Origin: a virus
Direction: 5' to 3' (one strand)
Length of the DNA stretch: 34,005 bases
IMG/VR virus record: IMGVR_UViG_3300037508_001628
Span: 1 to 34,005 of that record
In this document: one piece after another, positions 1 through 34,005 of the stretch
How positions within the stretch are numbered: position 1 is the stretch's first letter
Layout of the letters: every line of letters begins with the position of its first letter
Translations under genes and position numbers: made by a program
The notes under the pieces: model-generated
The model's input: the letters and a program-made list of their open reading frames with translations, nothing else
The model's database searches: none
What the model was told of the DNA's origin: nothing

Positions 1-654
1 TCCAGTTTTTGATCGCAAAAAGGTTCGAATTGCAGCTGCGTAATCTTTATAAGATTTTCCTTTTGAGGCACAGTAATCGTTTACTTCCTCAATAATAGAA
101 TCAATAAATTCTTTTGAATGCTTTTCGCAAAGAGATTCATATTCTTCTTTTTTAATTTTTACATGAGAACCAAAACAGCTATATATATATTCTTCTTTAT
201 TCTTCTTTTCTTTCTCTTTTCTTTTAAATGTACCGCCTGGCGGTAAACCCCTATACCGCTCTTCGGTAAACCCCTTTACCGCCTGTCGGTAAACGTCGCA
301 TTTAGGTGTAACAATCTTAAGATGATAAGTATTTACCTCATTGTTTAAATTTCTTACTCCAGAAACCTTGAAAATGAGATCTTTTTTTATCAGTTCTTCG
401 ATAGCCTTTTGTACTGTGGATCTTGCGACTTTAGTCTCTAAGTGAATTTCTTTATAAGATATTCCTGTATCTCGTCTATTCCATCCCATCGTATGTCTGC
501 ATATGCATAAAAGCACTTTAAATGTTGGATGTGACAACTTTTTCATCCAATAATCAAAAATGACATTAGGTATCATTGTGAAATTTGGGGCAGGAATTAA
601 ATTATTTTCTGTATCTTGTTGTAAATTATCCGATTGGATAGTATCTTTAGGCAT
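1..654 (-). CDS. Phage replication initiator, O/RepO-like (3' end beyond window)
   Basis: The reading frame runs from ATG 654 to the window edge, 218 codons with no stop, so the C-terminus is missing. A good SD (AAGGAG) lies 7 nt before the ATG. Residues about 28-105 look like the winged-helix domain of lambda O-type initiators: HPTFKVLLCICRHTMGWNR, then a typical HTH segment (ISYKEIHLETKVARSTVQKAIEEL). A low-complexity basic linker (KRKEKEKKNKEE) follows, then a helical segment. The linker-coding DNA holds three iterons, as ori does inside lambda O. Inferred role: binding its own iterons and loading host helicase. It is last in the leftward recombination-replication gene group. The family call rests on pattern recognition, not a search. 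Confidence 0.75.
   Translation of the reverse strand, partial: MPKDTIQSDNLQQDTENNLIPAPNFTMIPNVIFDYWMKKLSHPTFKVLLCICRHTMGWNRRDTGISYKEIHLETKVARSTVQKAIEELIKKDLIFKVSGVRNLNNEVNTYHLKIVTPKCDVYRQAVKGFTEERYRGLPPGGTFKRKEKEKKNKEEYIYSCFGSHVKIKKEEYESLCEKHSKEFIDSIIEEVNDYCASKGKSYKDYAAAIRTFLRSKTG
231..291. repeat. Three 15-bp palindromic iterons, candidate replication origin
   Basis: Three copies of the dyad TACCG-N5-CGGTA start at 231, 254 and 277, exactly 23 bp apart (about two helical turns). The arms are identical and the 5-bp centres differ (CCTGG, CTCTT, CCTGT). They lie in the linker-coding part of the initiator gene and next to an A/T-rich run at 180-230. This matches the lambda-type arrangement of iterons inside the initiator gene followed by an AT-rich unwinding region. 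The function is inferred. Confidence 0.6.
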
Positions 655-689
655 ATTGCATCTCCTTATGTTTGTGCAATAAAATTAAG

Positions 690-708
690 ACGCTAATCGT
701 TATAGCGT
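690..708. promoter_or_regulatory. Dyad upstream of the replication gene, possible operator
   Basis: ACGCTA and TAGCGT form a perfect 6-bp inverted repeat around a 7-bp centre, 36-54 bp before the initiator start. It resembles the TGCTA-N6-TAGCA dyads that overlap the -10 boxes at 7928 and 33235, so a common regulator could bind all of them. No -35 box is at the right distance here. Confidence 0.35.
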
Positions 709-765
709 TTATATTCTTTTGGCCCTCGCCGGCAAGCGGGGGTCGTCTTTTTTAAAGATTTGTCT

Positions 766-793
766 AGTATAAACAAGTGAATATTAAAGTCAT
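766..793 (-). promoter_or_regulatory. Possible leftward promoter for the replication gene
   Basis: On the minus strand, ATGACT (793-788) and TATACT (771-766) are separated by 16 bp. This would give a leader of about 105 nt before the initiator ATG at 654. The leader includes a GC-rich hairpin near 725-742 that has no U-run after it. Confidence 0.35.
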
Positions 794-1080
794 GTATTAA
801 ATAATATTTTAACTGTTTGGGATTTCCGAATAGTTGAATATAAAACCTCTTAGCTTTTGCCTTGAGGGAAAGTTAACTGATCCATAAATTTCATTTTGTG
901 AAATTAACAGTTACTTTTTGATATAAGTACGCAAGAAATAAACCAATTGTTTAAACGTACTTATTTAAAATACACGCTCTACTTCAAAAAAGACAGGGAG
1001 CCTTAAAAAGTAGAGCGCATAAAACAACCGTTCATCAATGAACGAAATACTCCCATGTGAGGAGGAATATTTCTTTTATT

Positions 1081-1716
1081 CTAAGTCTCTTTTGAATTTT
1101 TTTCCAGCCATTTTTGATATCCTGCTATAAATCTATCACTGCAACAATTCTCAACCGGATTTTGCGAAGTAGATAAAGCTTTTCTAAAATGAGGTTGCTT
1201 CAAATATTCAAAAACAGAGCTTAAATTTTCTAGCCCAAGAGTTATGCAAACTTGAGATGCAATTTCTTCTACTTTATCATCTGTAATAAGTTGCGCTTTT
1301 TCTTTTTCCACAGCTTGTTTTGCTTTCTCTCCATCATCATCAGCTTCATCTTCTGTAACAACTCCTACAATTGCGCTATAGTTATATCTTCTAAGATAAG
1401 TAATGTAAGAACCAATAGCTTGGATGTCTTGTTTAGGAGGGTTTATTGCCATGTTAGATTCAATCCATTCACCAGAAGAATGTCCAAGCCTTGTTAAAAG
1501 AAAAAGCTGATTTTTTTCATCTGTGTAAGTTCTTTGCAAAACTGAAAGTCCATGTTTTGCTAAATAAGGCCTTGATGCTTTTACAACATGCTCTAATTTA
1601 GCATATTTACTTTTAAAAAATGGATTTGTAGCATCATTTACAGCAGCTTCCATTTCTGATTGAGCTTTTGCTAAAGCTTCAAGTAAAGCGCTTAATGTTT
1701 CTGTTTCATTTTTCAT
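1081..1716 (-). CDS. erf: ERF-family single-strand DNA annealing protein
   Basis: Protein of 211 residues. The N-terminal two thirds match the ERF recombinase pattern: a helical start (LSALLEALAKAQSEMEAA), NPFFKSKYAKLEHVVKASRP, then IQAIGSYITYLRRYNYSAIVG and an acidic DEADDDGE stretch, as in many phage ERF proteins. ERF anneals complementary single strands during phage recombination or circularisation. An in-frame ATG at 1722 is only 1 nt after the GGGAGAG SD. The ATG at 1716 has better spacing and overlaps the upstream stop as ATGA, so it is preferred. It pairs functionally with the exonuclease at 1899-2459. Confidence 0.85.
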   Translation of the reverse strand: MKNETETLSALLEALAKAQSEMEAAVNDATNPFFKSKYAKLEHVVKASRPYLAKHGLSVLQRTYTDEKNQLFLLTRLGHSSGEWIESNMAINPPKQDIQAIGSYITYLRRYNYSAIVGVVTEDEADDDGEKAKQAVEKEKAQLITDDKVEEIASQVCITLGLENLSSVFEYLKQPHFRKALSTSQNPVENCCSDRFIAGYQKWLEKNSKET

Positions 1717-1886
1717 ATACATTCTCTCCCGAATATAAATTTAACTCTTTCTTTTAAATAATTTGGATTGTCTTCTAAAATTTTATCAAGCCTTCCTTTC
1801 GCCTCTTTTTCGCAAATGCAAAGCTCCATCATAAGATCTGTAAGGCATTCTTCATATGCCATTTCGTAAAACTCTTTCATTTTCAT
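1713..1886 (-). CDS. Small acidic helical protein, unknown function
   Basis: 57 residues, rich in Glu, Lys and Met, predicted mostly helical, with a CIC motif near residue 23. It starts at ATG 1886 (weak SD AAGG) and ends with a TGA overlapping the ERF start by 4 nt, typical of translational coupling. It lies between the exonuclease and ERF, so it could be a small accessory of the recombination module, but no family is recognised. Confidence 0.7.
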   Translation of the reverse strand: MKMKEFYEMAYEECLTDLMMELCICEKEAKGRLDKILEDNPNYLKERVKFIFGRECI

Positions 1887-1898
1887 TTATATGCCTTT

Positions 1899-2459
1899 TT
1901 AAGTGTTTAAAGGGTAAAAATAGACGTACACTTCGTATAACTTGTGACAAATATCCAAAAGCAAATCTGAAATTTCATATTCGTGCAATTTAGCTGGGGC
2001 ACCTGAATCTTTTAATTGAAGCATAAAAGCCTTTCTTTCGACGTCTATTGAGTTTGTTTTAGCTAAAAGGTAGTACCACCCTAATTGAATTGCCCAAGCT
2101 CTATGAGATGGCGCGGAAGAAGTTTTAAAATCTATTATGTATTTGTCTTGCTCTCCTGGAATAGAAAAAACACCATCAATTTGCCCTGTTACCATTTTTG
2201 ATTCATCATATAACCTTTGTTCTTGTGAATGATAAATCGGCTGTTTTTCTTCTTCCCATCTTATATAGCTGTTGAAATACTTTTTTTCTCTTTCGTTAAG
2301 TTCAGGAATAGGTAAACCTAAAGTGTTCATTTGTATTGCTTCATGAACATTAGTTCCTATGTTTGCTTTGTTTTTCAAAACTATTGGGTCAATTTCTGAA
2401 AAATCCTTCCACGGGTTTATAATTTGGCTAACTCTTATGTATCCTTTTTTTATATCCAT
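1899..2459 (-). CDS. PD-(D/E)XK exonuclease, RecB/Cas4-like
   Basis: 186 residues. The visible catalytic series is that of RecB-type nucleases: a His in NVHEA (about 38-42), TGQIDGVF (Asp), YIIDFKTSS (Asp-x-Lys) and the late QLGWYYLLA (Q-x3-Y). Such proteins resect duplex ends and supply single strands to an annealing protein. ERF is encoded two genes downstream, giving the usual two-component phage recombination pair. The SD AAAGG is 8 nt from the ATG. The start abuts a short divergent control region (2460-2529). Confidence 0.8.
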   Translation of the reverse strand: MDIKKGYIRVSQIINPWKDFSEIDPIVLKNKANIGTNVHEAIQMNTLGLPIPELNEREKKYFNSYIRWEEEKQPIYHSQEQRLYDESKMVTGQIDGVFSIPGEQDKYIIDFKTSSAPSHRAWAIQLGWYYLLAKTNSIDVERKAFMLQLKDSGAPAKLHEYEISDLLLDICHKLYEVYVYFYPLNT

Positions 2460-2529
2460 TTTATTTACCTTTATGATATGTTACATGCTTGTAGTCTACA
2501 TTTTAAATAATAATATTAAAAGGAAAATA

Positions 2530-2811
2530 ATGAGCACAATTCAAGATTTAAGAAAATACATGGATAGAGAAAACATTACTGGAGAGATGTTTGCTAGAAT
2601 TTGTAATTTGAACGTGAAAACAATTTATACATGTTTAAATGGCGGGAAAATAAGAGCTGACACAGCTAGAAAAATTCATGTTGGAACTCGAGGAGAAATA
2701 GACCTTGGCATCGAATATAAATCTAATAAATGGTATACACCCAAAGTGAGACCTTTTACAAAGAGAAAAATTTGTGCTAAGAAAACAAAGCAAACATGCG
2801 AGACGATTTAA
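2530..2811 (+). CDS. Small Cro/XRE-like HTH protein
   Basis: 93 residues. An HTH of the Cro/C1 type is visible at about residues 17-40 (GEMFARICNLNVKTIYTCLNGG), followed by KIRADTARKIHVGTRGEIDL. The C-terminus is basic. The start chosen is ATG 2530, preceded by AAAGGA; an upstream in-frame ATG at 2359 would run through the divergent exonuclease gene and has no SD. It is transcribed away from the recombination genes, so a repressor or Cro-type role in the early region is likely. It overlaps the next gene by 38 nt. Confidence 0.7.
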   Translation: MSTIQDLRKYMDRENITGEMFARICNLNVKTIYTCLNGGKIRADTARKIHVGTRGEIDLGIEYKSNKWYTPKVRPFTKRKICAKKTKQTCETI

Positions 2812-3127
2812 CTCAGTAGCTTGTTGGGCTATAGTCGATGAAAAAGAATCTTACTTTCGCTCAAAAAAAGAGCTGTCTTATGCAAGACATCTTGAGTTTA
2901 TGAAAAAGATTGGAGAAATTAAAGATTTTGAGCATGAACCACAGACTTTTTATTTCGATGGTATTCGCCGGGGTGTTACTAATTACAAACCTGATTTTAA
3001 AGTTATTCGACTGGATGGCACTCATTTTTGGGTAGAAGTAAAAGGGTATATGGATGCTAAAAGCGCTACAAAAATAAAAAGGTTTAGAAAGTATTTTCCG
3101 AATGAAGAATTAGTAGTTGTTACGTAA
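2774..3127 (+). CDS. DUF1064-type PD-(D/E)XK nuclease
   Basis: 117 residues, starting at GTG 2774 inside the end of the HTH gene. Motifs fit the DUF1064 / PD-(D/E)XK fold: SKKELSYARHLEF (upstream Glu), NYKPDFKV (PD) and FWVEVKGY (E-x-K), then a short basic helix. This family occurs in phage replication and recombination modules and is thought to be an endonuclease. The substrate cannot be told here. Its stop overlaps that of the convergent tail gene (TTACGTAA serves both strands). Confidence 0.75.
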   Translation: MLRKQSKHARRFNSVACWAIVDEKESYFRSKKELSYARHLEFMKKIGEIKDFEHEPQTFYFDGIRRGVTNYKPDFKVIRLDGTHFWVEVKGYMDAKSATKIKRFRKYFPNEELVVVT

Positions 3128-3986
3128 TATATTCAGTTATCACAACAATTCCTGCTCCACCTGCTCCACCTCCAGTTCCTCCTCCGCCTTGTGAACCTGA
3201 TGCGCCACCTCCACCTCCTCCGGTATGTCCTGGATTTCCGACTGCATTTCCTTCAACTGCACCTCCTCCTATTCCAAACATAGATGTTCCTCCTTGCCCC
3301 GAACATCCTAATGGTTGGATAGATGTGCCAAAATAAAAAGTGTACAATCCTTTGCAACCTGGAATAGAAAAATCACCTCCAGAACCTCCATTCCCTCCAT
3401 TCCCACCTAATATAAGAGCATCAGAGTTTCTTGAAGGTCCACCTGTACCACCATTTCCTCCTTTGCATGTAATTAAATTCCCAACTAATGTGTCGCCGCC
3501 AATTCCTCCATTTCCTCCACTAGTTCCGGCTGCTCCTGCTGCTCCTACAGTAATAGATTGACTTGTTCCTATGGAACTCGCATTATAAAATCCTCTTCTA
3601 TATTCCCCAGAACCACCACCAGAACCTAGAGAGATGGTGTTAGCAGAATTACTTGCGCAACTTCCTCCGCCACCACCCGCCCCTTGAGCTTCTATGATAC
3701 AATAAGACATTCCTGCTGTGGGCGTATAAGTTCCTGAAGCTGTAAATGTTTGAATATTTATAGAAGTAAATCCTAAAGATGAAATTGTTTGAAAACTAGG
3801 ATTTGCAGAGCCGTTTGAAACTAAAACTTGGCCCGTGGTGCCTGGTGAAATAGATACAACTGTTTGGTTTTCTCCTGCAACTAAAACTCCGTATTGTGTT
3901 ACTTCGGATGTAGAGATAACACCTAAGTCGGAAGTTACAATTCCATTTCCTGAGATATTTAAGGCGTTTGCGGGATTACCAGCCAT
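3120..3986 (-). CDS. Glycine-rich tail fibre protein
   Basis: 288 residues from ATG 3986 (SD AAGGA, 6 nt). A more upstream start is possible but overlaps the previous gene and lacks an SD. The N-terminus (MAGNPANALNISGNG) matches the PANA-NI opening of the next paralogue. The middle is Thr/Ser-rich, and from about residue 95 it becomes very glycine-rich (GAGGGGGSC, GGNGGTGG, HTGGGGGGASG), ending VVITEYIT. Glycine-rich C-terminal domains of this kind form the receptor-contacting tips of several phage fibres. It is the last gene of the late group, often the variable adhesin position. Confidence 0.7.
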   Translation of the reverse strand: MAGNPANALNISGNGIVTSDLGVISTSEVTQYGVLVAGENQTVVSISPGTTGQVLVSNGSANPSFQTISSLGFTSINIQTFTASGTYTPTAGMSYCIIEAQGAGGGGGSCASNSANTISLGSGGGSGEYRRGFYNASSIGTSQSITVGAAGAAGTSGGNGGIGGDTLVGNLITCKGGNGGTGGPSRNSDALILGGNGGNGGSGGDFSIPGCKGLYTFYFGTSIQPLGCSGQGGTSMFGIGGGAVEGNAVGNPGHTGGGGGGASGSQGGGGTGGGAGGAGIVVITEYIT

Positions 3987-4012
3987 TTTAAATCCTTGTA
4001 AAGTATTTAGAA

Positions 4013-4600
4013 TTAAGTTATTACCCAGCTTCCTTGACATGCATTTATTCCAATCCATGCTGCACCAGATGTTCTATATACCAAAGTAATTGAATCACCT
4101 CTTGCACTACTTACGCAAGTGCCACCGGTTGCAGAAACAGCAGTACCTTGACGAATTACTTGCCCTGTGTTTGCTGTAATTGTAAGAGCGCCTGTTGCCC
4201 CATCATATGCAAAACTAATTGTATCCCCTTGAGAAGGTGATGCAGGAAGCGTCGCAGTTGCTGCCCCTGATACAAAGTAACCATGGCTTGCTGCAGCTGT
4301 AAAACTTGTACTTTCGTCAGACCATGTGACTGCAGTTGCACTAGAAGCAATTTCTATTGAACCAGCTCCGTTAGTAATAGTAATACCTGATCCAGCGGTT
4401 AGTGCTGCAGCTACTGGCGAAGCACCTGTAGAACCTACCAAAAGTTGACCGTTAGTTAAAGCAATAGAGCTAATGCCATTAGAAGCAGCTCCAACAAGAG
4501 CGCTATTTTGGGTAACAGTCACGGAAGAAAATGCAGATGTCCCGTTGAATCTAATAAGACCTGCGTTTGTAATATTAAAAGCATTAGCTGGAGTGCTCAT
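4013..4600 (-). CDS. Tail fibre/appendage protein with shared C-terminal beta domain
   Basis: 195 residues with SD AAGGA before ATG 4600. The opening MSTPANAFNITNAG resembles the glycine-rich neighbour. A repeat-like middle (VGAASNGISSIALTNGQLLVGS) follows, then a domain of about 100 residues starting at TWSDESTSFTAAASHGYFVS and ending AWIGINACQGSWVIT. The same domain closes the genes at 4611, 6102 and 6868, so this is one member of a paralogous appendage family. A role in adsorption is inferred from position and composition. Confidence 0.65.
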   Translation of the reverse strand: MSTPANAFNITNAGLIRFNGTSAFSSVTVTQNSALVGAASNGISSIALTNGQLLVGSTGASPVAAALTAGSGITITNGAGSIEIASSATAVTWSDESTSFTAAASHGYFVSGAATATLPASPSQGDTISFAYDGATGALTITANTGQVIRQGTAVSATGGTCVSSARGDSITLVYRTSGAAWIGINACQGSWVIT

Positions 4601-4610
4601 ATTAATTCCT

Positions 4611-5441
4611 TTATGTTAATCCCCAAACATTTTGAGGTGCATTTAATGTTAGCCATGTAGAAATACTTTCCATGTAAACTAGAGTTAAAGAAGACCCAGT
4701 TGATACAGAAGTAGAAACGCAAGCTCCTCCTTCTGTAGAAACAGCAGTTCCTATTTGTATAAATGTCGATGCAGGTGCTTGAATAGTGAAACTGTTAGTT
4801 GCATGAATGATAAAATACACAGTAGTGCCTTCAGCAGGGGATGTGGGTAAACTGCATATTACTGTTCCTGCAGAAATAAAATAACCTTGATTAGCAGATG
4901 CAGTAAAATTTGCATTTTTTTCGCTCCACACGACTTCTCCCGATCCAGCTGCTTGCCAAGAAGGCAGGGAAGAAACTCCATTGCTTGTAAGAACTAAACC
5001 GGCTGTAGATGGATTAACACCAGAAATTGAAGTAGATCTACCCACAAGAACAGAATAATCAGTTGATGGTAGAATAACTTTAGCAGTCAATTGATTTGTA
5101 GATGCATTAATGTCAATACTTGTACTGTCACCATAAATATTTATATTACCAGAACCATTTGGTACAACAGGGTTTGTTCCGCTATTACCGCTAAGCGTGT
5201 CTACTGCAGAAGTTGTTCCATTAGTCAAATTTAACCAAACAGCTTGTGTTACGCCACCAACTGATGTTAAATTAATTAAAATGTATTCTTTGCCTAATGT
5301 TGTATCTACCCATCTTTTTGAAATAGGATAATTTACATCACTAGATGTTGGTGCTCTGTTTGTAATGACTGTTATAAAAGCAGAAGTGGACGCCGAACCT
5401 GTACTTTGAGTGTAAGTTATGTTTGAAACAGGCTGTGTCAA
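4611..5441 (-). CDS. Tail fibre/appendage protein, paralogue with longer N-terminus
   Basis: 276 residues from a TTG start overlapping the previous stop as TTGA. GGAG lies about 10 nt upstream. The N-terminal third (PVSNITYTQSTGSAS to RWVDTTLGKEYILINL) is unique. The middle has the GLVLTSNG pattern common in chaperone-free phage fibres, and the end carries the shared beta domain (VWSEKNANFTASANQGYFIS ... NAPQNVWGLT). Likely a virion appendage. Which fibre position it takes cannot be told. Confidence 0.65.
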   Translation of the reverse strand: MTQPVSNITYTQSTGSASTSAFITVITNRAPTSSDVNYPISKRWVDTTLGKEYILINLTSVGGVTQAVWLNLTNGTTSAVDTLSGNSGTNPVVPNGSGNINIYGDSTSIDINASTNQLTAKVILPSTDYSVLVGRSTSISGVNPSTAGLVLTSNGVSSLPSWQAAGSGEVVWSEKNANFTASANQGYFISAGTVICSLPTSPAEGTTVYFIIHATNSFTIQAPASTFIQIGTAVSTEGGACVSTSVSTGSSLTLVYMESISTWLTLNAPQNVWGLT

Positions 5442-5968
5442 CTTAATAAAGCTCCACTAAAAAACGTTACAAAAGGAGAATTACCTCCAATAATACCTAC
5501 TGTGTCTCCAGCTAAACCAGAAACTGTAATATGCACAGCTGCATTATCAGTAGCAGTCATCGGCGCAAGTGTTGAAAAAGATAAAAGCAGTTCTTGACCA
5601 CTTCCTTTGCTATGCACAACTGGGTCTATTGAAACGCCTTTATAAGTTTTTTGCGTAGTAACTAAAAAAATCTCAAGTTTTTGTGCATTAGCTATTGTAT
5701 TTCCTTGAAATGAAACAGATACGTTAAACAAATAAATGCCAGTGTTATCTGCTGTAAAAGAAGATGATGCAAGATTTGCGTTTTTATCTAAAAAAGTGCT
5801 ATCAAACGCTACTTTATAATTTGTGCCATTTCCAGTAACGTTGTTTATGTTACTTACTAAATAAATTAAAAAAGACGTTTGCTGACCAAGAGTCATAACA
5901 CCATTTGATGCCATGATTAAACTGTTATTTGGTCCTAGCCTGTTGTTTACCGAATTGTTCGTAGCCAT
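5438..5968 (-). CDS. C1q/TNF-like beta-sandwich appendage protein
   Basis: 176 residues with strong SD AAGGAGG before ATG 5968. From about residue 30 the pattern VTGNGTNYKVAFDSTFLDK ... SSFTADNTGIYLFNVSVSF resembles C1q-like domains found at the tips of phage receptor-binding proteins. The segment GQELLLSFST and a C-terminal VTFFSGALL follow. It lies among the fibre genes and is probably a trimeric tip or receptor-binding subunit. The family call is by eye. Confidence 0.6.
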   Translation of the reverse strand: MATNNSVNNRLGPNNSLIMASNGVMTLGQQTSFLIYLVSNINNVTGNGTNYKVAFDSTFLDKNANLASSSFTADNTGIYLFNVSVSFQGNTIANAQKLEIFLVTTQKTYKGVSIDPVVHSKGSGQELLLSFSTLAPMTATDNAAVHITVSGLAGDTVGIIGGNSPFVTFFSGALLS

Positions 5969-6068
5969 TAAAATTTTACCTCCTTACATGCAGCGGTTAA
6001 TTTAATCATCATTTTATCTTTAATGGTAAAATTATGCTTACAACAATTCATAAAATTTTGATTTTATT

Positions 6069-6089
6069 GCAGGGGAAAAATTCCCCCGC
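6069..6089 (-). terminator. GC-rich hairpin after the 6102 gene, possible weak terminator
   Basis: Arms GCGGGGGAA and TTCCCCTGC (one G.U pair, 3-nt loop) lie 13 nt after the stop of the minus-strand gene at 6102. The U-tract is poor (AATAAAAT). It could be an attenuator, an mRNA-stabilising hairpin or a processing site rather than a full terminator. Confidence 0.4.
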
Positions 6090-6101
6090 AAACCTTAACA
6101 A

Positions 6102-6851
6102 TTAATCAATATAACTTAAGTTTCCAACAGAGCTTAATACAACCCATGTAGAGTTAGCTACTGCACAAACCATTCTAATAGAGTCTGTGTTTCCTGTAGA
6201 TGATAGAGCACCTGCAGTGCTATCAGCAGTAACAATTGAACCATATTGAATTGTTTGTTGAGCACCTGTTGTTACAGACCAACCTGAACCTCCAGCAAGA
6301 CCAGAAATTTCAATGATTGAACCAACTGGAGAAGTTGCAGGAAGTGTGTAAGCAACACCACCTGATGCAGCATTAGAAATATATCCATTGTCATTTGCTA
6401 AAGATTGTGTTGCTCCAGAAACAACAGACCATGGAATGTCTGCAACTGGTACAGCTTGGAATGATGGAACTGCGCTATCACCGTTAGATGTAAGCACATA
6501 ACCAGCTGTTGATAGACCTGTAGAAGCAGACTGAAATGCTCCTGTTGAAGTTGTACCTGCAAGAACAGGCGCATAAGCTGTAAAGCTTGTAGCACCAGTA
6601 CCGCCCCCTGCAACCACCACTGTCCCGAAAACTGGGTCAGCAGAAGATCCTTGAGAAATAAGTGCAACACCAGACGTTGCTGATGGAGCAAGAGCGCTTA
6701 CGTTATTATTTGCAGCGCCGATTACAACATAATGTTGTGACAATGATGGAGCTGAGAATAAACCTGCTCCGTTGTAGTATGCAAGACCTTGGTCTCTTAA
6801 ATTAATGGCATTTTGCGTAGCTATATTTACTTTTCCTTTAGGAGGGTACAC
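6102..6851 (-). CDS. Tail fibre/appendage protein with shared C-terminal beta domain
   Basis: 249 residues. The only plausible start is GTG 6851, which overlaps its own SD (AAGGAGGTG), an awkward geometry. No in-frame Met follows near the N-terminus, and the paralogues align best with this start. The middle contains VVAGGGTGATSFTAYAPVLAGTTSTG, a motif common in phage tail fibre repeats, and GYVLTSNGDSAVPSFQ. The C-terminal domain (PWSVVSGATQSLANDNGYIS ... SSVGNLSYID) is shared with the genes at 4013, 4611 and 6868. Confidence 0.65.
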   Translation of the reverse strand: MYPPKGKVNIATQNAINLRDQGLAYYNGAGLFSAPSLSQHYVVIGAANNNVSALAPSATSGVALISQGSSADPVFGTVVVAGGGTGATSFTAYAPVLAGTTSTGAFQSASTGLSTAGYVLTSNGDSAVPSFQAVPVADIPWSVVSGATQSLANDNGYISNAASGGVAYTLPATSPVGSIIEISGLAGGSGWSVTTGAQQTIQYGSIVTADSTAGALSSTGNTDSIRMVCAVANSTWVVLSSVGNLSYID

Positions 6852-6867
6852 CTCCTTTTTTATATTT

Positions 6868-7386
6868 TTAAACTATAGAAACATTTCCTATACTTCCATA
6901 ACACGTCCAAAGAGTGTTTGGGGTTCTACAAACAAGTAAAAGTGAATCTCCTTGAAATAAAGAAGAAATATATCCACTTACACCTAGAGTAGTTGTTGCA
7001 TTTCCCATTCGAATTTGTTGGTTTGCTCTTTGTGCAATTCTAAAACTTGTTGAGCCATCCAAAATAATAGCTAGTTGATCGCCTGCAATTGAAGTTTCGG
7101 GAAGAGTAAGTACTAAATCAGTTCCACCAACACAAATGTATCCGTTTTTATTTGCTAAACTTTGATCCGTAGAAACAAGATTCCAAGCAAATCCAGTAGC
7201 AGTACTGTTGATTGTTAATGTATATGAACCAGCATTACCAAAAGTACTAATTCCTGGTCCGCCATAAATGTTTACAGCACCAGTAATAGGGTTTGGAGGA
7301 ACAGAAACCGCATTATCTGCTTTTACTAAAGTAACTGCACCTTCTGCGGGTCCATTTGCTTCAGAATATACACCACCTTGACTCAT
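6868..7386 (-). CDS. Short appendage protein with shared C-terminal beta domain
   Basis: 172 residues with SD GGGAG before ATG 7386. A short N-terminal part (AVNIYGGPGISTFGNAGSY) leads directly into the shared domain (AWNLVSTDQSLANKNGYICV ... CYGSIGNVSIV). This is the most compact member of the family and suggests the C-terminal domain of about 100 residues folds independently. Virion appendage role inferred. Confidence 0.65.
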   Translation of the reverse strand: MSQGGVYSEANGPAEGAVTLVKADNAVSVPPNPITGAVNIYGGPGISTFGNAGSYTLTINSTATGFAWNLVSTDQSLANKNGYICVGGTDLVLTLPETSIAGDQLAIILDGSTSFRIAQRANQQIRMGNATTTLGVSGYISSLFQGDSLLLVCRTPNTLWTCYGSIGNVSIV

Positions 7387-7395
7387 GTTTCTCCC

Positions 7396-7731
7396 TTATG
7401 ATGCGTACCAATATGACATATAAACAGAACCAACCGTTGGAAATGTAGTCGTAGGAGCTTTTACATATAATCCATCACCTGAAGGTAAAGCAGCAGTATT
7501 AGGTGTTCCTTTGTTTGTTGCAAAATCAACTAATAAGAATCCATTAGGTGGTAATACAAAATTGTTGTCAGCTCCGTTCATAGAAAAAAACAAAAGTTGA
7601 TCTGTAAAATTTTGAGCTAAAAAAATACGAGCAGGTTGCTCACAAACACCAACTAAAAAATATTCCTCATCAGTGATGCTTGCAAAAGATGCTTCTGAAA
7701 GTGGTGCCGGTACTAATTTGGCGCCTTCCAT
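7396..7731 (-). CDS. Small virion-associated protein, unknown
   Basis: 111 residues from ATG 7731 with a G-rich SD (GGGGGG). It is beta-rich with no recognisable motif (ending GSVYMSYWYAS). It is first in the run of fibre genes and follows the same strand, so it may be a fibre-attachment or collar component. No function is assigned. Confidence 0.6.
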   Translation of the reverse strand: MEGAKLVPAPLSEASFASITDEEYFLVGVCEQPARIFLAQNFTDQLLFFSMNGADNNFVLPPNGFLLVDFATNKGTPNTAALPSGDGLYVKAPTTTFPTVGSVYMSYWYAS

Positions 7732-7907
7732 GTACCCCCCAAAATTTCGAATCGTTATACAATAGAATTTACAGTATTAAAAATTTTATTGCTATCTAAT
7801 AAAAAATTGAATCGTTGCAAATTATTTTTTTTAATTTAACTTTTGCATTTTTTTAAACTGAGTGAATTTTTAAAAAAATAAATTAAACATAAAATAAAGA
7901 TTACCAA

Positions 7908-7936
7908 TTGTTTAAGAATTGTTATTGTGCTATATT
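7908..7936 (+). promoter_or_regulatory. Promoter of the plus-strand membrane-protein pair
   Basis: TTGTTT (7908-7913) and TATATT (7931-7936) are separated by 17 bp, with an extended TGC before the -10. The string TGCTATATTTCTAGCAT (7928-7944) recurs with two changes at 33235. The SD (AGGAGG) and ATG 7959 follow. The surrounding 7732-7958 has no gene. Confidence 0.65.
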
Positions 7937-7958
7937 TCTAGCATAAATAGGAGGTAAG

Positions 7959-8159
7959 ATGAATTCAAATTTAGATATTGTAATAGCCATAGTAGGTTCT
8001 TCAATAGGTCTTATGGTTGGTGTAATTGGGCTCTTTTTATGGATAAGATCTGAAGCTAATTCAGACAGAAGATTTTTTCAAAATAGCCAAGAAAACGATA
8101 GAAGGGAAATTTATAGATTAGAAAAAAGGCTCGAGAAGCTTTTAAAAAATAGGAAATAG
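7959..8159 (+). CDS. Small single-TM protein, holin/spanin-class candidate
   Basis: 66 residues with SD AGGAGG before ATG 7959. One hydrophobic segment of about 22 residues (IVIAIVGSSIGLMVGVIGLFLW) is followed by a charged coiled-coil-like tail rich in Arg, Glu and Lys (YRLEKRLEKLLK). It is first in a two-gene plus-strand unit inserted between late minus-strand genes and has its own promoter. Lysis (holin or inner spanin) is a reasonable guess from size and topology, but nothing specific confirms it. Confidence 0.65.
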   Translation: MNSNLDIVIAIVGSSIGLMVGVIGLFLWIRSEANSDRRFFQNSQENDRREIYRLEKRLEKLLKNRK

Positions 8160-8161
8160 AA

Positions 8162-8329
8162 ATGTTCATACAAAAATGGGACTTAATTTGTTTGTTTTTA
8201 TTAACTACCTATCCTGTAGTTGATAAAATGTTTATATCTCTTCAAAGGAAATTAAAAAAAATGGAAAAATTTTGTGAAAGAGGAGAAAATATGTGCAATG
8301 AGTATATTAAAAAACATAAAACTAAGTAG
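8162..8329 (+). CDS. Small membrane-anchored basic protein
   Basis: 55 residues from ATG 8162, SD AGGA 7 nt upstream, 2 nt after the stop of the previous gene. The N-terminus has a hydrophobic segment (LICLFLLTTYPVV) and the rest is Lys-rich and helical with two Cys. It probably acts with the TM protein before it. The final 8 nt overlap the convergent minus-strand gene. Confidence 0.6.
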   Translation: MFIQKWDLICLFLLTTYPVVDKMFISLQRKLKKMEKFCERGENMCNEYIKKHKTK

Positions 8330-10868
8330 CAACTTTTAGATAATTCCAACCAGGATTTGATGCTATTGCTTCTATTCTTTTAGCCCTTGCAGGACCATAT
8401 TTTTTCTTTAATTCTTTTCTATAAATCATTTTTTGATAATCTTGCATTTTTGAGAATTTAATGGCTTCATCTCTATCCACTTTAATATTAAATATCCATT
8501 TACCGGTATATGCTCCGGTTCCTCCTCCTAAAGCAAATTTATACAATTTATGTATAAATCTTAATGTAGAATTTAATTTTCTATTATATTTTTTCCCTTG
8601 TTTAAAAATTTTACCGATCATTTTTGCCCAATTCATATAAGCTTTTTCCTGTTCTTTATTTCCAGGTTCAGGTTTTTCGGATCTAAATTTAGGCCCATCT
8701 TTTTTCATTTTTTCATCGTAAAATTTTTTAAATTTCTCTTCTTTTTCAAAATCGGAACCTTTTCCAGACAATATCTCATCAGCTTTCAAAATAGTTTCAT
8801 CTATTTGATCATTCATCTTTTTTGCTTCTTCTTTTCCATATAAAGCTTCTTGAGCTTTTTCTATATTTTCAGGAGATGGATCTTTAATTGCTTTATTTAC
8901 AATTTCTTGTAATTTTTTGTCCGGCTGTAATTTTCCTTTTAATTTTTCTTTTCTTGCAACAGACTTTCCTAAGTCTTGAAGAGCTTTTCTTCTTAAATGA
9001 AGTTTTAAATTATTTTTATTCTGTTCCAATAATTTTTCAGCAACATCAATAGCCTTGTCTAATTGCCCTTTTTTTTCTAAAGGAGTAGTCATTTTTTTTT
9101 GTTTAAGTTGCTTTAATTTATTTTCATATGCTTGTATTCTAGAATTAAGCAATCTAGTTTGAGTGTCTTCAGGCAACATTTCTGTTCCTGGGATTACTCT
9201 TTTCTTTTTAAGTCCTTCAAATTCTTGAGCTCTTTTATCAGGCCTAACAATCTCTTCTGGTGCTCTTGTTGCAATTTTATGTTCTAAATTCTCAACATCA
9301 TTAAAAGATTCTAATTCAAGCTCTCTATTTGATTTATAAGGCATCGCAGTATTTTTTTGATATTGAAGACCTTTTACAACTTCATGAGCTTCCTCAGTCA
9401 TATATCTCAATCTATCAATAACATTTTTTACATGCTCTAAAGATTCAACAGGTGCCCTCATTTTTAACATATAAGATAAATTGTCTTTGGCTTTATTAAG
9501 TTCTTTTGAAAAAGATGTGTATCGATTAATAGCTTGAGGAAGATCCCTTTTTGCTTCATCTATAATCATTTTTTCTCTAGCAACGGTAGCTGCCTGTTTA
9601 TTTTTAGGCTTATCTCTTTCTGCGATTCGAGCATCTTCAGCCGCAACTTCTTCTTTAATATATTTAGTTCTTTTGTAATATTGCAATTGATCTTGAAGAA
9701 TTTGAGAACGCCTTGCTATATTTTTTAAATCAGATTCAGCAAATATTCTTGAAATAGTTTCATTTAAAACTGAAGGGGATAATTTTTTTACTTCATTCCA
9801 AACTTTAGTAAATTCAGCAACTGCACCTGGATCACCTTTTTGAAGAGCATCCATAGGGACGCCAGCTTGTTCAGCTCTTTGTAATGTATAAGATAACAAA
9901 GCTTCTGAAGGTTTTGCAGATTCCGAAGAAAGTCCTTTAACTTTTAATTTAGATGCAACTTTCCAAATAGGAGATAATATTTTTTGTAATCCTTCAAATG
10001 CACCTTGGGCAACAGCACCTACTAAAAAATGCTTGCCAACATCATCAGTATTAATTTCGCCTTTATTTAAAGAATCTTTTATTGATTCATAACCAGAATA
10101 AGCAGCTCCAGACGCAAACATACGTCCTAATAATTTTTTACCTATCCCAAATTTACCAAGAGTTCCACCTACTAATTTATATGTTTGTGATATATTAGGA
10201 AGAGAACCAATAGCCGTTCCTACTTGTCTGTATCCTTCACCAACATTTGCTTGTTTTCTATATTCTTCAGACAATTCAGGCATAAATTTTCTAAGAAAAG
10301 GTTCAGATCCACCAAAAGTAATGGCTTGAAGTGCATTGGCTCCTCCAACAATAAAACCTAACCTGTCTTTATATGTAGATTGTTCTTTTTTAGAAAGTTG
10401 TGATACTTGTTCAGGAGATAACCGAAGCAAATCGTTATAAGAAAGATCTAATACTTTCTTTTTAGGATCAAAATTTTCAACACCTTTTCCTACTATTTTT
10501 TGAGCTTCTGAACTTAAAGAAGATTTTTTTTCCTGTAATTGATTAGAAAATTCATTAAAATCTGGCAAATTGAAATTTTGTAACCTTCCTTCTTGAAGAT
10601 CATTTAAAGCTTTAAAAGTCGCCTCATTATCATCTAATCCTAGATCTCTATATTCATTTGCTTTTAAGTAAAGTTTTTGAGCATCTTCATTTGACGGTTG
10701 TAATTTACTAAATCCTAAAATAGATTTAATAGTTGGGAGTAAATTCTTTCTTTCAGAAGGTTTAATTTGATTTATAGATTCTGCAAATTGTTGGCCACCC
10801 TGAGCAAAAGCAACTCCTAACTTTTCTTTAAAAGAAGGCTTTCTATTCTGTTTAAGGATTTCAACCAT
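8322..10868 (-). CDS. Large helical internal virion/ejection protein candidate
   Basis: 848 residues. The N-terminal 120 residues are charged and helical (KEKLGVAFAQGGQQFAESINQ). Residues about 170-300 hold small-residue, mildly hydrophobic stretches (FIVGGANALQ, FASGAAYSGY, HFLVGAVAQGAFEG). Residues about 380-760 are very Lys/Glu-rich with coiled-coil character, and a final segment (YKFALGGGTGAYTGKWIF) could touch membranes. In podoviruses, long helical proteins near the connector genes are usually carried in the head and ejected with DNA. No lysozyme or protease motif was recognised. The upstream gene is also ejection-protein-like. Confidence 0.55.
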   Translation of the reverse strand: MVEILKQNRKPSFKEKLGVAFAQGGQQFAESINQIKPSERKNLLPTIKSILGFSKLQPSNEDAQKLYLKANEYRDLGLDDNEATFKALNDLQEGRLQNFNLPDFNEFSNQLQEKKSSLSSEAQKIVGKGVENFDPKKKVLDLSYNDLLRLSPEQVSQLSKKEQSTYKDRLGFIVGGANALQAITFGGSEPFLRKFMPELSEEYRKQANVGEGYRQVGTAIGSLPNISQTYKLVGGTLGKFGIGKKLLGRMFASGAAYSGYESIKDSLNKGEINTDDVGKHFLVGAVAQGAFEGLQKILSPIWKVASKLKVKGLSSESAKPSEALLSYTLQRAEQAGVPMDALQKGDPGAVAEFTKVWNEVKKLSPSVLNETISRIFAESDLKNIARRSQILQDQLQYYKRTKYIKEEVAAEDARIAERDKPKNKQAATVAREKMIIDEAKRDLPQAINRYTSFSKELNKAKDNLSYMLKMRAPVESLEHVKNVIDRLRYMTEEAHEVVKGLQYQKNTAMPYKSNRELELESFNDVENLEHKIATRAPEEIVRPDKRAQEFEGLKKKRVIPGTEMLPEDTQTRLLNSRIQAYENKLKQLKQKKMTTPLEKKGQLDKAIDVAEKLLEQNKNNLKLHLRRKALQDLGKSVARKEKLKGKLQPDKKLQEIVNKAIKDPSPENIEKAQEALYGKEEAKKMNDQIDETILKADEILSGKGSDFEKEEKFKKFYDEKMKKDGPKFRSEKPEPGNKEQEKAYMNWAKMIGKIFKQGKKYNRKLNSTLRFIHKLYKFALGGGTGAYTGKWIFNIKVDRDEAIKFSKMQDYQKMIYRKELKKKYGPARAKRIEAIASNPGWNYLKVAT

Positions 10869-10881
10869 AACTTCTCCTAAA

Positions 10882-11466
10882 TTACATAAATGCTCTTCCG
10901 GCTGCTGCCCCTATTGAGCCACCTATTTGAGCTCCTGGAAACCCTCCAAAAAATCCACCAGCTGCAGCTCCTAATAAAGGTAATCCACCTCCTAGTATGC
11001 TTTCAAAAAAAGACTTAGGATTTTGTTTTTCTAATAAATAATTATCATACGGTTTTTGACCAAGCAATTGATTTCCCATTCCCATTAAATCACGCAAAGC
11101 TTGTTGCTGTATTCCCATTCTTTGTGATTGCAATTGAGATGCAAAATATTGCGTCGCTTGGTTTGCTGTATTTTGAAAACCACTTGATTTACGGCTTCCT
11201 AATCCCATGCCTGAAAATCTTGAGGCAAGACCTCCCTGAAGACCTTGGAATTGTCTCATAGCCGGTGCTTCTAATTGAGAAAATTGAGATTGATCTCCTG
11301 CTGCAAGTTTACCTAAAAAACTATCTGGTCCTAATTGTCCAAACATGCTTTGAAATAATTGCATTTGTTCTGGTGTAAAATTAGGAAGTTTTACCTGGTT
11401 ATAACCGGTTCCTTTTAAAGAATTAGATTTGCCATACCCCATAGTATTATTTAATGGAAAAGACAT
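10882..11466 (-). CDS. Ejection-like virion protein with glycine-zipper C-terminus
   Basis: 194 residues. The N-terminal half is Gln-rich and helical (FTPEQMQLFQSMFGQLGPDS, LEAPAMRQFQGLQGGLASRF), with an RKSSGFQNTANQATQYFA segment. The last 45 residues are a glycine-zipper-like hydrophobic tail (GGGLPLLGAAAGGFFGGFPG ... GGSIGAAAG). Such tails occur in phage proteins that insert in host membranes during DNA entry. It sits directly before the 848-residue helical protein (13 nt apart), and the two probably act together. SD is weak but present (GAGAGG). Confidence 0.55.
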   Translation of the reverse strand: MSFPLNNTMGYGKSNSLKGTGYNQVKLPNFTPEQMQLFQSMFGQLGPDSFLGKLAAGDQSQFSQLEAPAMRQFQGLQGGLASRFSGMGLGSRKSSGFQNTANQATQYFASQLQSQRMGIQQQALRDLMGMGNQLLGQKPYDNYLLEKQNPKSFFESILGGGLPLLGAAAGGFFGGFPGAQIGGSIGAAAGRAFM

Positions 11467-11610
11467 TAAAACCTCTCTTTTTTCTTATAGTAACATGGTA
11501 AAGGTATTTTTTAAATAAAGCAAAAAAGATAGTTAAGATTTTAAATATTGTATGAAAGAACAGAAAAGTAACCAAAAATCAAATCGATTGGTTAGAACAA
11601 AGTTAATTTT

Positions 11611-12087
11611 TTATGGTACAGACAACCATTCTAAGACAATCCATCCTGAGGTAACAGTTGGTGGAGATCCTCCGCCAGCTGTTAATACTATATTAGTAGG
11701 TGTAATATATACATTTACTTGATTAGTTGCAGAACTTACATCTACATATGGCAACGGATACCAATTAGTTCCATTTGTAAAGGTTCCGTAAATTCTAGTA
11801 AATCCTGCAATTTTATTTAAATCAATTCCGTGAGCTATGTTTCCTGCTGCTGAAAATGTATAAAGTTGTCTTAACGTCTGTTGTTTTTTGGATGACCCTT
11901 GTAGATACCAAGCTTCTCCTGTGGTAACAGAGTTTGATAAAGCATAAATGCCAATCGTTCTATTATTTACCGAACTTGCTATATCAATATAAGCTTTGTC
12001 AATCTGTACAGACAATTCTTTTATATCATCATGCGGAAAGTCACGTTGCTGACGGAGATATGGACTTTTTTGTATAGGGTTAGACAT
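11611..12087 (-). CDS. Small beta-rich virion protein, unknown
   Basis: 158 residues. The N-terminal 40 residues are charged (SPYLRQQRDFPHDDIKELSV) and the rest is beta-rich, ending SGWIVLEWLSVP. No SD stands before ATG 12087. It lies between the 1020-residue tail protein and the ejection-like genes, so a tail-tube closure or adaptor role is possible but unproven. Confidence 0.55.
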   Translation of the reverse strand: MSNPIQKSPYLRQQRDFPHDDIKELSVQIDKAYIDIASSVNNRTIGIYALSNSVTTGEAWYLQGSSKKQQTLRQLYTFSAAGNIAHGIDLNKIAGFTRIYGTFTNGTNWYPLPYVDVSSATNQVNVYITPTNIVLTAGGGSPPTVTSGWIVLEWLSVP

Positions 12088-12135
12088 ATATTAAAAGTTT
12101 TAATATAACTTTAAATTGTAACAAAAAGGTTTGCA

Positions 12136-12276
12136 ATGAAAAAGTCATTTAAAAAAAAGTCCGATAAGCAAATGAAGAGTTTTAAAAACATGAATGACAT
12201 GCATGAGCCAAAATCAAACATGAAAGCTCATAAAATGGATAAAAAGGTTTATAAAGCAGCTGCTAGATCAAGATAA
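12136..12276 (+). CDS. Small very basic protein on the opposite strand
   Basis: 46 residues, about one third Lys/Arg, with regular Met spacing (KNMNDMHEPKSNMKAHKMDK). ATG 12136 has AAAGG 6 nt upstream. It sits in the short gap between two minus-strand late genes and overlaps the end of the larger one by 9 nt. A nucleic-acid-binding role would fit the charge. No family is recognised. Confidence 0.5.
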   Translation: MKKSFKKKSDKQMKSFKNMNDMHEPKSNMKAHKMDKKVYKAAARSR

Positions 12277-15200
12277 CATCGCAGAGGGAGAGACTGTCGC
12301 TTGTATTGCATGACATGAGATTTCAGCTTGTGCTAAATATGGGTCTTTCATTTGCGATTCACTTAAAGTTACACCAATTTGAAATGTATCTCCCAAAAGA
12401 CTTGTATTCATCCTATGCCATATTTGCTGTTGATTTTTTGCAGTAGGCATTTGAAGATTTGTATTTGCAGGAGTTAATCCTAAATTAGTGCTTTCTGGGC
12501 ATGTGTAAACTATTTGAGAATAAATTAAACCATTCGGGTCATCTGCAATTTCAGGATTATTCCAAGCATCAGCGTCGTTTTGATTCAAATAAATATTTAT
12601 TGTTACTTGCCCACTCTGAGTGAAGTCAAATAAGTATTTTTGAGATTGCAATCTAACTTTTTTGCCTTGATCCCAGTAAGGATTAAATTGTTTTGTTCTA
12701 AAATCAGGAACGCTTAATCTAGAAAATGTACCAAGACCCATGTAAGCAGTACTTATTGTGCCTCCACTTGAGTAAGCAGTAAATGTTGTCGAATTAACAT
12801 TTAATGTAATTGTTGTAGAAGTTGCTGCGTCAACTCTGTAAGTGTTTCCATTTAATTGAACCATTCCTACGACACCAGATATTGTCACATAATCGCCTAC
12901 TTGAAACGTGTTGCTTGTAGTTACAACGCATGGATTTGCTTGTGTAATACCTGTGATGGAAGATTGTTTTGTTACAGGTAATGTATCTATTTTAAATGTG
13001 TTTCTATCTATAACTTCGTCTACTTGAACTATTGTACCATTTAATGAAGTAATCCCTAAACAGCCTGTAATATATAGATAGTCATCAGCTTCGACGCAAT
13101 GATCGGTTGAAGAAACAATTAATCCATTAATTGATAAAATGGTTCCTGAAGGTGCTTCATTCGTTGATTCTTCATCTTTTATAAGTACATACCCTTGAGC
13201 ATTTCCTGCAATTATACTGGCAAAATTTGCATAAGTTACACCTGAATCCCAAGTTGTGTTCCAATCGTCCCACGTAGGATAAGGAATTGTATCCCAAGTA
13301 AAACCAACAGATGATCTATAGCTTCCTTGACATGTATAACTTTCTTTAAAAATAGCCCATGTCCCTTCTCGATAATTGTAAAAAAAAGTTCGGTTTGGAA
13401 AAATTAAATTATCACTTCCTTGTGAAGCACCTGTTGGATAAGTAAATGTGATCCATTCTCTATAAAAATCTCTAATAGCATTTACTCTTGCAGCCCCATT
13501 ATCAATTTGTTGAATTTGAAATACTTGATCAGGAATCTCTAAATCAATTCTTTGCGTGTTTTGTTGATCTGTTTTTACAATACCATATGGGCCTACAGTT
13601 AAAGCTCCTGCATCCATAGTAATGCTTGCAAAAGTAGAAAAAGCGCCGTATTCAAAGTTAATACCAAAAAAAAGAAAAGGATTTATGTCATCGCCTGTGT
13701 ATACAAATCTTGTTTGTGTAGAAGTAAATCCTATTAAAAGAACATCTTGGTTAAAATCTAAAGTTACTATGTTTTGATCAAGACCACTAGAAAGGTATCC
13801 GCCTAATCCTGTTTGATCAACATAGTAAGATTTTATATCATACGTTTGGTTAAATGGAGTAAGTTTGTTGTAATATGGAGTTCCATTCCAGCTCCAAATA
13901 ACAGTATCTCTTAACTGAATTGCATTTCCGCCAACAGCTTGTATGTATGGACTAAAAAATAACAACCTATCTTTGAAAGCATAAATCATTAATGCTCCCA
14001 CTAAATAATATCTTTCTTGAGGGAGATTGTTAATAGAAACAACAGTATTACTTAAAGGAGGAGCAAAATTTACCCATCCTTTAGAACCGGATGTAGGTAA
14101 ACCTGTACCATCTGTTGGATCACCATCGTACCATTTTATCCCATCGTCTAAATATGACTCATTGGTTAACATTTGTACTATTCCATTCCCTGAAAAAGTA
14201 ACATTTTCAGGAGCGCCTTCATCATCAGTAAATGTAACAACATAGTTTCCATTTGCAGCATCGGAATTAGTTGAAACAACTCCTGTCAATCCATTAGATG
14301 AACCAGATGGCCATTCATTAAAAAACAAATAGTCTCCCACTAAAAGCTTAGTAAAATTAGCTCCACCAGATTTAAAATTAAATGTAACTTCATTACTACT
14401 AGAACCAGACGTGTAAGTACCATTTAAGTAATGAAAGCCAGGATTTCCATTTGTTGCCCATAAAGCACCAGAATAATTAGTTGTCCAAAACTGCTCAAAA
14501 TCTTGCCCAAACCATCTTGTTGGAAATTTTGAACTCTTGTAATAACTTGTGTTATAAAAAAATTTACCTGCATCTAAAAATTGATATGATTTTTCTGTAT
14601 CAAATGCAAGAAGTAAAGGATATAAAGATGTTTGGCTTAAAAAGTTTTTTAATCCCATAACAGGGCGTGAGGGAAAAATAGAAAAATTACCAGTTACTAC
14701 ATTTGAAGCACCATTTGCTATTTGTATCATTCCAGATGTGTAATTTATAACACCAGTTCCACCTAAATTACCAATGAGTGTTCCGTTTTGAGGAAATGGG
14801 TCTGTGTAAACTTGACCAGAAATTACTAATAAAATAGTTCCAGCTGCTAAGGTTGTATTTGCAATGGTAGCAGTTCCACCGCCTGTGTAAGCTGGCATAG
14901 AAGTAGAATTTAAATCTAAAGTAATTGTTGTATCAGTAACTGCTAAGACTCTGTAAAAGTTACCATTAACATTAACCATTCCCCTTACATTATCTATTTT
15001 AACTAAATCTTGGGGTGAGATAATCCCCCCTCTAATAGTTGCAACTGCTGGGTTTGCTTGTGTAATGTTTGTAATGATTGATCCTAAAAGATTGGCTTCA
15101 CCATTTAATAGAGTTATTTCGTTGTCTTGCCAAACTTCTGGTGTAGTTGCAACCAATTCACTTTGTATTTGCAATCTACCTAAATAAGTAGTTCCTCTTT

Positions 15201-15330
15201 TTCTTTTTACTCTTCCTCTCCATGAATAAGCATTTGTCATTAAAGGAAAAGCGTCATTATCAATATTAAAAGCTGTACGATTATTTACCTGACCTTTAGT
15301 AACATTTCCTACATATAGAGTATCTGGCAT
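12268..15330 (-). CDS. Large tail hub/stabilisation-type virion protein (1020 aa)
   Basis: 1020 residues, beta-rich, starting 2 nt after the previous stop. The N-terminus (NVTKGQVNNRTAFNIDNDAF) resembles large podoviral tail proteins that attach to the connector. Two copies of a small beta module occur near residues 85-155 and 790-865 (ITNITQANPAVATIRGG and ITGITQANPCVVTTSNTF, each followed by a VNGN-YRV or LNGN-YRV line). The module resembles the FCCH-like domain seen in many phage tail proteins and also occurs in the paralogues at 17694-21448. Likely the main tail or nozzle subunit. The exact homologue is not identified. Confidence 0.6.
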   Translation of the reverse strand: MPDTLYVGNVTKGQVNNRTAFNIDNDAFPLMTNAYSWRGRVKRKRGTTYLGRLQIQSELVATTPEVWQDNEITLLNGEANLLGSIITNITQANPAVATIRGGIISPQDLVKIDNVRGMVNVNGNFYRVLAVTDTTITLDLNSTSMPAYTGGGTATIANTTLAAGTILLVISGQVYTDPFPQNGTLIGNLGGTGVINYTSGMIQIANGASNVVTGNFSIFPSRPVMGLKNFLSQTSLYPLLLAFDTEKSYQFLDAGKFFYNTSYYKSSKFPTRWFGQDFEQFWTTNYSGALWATNGNPGFHYLNGTYTSGSSSNEVTFNFKSGGANFTKLLVGDYLFFNEWPSGSSNGLTGVVSTNSDAANGNYVVTFTDDEGAPENVTFSGNGIVQMLTNESYLDDGIKWYDGDPTDGTGLPTSGSKGWVNFAPPLSNTVVSINNLPQERYYLVGALMIYAFKDRLLFFSPYIQAVGGNAIQLRDTVIWSWNGTPYYNKLTPFNQTYDIKSYYVDQTGLGGYLSSGLDQNIVTLDFNQDVLLIGFTSTQTRFVYTGDDINPFLFFGINFEYGAFSTFASITMDAGALTVGPYGIVKTDQQNTQRIDLEIPDQVFQIQQIDNGAARVNAIRDFYREWITFTYPTGASQGSDNLIFPNRTFFYNYREGTWAIFKESYTCQGSYRSSVGFTWDTIPYPTWDDWNTTWDSGVTYANFASIIAGNAQGYVLIKDEESTNEAPSGTILSINGLIVSSTDHCVEADDYLYITGCLGITSLNGTIVQVDEVIDRNTFKIDTLPVTKQSSITGITQANPCVVTTSNTFQVGDYVTISGVVGMVQLNGNTYRVDAATSTTITLNVNSTTFTAYSSGGTISTAYMGLGTFSRLSVPDFRTKQFNPYWDQGKKVRLQSQKYLFDFTQSGQVTINIYLNQNDADAWNNPEIADDPNGLIYSQIVYTCPESTNLGLTPANTNLQMPTAKNQQQIWHRMNTSLLGDTFQIGVTLSESQMKDPYLAQAEISCHAIQATVSPSAMLS

Positions 15331-15332
15331 CT

Positions 15333-15935
15333 TTAAGCCTGTAAAATTAATATTTGATAAGTTCCATTGTTATTACCAAGAAATGTAATTTGAGACGAAG
15401 TAAGAGTGTAATCTGGATCGCCCGATCCGCTTACTCTGGCCCCTGCAAATAAAACAATAGCATTATTATTTGATGTTGATGAAGCTAATGGAGAATTAGC
15501 AAAAGTAATTGTTACAGTACTTGCTGAACTAGGTGGTGTATTAACAGAAGCAATACTGTCTATGTTAAAACCATTACCTGGTTGAAAAGATGGATTAGAT
15601 GTATTTGGTACTGTAAATATGCAAAATACTTTTATTGCATTTAACAAAAAATTAGATTGAGAGTTTTTAAAAAATAGTTGTGAAACACCTGCAGTTGTTG
15701 CAGTACCATTTGCTGAATAAATAATTGATGCAGTTCCAGTTACAGAACTTGGAGAATTAGCAGCTGGAAATGTTATTTGTTTATGCCATCCACCATTTGT
15801 TTGATTGTCAAAAGAGTAGTGATCAACATTTAAAATGCCTTGAGTAGAGTTAAAATTAGATTGCATTAATGGTCTGTCATTTCCTGGATAATGAGTACCA
15901 ATTGGAATTGTGGGGTCATATGTAAAACTTGGCAT
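15333..15935 (-). CDS. Beta-rich virion protein, unknown
   Basis: 200 residues with SD AGGAG before ATG 15935. Ser/Thr/Asn-rich (STSNNNAIVLFAGARVSGSG), no motif recognised. It is tightly packed between the connector candidate (8 nt upstream) and the 1020-residue tail protein, so it is probably a structural partner of the tail. Confidence 0.6.
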   Translation of the reverse strand: MPSFTYDPTIPIGTHYPGNDRPLMQSNFNSTQGILNVDHYSFDNQTNGGWHKQITFPAANSPSSVTGTASIIYSANGTATTAGVSQLFFKNSQSNFLLNAIKVFCIFTVPNTSNPSFQPGNGFNIDSIASVNTPPSSASTVTITFANSPLASSTSNNNAIVLFAGARVSGSGDPDYTLTSSQITFLGNNNGTYQILILQA

Positions 15936-15943
15936 AAAATCTC

Positions 15944-17101
15944 CTAATTATTTGTTGTGCCAAAATTGTTCAAGCCACCTTGACCGCCAATTCCTTGACT
16001 ATATATGGTTGGTGTTCGCGTCGCGGTAAATTGCCTTTGGCTGCGTTTCCATACAAGATTTTCTTGTTCTTTAAACAAGGGCTCATAAAACATAAATTGA
16101 TCAATATCTCCGGTATCTGCAAGTATTTTTCTTGCGGCCCCTCTTGCTAAGTATTCTGACATGTAACTATAAGAAATTGCATTTTCACTACTTAAAAAAG
16201 CAGCAGGTGTTAGATAAGCTCCAAGTTCTACAAGATACTGAGTATTTGGAGGAGGTCTTACAGTAATTGTGTTATTGTAAAACAAAATAGATCTTGGTAT
16301 GCCTTGTTGATAAAAATAGCATTGAGCTTGAATTGGAGAATTAGCTAATGGAGGCTCTGGAAACGTAACATTTACTACACCTGTTTCATAATTTACTGTA
16401 TTTGTGGTTAAGTCATATGAACCAAGAGAACTATTTCCAAAAGGTGCAGGCCCTGTTTCTAAAAGTAAACCATATAAACTTCCATTAGTATTTCCTGATA
16501 AAAATTGACCACTATCAGTTATTACAACATTTGACCCATTTACAGATGTGTATGTAAGATAAACGCCTGCATACACGCTAGTTGTTGGTATTGTAGTTAT
16601 TAATTCATTTGTAAAAATAGGATCAGTTAGGCTACCACTTGCAATTATACCAGACATATCAACATGACCTGGTATTGCGGGGTAAAATGGAAGATTAAAT
16701 TGAAAAGTTTGCGTAGTTCCATCACCTGTTGCAACGTTTGCTAAAGGCTGAATGTAATTTGGCCATAAGTTCCAATAAGTCTCTCTTTGGGTATTAAATT
16801 GGACTTGTATGCCATTTACAAAACATGGAGCAAAAAAACCTTGATATACGGGATAAGGTGCAATATTTTGATTACCTGGTTGTACTTGAGCGCTATAAAG
16901 AGGCATATTATAGCGATCAATTCCTGGAGTTGTCTGAAATCTGTATTGCGTTTTTAAATCAAATAATTGTAACCTAGAATCTAACTCATTGATGTAAAAT
17001 CTATTTACATAATCTATTAACAGATTGTCTGTTATAGTAGAATTTGAAGGTTGTTTTATGATCCTTCTTATGTAAGTTAAAATATCTGATAAAAAATTAA
17101 T
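15944..17101 (-). CDS. Head-tail connector candidate, probable ATT start
   Basis: An ATG lies at 16906, but the frame stays open another 65 codons upstream. That extension is clearly protein-like (FLSDILTYIRRIIKQPSNST, NLLIDYVNRFYINELDSRLQ) and contains no ATG, GTG or TTG that would keep it whole. The best start is ATT 17101, preceded by AGGTG about 5 nt upstream and 16 nt after the previous stop, giving 385 residues. The helical N-terminal segment followed by YRFQTTPGIDRYNMPLY and a beta-rich body fits small tail-adaptor proteins of podoviruses. Function inferred from position next to the tail hub. Confidence 0.6.
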   Translation of the reverse strand: MNFLSDILTYIRRIIKQPSNSTITDNLLIDYVNRFYINELDSRLQLFDLKTQYRFQTTPGIDRYNMPLYSAQVQPGNQNIAPYPVYQGFFAPCFVNGIQVQFNTQRETYWNLWPNYIQPLANVATGDGTTQTFQFNLPFYPAIPGHVDMSGIIASGSLTDPIFTNELITTIPTTSVYAGVYLTYTSVNGSNVVITDSGQFLSGNTNGSLYGLLLETGPAPFGNSSLGSYDLTTNTVNYETGVVNVTFPEPPLANSPIQAQCYFYQQGIPRSILFYNNTITVRPPPNTQYLVELGAYLTPAAFLSSENAISYSYMSEYLARGAARKILADTGDIDQFMFYEPLFKEQENLVWKRSQRQFTATRTPTIYSQGIGGQGGLNNFGTTNN

Positions 17102-17117
17102 ATTACACCTACATTAA

Positions 17118-17672
17118 TTAAAACCCTGAATTACCAAAGTTAGAACGTTTTTCTTTAACAGGATATGCATCAAGCCTTTGAACTGTGCTGTCTGCTACCA
17201 TAGTTCCGTAATATGTACCATGTCCATCAGATGAATGTGGCCTATCTTGCATAACTAGTCTGTGATATTTTTTTCTTGCAATTTGCTCTGCAACATAACG
17301 AGGAGCCCAAACAGGTTTGTTAGTTGGAATTTTCCAAAATTCTGCACCAACACCTCCAAAAGGATGTGTCCAAAACTCTAAAGTTTCTCCAATAATTTCT
17401 TTATTTTCTGCAATAAATTGGACGTATTCTTTTTGAAAATTCCATTCATCTCTAAAATTTTCATTAAATTTTTGCCTATCTGCAATTGTTTTATCTGGCT
17501 TAATGTAAATGTCTTTGGAATTTTTAATTTCTTTAGAAGAAAGTTTTGTTTGTTTTTCCTCTTCTTTTAAAGGAGCTTCATTCATTCGATCTAAAGTCAT
17601 CGATTTGACTTCTTCATCAAATTTATTAAACTTTTCTTCTAGTTTTTTAATTTCTTTTTCTTTTTCTGACAT
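17118..17672 (-). CDS. Phage protein with coiled-coil N-terminus, unknown
   Basis: 184 residues, SD GGAAAGG before ATG 17672. The first 60 residues are Lys/Glu-rich and helical. The second half (VQFIAENKEIIGETLEFWTH, PTNKPVWAPRYVAEQIARKK, then QDRPHSSDGHGTYYG) looks like a conserved globular domain found next to connector genes in related phages, but I cannot name it. It abuts the connector candidate. Confidence 0.55.
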   Translation of the reverse strand: MSEKEKEIKKLEEKFNKFDEEVKSMTLDRMNEAPLKEEEKQTKLSSKEIKNSKDIYIKPDKTIADRQKFNENFRDEWNFQKEYVQFIAENKEIIGETLEFWTHPFGGVGAEFWKIPTNKPVWAPRYVAEQIARKKYHRLVMQDRPHSSDGHGTYYGTMVADSTVQRLDAYPVKEKRSNFGNSGF

Positions 17673-17693
17673 AACCTTTCCGTATTTTTTAAA

Positions 17694-18776
17694 TTATTGT
17701 ATTGAAACATAATCATGCAAAAGAGCTCTCCAGTAAATCACGTCATTCGCGTCAAAAAGTGATTTACTCATGATAAACCCTTGAGAAGAGTTATTTACAA
17801 AAGCAGAATTTATTCCAGGTCCATTAACAGTTGCTAACCCATTAACCATCGGTGATGGATATAAATCGCCACCTAAATAAGGAGAGCCACCATTATTAAT
17901 ATCACCAACTGCAACTAATTGAGGAAAAGATAGACCAGCTATTGGAGTTACTGGAGGATTGCTATTAAACGCAGTGGCAGATGATGAATTTAAGCTTAAT
18001 ACGACTGTTCTTGAATCAGTAACACTTTTTACATAACTGTAAACTGGAGATCCTGGAACAACAGAATTTGGCAATGAATTTAATTGTATAGAACCCCATT
18101 GTCTCGGAATTCTAAGAGCCACTTCTGCCCCAACAGATAAATTGTGAGCAGCAGTTGTACTTACAGTTGTTGTACTTCCTGTTGTAATAGCATTAATAAT
18201 AGAAATACCTGGAGCATACAAAAATGGATACAAAACTTTTTTAACAGTTGCACTTGCAGGTGTGGACAAAGCTGTGTAATTAGATTGGTTTGTATTCCAA
18301 GGAATTGTAAAAGTATTTGTATCAGCTGCTACTATTTGAAATGGCATTCCACAAATCTGAGGCATACCTGTTGTACTGCTTTGATATAAATCTTGGAAAA
18401 CAACTACATCGCCTACATTAAATCCATGGCCGTTAGATGTAACAACTGCTTGTGCAGCTTTTGTCATTCCACTAATAGACAATGCTGGACCATATTGCAA
18501 AGATAATCCACCAGAAAATGTAGAAAAACCAGCAGTAGTAGAAGCTATAGCTTGCAAAGCATTTGTTCCTGACGCTGATATTTCATAAACTGATTGTTTT
18601 TGACCCATTTCAGGAAACCAAAATAAAAATGGTTTTACACCTGCATCTGTTAAGGCGTCTGCAGCTGCCGTGTAATTAATAACTTCTATATAATCAGGAA
18701 TAAACGGCAAAGCAACTACTGCGTCGGTCGCACCTGCTGTAAATTTTCCTCTTGCTAATCTTGAATATTCTGCCAT
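17694..18776 (-). CDS. Virion protein, tandem paralogue 4
   Basis: 360 residues, SD AGGAG before ATG 18776. Shares the layout of the genes at 18798 and 20348: opening MAEYSRLARGKFTAG, ALPFIPDYIEVINYT, a beta module (ITKAAQAVVTSNGHGFNVGD-type line), TGMPQICGMPFQIVAADTNT, then LSFPQLVAVGDINNGGSPYL and a C-terminal NDVIYWRALLHDY. The module is of the FCCH-like beta type. Position right after the capsid gene and tandem duplication suggest decoration, fibre or collar proteins. The precise role is unknown. Confidence 0.6.
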   Translation of the reverse strand: MAEYSRLARGKFTAGATDAVVALPFIPDYIEVINYTAAADALTDAGVKPFLFWFPEMGQKQSVYEISASGTNALQAIASTTAGFSTFSGGLSLQYGPALSISGMTKAAQAVVTSNGHGFNVGDVVVFQDLYQSSTTGMPQICGMPFQIVAADTNTFTIPWNTNQSNYTALSTPASATVKKVLYPFLYAPGISIINAITTGSTTTVSTTAAHNLSVGAEVALRIPRQWGSIQLNSLPNSVVPGSPVYSYVKSVTDSRTVVLSLNSSSATAFNSNPPVTPIAGLSFPQLVAVGDINNGGSPYLGGDLYPSPMVNGLATVNGPGINSAFVNNSSQGFIMSKSLFDANDVIYWRALLHDYVSIQ

Positions 18777-18797
18777 GCGTAAACTCCTATTAAATTT

Positions 18798-19847
18798 TTA
18801 TTCTTCGCCTTCAAAATCATGAAGTACAGCTTCCCAATATAAAACATCGTTTGCACTAAAAGCGTTTTTTGAAAAAAGCATTCCTTGAACTAATCTGTTT
18901 TTAAAAGACCCTTCAATTGAAGGACCATTTAAAGTTGGTACACCATTAAAAAGAGGACCTGGATATGTATTTCCAACAGCATATGGATTATTTCCAGTAT
19001 TTATATCACCAACACAAACAACTTGTGGGAAAGAAAGACCAATTGCATTTGAAACTGAAACGTTTGTGTTAAGTGAAGAAAAAAGAAGAGAATCGACATT
19101 TACTACAAATGATGTAAGTGATGGAATAGATTGAACAACTCCCGTTACATCATTAAATTCATATGCTGACCATTTTTCTGGAATTCTAAATTTAACTAAA
19201 CTTCCTAATGATAAGTTATGAGGACCAGTACAAGAAACTAACGTAGTGCTTCCGTTTGTAATGTTTGATACAAATGAAACACCAGGCATAAATCCATTAG
19301 GGTACAAAACTTTAGAAACAGTGCCGCTTAAAGGAGTAGATAAAGCGGTATAATTTGATTGGTTTGTGTTCCAAGGAATTGTAAAAGTGTTTGCATCAGT
19401 CACCGTTACTTGAAAAGGAATACCACAAATTTGTGGCATGCCTGTCGAACTATCCTGGTACAGATCTTGAAAACTTACATAGTCTCCTGTAATAAATCCA
19501 TGACTATTAGCTGTTACAACAGCAGGATTTGCTTTTGTAATTGCACTAACTTGTACTACAGGCCCGTATTGTAATGACAAACCTTCTTCAATAATATAAA
19601 AAACATTTGTTGATATTTGAGTTGTTAAAAGGTTCCCACCTGGCGCTGTGTATTTAGCTAATGCACTTCCTATTGGAAATTCTTTATGCCAATAATAAGA
19701 AACATCAATTGGGGCAACTGTTAAAGAGTTAACGTAACTTGTGTAATCTAAAATTTTTACGTAATCTGGGATAAATGGAAGTGGAATAAACAAATCTGTT
19801 GTGCCTGCTGTAATTTTCCCTCTTGCTGTTTTAGAATATTCTGACAT
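18798..19847 (-). CDS. Virion protein, tandem paralogue 3
   Basis: 349 residues, SD AGGGAG before ATG 19847, 10 nt after the preceding stop. Same domain order as its neighbours (MSEYSKTARGKITAG, ITKANPAVVTANSHGFITGD, TGMPQICGIPFQVTVTDANT, LSFPQVVCVGDINTG, NDVLYWEAVLHDFE). Divergence is spread along the gene, so the copies look old and under selection rather than recent duplicates. Confidence 0.6.
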   Translation of the reverse strand: MSEYSKTARGKITAGTTDLFIPLPFIPDYVKILDYTSYVNSLTVAPIDVSYYWHKEFPIGSALAKYTAPGGNLLTTQISTNVFYIIEEGLSLQYGPVVQVSAITKANPAVVTANSHGFITGDYVSFQDLYQDSSTGMPQICGIPFQVTVTDANTFTIPWNTNQSNYTALSTPLSGTVSKVLYPNGFMPGVSFVSNITNGSTTLVSCTGPHNLSLGSLVKFRIPEKWSAYEFNDVTGVVQSIPSLTSFVVNVDSLLFSSLNTNVSVSNAIGLSFPQVVCVGDINTGNNPYAVGNTYPGPLFNGVPTLNGPSIEGSFKNRLVQGMLFSKNAFSANDVLYWEAVLHDFEGEE

Positions 19848-19857
19848 TATTCACTCC

Positions 19858-20268
19858 CTAAGAAATATTTAAAAAACTTCCTAAAATGTAAGAAGTTAAA
19901 TTTTTTGGATTACTGTTTATTGCTCCAGAATTTATATCGCCAATAGCAATAATTTGAGGCACGTTTGGTCGAGATGCTGAAATGAATGGCGAACATCCTA
20001 ATGAATTTATTGAAAGAGTCACTTGATTTGTTTCCGGTATGTCAATCACATAACCTTCTAAGTTATTTAATTCCCTATCTCCATATCCAATAGGGATTAG
20101 CAATCTTATTAACTGTCCTATTACATAATTGTGATCTATAGATGTAGTAACAAGAGTTTCTTCACCGTTTACAATATTGGAAATGACAAATCTACTTGGT
20201 TTATAATACCATGGAGTAATTGGCGGGTTTGTTTGAGGAGGAACAGGTCCATAAAATATAGTAGACAT
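19858..20268 (-). CDS. N-terminally truncated tandem paralogue 2
   Basis: 136 residues corresponding only to the second half of the family: VISNIVNGEETLVTTSIDHN matches the INAITTG-TTTVSTT-HNL module and VPQIIAIGDINSGAI matches the FPQ-VGD line. The N-terminal domain and first beta module are missing, replaced by a Pro-rich start (YGPVPPQTNPPITPW). No SD is present, and the gene follows a strong terminator. TAATAT lies 6 nt before the ATG, so a leaderless start is possible. It may be a decaying copy or a specialised short form. Confidence 0.55.
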   Translation of the reverse strand: MSTIFYGPVPPQTNPPITPWYYKPSRFVISNIVNGEETLVTTSIDHNYVIGQLIRLLIPIGYGDRELNNLEGYVIDIPETNQVTLSINSLGCSPFISASRPNVPQIIAIGDINSGAINSNPKNLTSYILGSFLNIS

Positions 20269-20300
20269 AAAGTAATATTAAATAATTTATTACTTATTTA

Positions 20301-20335
20301 CTAACAAAAAGAGGGCGGAAAAATTTCCACCCTCT
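20301..20335 (-). terminator. Strong Rho-independent terminator
   Basis: On the minus strand, AGAGGGTGGAAA pairs with TTCCGCCCTCT across a short T-rich loop and is followed by TTTTTG. It lies 13 nt after the stop of the 20348 gene, ending the transcript that carries the capsid protein and its first downstream paralogue. Confidence 0.85.
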
Positions 20336-20347
20336 AAATTTATTTAT

Positions 20348-21448
20348 TTAATAGCTAAGATCGTAGTAATAAGCTTGCCATAACACAAAATCATTATTTA
20401 ATCCTGCGTATTCTGAACCTATACTAAAACCGTACCTTGAATTATTTACAAAAGCACCGTTAATAGCTGGGCCGTTTTGTATTGATGCACCGTTTACAAC
20501 AGGTGATGGATAAAGAAGACCTCCAGAATATTGGATACCCCCAGTATTTACATCTCCTACTGCAAGCATTTGTGGGAACGATAATCCATCAACGCTTGCA
20601 ACTGCTACGTTGTTTGAAAACGCAGTAAAGTTGCTAGAATCGATGTTTACTATTACAGTATCTGCATCTACTACAGAAATGACATTACCATATAACGGAC
20701 TTCCTGGAATAATTTGATTAGGAAGAGAGTTAAGCTCTACGGTTCCATATTCTTTTGGAATCCTAAAACATACTGTACTTCCGACAGACAAATTATGTGG
20801 CTGCGTTGTTGAAACTGTAGTTGTAGTTCCAAGAGTAATCGCATTAATAAACGATACTCCAGGTGAATACAAATACGGATACAAGACCTTTCTAAAAGAA
20901 GCATTTGCACCCGATAATCCACCAGTTGCAATTGCTGTGTAATTAGTTTGGTTTGTGTTCCATGGAATTGTAAAATTTAAACTATCAACTCTAGTAATTG
21001 TAAAAGGAATACCACAAATTTGCGGCATACCCGTTGATGAAGTTTGATACAATCCTTGAAAAATTACCACATCCCCACTTTGTAAACCATGTGCACTCGC
21101 ACTTGCTACTTGAGTAGTAGTACCTTTTGTCATGGTAAAAACCCTACTTCCTATATTAACTGGCCCTAACGCAAGAGCTTGAGAAGCATCAAATGTGTTG
21201 ATACCACCCGAGGTTACGTAATTTGTAGTTAAGGAAGTAGGAGTTGTTGACTGCATAATTTGAAGCATTACAGAGTCTTGAGGCAAATATGAATCCCAAA
21301 ATCCACTTGCTGTAGTACCGGCGTTACCAGTAACATAAGTAGTTCTATTTTGAAACTCAATTCTTTGAGGCTTAAAAGGTAAACTAATTACCTTTGTCGC
21401 CCCATTTGCCACATAATACCCTCTAGCCATTTTTGAATACTCTGCCAT
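20348..21448 (-). CDS. Virion protein, tandem paralogue 1
   Basis: 366 residues. An upstream in-frame start overlaps the capsid gene, but ATG 21448 (G-rich SD, 1 nt after the capsid stop) gives the same opening as its paralogues (MAEYSKMARGYYVANGATKV). Domain order matches: ISLPFKPQRIEFQNRT, HGLQSGDVVIFQGL, TGMPQICGIPFTITRVDSLN, LSFPQMLAVGDVNTG. It shares the capsid transcript and the terminator at 20301-20335, which implies high expression. Capsid decoration or fibre role is inferred only. Confidence 0.6.
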   Translation of the reverse strand: MAEYSKMARGYYVANGATKVISLPFKPQRIEFQNRTTYVTGNAGTTASGFWDSYLPQDSVMLQIMQSTTPTSLTTNYVTSGGINTFDASQALALGPVNIGSRVFTMTKGTTTQVASASAHGLQSGDVVIFQGLYQTSSTGMPQICGIPFTITRVDSLNFTIPWNTNQTNYTAIATGGLSGANASFRKVLYPYLYSPGVSFINAITLGTTTTVSTTQPHNLSVGSTVCFRIPKEYGTVELNSLPNQIIPGSPLYGNVISVVDADTVIVNIDSSNFTAFSNNVAVASVDGLSFPQMLAVGDVNTGGIQYSGGLLYPSPVVNGASIQNGPAINGAFVNNSRYGFSIGSEYAGLNNDFVLWQAYYYDLSY

Positions 21449-21449
21449 A

Positions 21450-22052
21450 TTATACCCCCAAGTTTGTTGCTCTTGTACATAGAAGGTTTCTAATAGCAGT
21501 GTCTTGTGTAATAGCTTGTGCTTGAGCAAATTTTACCGCAAGCGTAGCATTCTGAGCTAACATGCCAGAATAATACGGATCACGATAAATCAGCTGCATG
21601 CTGTATCCATCTTGGTTAATGTGAGTTAAAGCTTGCTTACCAAGGACAGTATTGTAATACACGTCATTGCTATTCAAACTTGCACCTCTTGCAACAGGAG
21701 CTTCAGAGCTTGTTAAGATTCTTATGTTGTACACAGAACCATACTCACTAGGAAGCGCTGAGCTGTTATTTGGATAATTCCAGGTAGAAATAAATCCACT
21801 ACCAGCTAAAGCATCAAAATCTGATTGCAGCTCTGTTGAGGACAGCATAAAATATGATGACCTTACAGGACCTGTACCAAATTTTAAATCCCCTTCGATA
21901 CCGCTCATAAATTTAAAAGCGTTATTTGTATCGAGAGTTGTTGCTACTAAACTAAAATCAGACACACCTAAATTAGTAGGATTGTCCGTATTGCTTCCGC
22001 CTCCTGCATTCAATTCTGATGCAGCAGAGACGATATAATCACGAAGAATTAA
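21450..22052 (-). CDS. Major capsid protein, N4-gp56 type, exon 6 (C-terminal)
   Basis: This exon encodes residues 123-322 of the spliced capsid protein. LILRDYIVSAASELNAGGGS, then SDFSLVATTLDTNNAFKFMSG, FGTGPVRSSYFMLSSTELQS, GSVYNIRILTSSEAPVARG and YYNTVLGKQALTHI form the characteristic line of N4-gp56-type major capsid proteins (RDYL-AS-NCV, GSVGN-R---SE--PV, VGK-A-G). The ATG at 22055 that opens the ORF belongs to the intron (its last base is the terminal G), so the exon starts at TTA 22052. Exons 1-6 (198+66+26+22+54+603 nt) join without a frameshift to 322 residues, normal for the family. The protein forms the icosahedral shell. Confidence 0.85.
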   Translation of the reverse strand, partial: LILRDYIVSAASELNAGGGSNTDNPTNLGVSDFSLVATTLDTNNAFKFMSGIEGDLKFGTGPVRSSYFMLSSTELQSDFDALAGSGFISTWNYPNNSSALPSEYGSVYNIRILTSSEAPVARGASLNSNDVYYNTVLGKQALTHINQDGYSMQLIYRDPYYSGMLAQNATLAVKFAQAQAITQDTAIRNLLCTRATNLGV

Positions 22053-22531
22053 CATTCTGTTACTTTAAGAGCTACATTTCCATTTTTTTAATGCTAAAGC
22101 TTTTCGAGTAGGTCTTCCTTTATCATCTTTCATAGGACCCTCTACACCAGACATCCTTGCACAAAAAGATTTTTTTCTTTTACCAGCTTCTGAATCAGGC
22201 TTTACTTTTTGAGTAACTGGAGCTTTTAAGTTTGCACCTTCAGTTCTTTTAAAAAATTTTCTGCCTTTTTCGTTTAATCCACCGGTAGGGGACTGATACT
22301 CTTTCTTTACCATTTGTTTGCTCTCTATTGACCAATCATATAATTGGCGGGTTATCATTTCTGTAACCTCACTCTCTTTCGTCAGAGTGCTCGGACTGTC
22401 GTATAGTCATTTCTGACTCCGGATCGCTCAGTCTCTCACGGTCCCTTACGGGTTCCGCCTTGTCGCCATAGCTTTTGCCTTAGGCTTCCAAGTCAATCAG
22501 ATCCAGTTTATCGAGGACTTAATTATCGTCA
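22053..22531 (-). ncRNA. Group I intron 5 (479 nt) carrying a DUF6321-like ORF
   Basis: P1: exon GAGGAT pairs with GTCCTC, giving the U.G pair at the splice site. P10: AATTAA directly 5' of the guide pairs perfectly with the 3' exon TTAATT. Core elements seen: P3 CTGGATC/GATCCGG, the shared TTGACTTGGAA line (complement at 22486-22496), P7 GACTG/CAGTC, and P8 AGTCA-GAAA-TGACT. The intron ends CAGAATG with the terminal G at 22053. All core elements precede the ORF, which sits after the P7/P8 region and ends 12 nt before the 3' splice site. Confidence 0.85.
22065..22358 (-). CDS. Intron-encoded DUF6321-like small basic protein
   Basis: 97 residues from ATG 22358 with GAGG about 8 nt upstream. 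After an unusual N-terminal extension, the body (GGLNEKGRKFFKRTEG, NLKAPVTQKVKP, RKKSFCARMSGVEGPMKD, PTRKALALKKWKC) matches the small basic phage proteins I know as DUF6321. It lies wholly inside capsid intron 5, on the sense strand. It has no LAGLIDADG, GIY-YIG or HNH signature, so it is not an obvious homing endonuclease. It may be a cargo gene trapped in the intron or an RNA-binding splicing helper (basic, with a Cys pair). The function is unknown. Confidence 0.7.
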   Translation of the reverse strand: MITRQLYDWSIESKQMVKKEYQSPTGGLNEKGRKFFKRTEGANLKAPVTQKVKPDSEAGKRKKSFCARMSGVEGPMKDDKGRPTRKALALKKWKCSS

Positions 22532-22585
22532 ATCCTCGGCTTGGCGCATTGCCACGGCTAACCTTTCGGATACCCATGCTAACAC
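22532..22585 (-). CDS. Major capsid protein exon 5 (18 codons)
   Basis: Encodes VLAWVSERLAVAMRQAED, residues 105-122, which aligns with the LNE/LAW-to-MRQTED line of N4-gp56-type capsid proteins and reads straight into LILRDY of exon 6. Its last six bases form P1 of intron 5. Its first six (GTGTTA) form P10 with mini-intron 4. Confidence 0.85.
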
Positions 22586-22621
22586 CATTTTGCGCCATGC
22601 TAAGAGGGCGTGTTATTTTGT
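22586..22621 (-). ncRNA. Coreless group I-like mini-intron 4 (36 nt)
   Basis: The 36 nt between GGT (Gly) and GTG (Val) contain an in-frame TAA and must be removed to give LQDQEG-VLAW. A 14-nt guide, TAACACGCCCTCTT, is complementary to the joined exons AAGAGGGT|GTGTTA, with one U.G exactly at the 5' splice site and perfect P10. The element ends AAAATG, as the full introns end in a terminal G. There is no room for P3-P8. TGGCGCA inside it (22591-22597) can pair with TGCGCCA in exon 5 (22542-22548). Confidence 0.75.
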
Positions 22622-22643
22622 ACCCTCTTGGTCTTGAAGTATT
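22622..22643 (-). CDS. Major capsid protein exon 4 (22 nt)
   Basis: Completes the Val codon begun in exon 3 (GT|A) and encodes ILQDQEG (to residue 104), matching the INEQV-LQDQ line of the family. Flanked by full intron 3 and mini-intron 4. Its last 8 nt form P1 of the mini-intron. Confidence 0.8.
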
Positions 22644-23410
22644 CATTCTGTTACCCCGCATTTTTGCGTGAATTGGTCATTTCTGCCAATTTCTGCGATT
22701 TTATATATAGTCGCAGATCAGACTATCGCTTCACCTTTCGGTGTCCACTCGCCTTAGTCGTTCAGGCTGTACATTTAATCATTAATCTTGTAGAATTACA
22801 TACACATCTAACAAGGGAGTTAAGATGACTAGAAGTAAATATACAAGAATTGAATATGAATCTACAAAATTGGCCTATCTTGCTGGAATTATTGATGGTG
22901 AAGGAACACTTTTCATAGGAAATTACGGAACCAAGGATAAAATCCGAGGAACGGGATTCTTTCAAACAATAATGGCGGTTACAACTACCGATGTTGTTCT
23001 CATAAATTGGCTTTATGAAAATTTTGGTGGCTGGAAATCCGAATACACTCCAAAACAGAGAGCTAAAAATTGCAAAGGACCTGTTCACAGCTGGAAATGT
23101 ACCGGAGATAGACTTACTCATTTGTGTGAATTGATTCTTCCTTTTCTTATTATCAAAAAAGATCAAGCTACCATTCTTTTGGAAATGAGAAAAACTTACT
23201 TTAATTCCGAATATCAAATCGGAAAACAAGGAGTTCAACACATTCCTGATGATGTTATCGCTAGAAGATTGGAACTTATGGATCAACTCAAAAAACTTCA
23301 TTGTAGAAACCATACTTTTAATAATTAAACACTTGCCCCTTGTTGCCCTCAATGAGGGGTTCCAAGTCAATTAGAGCAGATTTTAAACAGGCAATATCTT
23401 CAAAATTTTT
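22644..23410 (-). ncRNA. Group I intron 3 (767 nt) with antisense LAGLIDADG gene
   Basis: P1: exon AACAGGT pairs with GCCTGTT (U.G at the splice site). P10: the guide's GAAGATATT pairs with the 3' exon AATACTTC apart from one bulge. Core: TTGACTTGGAA line (complement at 23360-23370), P3 TCTGCTC/GAGTGGA, P7 GACTA/TAGTC, P8 CACC-GAAA-GGTG. The segment CTGAACGACTAAG is identical to intron 1. The endonuclease ORF fills the loop between the P4-P6 and P7 regions on the opposite strand. The intron ends CAGAATG. Confidence 0.85.
22825..23328 (+). CDS. LAGLIDADG homing endonuclease, antisense within intron 3
   Basis: 167 residues. A single LAGLIDADG motif is clear (LAYLAGIIDGEGTL, about residues 17-30), so the enzyme probably acts as a homodimer; the two Asp/Glu-rich helices at the motif form the interface and metal site. 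VTTTDVVLINWLYENFGG and LPFLIIKKDQATILLEM fit the family fold. ATG 22825 has a strong SD (AAGGGAG). It is encoded on the strand opposite to the capsid transcript, so it needs its own promoter and is not made from the intron RNA. It would cleave an intronless capsid gene to spread intron 3. Confidence 0.9.
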   Translation: MTRSKYTRIEYESTKLAYLAGIIDGEGTLFIGNYGTKDKIRGTGFFQTIMAVTTTDVVLINWLYENFGGWKSEYTPKQRAKNCKGPVHSWKCTGDRLTHLCELILPFLIIKKDQATILLEMRKTYFNSEYQIGKQGVQHIPDDVIARRLELMDQLKKLHCRNHTFNN

Positions 23411-23436
23411 ACCTGTTCGTTGATAACACAGCCAGT
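23411..23436 (-). CDS. Major capsid protein exon 3 (26 nt)
   Basis: Encodes TGCVINEQ plus the first two bases of Val, matching the GTYVVLNEQV stretch of N4-gp56-type capsid proteins. Its first 7 nt (ACTGGCT) form P10 with mini-intron 2, its GTTATCAAC pairs with the end of that mini-intron, and its last 7 nt form P1 of intron 3. Confidence 0.8.
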
Positions 23437-23497
23437 CAATTCGTTATCAACTTATTCGGCACTGGCTAACTTAAGCAGCTAAGCGTAAGTTATTTAG
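23437..23497 (-). ncRNA. Coreless group I-like mini-intron 2 (61 nt)
   Basis: The 61 nt between exon 2 (FFG) and exon 3 (TGCVINEQ) must be removed to keep the capsid frame; stops occur within. Guide AGCCAGTGCCGAA is complementary to the joined exons TTCGGT|ACTGGCT, with U.G at the splice site and a perfect 7-bp P10. It ends GAATTG (terminal G). GTTGATAAC (23443-23451) pairs perfectly with exon 3 GTTATCAAC (23419-23427), placing the 3' splice site in a 15-nt loop. AACTTA/TAAGTT forms a hairpin inside the P1 loop. No P3-P8 core fits. Confidence 0.75.
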
Positions 23498-23563
23498 ACC
23501 GAAAAACGCCATTTGAGCATCAATGATGTCTCTCTGTGGCACTTGAGCTGGTGGATCAATACC
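23498..23563 (-). CDS. Major capsid protein exon 2 (22 codons)
   Basis: Encodes GIDPPAQVPQRDIIDAQMAFFG, residues 67-88; this fits the G--PP-Q--- ---IDAK--FYG stretch after the N-terminal arm in this capsid family. Bounded by intron 1 (ends G) and mini-intron 2; TTCGGT at its end forms P1 of the mini-intron. Confidence 0.85.
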
Positions 23564-23785
23564 CTATCTATTACTTTCGGACCACCAATCCTACTGACCA
23601 TTTCTGGAGGGATTCCCTCTTCGGAGATTCCTCACGGTCTTTCTTTCCATACACCGTGTCTAGACTATTGCATGCTCTTTCGAGCCCATCGCGCTTAGTC
23701 GTTCAGCCTAGCATTATCCTTGGCCCTCGTCACCTTGTCAGGCTTCCGAGTCAATCAGCGACAGTTTTATAACTCCAGTTTATTT
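23564..23785 (-). ncRNA. Group I intron 1 (222 nt, no ORF)
   Basis: P1: exon TAACTCT pairs with GGAGTTA (U.G at the splice site); a short P10 (ACT with GGT) is possible. Core: TTGACTCGGAA (complement at 23744-23754), P3 GTCGC/GCGAT, P7 GACTA/TAGTC, P8 GCTC-GAAA-GAGC, then P9-type hairpins to the terminal G at 23564. CTGAACGACTAAG is shared with intron 3. Removal joins GNS to GIDPP in frame. At 222 nt it is a compact, complete ribozyme. Confidence 0.88.
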
Positions 23786-23983
23786 AGAGTTACCAAGTTG
23801 TACAGTTGGAGGTACTAAAGCTCTTGGTCGCATAAAGCGGCAAGTAGTTCCCCCGTTTGCTGGCATTGACACCTTGTCACATACCAAAATATAATTCATA
23901 CTTGGAGTTGGAACATATAACATTGCAGGCGCTAAGCTCTGAAGTATCATAGGACCAAGTTGCCCCGTAGTTGTAATAGACAT
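23786..23983 (-). CDS. Major capsid protein exon 1 (66 codons)
   Basis: MSITTTGQLGPMILQSLAPA, then CDKVSMPANGGTTCRFMRPR and ALVPPTVQLGNS form the N-terminal arm of N4-gp56-type capsid proteins (FRRY--LPPATVPLGE-G). ATG 23983 has SD AAGGAG 8 nt upstream. Unspliced reading would add one Lys and stop, leaving a 67-residue fragment, so capsid synthesis depends on splicing. Confidence 0.85.
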
Positions 23984-23991
23984 TATTTTAA

Positions 23992-24005
23992 CTCCTTGAA
24001 AAGGA
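23992..24005 (-). promoter_or_regulatory. Hairpin masking the capsid SD
   Basis: TCCTT and AAGGA form a 5-bp stem with a 3-nt loop, and the second arm is the SD of capsid exon 1. Translation could be limited until the hairpin opens. The upstream leader (about 24030-24110) is more GC-rich than the surroundings and contains GACGT-TTT-ACGTC (24039-24051) within a GGACG/CGTCC pair. Confidence 0.4.
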
Positions 24006-24014
24006 ATTTATATT

Positions 24015-24149
24015 ATGATTAGCGATTCCGTGGACGAAGACGTTTTACGTCCGTTTATCGACAAATCTAATGAGGTAGCGATTTCCTCTACGCTGACATC
24101 CGTAACGCAGGATTGGCGTATTTTTATAGTATTTAAAATTTTTATTTAA
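24015..24149 (+). CDS. Possible small ORF opposite the capsid leader
   Basis: 44 residues (MISDSVDEDVLRPF ... TQDWRIFIVFKIFI) with AAGGA 9 nt before ATG 24015. Base composition is richer in GC than neighbours. It overlaps the structured 5' leader of the capsid transcript on the other strand, so the ORF may be a by-product of that structure. Weak support. Confidence 0.25.
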   Translation: MISDSVDEDVLRPFIDKSNEVAISSTLTSVTQDWRIFIVFKIFI

Positions 24150-24162
24150 TTAAATTAAAATC

Positions 24163-24375
24163 TCAATCTTCATCTTCAACCGATGGTTCCGGACGCCTAT
24201 AAACATACATCCAATGAGTTACATTATGAACCTGACCTAATGGCACATGTTTGTGAATTTCACCGCTGAAAAAGACGCCTCTGTAATAGATTTTAGTATG
24301 AATCATACCATTGTGATAAACATAAACTGGAACTCTTTCATGAGGCATCCTATCTTTTACAGATATCCAATCCAT
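24163..24375 (-). CDS. DUF551-like small protein
   Basis: 70 residues: MDWISVKDRMPHERVPVYVY, then VTHWMYVYRRPEPSVEDED. The W-ISVKDRLP opening and VTHWMP-P-PP ending are the DUF551 signature seen in many phage proteins. No SD precedes ATG 24375; a terminator-like hairpin with six U ends 11 nt before the start. Located between scaffold and capsid genes. Function unknown. Confidence 0.7.
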   Translation of the reverse strand: MDWISVKDRMPHERVPVYVYHNGMIHTKIYYRGVFFSGEIHKHVPLGQVHNVTHWMYVYRRPEPSVEDED

Positions 24376-24385
24376 TGTTCACCAT

Positions 24386-24445
24386 AAAAAATTGGGGAAA
24401 CGGCCGGCGAAGCAACCTATGCAGACATTTTAAGCCTGTCCCCAA
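24386..24445 (-). terminator. Structured terminator-like element after the scaffold gene
   Basis: Minus-strand TTGGGGA (24445-24439) pairs with TCCCCAA (24398-24392), immediately followed by six T. Inside are two further hairpins (CAGGC/GTCTG and GGTTG/CCGGCC-type), making a three-way junction. It sits 9 nt after the scaffold stop and just before the DUF551-like start. Either a terminator with a branched stem or an attenuating leader. Confidence 0.5.
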
Positions 24446-24454
24446 CAAATAAAA

Positions 24455-25108
24455 CTACAATCTCATATTTTTTTTCAATTGTTGCAATTTTTCATAAGCA
24501 TTTTTTTGACCTGAATCACTAAAATCACCAACTTGAGAATAAGGAGAATTTGATAGATTGCTTGGTTGATAATAAGGGCTACGACGATTAGAGTTTATTT
24601 TTTCTTGAATAGAAGGTTCTTTAACTTGAGGTCTGTCAATTCCTAAAGTTTTAATATTTTCATAAACTAATTGTTGTCTCTCAAAACCTTCAGGCATATT
24701 TAAAATAGTTTTAGCAAGTTTTGGGTAATTGTCAGCAAATTTTTGAACTAAATCAGAATTCATTACATTTGTAAAATCAGGATTTTGCTCCAAATAAGAA
24801 TTGACTCTTTCACGTGCTAAAGCTTCTTGAACAGCATTCTGAACCTCTTTGCTTGTCTGTTGCTTTGTTTGCTCTCCAAACTGATTTAAAACCTTTTTAA
24901 GCTTTTTAGTATCCACATAAGGTTCGTCATCATCTTCTTCAATAGGCGCAGAAGAAATAGACATTTTTTCTAATAAAGCAGCTTTTTCTTCAGCAGCAAT
25001 ACGAGCCTGACGCTCTTGTTCAACTTGTTTTCTTAACTGAGCAAAGTTGTATTCTTTTTGAGATTGTGGTTCATTTTGAACATTAGTTGCCATAGTAGGC
25101 TCTGACAT
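24455..25108 (-). CDS. Capsid scaffold protein candidate
   Basis: 217 residues, highly charged and helical: an N-terminal coiled coil (YNFAQLRKQVEQERQARIAA), an acidic EEDDDEPYVD stretch, KKLKKVLNQFGEQTKQQTSK, a central YLEQNPDFTNV segment, and a Lys-rich helical C-terminus (KNAYEKLQQLKKNMRL). This charge pattern and position between portal and capsid genes are typical of podoviral scaffolds, which guide shell assembly and leave through the portal. SD AAAGG before ATG 25108. Confidence 0.75.
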   Translation of the reverse strand: MSEPTMATNVQNEPQSQKEYNFAQLRKQVEQERQARIAAEEKAALLEKMSISSAPIEEDDDEPYVDTKKLKKVLNQFGEQTKQQTSKEVQNAVQEALARERVNSYLEQNPDFTNVMNSDLVQKFADNYPKLAKTILNMPEGFERQQLVYENIKTLGIDRPQVKEPSIQEKINSNRRSPYYQPSNLSNSPYSQVGDFSDSGQKNAYEKLQQLKKNMRL

Positions 25109-25215
25109 ATTTTACCTTTCACCGTGACGCAGGCGTGCGAATAAAGTTAAAAAATATATTACTTTATAATATAAAGTTTAATTGATAGCATTAAAATTTT
25201 TATTACAAGGTAAAT

Positions 25216-25767
25216 ATGAAAGTAGATTTTTTTGAAACCCATGACAGACTCCTACATTTTAAATCTGATTGGGACGTAATTTCTCAAGGTGTTCAAGATT
25301 GCATAGACAATGTTCCCGAAGAAATTAAAATGCCCTTTTATGTGTTTGGACACTCTAGACAAATAGGTATGGATGAAAGATTTAATTTATTTTTTCAAGG
25401 TCATTGGCAAGAAATGAAAGATGTGCCCTCTGAAAGAATTATTTGGATGCCAAGAATTACAAAACCTTTAGCCGAACCAAACTCTTATCTTTTTAAAGCT
25501 AAAAAAGGAACTGATCTTGTCGATATAGAATGGATTTTGCCAAAAAAAGAACTTTGGGATCAATACGAGCCAGGCAAAATGACCCACAATGAAGTAATAT
25601 GGACAAGTATACAAAATTATAAGCATGCAAGAGCTGAAATGGAATACGATGACAACAACTTAAGTTTAGAAAAAATAAATGAATTTAAAAGAATCATCAG
25701 ATCTGTTGCTATTTTTAATCAAAAAAATAAAAACTTAAACAGTTTTGATGAAAACGTTTTAAGCTAA
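25216..25767 (+). CDS. Plus-strand protein of unknown function
   Basis: 183 residues from ATG 25216 (SD AAGG). Mixed alpha/beta composition with several Trp (WDVISQGVQDCIDNVPEEIK, GHSRQIGMDERFNLFFQGHW, SERIIWMPRITKPLAEPNSY). It is transcribed against the late genes around it, divergent from the scaffold gene, and its end overlaps the small basic gene at 25759 by 9 nt. No motif recognised. Its orientation suggests expression at a different time from the virion genes. Confidence 0.6.
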   Translation: MKVDFFETHDRLLHFKSDWDVISQGVQDCIDNVPEEIKMPFYVFGHSRQIGMDERFNLFFQGHWQEMKDVPSERIIWMPRITKPLAEPNSYLFKAKKGTDLVDIEWILPKKELWDQYEPGKMTHNEVIWTSIQNYKHARAEMEYDDNNLSLEKINEFKRIIRSVAIFNQKNKNLNSFDENVLS

Positions 25768-25932
25768 TTTTTTAGGTGGCTTGCTTAGCTTTTTTTTAGA
25801 AAGAACGTTAAAATCCATATAACTTGAATCTACTTTACCTATAGGATTTCGCACTCCAGAACCGTAAAAATCACCCATTCCTTTTTGCTTAGAATCTGTG
25901 TGAAACATTTTACTTTTCTTTGATTTTTTCAT
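25759..25932 (-). CDS. Small basic protein downstream of the portal gene
   Basis: 57 residues, Lys-rich at both ends (MKKSKKSKMF, KKKLSKPPKKLA), with a central GMGDFYGSGVRNPIGKV line that echoes GDNYGVGFNQPVGKK in the preceding gene. Its ATG overlaps the preceding stop as ATGA. The repeated G-D-YG-G--NP-GK motif suggests the two small proteins are related and perhaps act together in the head. Confidence 0.6.
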   Translation of the reverse strand: MKKSKKSKMFHTDSKQKGMGDFYGSGVRNPIGKVDSSYMDFNVLSKKKLSKPPKKLA

Positions 25933-26159
25933 ATTAAATCGTTTGGATTAACACGAAAAGATTTTTGAGGCACAACGCTTTCATTTACAGAACTAGCTTG
26001 TTTTTTGCCAACCGGTTGGTTAAAACCAACTCCGTAGTTATCTCCGGCGCTTAGTGTGCCCGACATTGATTGGTCTTTAGATGGTGCAGCAAATGACCAA
26101 GGGAAAATACCATTTTTTTTCTCTCTTGGCTCAATAGGATTTTTAAAAGGCTTTTTCAT
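25929..26159 (-). CDS. Small basic virion-region protein
   Basis: 76 residues from ATG 26159, which has a good SD (AAGGA); a TTG 30 nt further upstream has none. Contains KKNGIFPWSFAAPSKDQSMS and GDNYGVGFNQPVGKK. Overlaps the next gene by 4 nt. Similar short proteins sit after portal genes in related podophages. Role unknown. Confidence 0.6.
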   Translation of the reverse strand: MKKPFKNPIEPREKKNGIFPWSFAAPSKDQSMSGTLSAGDNYGVGFNQPVGKKQASSVNESVVPQKSFRVNPNDLI

Positions 26160-26195
26160 AGATTCCTTTTTAAAGTTAACTGCAACCAAAAAATT

Positions 26196-26417
26196 TTAAT
26201 GTCTGTAATTAGATTTTGGTGAGTGTGATTTTACTTTGCCTTGTCCCATTTCTTGAGCGTTTTTAACAGCTTCAGAAGAGTCCTCGTACATGTTTAATTC
26301 TCCAGCACCGTTAGCGGAAAATTCATGCTTTATTTTAACACCTTCAGGGAATACAGAACCTTTGCTAGGTCCACCCATCCAGTTTGAATGATCATCTAGT
26401 CTTTTTCCACCACTCAT
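26196..26417 (-). CDS. Small conserved phage protein near the portal gene
   Basis: 73 residues with SD GGGG before ATG 26417. MSGGKRLDDHSNWMGG, VFPEGVKIKHEFSANGAGEL and QEMGQGKVKSHSPKSNYRH give a pattern I associate with short proteins next to podoviral portals. No biochemical role is known to me. Confidence 0.6.
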   Translation of the reverse strand: MSGGKRLDDHSNWMGGPSKGSVFPEGVKIKHEFSANGAGELNMYEDSSEAVKNAQEMGQGKVKSHSPKSNYRH

Positions 26418-26485
26418 GGCAAACCCCTATTTTATTGTTTATTCTTTCATTATAACAGTGTGGCCATATTGTTCAAGAAATTACT

Positions 26486-28618
26486 TTAAATCATTTGATC
26501 AGACGTCTCTGGACCAATTTGTTGAGGAGCTTCTGCTTGTTGTTGTCCGCTTCCCAAATTGCCCATAAGTTCTGTCAAGAATTTGTTTGATTCAGAAGAT
26601 TGTTTGGCTTGCATTCTTTCCTGATTTTCCCTGATATCTTCTTGGTAATTATAAGACTCAATATTAGAAGCCTTAAGAGCTGTTTCTAATTCTCCATATT
26701 TTGCAATTGTGTCCATTAAAGATTGAATTGATTCCATCTTAGCTTTGACACTAAGTGATTGGTTTTTAGAAACTTCACTCAAACGTTCTTCTAGTAAACC
26801 TATGTTACTTTCTGCCCGTCCTTGCTTCTCACGTGCTTGGGCAAGATTTGATACGGCCTTACTCATCATTTCTTTCAATTTTGCTTCTTCAAAAGCATGC
26901 TGTATATTTTGAGCTTCGCCTTGAGCTGCCGCTGCTTGCTGTTCTTGTTGCTGTAGGAATTCTGTAGTTTGAGATTTTTCTGCAAGATTCATTCGAGGAA
27001 CAATCATGCTTGGAGGGAAGACTTCTCTGCCAAATGCTCGGTTTAAATCCATCATTTGTTGCGCTTGCATGTTTTGTTGTGTCGGAGTCAAAAGACCTTC
27101 TTCTACAATAACGTTATACTTTGCAAATATCTTACTGTAAAAATGTTCTGTTGGTTCTTCATTAATTAAAAGACCAACTTTTTCAGCGCTCCAATTATTT
27201 AAAACTATATCTAACATTTTGCTGCCAAGTAACTTTAAAGAGTAATCCCACTGGTCAAAATATTTTTGTAACACCATAAGATTTGCAGCCTGCTTTAACA
27301 TAACAGTTAAAGAAGATGCCTGACTTTGATCTTGTGCAGACCAATTTTCTAAATTTATGCCTGAAGTAGAAAAAATTAAAGATTGAAGTTGATCAGCTAA
27401 AGCCATATCACTTTCAGGAACGGATGAAGGAATTATTTTTTGAATGTCGGTCATTTCGTAACCTTCATTTAAAATTAAATCCCAACCTTGACCTGATTTT
27501 TTCAAATTATCTTCATTTGCAATAGCGCCAATTTTTCTAATCCAGCCAGCGTTAATAGTTGCTTCGCTAATGTCATGATTAATTATTATACGTCTGTTCA
27601 TTAGATATTGGGTATCGCGCATGGTTCTTACTAAACCTCTGCATCTCAAGTCATAATAATTAATGTGTGGTTCATAGTTCCAAAAAACAGGAATGAAAGG
27701 ACAAGAATCAAACCCTAATGGATTATCTCCTTGATACATAATTTGATCGTTTAAAACAGTTGCAAGTTTCCATGTTGGCACTTCAACTTCTACAACTTCT
27801 AAATCAGGAATAGCATATAAAATAACATCAAGTTGATTTTCTCCACCTGAAAAATCAAAAAACTGATTTTTTTTAGCTGAATAAAGGCGTTTTTTCTTTT
27901 TTTTCCATTTATACCAAACATAACTTAAAACCATTAAATCGTTACGGGCCATATTGTAATTTTCAGGCAAAAAATAAAAGCTACCGTATCTTTGGGGAGT
28001 CCCTGACATTGGTACAATGCTTTTAACTTTGTCTGGAAATCTTTCTTCAGCTTCTTTTTTGGATATGTATTCTTGAGTCCATATAAATTGTGAGTCCTCA
28101 AATGAATAATCTCTAGCATATGGATCACATAAAAACGAATTGTATTCCCATACTTTAAGTTTTAAATCTCCTTGCGCTGGATCAGTTGTATAATCAAGAT
28201 AAGGTTGCATTAAAACCATACCAGTAATGCAAGATTGCTCACATGCCCTGGAAAATTGTTCATGTATGCCTTGAGTATTACAAACATGAGTCATTAATTT
28301 ATTGTATTGGTCTGTAGTTCTAGGGTCAGAACCCTCGGTCGGGATGTAAGAAATTTGTTTACGATGTTGCCTTTGGTAACCAGTTATCATATTTACTGGC
28401 TGTTGAAGCAAATTAAAATAAAACTGGTTACGACTTTGTCCGGCATTCATACCAAAATACCGATTTACAAAGTCTTGAGCGCCTGCATAAAAAAGCGTGT
28501 CGATATTGGATTGATTCCAGCGAGCTTGCTCCACTGGCTGGAATTTACTATAAAGATTGTCTAACCATTGTCTTACGTTCCCTTGATTAGGTTCCAGGGA
28601 ATTTAACCAAGGTGGCAT
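26486..28618 (-). CDS. Portal protein, P22 type
   Basis: 710 residues, the normal size for P22-family portals. The N-terminal part (DTLFYAGAQDFVNRYFGMNA, NLLQQPVNMITGYQRQHRKQ), the WEYNSFLCDPYARDYSFEDS segment, SCPFIPVFWNYEPHINYYDLRCRGLVRTMRD-type wing/stem line and YLMNRRIIINHDISEATINA fit the family. The C-terminal third is a long Gln/Glu-rich coiled coil (barrel). Twelve copies would form the DNA entry channel and bind terminase. Promoter at 28660-28689. No near SD is seen before ATG 28618 (GAGAGG is 17 nt away). Confidence 0.88.
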   Translation of the reverse strand: MPPWLNSLEPNQGNVRQWLDNLYSKFQPVEQARWNQSNIDTLFYAGAQDFVNRYFGMNAGQSRNQFYFNLLQQPVNMITGYQRQHRKQISYIPTEGSDPRTTDQYNKLMTHVCNTQGIHEQFSRACEQSCITGMVLMQPYLDYTTDPAQGDLKLKVWEYNSFLCDPYARDYSFEDSQFIWTQEYISKKEAEERFPDKVKSIVPMSGTPQRYGSFYFLPENYNMARNDLMVLSYVWYKWKKKKKRLYSAKKNQFFDFSGGENQLDVILYAIPDLEVVEVEVPTWKLATVLNDQIMYQGDNPLGFDSCPFIPVFWNYEPHINYYDLRCRGLVRTMRDTQYLMNRRIIINHDISEATINAGWIRKIGAIANEDNLKKSGQGWDLILNEGYEMTDIQKIIPSSVPESDMALADQLQSLIFSTSGINLENWSAQDQSQASSLTVMLKQAANLMVLQKYFDQWDYSLKLLGSKMLDIVLNNWSAEKVGLLINEEPTEHFYSKIFAKYNVIVEEGLLTPTQQNMQAQQMMDLNRAFGREVFPPSMIVPRMNLAEKSQTTEFLQQQEQQAAAAQGEAQNIQHAFEEAKLKEMMSKAVSNLAQAREKQGRAESNIGLLEERLSEVSKNQSLSVKAKMESIQSLMDTIAKYGELETALKASNIESYNYQEDIRENQERMQAKQSSESNKFLTELMGNLGSGQQQAEAPQQIGPETSDQMI

Positions 28619-28659
28619 GTAAAAACTGATAGGAACCTCTCAACTTGATCGATTCCTAA

Positions 28660-28689
28660 AATATAGCATTAAATATTTTATTCGTACAA
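28660..28689 (-). promoter_or_regulatory. Promoter of the portal transcript
   Basis: Minus-strand TTGTAC (28689-28684) and TATATT (28665-28660) are 18 bp apart, with an extended TGC before the -10. The TGCTATATT core is the same as at 7928 and 33235. A leader of about 35 nt precedes the portal ATG. Confidence 0.6.
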
Positions 28690-28730
28690 AGTTTGTTTTT
28701 TAATTAAAATTTGATTTTTTTTTCCATATT

Positions 28731-29096
28731 TTACTTGGAAACAGAAGCATCATTTATAATATCTACCAAATCTCTAACCGTTCTCATCATTAGAGGCATT
28801 TCTGTGTTTATAGAAATCCCTCTTTTTGCGGCTTCTTCCCAAACCTGAGACAATTGAATTAACCTTTCCCTAGCCATATAAGAGATAGCTTTGTTTAGGT
28901 TTTCATGGCTATCTCTTGTTGAACGTCTTATGTCTGTTGTTTTTTTTGAATCAAACCTTTCTACTCTTCCATCATGATGAACGTAAACTGGAGTAGTAGG
29001 TTTTTGTTTTTTTTTCCACCAACAACAGTTACAAGAGTTTTCCATATCTACGCGTATATCACCAACTTGAGCATTTGTTGAAATTGGAGCAGCCAC
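28731..29096 (-). CDS. Small protein between terminase and portal, unknown
   Basis: 121 residues from GTG 29096 with SD AAGGAGG. A cysteine cluster with aromatic residues (NSCNCCWWKKKQ, about 21-32) is followed by VYVHHDGRVERFDSKKTTD and a helical C-terminal half (LNKAISYMARERLIQLSQVW). The CNCCWW cluster could bind metal or be acylated. Not a recognised family. Possible -35/-10 (TTGCAA/TATACT, 15 bp) lies upstream at about 29110-29140. Confidence 0.6.
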   Translation of the reverse strand: MAAPISTNAQVGDIRVDMENSCNCCWWKKKQKPTTPVYVHHDGRVERFDSKKTTDIRRSTRDSHENLNKAISYMARERLIQLSQVWEEAAKRGISINTEMPLMMRTVRDLVDIINDASVSK

Positions 29097-29183
29097 AAGA
29101 CCTCCTTTTTACCTGAAAGTATAATAATGAAGTATAACTTGCAAGGAGTGCTTAAATTTAATTTGAAAAACTACTTAAAGGTT

Positions 29184-29423
29184 TTATCTAAAGGCACTTT
29201 CTTTGAAACCCAAAGTCTTGCCAAAATTAACATCATCACCGTAGTATTTAGGTATCTTATGCGTCATCACAGCATAACGAAGTGCGTCGCAATTTTTCAC
29301 TATAATTCCATTGGCAATCATGTTTCCATTCTTTTTTGTCGCTAAACAATAAACATCTTGTTGTTTGTCCAGTCGTTTTATAGATTTAATTTTTACGCCT
29401 ACTACTTCCACATTTTTTTCCAC
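29184..29423 (-). CDS. Terminase large subunit C-part: intein C-half plus C-extein
   Basis: 79 residues from GTG 29423 (AAGGTAAGG 4 nt upstream). Residues 1-44 are the C-terminal intein half: block F DVYCLATKKNGNMIANG and block G IIVKN ending in the catalytic Asn; the penultimate residue is Lys instead of the usual His, and block F has Cys where Asp is common. The +1 residue is Cys, and the C-extein CDALRYAVMTHK (35 residues in all) completes the nuclease motif of the terminase. It is in the same frame as the N-part but separated by the HNH ORF. Confidence 0.85.
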   Translation of the reverse strand: MEKNVEVVGVKIKSIKRLDKQQDVYCLATKKNGNMIANGIIVKNCDALRYAVMTHKIPKYYGDDVNFGKTLGFKESAFR

Positions 29424-29973
29424 AAAACCTTACCTTTAAATATTTATTTCTCATAAACAGAGATCCACATTTTTCACATTTAATTTCAATATCATCTAAG
29501 CCTGAATCTCTTCTCCATTTAGATTTACATTTATTAGAACAAAATCTAGTTCTTTTTAAATCTATTTTATCAATTTCAAATTCTTTTTTACATTGATCAC
29601 ATATTGATTTTTCTGGGCTATTTCTTGCAAATGTTTGTTTCGCATGCTTCGAGTGCCACTCTTTTCCTTCTTCGCTTGCGTGCCACGCTTTTGTCAAATG
29701 TTGAATTTTACTCATTCTTTCGGCAGCCCATTTTTTTCTTTCAATAGTCATATGCATGGATAAGTGATCTTTTTCAGTTAGTTTTTTCAAATTAGAAATG
29801 TCATTATTAGATTTGTTCCCATCAATATGATGAATATGATACCCATCTTCAACAGGACCATAATGATATTCATATACCCATCTATGAGCACGAATTCTTG
29901 GATAATCTGTTGAAATCCAATAACCTGTTTCTTTATCTAAATAGAATTTTTTTCCGAAATGTTCCTGGTGCAT
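29386..29973 (-). CDS. HNH homing endonuclease inserted in the intein
   Basis: 195 residues in a different frame from both terminase parts, overlapping the N-part by 37 nt and the C-part by 38 nt. The HNH core is clear: RAHRWVYEYHYGPVEDGYHI, HHIDGNKSNNDISNLKKLT, then EKDHLSMH. The C-terminal part has two zinc-binding motifs (CDQCKKEF ... FCSNKC and CEKCGSLF ... FCGKKC). No SD precedes ATG 29973, so it may be made by frameshift, coupling or not at all from that ATG. Probably drives homing of the intein-HNH cassette into intein-free terminase genes. Confidence 0.85.
   Translation of the reverse strand: MHQEHFGKKFYLDKETGYWISTDYPRIRAHRWVYEYHYGPVEDGYHIHHIDGNKSNNDISNLKKLTEKDHLSMHMTIERKKWAAERMSKIQHLTKAWHASEEGKEWHSKHAKQTFARNSPEKSICDQCKKEFEIDKIDLKRTRFCSNKCKSKWRRDSGLDDIEIKCEKCGSLFMRNKYLKVRFCGKKCGSSRRKN
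29412..29421 (-). repeat. 10-bp direct repeat, right flank of HNH cassette
   Basis: Minus-strand GGAAAAAAAT, identical to the copy at 29946-29955. The two copies are 534 bp apart (178 codons), so loss of one copy plus the intervening DNA joins the intein halves in frame (EKN|VEVVG). The A7 run is also a possible slippage site. Confidence 0.6.
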
Positions 29974-31436
29974 GTTAGTACTATATCAGATAGTGTCAAT
30001 TGTTGCAATTCGATATAGCCTCTTTTTGTAAGTATTTGATGATCTCCAGTTGCGACTAGTTTTTTCCCATCTTCCAGCTCAAGTTCATAGACAATTGCAT
30101 TCTCACGTGTCAATGAAGGATTGTAAGCAATATCTCTTTCGATCATACCCATTTCAACATCATAACTTAACATGGGCAAATCATGAGCAAATTTATCAAT
30201 TACTCTCATACCAAGAGGTGTCATTATTTCGGTTCCGTAAGCTACACAAGCATGATCATTCTTTTTTAAAGGAGCATCTAGTCCCATTTCAGCTTTACGA
30301 GAATCCCACACATAACCTTCGATTTCTCTAATCAAGTTTTTACAGTTATTCATAATGAAAAGATTTCCTTTTTGCATTTCAGAAGACATGTAGCTAATTC
30401 CATCAAGAACATCATTATTTGCATCAACAGGTTTTAATCCACGTCTTCGTAATTCCTCTTTAAAAGAAGCTGCGCTAGGATCAACATAAATCCCCCTAAC
30501 GCCATAAGGCTCAAGAAAATCTTTAATATCATCTGCAAACTCACTATGGGTTTTACCCTTTTTTGTTACCGAAATATCCCAATAATATTCTTTTTCTACC
30601 CATCGCATAGGGCCTGATTGTTCATACCTGCCTGTGCTTATTCCTATTATAACGCAAGCAAATGCATTGGTAAATCCCACATCAATTCCAGCAATGAAAT
30701 ATTCTGCTGCTCTGGGGGCAGTTTTAACCACATAGATGTCTCGATCAAAGAAGTCAAATATAGCGCCATCAGCCAAACACCAAATACCAAGATAATTACG
30801 TTTATAAAAAAGACCACTAAGAGAGTTGCGGATACGATTTTTATACTCTTCTGGAACATATGGGTTATCATCAAGCGTGTAATGAAGCTCATAATAGTTT
30901 GGGTCTCCTTGCTCAGCTTTATCTATCCATGTTTTTAGAATGTGGTTAGGATGAGAGGGGTTCATTGAAGCAAATAACATAGAATAGGGCTTAGAAAGCC
31001 TAGTGTCTATCATGTTGATAACAGATTCCGAATAAAGAGTCATTTCATCACAGTAGCACAAAGACATAGTAGACCCTTGAATAGCTCCGATTGCACCATC
31101 GTCTTTAACTCCAAGAGTTTTTATTACTTTATCTTTGAACAATAACTCTCTGTCTCCTTTTCTCCACATACAAAAAGGACGCCATACCGAAAAAGGATCG
31201 GGAGTTCCTTTTGGAGGTCTTGTTAGTAAAAGCGATATGGCGTTATTAAAAATGGTAGTAGAGGTTTTACCAATCATCCAGATATCAGAATCTGAACAAT
31301 CATCAACGGCATCCATAAACCTAAAAAGAGTCCCAACAGTCTTACCTGATCGAACAGATCCGTGAGCTAAATTTATTTTCTTATTCGCCTCAAGAATAAA
31401 CTGTAATTGCTTTGGAGCCAATGGTTGCTGTATCAT
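29937..31436 (-). CDS. Terminase large subunit N-part with intein N-half
   Basis: 499 residues: 396 of terminase and 103 of intein. ATPase: Walker A GSVRSGKT (about 26-33) and Walker B LCYCDE. Nuclease: FIAGIDVGF (first Asp), GIYVDPSA (second Asp), and KNDHA, where the gene is cut. At CVAYGTEIMT the intein begins (block A, Cys1); LVATGDHQILTKRG is block B (TxxH). The frame stops after TRNISEKNSI, so the C-terminal intein half must come from another ORF. Spliced terminase would be 431 residues, normal for the family. The start at ATG 31436 has no SD and lies at the predicted transcription start (leaderless). Confidence 0.88.
   Translation of the reverse strand: MIQQPLAPKQLQFILEANKKINLAHGSVRSGKTVGTLFRFMDAVDDCSDSDIWMIGKTSTTIFNNAISLLLTRPPKGTPDPFSVWRPFCMWRKGDRELLFKDKVIKTLGVKDDGAIGAIQGSTMSLCYCDEMTLYSESVINMIDTRLSKPYSMLFASMNPSHPNHILKTWIDKAEQGDPNYYELHYTLDDNPYVPEEYKNRIRNSLSGLFYKRNYLGIWCLADGAIFDFFDRDIYVVKTAPRAAEYFIAGIDVGFTNAFACVIIGISTGRYEQSGPMRWVEKEYYWDISVTKKGKTHSEFADDIKDFLEPYGVRGIYVDPSAASFKEELRRRGLKPVDANNDVLDGISYMSSEMQKGNLFIMNNCKNLIREIEGYVWDSRKAEMGLDAPLKKNDHACVAYGTEIMTPLGMRVIDKFAHDLPMLSYDVEMGMIERDIAYNPSLTRENAIVYELELEDGKKLVATGDHQILTKRGYIELQQLTLSDIVLTCTRNISEKNSI
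29946..29955 (-). repeat. 10-bp direct repeat, left flank of HNH cassette
   Basis: Minus-strand GGAAAAAAAT in the last codons of the intein N-half (S-EKN). In the N-part frame it reads A_AAA_AAT, a possible -1 slippery heptamer that would lead into the HNH frame. Pairs with the copy at 29412-29421. Confidence 0.6.
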
Positions 31437-31442
31437 GCTAGA

Positions 31443-31471
31443 AATATATCAAAAGGAATGTAAAATGAAAA
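31443..31471 (-). promoter_or_regulatory. Promoter of terminase large subunit, leaderless
   Basis: Minus-strand TTTTCA (31471-31466) and TATATT (31448-31443) are 17 bp apart, followed by TCTAGC and then the terminase ATG. Transcription would begin on or next to the A of ATG. The same TATATT-NN-TAGCAT string occurs at 7931 and 33238. It overlaps the start of the divergent lipoprotein gene. Confidence 0.6.
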
Positions 31472-31659
31472 TATTATTAATTTTAGTTTTTGCGCTTTTA
31501 GCGTCATGTCATCACAAAGACCCTGAATGCACTTGTTATGAAACTAAATATTACAGAGGCAAATTAAAGCCATGTTTGCCTCATGATAGTGGATTTGATG
31601 TTGTAAAGCATGAGTGTGTATACTGCCAATCCAAACACAAAACAAAAATAAATGAGTAA
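31465..31659 (+). CDS. Small cysteine-rich lipoprotein
   Basis: 64 residues from ATG 31465 (SD AAGGA); an upstream in-frame start lies in the terminase promoter. MKILLILVFALLASC is a lipoprotein signal peptide with lipobox LASC, cleaved before Cys15. The mature part has further Cys (ECTCYET, KPCLPHD, ECVYCQ), so disulphides or metal binding are likely. Phage lipoproteins may be outer spanins or block superinfection. It is first in a plus-strand run of small genes. Confidence 0.65.
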   Translation: MKILLILVFALLASCHHKDPECTCYETKYYRGKLKPCLPHDSGFDVVKHECVYCQSKHKTKINE

Positions 31660-31843
31660 AATGGATTTTGACATACAAAACACTATAGATTGGTTAAATC
31701 AGCAAATAAAATATTACGATTGTTACGAAATGACAGAGAGAGATCAATATTGGTTTATGCAAGGAAAAAAAGAGGCATATTCTGATGTTTTGCAGATCAT
31801 ATATTATAAGCTTTCTCCACCATACCCATACCTAGAGGATTAA
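31652..31843 (+). CDS. Small helical protein, unknown
   Basis: 63 residues, ATG overlapping the lipoprotein stop by 8 nt. Aromatic-rich (DWLNQQIKYYDCYEMTERDQ, YWFMQGKKEAYSDVLQIIYY). No family recognised. Likely co-translated with its neighbours. Confidence 0.55.
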   Translation: MSKMDFDIQNTIDWLNQQIKYYDCYEMTERDQYWFMQGKKEAYSDVLQIIYYKLSPPYPYLED

Positions 31844-31849
31844 TAACTT

Positions 31850-32068
31850 ATGGAAACTTACTATACTGTAAAACAGTTGGCTAAAAAGAACAAAGAAAGG
31901 GGGTCCTGGCCAGACTCTGAGAATGCAATCTGGGCTATTAGACGAGAAATGGAATCAAACGGATTCTCTAATGCTTTTTACAACATTGGTAGAAGAGTGT
32001 TAATTCTTGAAAGCGAATGGGAAAAGAGTATGAAAAATCTACTATCAAAAGGTTGTTATGAAAAATAG
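31850..32068 (+). CDS. Excisionase/AlpA-like small HTH protein
   Basis: 72 residues: YYTVKQLAKKNKERGSWPDS, AIWAIRREMESNGFSNAF, then YNIGRRVLILESEWEKSM. The V-QLA ... AIW-IRRE ... IGRRVLI--SEW arrangement is that of AlpA/Xis-like winged-helix DNA-binding proteins. Could regulate nearby promoters. It overlaps the next gene by 11 nt. Confidence 0.65.
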   Translation: METYYTVKQLAKKNKERGSWPDSENAIWAIRREMESNGFSNAFYNIGRRVLILESEWEKSMKNLLSKGCYEK

Positions 32069-32447
32069 GGCTAAATGTAAAATATGTGGCGACATCCTGG
32101 AATCAATTCACTCGCAAGACTACCAACTTTGCAGATGCGGAGAAATATTTATTGATGGTGGGAAAGCTATGTTATGTGGAGCTAGGAATTGGGACAATTT
32201 TTTAAGAATAGATGACGATGGAAAAGAAATTGTTCCTAAAATCATAGAAAAAACAGAAAATCAACAAGTTATAGAAGAACCAAAAGAGTTAAATCCAGAT
32301 GAAAAAAAACAAATTCTTTTAGACCATCTTAAAGGAATGGTAGACAGTTTTGAAAAACTACCGAGGGTAGCACACACAAGTTTCGTAACGCAAATGGACT
32401 TGCATTACGCTTTATTAACAATTTATGAAATAGTGAGGGTTTTATGA
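32058..32447 (+). CDS. Zinc-ribbon protein, DUF7695-like
   Basis: 129 residues. The N-terminal 60 residues carry CKICGDIL ... CRCGEIFIDGG, then CGARNWDNFLRIDDDGKEIV, a pattern I recognise as the DUF7695 zinc-ribbon of phages. The C-terminal half is helical with acidic residues (ELNPDEKKQILLDHLKGMVD). Function unknown. SD AAAGG lies upstream. Confidence 0.7.
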   Translation: MKNRAKCKICGDILESIHSQDYQLCRCGEIFIDGGKAMLCGARNWDNFLRIDDDGKEIVPKIIEKTENQQVIEEPKELNPDEKKQILLDHLKGMVDSFEKLPRVAHTSFVTQMDLHYALLTIYEIVRVL

Positions 32448-32644
32448 AGTCATCTCAATGGTATAGAAGAAACTATGGGGTTATTGTTTTAAGTGGAATA
32501 TTGTTTGCAACTTTTGTTTTTGCTCACGTTGATTTAATTGATCCTGGTTTGATAGTTGAGCATGTTAAAGAAACTATGGAAAAAGAGGCTAAAGAAAACG
32601 GTGAATCATGGACTGATGAAAACGGTGTTCATCACAACGTATAA
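32444..32644 (+). CDS. Small membrane protein, unknown
   Basis: 66 residues, ATG overlapping the previous stop as ATGA. One hydrophobic segment (YGVIVLSGILFATFVFAHV, about 11-29) is followed by a charged tail (HVKETMEKEAKENGESWTDE) ending GVHHNV. Could be an inner-membrane protein of the lysis or exclusion class. Unassigned. Confidence 0.6.
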   Translation: MKSSQWYRRNYGVIVLSGILFATFVFAHVDLIDPGLIVEHVKETMEKEAKENGESWTDENGVHHNV

Positions 32645-32683
32645 GCTTTTTGCGTATAGGCTGGCATTTAGAGAATAAACAGC

Positions 32684-33142
32684 TTATAAATTTTCTAGCT
32701 TTTTTGAAAGAGCTTCTCTAGCTGCTTGCAATTGTTCTTTAATCGCCCTGGAGTTAGCAATAGCTTCAGGGTCTATTTCATGCTGCACAGATTCAATGTA
32801 TCCACGTTTCTTGCCGATTGTTTTGAGTAAAAAGCAGATAGCTCCTAACTCTCTTTCTTTTGTGATTAAATGAGAAAGCGAGGCTTCAGCATCGTCGATT
32901 CTCTTTTCTTTACATTCTTCAACAATAGCTTGTAAGAATGGTGAAGCTTTGACACGTTTCGCTATATTAGAACCTGTTTGTCCGATGAGTTCTCCTGCAC
33001 GATAGAGCAATCCCTCTGCTTTAACTATCGCTTGGGCTATCCTTTCATCAGAAACAGCGTCAATTCTGTTTTTTTTGGGTGGAATCTCTGGATCTGGGTA
33101 CTGCATATGTCTGATAATATTTTTTATGTCATATATTTTCAA
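32684..33142 (-). CDS. Terminase small subunit candidate
   Basis: Up to 152 residues from TTG 33142; ATG 33106 is an alternative start, and neither has an SD. AIVKAEGLLYRAGELIGQTG, SNIAKRVKASPFLQAIVEEC, ASLSHLITKERELGAICFLL and KTIGKKRGYIE follow the pattern of HTH small terminases (A--LI-G--LRAI-FYLKT-GK-RGY). The N-terminal HTH would recognise the packaging site. Its place in front of the large subunit, separated by plus-strand genes, supports the call. Confidence 0.7.
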   Translation of the reverse strand: MKIYDIKNIIRHMQYPDPEIPPKKNRIDAVSDERIAQAIVKAEGLLYRAGELIGQTGSNIAKRVKASPFLQAIVEECKEKRIDDAEASLSHLITKERELGAICFLLKTIGKKRGYIESVQHEIDPEAIANSRAIKEQLQAAREALSKKLENL

Positions 33143-33214
33143 TTAATTTTTTTATATTTTAAGCTTTTTGGTCATTTGAAACCATAACTTAAATCATTAT
33201 GTTTGAAAGGACAC

Positions 33215-33243
33215 TTGTAAGCAAAGGTTGAATTTGCTATATT
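33215..33243 (+). promoter_or_regulatory. Leaderless promoter of the ribbon-helix-helix gene
   Basis: TTGTAA (33215-33220) and TATATT (33238-33243) are 17 bp apart. TGCTATATTGATAGCAT (33235-33251) ends in the ATG, so the transcript would begin at the start codon. The dyad TGCTA/TAGCA overlaps the -10 and start site, which would allow repression. Confidence 0.65.
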
Positions 33244-33249
33244 GATAGC

Positions 33250-33423
33250 ATGAAAGATGACAAAGATGCAGTTTTATTTGTAAGAATGACTACTGACGAA
33301 AAAAAGCATATTAAAAAATCTGCCGCAGATTTAAACATGTCTATGACAGATTTTATTAAAAATGCAACAGAAGCGTACATAAACACATGTTCAAACTATA
33401 TGCACGCTACACTTTTAGAATAA
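33250..33423 (+). CDS. Ribbon-helix-helix DNA-binding protein
   Basis: 57 residues: VLFVRMTTDEKKHIKKSAAD, then LNMSMTDFIKNATEAYI form a typical Arc/MetJ-type strand-helix-helix unit. There is no SD; the promoter puts the transcription start on the ATG. As a small dimeric repressor in front of its own dyad-containing promoter it could autoregulate and perhaps act on the similar dyads elsewhere. The target is not known. Confidence 0.7.
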   Translation: MKDDKDAVLFVRMTTDEKKHIKKSAADLNMSMTDFIKNATEAYINTCSNYMHATLLE

Positions 33424-33527
33424 TTTTTATAGACAAAATATTTAGCTCGTACTACGCTACGCTTTTCTTTTTTACCGAATTTTTTCTTTTGATTCAGCTG
33501 AAGCTGGAAGCACACCGTTAAGAGAAG

Positions 33528-33866
33528 CTAAAAAGGAAGCTCTTCAGGTACATTTTTATCTTCATTCTTTACATAAGAAAAACCATCTACACAAAAATCA
33601 GGGTGTTTTTTAATAGCGTAAATACAATCTGAAACAAAGCTTTTTGCTTTAGCAGGATCTATAAAAGTAAAATATGGAAAGTATTTTTTTTCATTATTTT
33701 CTTCATATGTTCTGCTAGGCCATCCTATCCATTCAGCATTAGTAGAGGTTTTTCTAAAAAAAGAACAGTCTCTTATTTCTATATTCCAATCAGGGAATCT
33801 TAACGTGGCAAATCCTAATAGATAGCCTTTGTTTAAAGGCTTAAACTTTACACACTCTATTTTCAT
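33528..33866 (-). CDS. SpoVG-like phage protein
   Basis: 112 residues: MKIECVKFKPLNKGYLLGFA, RFPDWNIEIRDCSFFRK, then GWPSRTYEENNEKKYFPYFT. The opening and the P-W-I-IRD-S line resemble SpoVG-type nucleic-acid-binding folds seen in phages. Overlaps the preceding gene by 4 nt (ATGA). Confidence 0.6.
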   Translation of the reverse strand: MKIECVKFKPLNKGYLLGFATLRFPDWNIEIRDCSFFRKTSTNAEWIGWPSRTYEENNEKKYFPYFTFIDPAKAKSFVSDCIYAIKKHPDFCVDGFSYVKNEDKNVPEELPF

Positions 33867-34005
33867 GCTTTCTCTTTTTTTGCTTCACTTAAGGCAATTG
33901 CTAACATTTGTTTTTTATTTTTTACAATAGGGCCTTTTTTTGACCCTGAATGTAATTTCCCTGCGTATCCCTCTTTCATAACCTTAGAAACTTTTTTTTC
34001 TTTAG
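33863..34005 (-). CDS. DUF6496-like small basic protein (5' end beyond window)
   Basis: 47 codons are visible to the stop at 33863. KVMKEGYAGKLHSGSKKGPI and VKNKKQMLAIALSEAKKEKA match the DUF6496 pattern (V--E--AGKLHSGSKKGP-VK---QA-AIALSEA) common in phages. The start is outside the window. It is translationally coupled to the SpoVG-like gene. Confidence 0.7.
   Translation of the reverse strand, partial: KEKKVSKVMKEGYAGKLHSGSKKGPIVKNKKQMLAIALSEAKKEKA

Follow-up and report, generated by a model that had tools for sequence, protein, structure and literature searches.

The major capsid protein gene of the virus studied here contains two putative introns, of 36 and 61 nt, each of which carries a guide to both of its exons but lacks a catalytic core of its own. 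In the relatives that were scanned, whenever a gene has such a coreless insert, a short exon and then a full group I intron follow downstream. The boundaries of these elements, their guides, the helix that tethers them to the flank of the downstream intron, this partner rule, the covariation, the intact joined gene and the selection acting on it are shown by the sequences. The explanation that fits these data best, and which we consider likely in the absence of RNA or biochemical evidence, is that the core of the partner intron splices both introns in cis.

The capsid gene and its two coreless inserts

The window, by which we mean the whole stretch of DNA analysed, is the 34,005-nt IMG/VR virus record IMGVR_UViG_3300037508_001628, in which the order of the terminase, portal and capsid genes is ordinary. 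Spliced protein-to-DNA alignment of the window with a 323-residue intronless capsid homologue (L002) as the query identified five inserts in the capsid gene, of 222, 61, 767, 36 and 479 nt (Table 1). Joining the exons without them yields one intact, full-length capsid protein; intronless members of the family, on viral contigs, encode ~322 residues. A first search of phage genomes (INPHARED) returned no relatives. Comparison of the gene with its relatives gave a dN of about 0.1 and a dS that ranged from 1.6 to saturation (dN/dS 0.04-0.06 where computable), and the capsid gene is thus under strong purifying selection. Elsewhere on the minus strand, the terminase large subunit (29386-31436) appears to continue into an intein-like splicing domain, which lies below the Pfam cut-off and is followed by an HNH ORF; alignment of terminase relatives displayed no large interruptions in the matches. 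Three similar structural proteins of 349-393 amino acids are located near each other at 17694-21529 (minus strand), one of which weakly resembles a major tail protein.

Table 1. Positions in the window of the capsid gene, its introns and their pairing elements
Feature	Position	Strand	Basis or detail
Major capsid protein gene, six exons and five introns	21450..23983	-	Spliced alignment
Intron 1, 222 nt, solo full group I, after codon 66	23564..23785	-	Spliced alignment; in core alignment
61-nt coreless intron, codon 88, between AFFG and TGCV	23437..23497	-	Spliced alignment
Guide of 61-mer, TAGCCAGT (P10) + GCCGAA (P1)	23455..23468	-	
Tether helix of 61-mer, 5' strand GTTGATAACG	23442..23451	-	Pairs with 23428..23419
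Tether helix of 61-mer, 3' strand TGTTATCAAC, exon 3	23419..23428	-	Ends 8 nt before 5' splice site of intron 3
Intron 3, 767 nt, full group I	22644..23410	-	Predicted partner of 61-mer
Homing-endonuclease-like ORF inside intron 3	22825..23328	+	PHROG 5046, E 4e-20
36-nt coreless intron, codon 104, between QDQEG and VLAW	22586..22621	-	Spliced alignment and guide
5' exon strand of 36-mer P1, AAGAGGGT	22622..22629	-	Guide search, fold
Guide of 36-mer, TAACAC (P10) + GCCCTCTT (P1)	22602..22615	-	
Tether helix of 36-mer, 5' strand TGGCGCA	22591..22597	-	
3' exon strand of 36-mer P10, GTGTTA	22580..22585	-	
Tether helix of 36-mer, 3' strand TGCGCCA, exon 5	22542..22548	-	Ends 10 nt before 5' splice site of intron 5
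Intron 5, 479 nt, full group I, after codon 122	22053..22531	-	Predicted core donor for 36-mer
DUF6321 ORF inside intron 5	22065..22358	-	PF19846, E 6e-27

An initial annotation had described 36 nt with an in-frame TAA between QDQEG and VLAWVS, a contiguous 14-nt guide that matches both exons with a wobble at the 5' cut, and a 7-bp helix to exon 5 recalling the exon pairing of the 61-nt element; all of these claims held. The boundaries were set by the group I convention, with U before the cut and G as the last intron base, which gives the exon AAGAGGGT, the intron ACAAAATAACACGCCCTCTTAGCATGGCGCAAAATG and the exon GTGTTAGC. The guide, TAACACGCCCTCTT, forms a P1 of eight pairs with U.G at the cut (AAGAGGGU/GCCCUCUU as RNA) and a P10 of six pairs (GUGUUA/UAACAC), and none of 1000 shuffles equalled this pairing. 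The minimum-energy fold of 22640..22495 contains P1 of the 36-mer, the tether helix and P1 of the partner intron together (z = -3.98). Only 16 nt remain after the guide, and the 36-mer has neither a P3-P8 core nor a P7 guanosine site of its own. It therefore fails the core requirement of group I introns and is not filed as one, but acts like their P1-P10 part. The anatomy of the 61-mer, with its P1, P10 and tether helix, is the same. The claim that the 36-mer is among the shortest introns also held, yet relatives reach 29-30 nt. The sequence recurs on a contig of a second metagenome (3300042388), with 100% identity across 12,213 bases. At codon 104 a different virus (L095) likewise has an insert, a homologue of 33 nt, within a layout of four inserts that is the same as that of introns 2 to 5 in the window. 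In L095 this 33-mer is paired with a 204-nt intron, which makes it the smallest of the pairs.

Two other readings of these inserts were discarded. A frame at 22676-22500, open throughout, would make the 36-mer plain coding sequence within a real gene; relatives use the other frame for QDQEGVLAWVS, and this reading was therefore rejected. The proposal that the 61-mer and the full introns have a common 5' end (RLAA-stop) was wrong, RLAA being exon 3 in another frame. The homing-endonuclease-like ORF of intron 3, which runs antisense to both the intron and the capsid gene, had no match in a Pfam search.

Coreless introns and their partners in relatives

Two scans in which short inserts were not a criterion of selection provided 107 distinct capsid loci, the base of the partner statistics, and 24 of these contained coreless inserts. 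Loci from a pattern search, which were picked for their short inserts, were left out of these statistics and included in the tree; two pattern matches were dropped as chance (L108 and L116), and two further loci were dropped for being too truncated (L085 and L099). In total 45 distinct coreless introns were found, on dozens of independent contigs from two collections, at three sites, codons 88, 92 and 104. The short inserts measure 29-66, 32-44 and 30-56 nt at these sites, respectively, and are often out of frame. The recurrence of these inserts across relatives, together with the layout in L095, indicates that they are elements with a history rather than accidents. At codon 104 in some relatives the insert extends to between 325 and 976 nt, with the same guide at its 3' end and an ORF in the P1 loop, which mostly encodes a LAGLIDADG homing endonuclease (in L129 and L149 a two-motif LAGLIDADG protein, PF00961). 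The presence of these ORFs in other phages makes independent mobility of the coreless elements probable, although this is inferred from sequence alone. Two of the seven relatives from bacterial genome bins (L201 and L203) sit in chlamydial bins, a weak hint as to the host.

A full group I intron lies a short exon downstream in all 24 carriers of coreless inserts, at codons 93-146, compared with 8 of the 83 other loci (Fisher 2e-17). Coreless inserts were gained or lost 30 times on the tree. Supported branches gave 13 independent contrasts, and the partner changed together with the insert in about 12 of these and against it in none (p 0.0005). In a second collection (genome_contigs, bacterial genome bins) all five new coreless loci again had a full intron downstream. 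Consensus folding of 20 short full introns revealed a canonical P3-P9 core with the P7 GACUA/UAGUC. Rfam searches, at the gathering threshold and at E up to 10, matched neither the 36-mer nor the full introns of the family; as the Rfam group I model misses even the latter, the core rests on our own consensus fold, and the lack of an Rfam match is only weak evidence. The assignment of intron 5 as the predicted core donor for the 36-mer is based on the core structure of its short homologues in the consensus fold, and on the finding that every carrier of a coreless insert at site 104 has a site-122 intron, except for variants at 117/120.

The group I boundary, with U before the intron and G as its last base, fits all 45 coreless introns within the small boundary freedom allowed; where two synonymous placements exist, the one that satisfies U...G was chosen. 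Positions -1 to -6 of P1 are paired in 45/45, with U.G at the 5' cut, while each of positions +1 to +4 of P10 is paired in at least 44/45 and at least four P10 pairs form in 43/45. It should be noted that such counts are inflated because guides and helices were found by complementarity, and the fair tests are those that compare with shuffles or with other positions, or that compare different partners. Compensatory changes are evident at P1 -4, where C-G alternates with T-A (exon TTTTGG versus TTTCGG, with the guide CCAAAA versus CCGAAA), and at P1 -2 of site 92, where A-T becomes G-C in L199. At P10 +3 all four Watson-Crick pairs occur (T-A, A-T and C-G, plus G-C in L200), the 3' exons ACTGG, ACAGG, ACCGG and ACGGG being matched by the guides CCAGT, CCTGT, CCGGT and CCCGT, respectively.

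In the tether helix, H1, the tail of the coreless element, after the guide, pairs with exon sequence directly before the partner's 5' splice site. The position of H1 was again chosen by complementarity. When 240 nt of the coding sequence downstream are searched, the best helix found anywhere ends 5-14 nt before that splice site in 30 of the 45 introns, as against two expected. H1 follows the 5' splice site of the partner across 26-170 nt of exon. Thus, among elements at site 88 the tail differs with the position of the partner (97, 101, 120, 122 or 145) and in each case matches the partner-adjacent exon; the helix is GTTGATNAN/NTNATCAAC when the partner is at 97, contains ACTT/AAGT when it is at 101, and is CTTGTCTCA/TGAGACAAG when it is at 122. 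For partners at 120 and 145 there are only 5-6 pairs, but these covary. Roughly one H1 in three is short or ambiguous, namely with partners at 99, 120 and 145 and in several site-104 members.

Read-through ends of the introns

Translation of the unspliced message from the upstream exon to the first stop revealed a further signature. The sequence [AV]A-stop, mostly LAA, terminates the read-through product in 51 of the 56 first introns after codon 50, in 16 of 17 later coreless introns and in 18 of 19 later solo full introns, and in none of the 12 introns at or before codon 50. In the other two frames AA-stop occurred in 1 of 302 cases, and all four alanine codons are used. Some of the tails closely resemble ssrA tags (NEYALLAAA and SAEDSSDYAYRLAA). 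Within the window the 61-mer conforms to the pattern (GLNNLRLAA-stop), while the 36-mer, which ends in GTK-stop, is an exception. On the simple reading, the tag is a C-terminal degron through which truncated capsid protein would be destroyed; degradation is inferred, as is the protease, which may be ClpXP or another. No report of intron-encoded ssrA-like ends was found in the open-access literature searched.

The tag is present in 43/45 coreless introns and in only 3/45 partner introns. As partners alone lack it, a message from which the coreless intron has been removed while the partner remains would rarely be met by ribosomes, and the contrast between untagged partners and tagged solo introns suggests that the pair is one splicing unit.

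A proposed shared core, its rivals and known systems

We propose that the 36-mer is a non-autonomous, coreless intron of group I type, which would supply its own P1, P10, both splice sites and terminal G. H1 would join its tail to the exon upstream of intron 5, generating a three-way junction with both P1 helices; such a junction among the coreless P1, H1 and the partner P1 is expected because the partner P1 occupies the last 6-8 exon bases. The core of the partner would accept the coreless P1 for one round, with guanosine attacking after the U and the exon then attacking after the last G, and would take up its own P1 in another such round; two introns would thus be removed by a single ribozyme. 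The location of H1 at the 5' flank of the partner, with the resulting junction, is the main reason for thinking that the partner core acts in cis. Splicing itself, the identity of the catalyst, action with the partner still in place and the order of events are all inferred without RNA data. With the same reservation, the suggestion in the initial annotation of trans-acting or shared-core splicing is supported, the comparative evidence favouring the shared-core form, and the partners can now be named as intron 5 for the 36-mer and intron 3 for the 61-mer.

The strongest rival, although an unlikely one, is removal in trans: full introns, once excised from the same or another gene, would cut out the coreless ones. 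Engineered group I ribozymes do excise short segments in trans (PMC4094466), and the untagged partner introns would also fit a sequence in which the partner leaves first and then acts in trans. Furthermore, the partner rule is silent on how the partner acts, and a trans mechanism thus remains possible in the strict sense. Against this, the partner is always immediately downstream, and the tracking of its 5' splice site by H1 would be purposeless once the partner had gone.

It could also be argued that the coreless elements are minimal group I introns that splice autonomously. Such a claim has been made for the rDNA introns of Phialophora, which comprise 63-75 nt with P1, P10, a middle helix to the 3' exon and a small P7, and which reportedly self-splice with the aid of flanking RNA (PMC3160393). 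The likeness is striking: the introns of Phialophora and lichen fungi (63-78 nt; PMC3160393) share with the 36-mer P1, P10 and a pairing between mid-intron and 3' exon (here TGGCGCA/TGCGCCA), other core helices being absent, and a 67-nt fungal intron reportedly splices without a known partner (PMC3160393). The fungal type, however, is credited with a P7 and with autonomous splicing, ends in U, and has neither an ORF nor a reported partner (PMC3160393), whereas the coreless introns interrupt a protein gene, have G as their last base, occur paired with a full intron and in some cases contain LAGLIDADG ORFs. In the 36-mer there is no small P7, nor room for one in the 16 nt after the guide, and the tail pairs with exon 5 instead. 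These differences, and the strict dependence on a downstream full intron, make this rival very unlikely.

A further rival holds that the capsid gene is broken or misassembled and that the inserts are what remains of dead or deleted introns; this would account for an in-frame stop and frame shifts within an essential gene, and misassembly or a dead copy had been offered in the initial annotation as readings that would refute it. Both are rejected, and the remnant hypothesis is all but excluded, by the dozens of independent contigs in two collections, the identical second contig, the low dN/dS, the partner rule, the conserved covarying guides and the selection on the read-through frame. Programmed translational bypassing (hopping) can be set aside with similar confidence: short inserts that start near a stop codon are bypassed in phage genes such as T4 gene 60, but here the take-off codon GGT does not match the landing site, with ATG/GTG at the far end of the insert; ribosomes terminate there, as the tags imply; and the U...G boundaries, P1/P10 guides and partner rule would be left unexplained.

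With the shared core as the preferred reading, the relation to known systems is as follows. Coreless introns have in common with the td-like group I introns of phages (P7 GACUA/UAGUC, terminal G) a P1 with U.G, P10, the terminal G and homing endonucleases, and the same chemistry is assumed; unlike them, they have no P3-P9 core, measure 29-66 nt, depend on a neighbouring intron and are tethered by a helix to its 5' flank. By mechanism, the closest systems are engineered trans-excision-splicing ribozymes and spliceozymes (PMC4094466), which set a precedent for the proposed chemistry; in these, a group I core removes a foreign internal segment and joins its flanks via P1 and P10. There the guide is on the ribozyme, whereas in the natural coreless introns it resides in the excised segment. 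The group III introns of Euglena chloroplasts are likewise streamlined, having lost the core of their own class, which they must borrow; these, however, derive from group II, and coreless introns are of group I type. To our knowledge, no natural ribozyme splices an intron other than its own, no natural intron is known to consist of a guide only and borrow its core from the adjacent intron, and no report of core-sharing introns was found in the open-access literature searched. Coreless introns would thus be a new kind if the shared-core reading, itself an inference, is correct; the novelty would be smaller if the 36-mer self-splices.

A bolder reading, towards which we lean by a narrow margin, is that these elements form a natural class of mobile, non-autonomous introns that use a tethered shared core, the pair being a unit with an ssrA-like degron. 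If true, the borrowing of a core is the type of step by which the spliceosome is thought to have arisen from group II introns, seen here in group I and in a system small enough for test-tube study; minimum intron size would become a matter of guide length, engineered spliceozymes would have a natural counterpart, introns would be seen to parasitize other introns, and ssrA-like ends, with a degron in the read-through frame, would be a new way for genes to tolerate introns. A tentative extension of this reading is that, in some relatives, segments of 1 nt and 4 nt are removed by means of the guide of another intron.

At codon 81 of the capsid gene, one extra G (L129, L158 and L189) or UAAG (L149) is inserted after AUCGAU. 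In the first three of these loci a conserved base loss at codon 95 (AAT AR CAG for AAT GAR CAG), for which no conserved guide was found, keeps the frame broken even without the extra G. The guide of the codon-69 full intron matches the codon-81 junction (P1 + P10, covarying) better than it does its own 3' exon, and these four loci may display the natural excision of 1-4 nt.

What the first reader, a model, noticed from the sequence alone, without database searches (positions are those of the whole stretch)
29184..31436. Fractured terminase gene: split intein with an HNH gene between the halves
Seen: the N-part ends with intein blocks A and B, the C-part begins with blocks F and G, and both exteins meet inside the terminase nuclease motif (DHA|CDALRY). 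The HNH ORF between them is out of frame and overlaps both. The C-part has its own GTG with an SD-like AAGGTAAGG. Known: split inteins separated by free-standing endonuclease genes ('fractured genes') were reported from environmental phage data. Here the active terminase would need protein trans-splicing of a 396-residue and a 35-residue extein.
Basis: partly seen in the sequence, partly recalled or inferred. Interest (0 to 1): 0.85.

Follow-up and report, generated by a model that had tools for sequence, protein, structure and literature searches.

The report
Phage terminase split by trans-splicing intein
A virus gene for the DNA-packaging motor is broken into two pieces, each carrying half of a protein that can cut itself out and join its neighbours, with a DNA-cutting enzyme gene wedged between the halves and overlapping both; relatives of this arrangement occur in many phages.

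Summary
TerL is encoded as 396 residues plus intein N-half, an HNH gene in another frame, then intein C-half plus 35 residues. Three more contigs carry both A7 runs unchanged. A 59%-identical relative has the same layout and frames with no A7 run at either junction. The layout recurs in 20 distinct loci; all keep Cys1, TxxH and a splicing-competent C-terminus. In the window's clade a Shine-Dalgarno site inside HNH codons precedes the C-part start in 9 of 11 fractured loci, against 1 of 17 intein-less relatives. Best explanation: a split intein that rebuilds TerL by protein trans-splicing, which itself was not tested.

Beyond the finding: in 49 related loci terL is one continuous ORF with the HNH gene nested out of frame inside the intein, and the intein frame has no stop across the HNH; 0 of 25 intein-less HNHs are open in that frame. 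The window looks like the released, split state of such an element; the direction of change is unproven. Fractured genes are known; this is a new variant.

The parts
29937..31436 (-). N-ORF: TerL N-part (396 aa) + intein N-half (103 aa) + stop
   Evidence: TIGR01547 109.9 bits, intein_Nterm 23.9 bits
30249..31436 (-). TerL N-extein, ends ..KKNDHA inside the nuclease DHxCDALRY motif
   Evidence: the motif lines up with solved TerL 5oe8 via the intein-less relative L021
29940..30248 (-). Intein N-half (Cys1, block B TGDH)
   Evidence: (NrdJ-1 split intein 8ubs E=1.3e-8)
29386..29973 (-). HNH endonuclease ORF, 195 aa, frame -1 relative to both intein halves; HNH_3 domain plus Cys-rich zinc-ribbon-like motifs
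29764..29892 (-). HNH_3 domain
   Evidence: residues 28-70, 62.2 bits
29937..29973 (-). Overlap of N-ORF and HNH ORF (37 nt); N-ORF stop is an out-of-frame TAG in HNH codons for FYLD, same place in L005, L171, L108, L113, L172
29386..29423 (-). Overlap of HNH ORF and C-ORF (38 nt)
29184..29423 (-). C-ORF from GTG: intein C-half (44 aa) + TerL C-extein (35 aa) + stop
   Evidence: intein_Cterm 29.1 bits (cutoff 15.6)
29292..29423 (-). Intein C-half, blocks F and G, terminal Asn
29187..29291 (-). TerL C-extein, +1 Cys (CDALRY...)
29428..29436 (-). SD-like AAGGTAAGG inside the HNH 3' end, 4 nt before the C-ORF GTG
29947..29953 (-). A7 run at the N-ORF/HNH junction, not an indel error
29413..29419 (-). 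A7 run at the HNH/C-ORF junction, not an indel error

Best explanation
This is a fractured terL gene. A class-1 split intein sits between DHA and CDALRY of the TerL nuclease domain. The N-precursor (TerL 1-396 + IntN) and the C-precursor (IntC + last 35 residues) are translated separately. The C-precursor starts at an internal ribosome-binding site lying within the 3' codons of the HNH gene. The two halves associate and splice in trans to give a 431-residue TerL. The HNH gene between them, read in the -1 frame and overlapping both, is most likely the homing endonuclease that spreads the element. Shown: gene anatomy, reality of the frames, recurrence in 20 distinct loci, conserved splicing residues, the C-start SD pattern, constraint on the C-part. 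Inferred: trans-splicing, that TerL function depends on it, and homing.
For: Anatomy and families. Same sequence in other contigs. L005 has the same layout at 59% identity without A7 runs. 20 fractured loci among 97 distinct HNHs, including Lactobacillus phage CL2, whose own intein_Nterm 45.6 and intein_Cterm 24.6 bits exceed the cutoffs. Splicing residues in the 20: Cys1 20, TxxH 20, last Asn 19 or Gln 1, +1 Cys 18 or Ser 2. SD before the C-start in 9 of 11 fractured loci of the window clade against 1 of 17 intein-less, background 29 of 326 ATGs in terL. L175 has lost most of the HNH but keeps the SD-ATG stretch of its tail. pS exceeds pN in the C-part in 9 of 9 pairs. Best solved-sequence relative of the intein N-half is the NrdJ-1 split intein. 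The intein fold of a related nested intein matches solved inteins at Z up to 17.8.
Against: No experiment and no mass spectrometry. Two of 11 window-clade fractured loci (L112, L171) show no SD before the C-start; the SD contrast is not corrected for shared ancestry. The HNH start in the window has no SD, so its translation is unexplained; coupling to termination of the N-ORF is a guess. The window's penultimate intein residue is Lys, not the usual His (Lys in 10 of the 20 fractured loci). IntN scores just under the NCBIfam cutoff.
Confidence: 0.87

Rival explanations
1. Sequencing or assembly indels in the two A7 runs hide an ordinary continuous intein with an in-frame HNH domain.
For: Both junctions have GGAAAAAAAT, and -1 then +1 shifts there would fuse the frames.
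Against: No gap in three further contigs. L005 and others have the same layout without A7. In L103, L110, L112 and L117 the N-ORF is in the HNH frame but ends at a stop one codon before the HNH ATG. Of the 69 loci with HNH and both intein halves, none was an in-frame continuous fusion.
Confidence: 0.02
2. Programmed frameshifting or transcriptional slippage at the A7 runs makes some fused intein-HNH-intein protein in addition.
For: A7 runs are plausible slippage sites (recalled).
Against: Needs opposite shifts at two sites; the runs are absent in a relative with the same layout.
Confidence: 0.05
3. The terminase is dead: the HNH insertion broke it, and the C-part is a remnant.
For: Split genes can be decaying; L187 looks like decay.
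Against: 20 distinct loci keep splicing residues; C-part constrained in 9 of 9 pairs; C-start SD; the split form is present in the phage records CL2 and BL3.
Confidence: 0.04
4. The two pieces work as a non-covalent two-chain TerL without splicing, as described for Aeh1 NrdA.
For: Precedent (passage in PMC3653736).
Against: Intein blocks and catalytic residues are conserved in 20 of 20; intein tails at the cut would sit inside the nuclease motif.
Confidence: 0.05

Closest known systems
Fractured genes with split inteins (Dassa et al. 2009, PMC2677866; not held, recalled and seen only as a citation)
   Same: Host gene cut at a split intein with an endonuclease gene between the halves; IntN is closest by sequence to the NrdJ-1 split intein 8ubs, which I recall as coming from that set
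   Different: Host is TerL at its nuclease motif; the intervening gene is HNH_3 and overlaps both halves; relatives form a nested, split and eroded series
MIJ3 DNA polymerase B split intein with HNH orf154 (PMC6892783, passage read)
   Same: Split intein with an HNH gene between the halves in a phage
   Different: Other host protein; overlap, nesting and internal start not described in the passage read
ShiLan domain hidden HNH (PMC11855218; abstract, results part 2, discussion and passages read)
   Same: HNH gene out of frame inside a host ORF that stays open; free-standing homologues beside host genes
   Different: Authors find no intein or intron splicing domain; host is a methylase; here the nested form lies inside a real intein and the window form is split
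Mycobacteriophage TerL inteins (PMC5050341, passages read)
   Same: Inteins in phage TerL
   Different: Those sit in the ATPase domain; no split or overlapping form is mentioned in the text (0 occurrences of either word)
Collaborative homing (terL intron of ICP1 with a neighbouring HEG; PMC10448857, passages read)
   Same: Free-standing endonuclease gene next to an interrupted terL; compare the intein-less relatives with HNH just downstream of terL
   Different: Intron, not intein; T5orf172 nuclease

Membership tests
Split intein (class 1) | N-half with nucleophile Cys1 and block B TxxH | tested here: met
   CVAYG.., TGDH; 20 of 20 fractured loci
Split intein (class 1) | C-half with blocks F and G, terminal Asn, +1 Cys/Ser/Thr | tested here: met
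   GIIVKN|C; intein_Cterm 29.1 bits over cutoff 15.6
Split intein (class 1) | Halves on separate ORFs with an own start for the C-half | tested here: met
Split intein (class 1) | Splices in trans | not testable with these tools
   needs co-expression
Fractured gene (Dassa 2009) | Endonuclease gene between the two intein-half genes | tested here: met
   HNH_3 62.2 bits between the halves
Fractured gene (Dassa 2009) | Endonuclease of the family reported there | not tested
   paper not held
Hidden out-of-frame HNH (ShiLan type) | Host frame stays open across the HNH | tested here: not met
   window: 12 stops, 11.4 expected; met by 49 nested relatives
Hidden out-of-frame HNH (ShiLan type) | No splicing domain | tested here: not met
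   both intein halves present
Canonical intein with in-frame endonuclease domain | One ORF with the endonuclease in the intein frame | tested here: not met
PBSX-type TerL | TIGR01547 above cutoff | tested here: met
   109.9 against 105.05 bits
Homing endonuclease | Cleaves the intein-less terL site | not testable with these tools
   needs a cleavage assay

The most novel reading that the evidence does not exclude
TerL inteins of phages of bacteria and archaea commonly carry an HNH gene overprinted in the -1 frame of a still-open intein. Split inteins such as the window's are the released state of these overprinted elements: stops accumulate in the intein frame, a ribosome-binding site evolves in HNH codons, and splicing moves from cis to trans. 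The change can be reversed, because deletion of the HNH re-fuses the halves. This would be a natural origin, and an exit, for split inteins.
Probability: 0.45. Interest if true: 0.85.

Novelty: new variant of a known kind. Interest (0 to 1): 0.72.

Why it matters
How split inteins arise is open. Here one element family shows a free-standing HNH beside an intact terL, an HNH nested out of frame in a continuous intein, fractured genes, split genes with the HNH eroded, and re-fused mini-inteins, all at one TerL nuclease motif and some in sequenced phages. Terminases of this kind are easily misannotated: the nested HNH and the small C-piece are missing from phage records that I looked at. It also offers a new set of natural split inteins.

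Tried and rejected
Rejected: A7 sequencing error and slippage; dead gene.

Led nowhere or weak: AlphaFold of the re-fused mini-intein with two sequences failed (mean pLDDT 32). No solved-structure sequence hit for the HNH profile or the C-part profile. SD near the HNH start does not separate the classes clearly (fractured 10 of 20, nested 28 of 49, no intein 9 of 25; several starts tried per locus). dN/dS could not be estimated for most pairs because synonymous sites are saturated. The careful tree did not finish; the quick tree was used. The direction nested-to-fractured is not resolved: the window clade holds no nested member. In 11 of 20 fractured loci the N and C frames agree (my count from the dN and dC columns), which does not decide it. 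A paper search on intein/HNH/overlapping/terminase/split intein found nothing, nor did one on trans-splicing/large terminase/intein; a search for Brochothrix BL3 phage papers gave only two listings that I did not open.

Rows dropped: HNH matches under 80 bits; 128 rows reduced to 97 by shared 6-mers; 3 loci cut by contig ends ('partial') left out of class comparisons; collections return at most 80 loci per call, so counts are of what was fetched. The 'no intein' class means no intein half found near the HNH; in some of these loci the HNH is upstream of, or on the other strand from, terL (L204, L209).

Full report
Observation. The window is an IMG/VR virus record of 34005 bases. On the minus strand lie three overlapping ORFs: N-ORF 31436->29937, HNH ORF 29973->29386, C-ORF 29423->29184. 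The N- and C-ORFs share a frame; the HNH is in frame -1. Families: TerL TIGR01547 109.9 bits (cutoff 105.05), intein_Nterm 23.9 (24.5), intein_Cterm 29.1 (15.6), Pfam Intein_splicing matched by both halves in complementary parts but each below the whole-domain cutoff, HNH_3 62.2 (24.8). Extein lengths 396 and 35 are as reported.

Not an error. Contigs L002 and L003 are identical over 9221 and 7735 bases, and L082 differs at 2 of 5069 positions, all without gaps and with both A7 runs; whether the samples are independent is unknown. Decisive is L005: 59% identical, with N-ORF, HNH ORF and C-ORF in the same relative frames, the same out-of-frame TAG in the FYLDK codons ending the N-ORF, and no A7 at either junction. 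IntN, IntC-ORF and HNH of the two are 47, 53 and 52% identical. Across the window's HNH the intein frame has 12 stops, 11.4 expected after permuting synonymous codons, so nothing keeps it open.

Relatives. Five scans of viral contigs, one of genomes and two protein searches of phage records gave, with the stretches fetched from named records, 209 loci, many overlapping. From 128 HNH matches of at least 80 bits I kept 97 distinct ones: 49 nested, 20 fractured, 3 cut by contig ends, 25 without a detectable intein. Nested means that terL is one ORF holding both intein halves, with the HNH gene inside the intein in another frame, HNH = intein -1 in 48 of 49. Seven of seven host ORFs checked are TerL by PHROGs.

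Dual coding in the nested class. Stops in the frame one base after the HNH frame: 0 in 48 of 49 nested HNHs (expected mean 2.7 with permuted codons, 5.4 with codons drawn by GC3). The 49th, L161, is nested in the other frame and has 0 stops there. Fractured: mean 8.0 observed, 7.7 expected; the one open case is L187. No intein: 9.7 observed, 8.7 expected, 0 of 25 open. Openness is partly built into the definition of 'nested', but the comparison with expectation is not. A model of the L118 nested intein is confident at its ends and under pLDDT 50 over residues 88-292, most of which is the out-of-frame stretch. Its best solved matches are inteins or intein-like domains: Clostridium thermocellum intein-like domain Z 17.8, gp41-1 17.1, NrdJ-1 17.0.

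The fractured class. All 20 have Cys1 and TxxH; the last residue is Asn in 19 and Gln in 1 (L005); +1 is Cys in 18 and Ser in 2. Two adjacent insertion registers occur, DHx|C and DH|C. An intein-less relative aligns its DHLCDALRY with the DHQLDADRY motif of solved TerL 5oe8; that these are nuclease metal-binding residues is recalled. The layout is present in named phage records: Lactobacillus CL2 has terL 506-1954, HNH 1967-2590 and an unannotated C-piece ORF 2487-2774; Brochothrix BL3 is split with only an HNH tail left.

The C-part is translated, by inference. In most loci of the window clade the C-start lies in codons of the HNH NKYxK motif. An SD of at least 4 bases stands 4-11 nt before a C-frame start in 9 of 11 fractured loci (not L112, L171) and in 1 of 17 intein-less relatives (L109); Fisher p = 7e-5, shared ancestry not corrected. 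Background is 29 of 326 ATGs in the terL coding of these 11 loci. Five of the 17 intein-less HNHs keep the homologous ATG and none of these has an SD. In the window the ATG is lost and a GTG downstream with AAGGTAAGG takes its place. L175 has lost most of the HNH yet keeps the tail with TTTAGGAAAAATAAATATG and still has its halves in different frames. In nine pairs the C-part after the HNH stop has pS 0.67-0.99 against pN 0.16-0.40.

Series of states. HNH downstream of an intact terL (L019-L022); nested; fractured; split with eroded HNH (L175, BL3); continuous mini-intein with an out-of-frame HNH remnant (L170, L174). In a quick tree of 94 HNHs the window lies in a clade of 28 (17 no-intein, 11 fractured; SH-aLRT 97) with no nested member; well-supported branches force at least 3 gains or losses of the fractured state. 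The direction is open. The +1 frame of the HNH has far fewer chance stops than the +2 frame (class means 5-8 against 21-23 expected per gene in the three main classes), which may be why the C-ORF lies in +1 in 18 of 20 fractured loci.

Known and new. Fractured genes are known (Dassa 2009: not held, recalled and seen as a citation); a split PolB intein with an HNH ORF is described for MIJ3; an HNH hidden out of frame in a methylase without an intein is described for ShiLan. My ten paper searches listed no paper that, by title and abstract start or by the passages I read, describes an HNH nested out of frame within an intein; but a preprint on non-canonical intein architecture in actinobacteriophages, cited, could not be opened. 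I therefore file this as a new variant of a known kind.

Noticed in passing
L118 3612-4571, L201, L202, L207 and other nested loci: TerL ORFs with an HNH gene nested out of frame inside a continuous intein; the nested HNH is not annotated in phages Highwayman, TJE1 and LS06-2018-MD07.
   Followed up: yes
L132 1350-4679; L149 1155-4376: Single TerL ORFs that appear to hold two inteins, each with its own HNH nested in the -1 frame.
   Followed up: no
L161 2320-4614: The one nested locus that uses the other frame: 10 stops in +1, none in +2.
   Followed up: partly
L187 3267-4646: A nested-type archaeal MAG locus with one stop in the HNH frame and one in the intein frame, 7 nt apart, followed by ATGATG: possibly an element caught splitting or decaying.
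   Followed up: partly
L200 2487-2774 (Lactobacillus phage CL2): The TerL C-terminal piece with intein C-half is not annotated between the HNH and portal genes.
   Followed up: yes
PHROG family phrog_30251: A 'terminase large subunit' profile matches nested TerL ORFs across the intein and its out-of-frame stretch, so the overprinted residues may have been built into the family.
   Followed up: no
window 22825-23328 +: 167-aa ORF with a LAGLIDADG-like stretch by eye (LAGIIDGEGTLFI); no Pfam or NCBIfam match.
   Followed up: partly
L005 4139-4255: The intein C-terminus ends in Gln instead of Asn.
   Followed up: no

What the first reader, a model, noticed from the sequence alone, without database searches (positions are those of the whole stretch)
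29412..29955. HNH cassette flanked by a 10-bp repeat whose loss restores an in-frame mini-intein
Seen: GGAAAAAAAT occurs exactly at both junctions (29946-29955 and 29412-29421), 534 bp apart, a multiple of three. Recombining the copies gives S-EKN-VEVVG and a 141-residue mini-intein with all splicing blocks. The same A7 runs are the points where a -1 (into HNH) and a +1 (out of HNH) shift would fuse everything into one protein. So three models compete: insertion with repeat duplication, double frameshifting or slippage, and homopolymer sequencing error.
Basis: partly seen in the sequence, partly recalled or inferred. Interest (0 to 1): 0.7.

Follow-up and report, generated by a model that had tools for sequence, protein, structure and literature searches.

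The report
Split-intein phage terminase with nested endonuclease
A phage DNA-packaging gene is broken in two by a mobile DNA-cutting (HNH) gene, each broken end carries half of a protein-splicing element (intein) that very probably rejoins the protein after it is made, and the repeated A-rich sequence that drew attention is a coincidence of lysine codons.

Summary
The repeat is real: GGAAAAAAAT at 29946-29955 and 29412-29421, 534 bp apart, and joining the copies gives an open 141-residue mini-intein. It is not informative. Both copies encode Gly-Lys-Lys in the HNH frame, so a multiple-of-three spacing is automatic. Such a match arises in 22% of synonymous permutations, and neither junction is conserved in relatives.

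The locus is best explained as a fractured gene. ORF 1 is TerL 1-396 plus a 103-aa Int-N. ORF 2 is a 195-aa HNH endonuclease overlapping both intein halves in the -1 frame. ORF 3 is a 44-aa Int-C plus the 35-aa TerL C-terminus, with its own SD-like sequence and GTG. Trans-splicing would rebuild TerL (inferred, not shown). The layout recurs in divergent phages without the A7 runs. A relative (L092) has a contiguous mini-intein keeping a remnant of the HNH 5' end. Sister phages carry the same kind of HNH free-standing behind an intact terL.

A wider result followed. In 57 of 58 contiguous non-redundant inteins carrying this HNH, nearly all at the same terL site, the HNH is nested in that same frame, with 0 stops against 119 expected. 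The window shows no such constraint (12 stops, 11.4 expected).

The parts
29937..31436 (-). TerL N-half ORF, 499 aa: N-extein (TerL 1-396, 30249-31436) plus Int-N; TAG stop at 29937-29939
   Evidence: PBSX-family TerL TIGR01547 E 1.9e-31, intein N-terminal region TIGR01445 E 6.4e-5 at aa 397-470; Pfam terminase and Intein_splicing; PHROG terminase 1.1e-47
29940..30248 (-). Int-N, 103 aa, Cys1 ... TGDH (block B) ... SEKNSI-stop
   Evidence: own HMM E 1e-26; invariant Cys1, T, T, H in the alignment with relatives; PDB hits to inteins, weak
29386..29973 (-). HNH homing endonuclease ORF, 195 aa, -1 frame relative to both intein halves, with two CxxC zinc-finger pairs; overlaps Int-N by 37 nt (stop codon included) and the Int-C ORF by 38 nt
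   Evidence: Pfam HNH_3 3.5e-17; PHROG HNH 1.8e-33; closest solved structure I-HmuI 1u3e E 1.7e-4; model mean pLDDT 92
29184..29423 (-). C-half ORF, 79 aa, GTG start: Int-C (44 aa, 29292-29423) plus C-extein CDALRYAVMTHK... (35 aa, 29184-29291 with stop)
   Evidence: intein C-terminal region TIGR01443 E 7.8e-7, above its cut-off; Pfam Intein_splicing 1.1e-7, below its cut-off; own HMM E 2e-17
29428..29436 (-). SD-like AAGGTAAGG 4 nt before the GTG of the C-half
   Evidence: duplex energy -6.5 kcal/mol, within the best 5% of random positions; comparable starts in L109, L110, L114, L093
29946..29955 (-). first GGAAAAAAAT copy = HNH codons GGA AAA AAA T(TC), Gly-Lys-Lys-Phe; not conserved
29412..29421 (-). 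second GGAAAAAAAT copy = HNH codons GGA AAA AAA T(GT), Gly-Lys-Lys-Cys in the last zinc finger; not conserved
29289..29294 (-). C-terminal splice junction: last intein residue Asn and Cys+1 of the C-extein (KN|CDALRYA); penultimate residue is Lys, not His

Best explanation
The locus is a fractured terminase gene. TerL is encoded as two proteins, TerL(1-396)-IntN and IntC-TerL(last 35 aa), which associate through the two intein halves and splice in trans into one 431-aa TerL whose C-terminal piece brings the DALRYA nuclease motif. Between and overlapping them lies an independent HNH homing-endonuclease gene, read in the -1 frame, which would cut intein-free terL near the DHA|CDALRYA codons and spread the whole cassette by homing. 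In this lineage the HNH came from, or exchanges with, free-standing HNH genes that sit next to terL in sister phages. Shown by sequence: the layout, the splicing motifs, constraint on all three ORFs, recurrence, empty sites, and a relative with a contiguous mini-intein. Inferred: trans-splicing, HNH cleavage and homing, the start codons used, and the direction of the changes.
For: Intein N and C motifs with TerL exteins in two ORFs. Same architecture in L014/L109 and L093, where Int-N ends at TAG at the homologous place; close variants in L110, L111 and L114. Isolates with a fractured TerL intein: Lactobacillus phage CL2, Vibrio phage 1.245.O and Brochothrix phage BL3; in BL3 the HNH is largely deleted while the split intein halves remain. 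SD-like sequence plus start codon for Int-C in WIN, L109, L110, L114 and L093. Codon position 2 changes least and position 3 most in nearly every pairwise comparison of Int-N, HNH and Int-C. The intein frame across the HNH holds 12 stops against 11.4 expected, so it is not maintained as one reading frame. TerL relatives with the uninterrupted site, 46 matched. Mini-intein relative L092, best PDB match the NrdJ-1 split intein by sequence (4.9e-7) and by fold (5.9e-11). Free-standing HNHs behind intact terL share the HNH N-terminus and group with the window HNH at 98% SH-aLRT, with no contiguous member in that set.
Against: No splicing has been shown. The penultimate residue is Lys instead of the usual His. 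Pfam Intein_splicing scores for the halves (21.3 and 32.2 bits) are below its whole-domain cut-off of 35.8. The HNH ATG lacks an SD sequence, so how the HNH is made is unclear. The Int-C start is a GTG, not at the same codon as in relatives. All close relatives are metagenomic contigs.
Confidence: 0.85

Rival explanations
1. Programmed or slippery frameshifting at the two A7 runs (-1 into HNH, +1 out) makes one TerL-IntN-HNH-IntC-TerL protein, a conventional in-frame HNH intein read by two shifts.
For: The runs lie at the right places, A AAA AAT in the TerL frame is a plausible -1 slippery heptamer, and the HNH ATG has no SD sequence.
Against: A7 is absent at both junctions in L109/L014, L114, L110 and L111 and at the second junction in L093. 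Two rare opposite shifts would be needed for an essential protein. The C-half has its own SD-like start. BL3 keeps the split halves after losing most of the HNH. A single -1 shift as an auxiliary way to express the HNH in this phage is not excluded.
Confidence: 0.05
2. Homopolymer sequencing or assembly error: the real sequence has A6 or A8 runs and one continuous ORF.
For: A7 runs are classical error sites.
Against: Contigs from three metagenome datasets are identical over the 2.5 kb. L014 and L093 have the same broken layout without matching A7 runs. Two compensating errors would be required.
Confidence: 0.01
3. Recent insertion of an HNH cassette with duplication of the 10-bp GGAAAAAAAT target, transposon-like, into a mini-intein.
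For: Direct repeats at both ends; excising between them restores an open mini-intein.
Against: The repeats lie inside the HNH ORF as Gly-Lys-Lys codons, not at its ends, and are expected by chance. They are not conserved. The natural HNH-less relative L092 joins at other bases, within the HNH 5' and 3' ends.
Confidence: 0.03
4. The terL is a decaying pseudogene on a defective phage contig.
For: The gene is broken into pieces, and the contig is metagenomic.
Against: All three ORFs show protein-level constraint across relatives, splice-site residues and C-extein are intact, and the layout is shared by phages whose TerL is only about 64% identical, including isolates of other lineages that grow.
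Confidence: 0.05

Closest known systems
Fractured genes with naturally split inteins and an intervening homing endonuclease (Dassa et al. 2009, doi 10.1093/nar/gkp095, not held here; AceL NrdHF in PMC7891396: 98-aa Int-N, 48-aa Int-C, GIY-YIG gene between)
   Same: Host gene split at the intein, endonuclease gene between the halves, canonical split position (here 103 + 44 aa), in a phage.
   Different: Host gene is TerL at its nuclease motif; the endonuclease is HNH with two zinc-finger pairs and its ORF overlaps both intein halves in the -1 frame.
AceL-TerL, GOS-TerL and Cat-TerL split inteins (listed in PMC11766414)
   Same: Naturally split inteins in phage terminase.
   Different: Those have a very short Int-N of 25-37 aa; here the split is at the usual endonuclease insertion point. 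Insertion sites were not compared.
ShiLan out-of-frame HNH element in a phage methylase (PMC11855218, 2025)
   Different: ShiLan has no intein splicing domains and its host frame stays open; here there is a full set of intein motifs and the intein frame is broken.
I-HmuI (PDB 1u3e), HNH homing endonuclease
   Same: Closest solved structure of the HNH by profile (1.7e-4) and by fold (5.5e-3).
   Different: I-HmuI is encoded in a group I intron; sequence identity is low, and the fold match is partial because domain packing differs.
NrdJ-1 split intein (PDB 8ubs)
   Same: Best sequence and fold match of the related mini-intein L092.
   Different: Other host gene (ribonucleotide reductase); 27% identity.
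Mycobacteriophage TerL inteins (PMC5050341)
   Same: Inteins in phage TerL.
   Different: Those all lie in the ATPase domain; this family lies in the nuclease motif DH|CDALRY.

Membership tests
Fractured gene with naturally split intein | Host protein encoded by two ORFs ending in Int-N and starting with Int-C | tested here: met
Fractured gene with naturally split intein | Splicing residues present: Cys1, block B TxxH, terminal Asn, Cys+1 | tested here: met
   the penultimate His is absent (Lys)
Fractured gene with naturally split intein | Homing-endonuclease gene between the halves | tested here: met
Fractured gene with naturally split intein | Independent translation start of the C-half | tested here: inconclusive
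   SD-like AAGGTAAGG and GTG, -6.5 kcal/mol; no expression data
Fractured gene with naturally split intein | Protein trans-splicing | not testable with these tools
   needs expression of both halves
HNH homing endonuclease | HNH motif and DNA-binding zinc fingers | tested here: met
HNH homing endonuclease | Occupied and empty alleles of one site in related genomes | tested here: met
   uninterrupted DHxxDALRYA-type site in 46 related TerL loci
HNH homing endonuclease | Cleavage of the empty allele | not testable with these tools
   needs an in vitro assay
Contiguous intein with overprinted out-of-frame HNH (class found here) | Intein frame open across the HNH | tested here: not met
   12 stops in the window
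Contiguous intein with overprinted out-of-frame HNH (class found here) | HNH in the -1 frame of the intein | tested here: met
Insertion with target-site duplication | Repeat at the element's ends, conserved or beyond chance | tested here: not met
Programmed frameshift gene | Conserved slippery site | tested here: not met
ShiLan-type out-of-frame HNH without intein | No intein splicing domains | tested here: not met
   intein motifs found

The most novel reading that the evidence does not exclude
Phage terminase inteins commonly encode their homing endonuclease not as an in-frame domain but as a gene overprinted in the -1 frame of the intein. In the viral and phage set, 57 of 58 contiguous non-redundant loci share one frame relation, with 0 stops against 119 expected; a genome collection gave 23 more with 0 against 41. 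The fractured loci, including this one, would be a repeated alternative state in which trans-splicing releases the two reading frames from each other. Natural split inteins could then arise as an escape from overprinting, as well as by invasion of a free-standing HNH gene, the likelier route for this window.
Probability: 0.5. Interest if true: 0.75.

Novelty: new variant of a known kind. Interest (0 to 1): 0.55.

Why it matters
How split inteins arise is still open. Here one terL site shows related phages with every state side by side: empty site, free-standing HNH behind an intact gene, contiguous intein with an overprinted HNH, fractured split intein with HNH, split intein with a decayed HNH, and a contiguous mini-intein that kept a scrap of the HNH. 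That makes the order of events testable. It also shows that out-of-frame endonucleases, reported in 2025 for phage methylase insertions, are frequent inside true inteins, so annotators miss both the endonuclease and the C-terminal terminase piece. The split halves are also candidates for protein-ligation tools.

Tried and rejected
Group I intron: no Rfam match in the window, nor in L014, L028, L029, L075, L092, L095, L112, L118 or L143. Descent of this HNH from the overprinted class: not supported by the tree, since its supported set holds only fractured and free-standing HNHs, nor by its amino-acid make-up (11.4 expected stops against about 2 in the contiguous class). A first joint alignment of Int-N, Int-C and mini-intein was misaligned and not used; an Int-N-only alignment replaced it. 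The careful ML tree did not finish in time and the quick tree is used. Looking for an SPbeta precedent in NC_001884 75-95 kb found nothing relevant. The preprint most likely to describe out-of-frame endonucleases in inteins (doi 10.1101/2025.01.02.630785), Dassa 2009 and Gorbalenya 1998 are not held, so priority could not be checked.

Full report
Observation. But both copies are codons of one ORF: GGA AAA AAA TTC (GKKF, near the HNH start) and GGA AAA AAA TGT (GKKC, last zinc finger). Their spacing is therefore a multiple of three by necessity. When the synonymous codons of the HNH ORF are permuted, a match of 10 nt or more between its first and last 60 nt arises in 22% of cases. A third copy lies far away at 1096.

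Anatomy. On the minus strand, ORF 31436-29937 is TerL 1-396 followed by Int-N (Cys1 at 30248) and a TAG stop. ORF 29973-29386 is an HNH endonuclease with two zinc-finger pairs. ORF 29423-29184 (GTG) is Int-C plus the last 35 residues of TerL, starting CDALRYA. Pfam, NCBIfam and PHROGs agree on these assignments. The two intein halves are in the same frame, and the HNH is in the -1 frame to both.

Relatives, and why the A7 models fail. The locus is identical in contigs from three metagenome datasets. L014 (same locus as L109), with TerL about 64% identical to the window's over the N-extein, and L093 have the same layout, with the Int-N stop TAG at the homologous place. L110, L114 and L111 are close variants. 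In the DNA alignments the first A7 corresponds to GGACGAAAGTTC, GAAACAAAGTTT, GGAAAAAAGTTC and GAAAAAACCTTC. The second corresponds to CTAGAAAATGTTC, CTGCTCATGTTC and others. There is no conserved slippery site and no conserved repeat. The intein frame across the window's HNH holds 12 stops, and 11.4 are expected from its codons, so it is not one reading frame with a recent error.

How it most likely works. Int-C has an SD-like AAGGTAAGG and a GTG; relatives have comparable signals (L109 AAGGAATAAATATG, L110 AAGGAAATAAATATG) lying inside the HNH 3' end. The HNH ATG has no SD sequence and lies 34-37 nt upstream of the Int-N stop in WIN, L109, L114 and L093 (82 nt in L110); translational coupling is my inference. 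Int-N, HNH and Int-C all show the codon-position pattern of protein constraint. In Brochothrix phage BL3 the HNH is largely deleted, yet Int-N and Int-C stay in two ORFs, so the split does not need the HNH. Together this supports trans-splicing of TerL, with the HNH as a separate homing gene. Splicing and cleavage themselves are not shown.

Origin in this lineage. Sister phages with intact TerL carry the same type of HNH directly downstream of terL (L028, L029, L112), sharing the N-terminal motif HQ.H(F/Y)..(R/K)KFY.D. A quick tree puts the window HNH in a 98%-supported set of six fractured and five free-standing HNHs and no contiguous ones. L092 has a contiguous mini-intein at the same site that begins the HNH region with ATGGACCATCAATACCATTTC and then jumps to the HNH 3' tail. 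Its model (mean pLDDT 85, pTM 0.80) has the intein fold, best match NrdJ-1 at 5.9e-11.

The wider class. Searching with the HNH family and classifying with own HMMs gave 76 non-redundant loci with intein halves on both sides. Of these, 58 are contiguous. In 57 of the 58 the HNH is in the -1 frame of the intein, in one it is in the other frame, and in none is it in frame. Across these 57 HNH genes the intein frame has 0 stops where synonymous permutation gives 119; the third frame is at expectation (1026 against 1059), and 25 free-standing HNHs are at expectation too (195 against 178). A scan of bacterial and archaeal genomes gave 23 further contiguous loci with the same relation (0 against 41), nine fractured loci and one conventional in-frame intein from another family. 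Cultured or named members include Acinetobacter phage Highwayman, Tetrasphaera phage TJE1 and Rhodobacteraceae phage LS06. Most N-exteins match terminase profiles, and nearly all insertions fall at DH(A)|C..ALRY. Fractured loci arose more than once: the starred branches alone force at least three changes of the label.

Comparison and novelty. Fractured genes with split inteins and an endonuclease between the halves are known (PMC7891396 and its references), as are split TerL inteins of another geometry (PMC11766414) and out-of-frame HNH insertions without intein in phage methylases (PMC11855218). This locus is a new variant: TerL nuclease site, HNH overlapping both halves. The overprinted class may already be noted in a preprint that could not be read here (10.1101/2025.01.02.630785), which PMC11855218 cites for overlapping frames in actinobacteriophages; I therefore hold back on priority.

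Limits. No expression data are available. Close relatives are metagenomic. The trees are quick ones with long branches. The synonymous-permutation null keeps the amino-acid sequence, so it understates the constraint. The genome-collection loci were not deduplicated.

Noticed in passing
window 22825-23328 (+): A second, free-standing homing-endonuclease-like ORF (167 aa, LAGIIDGEGTLFI motif); PHROG 5046, labelled HNH endonuclease, E 3.7e-20, while Pfam LAGLIDADG_1 is below threshold (E 0.062).
   Followed up: partly
L177 1397-2293 and 2666-3595: One locus with two successive contiguous inteins, each with a nested out-of-frame HNH: the first at GLDWGFS|CDPFAF, the second at DNH|CIDASRY.
   Followed up: partly
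L095 (Exiguobacterium phage vB_EauM-23) about 2260-3300: At the same terL site the same HNH family sits in an insertion with no intein motifs: the gene stops shortly after NNHS and CDATRY resumes downstream. It looks like an intron, but Rfam gives no match.
   Followed up: partly
L102 (Brochothrix phage BL3) 1936-2523: Split TerL intein in which only the zinc-finger end of the HNH remains; the C-half is annotated as gp3 without function.
   Followed up: partly
L100 (Vibrio phage 1.245.O) 2217-3323: Schitoviridae TerL broken by the same kind of cassette; the Int-C ORF is annotated as a separate hedgehog/hint domain protein.
   Followed up: no
L179/L180: The only contiguous intein with the HNH in the other alternative frame: 0 stops where 5.0 are expected.
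   Followed up: no
L243: Nitrososphaerales archaeon locus, the one case with a distant HNH in frame with its intein.
   Followed up: no
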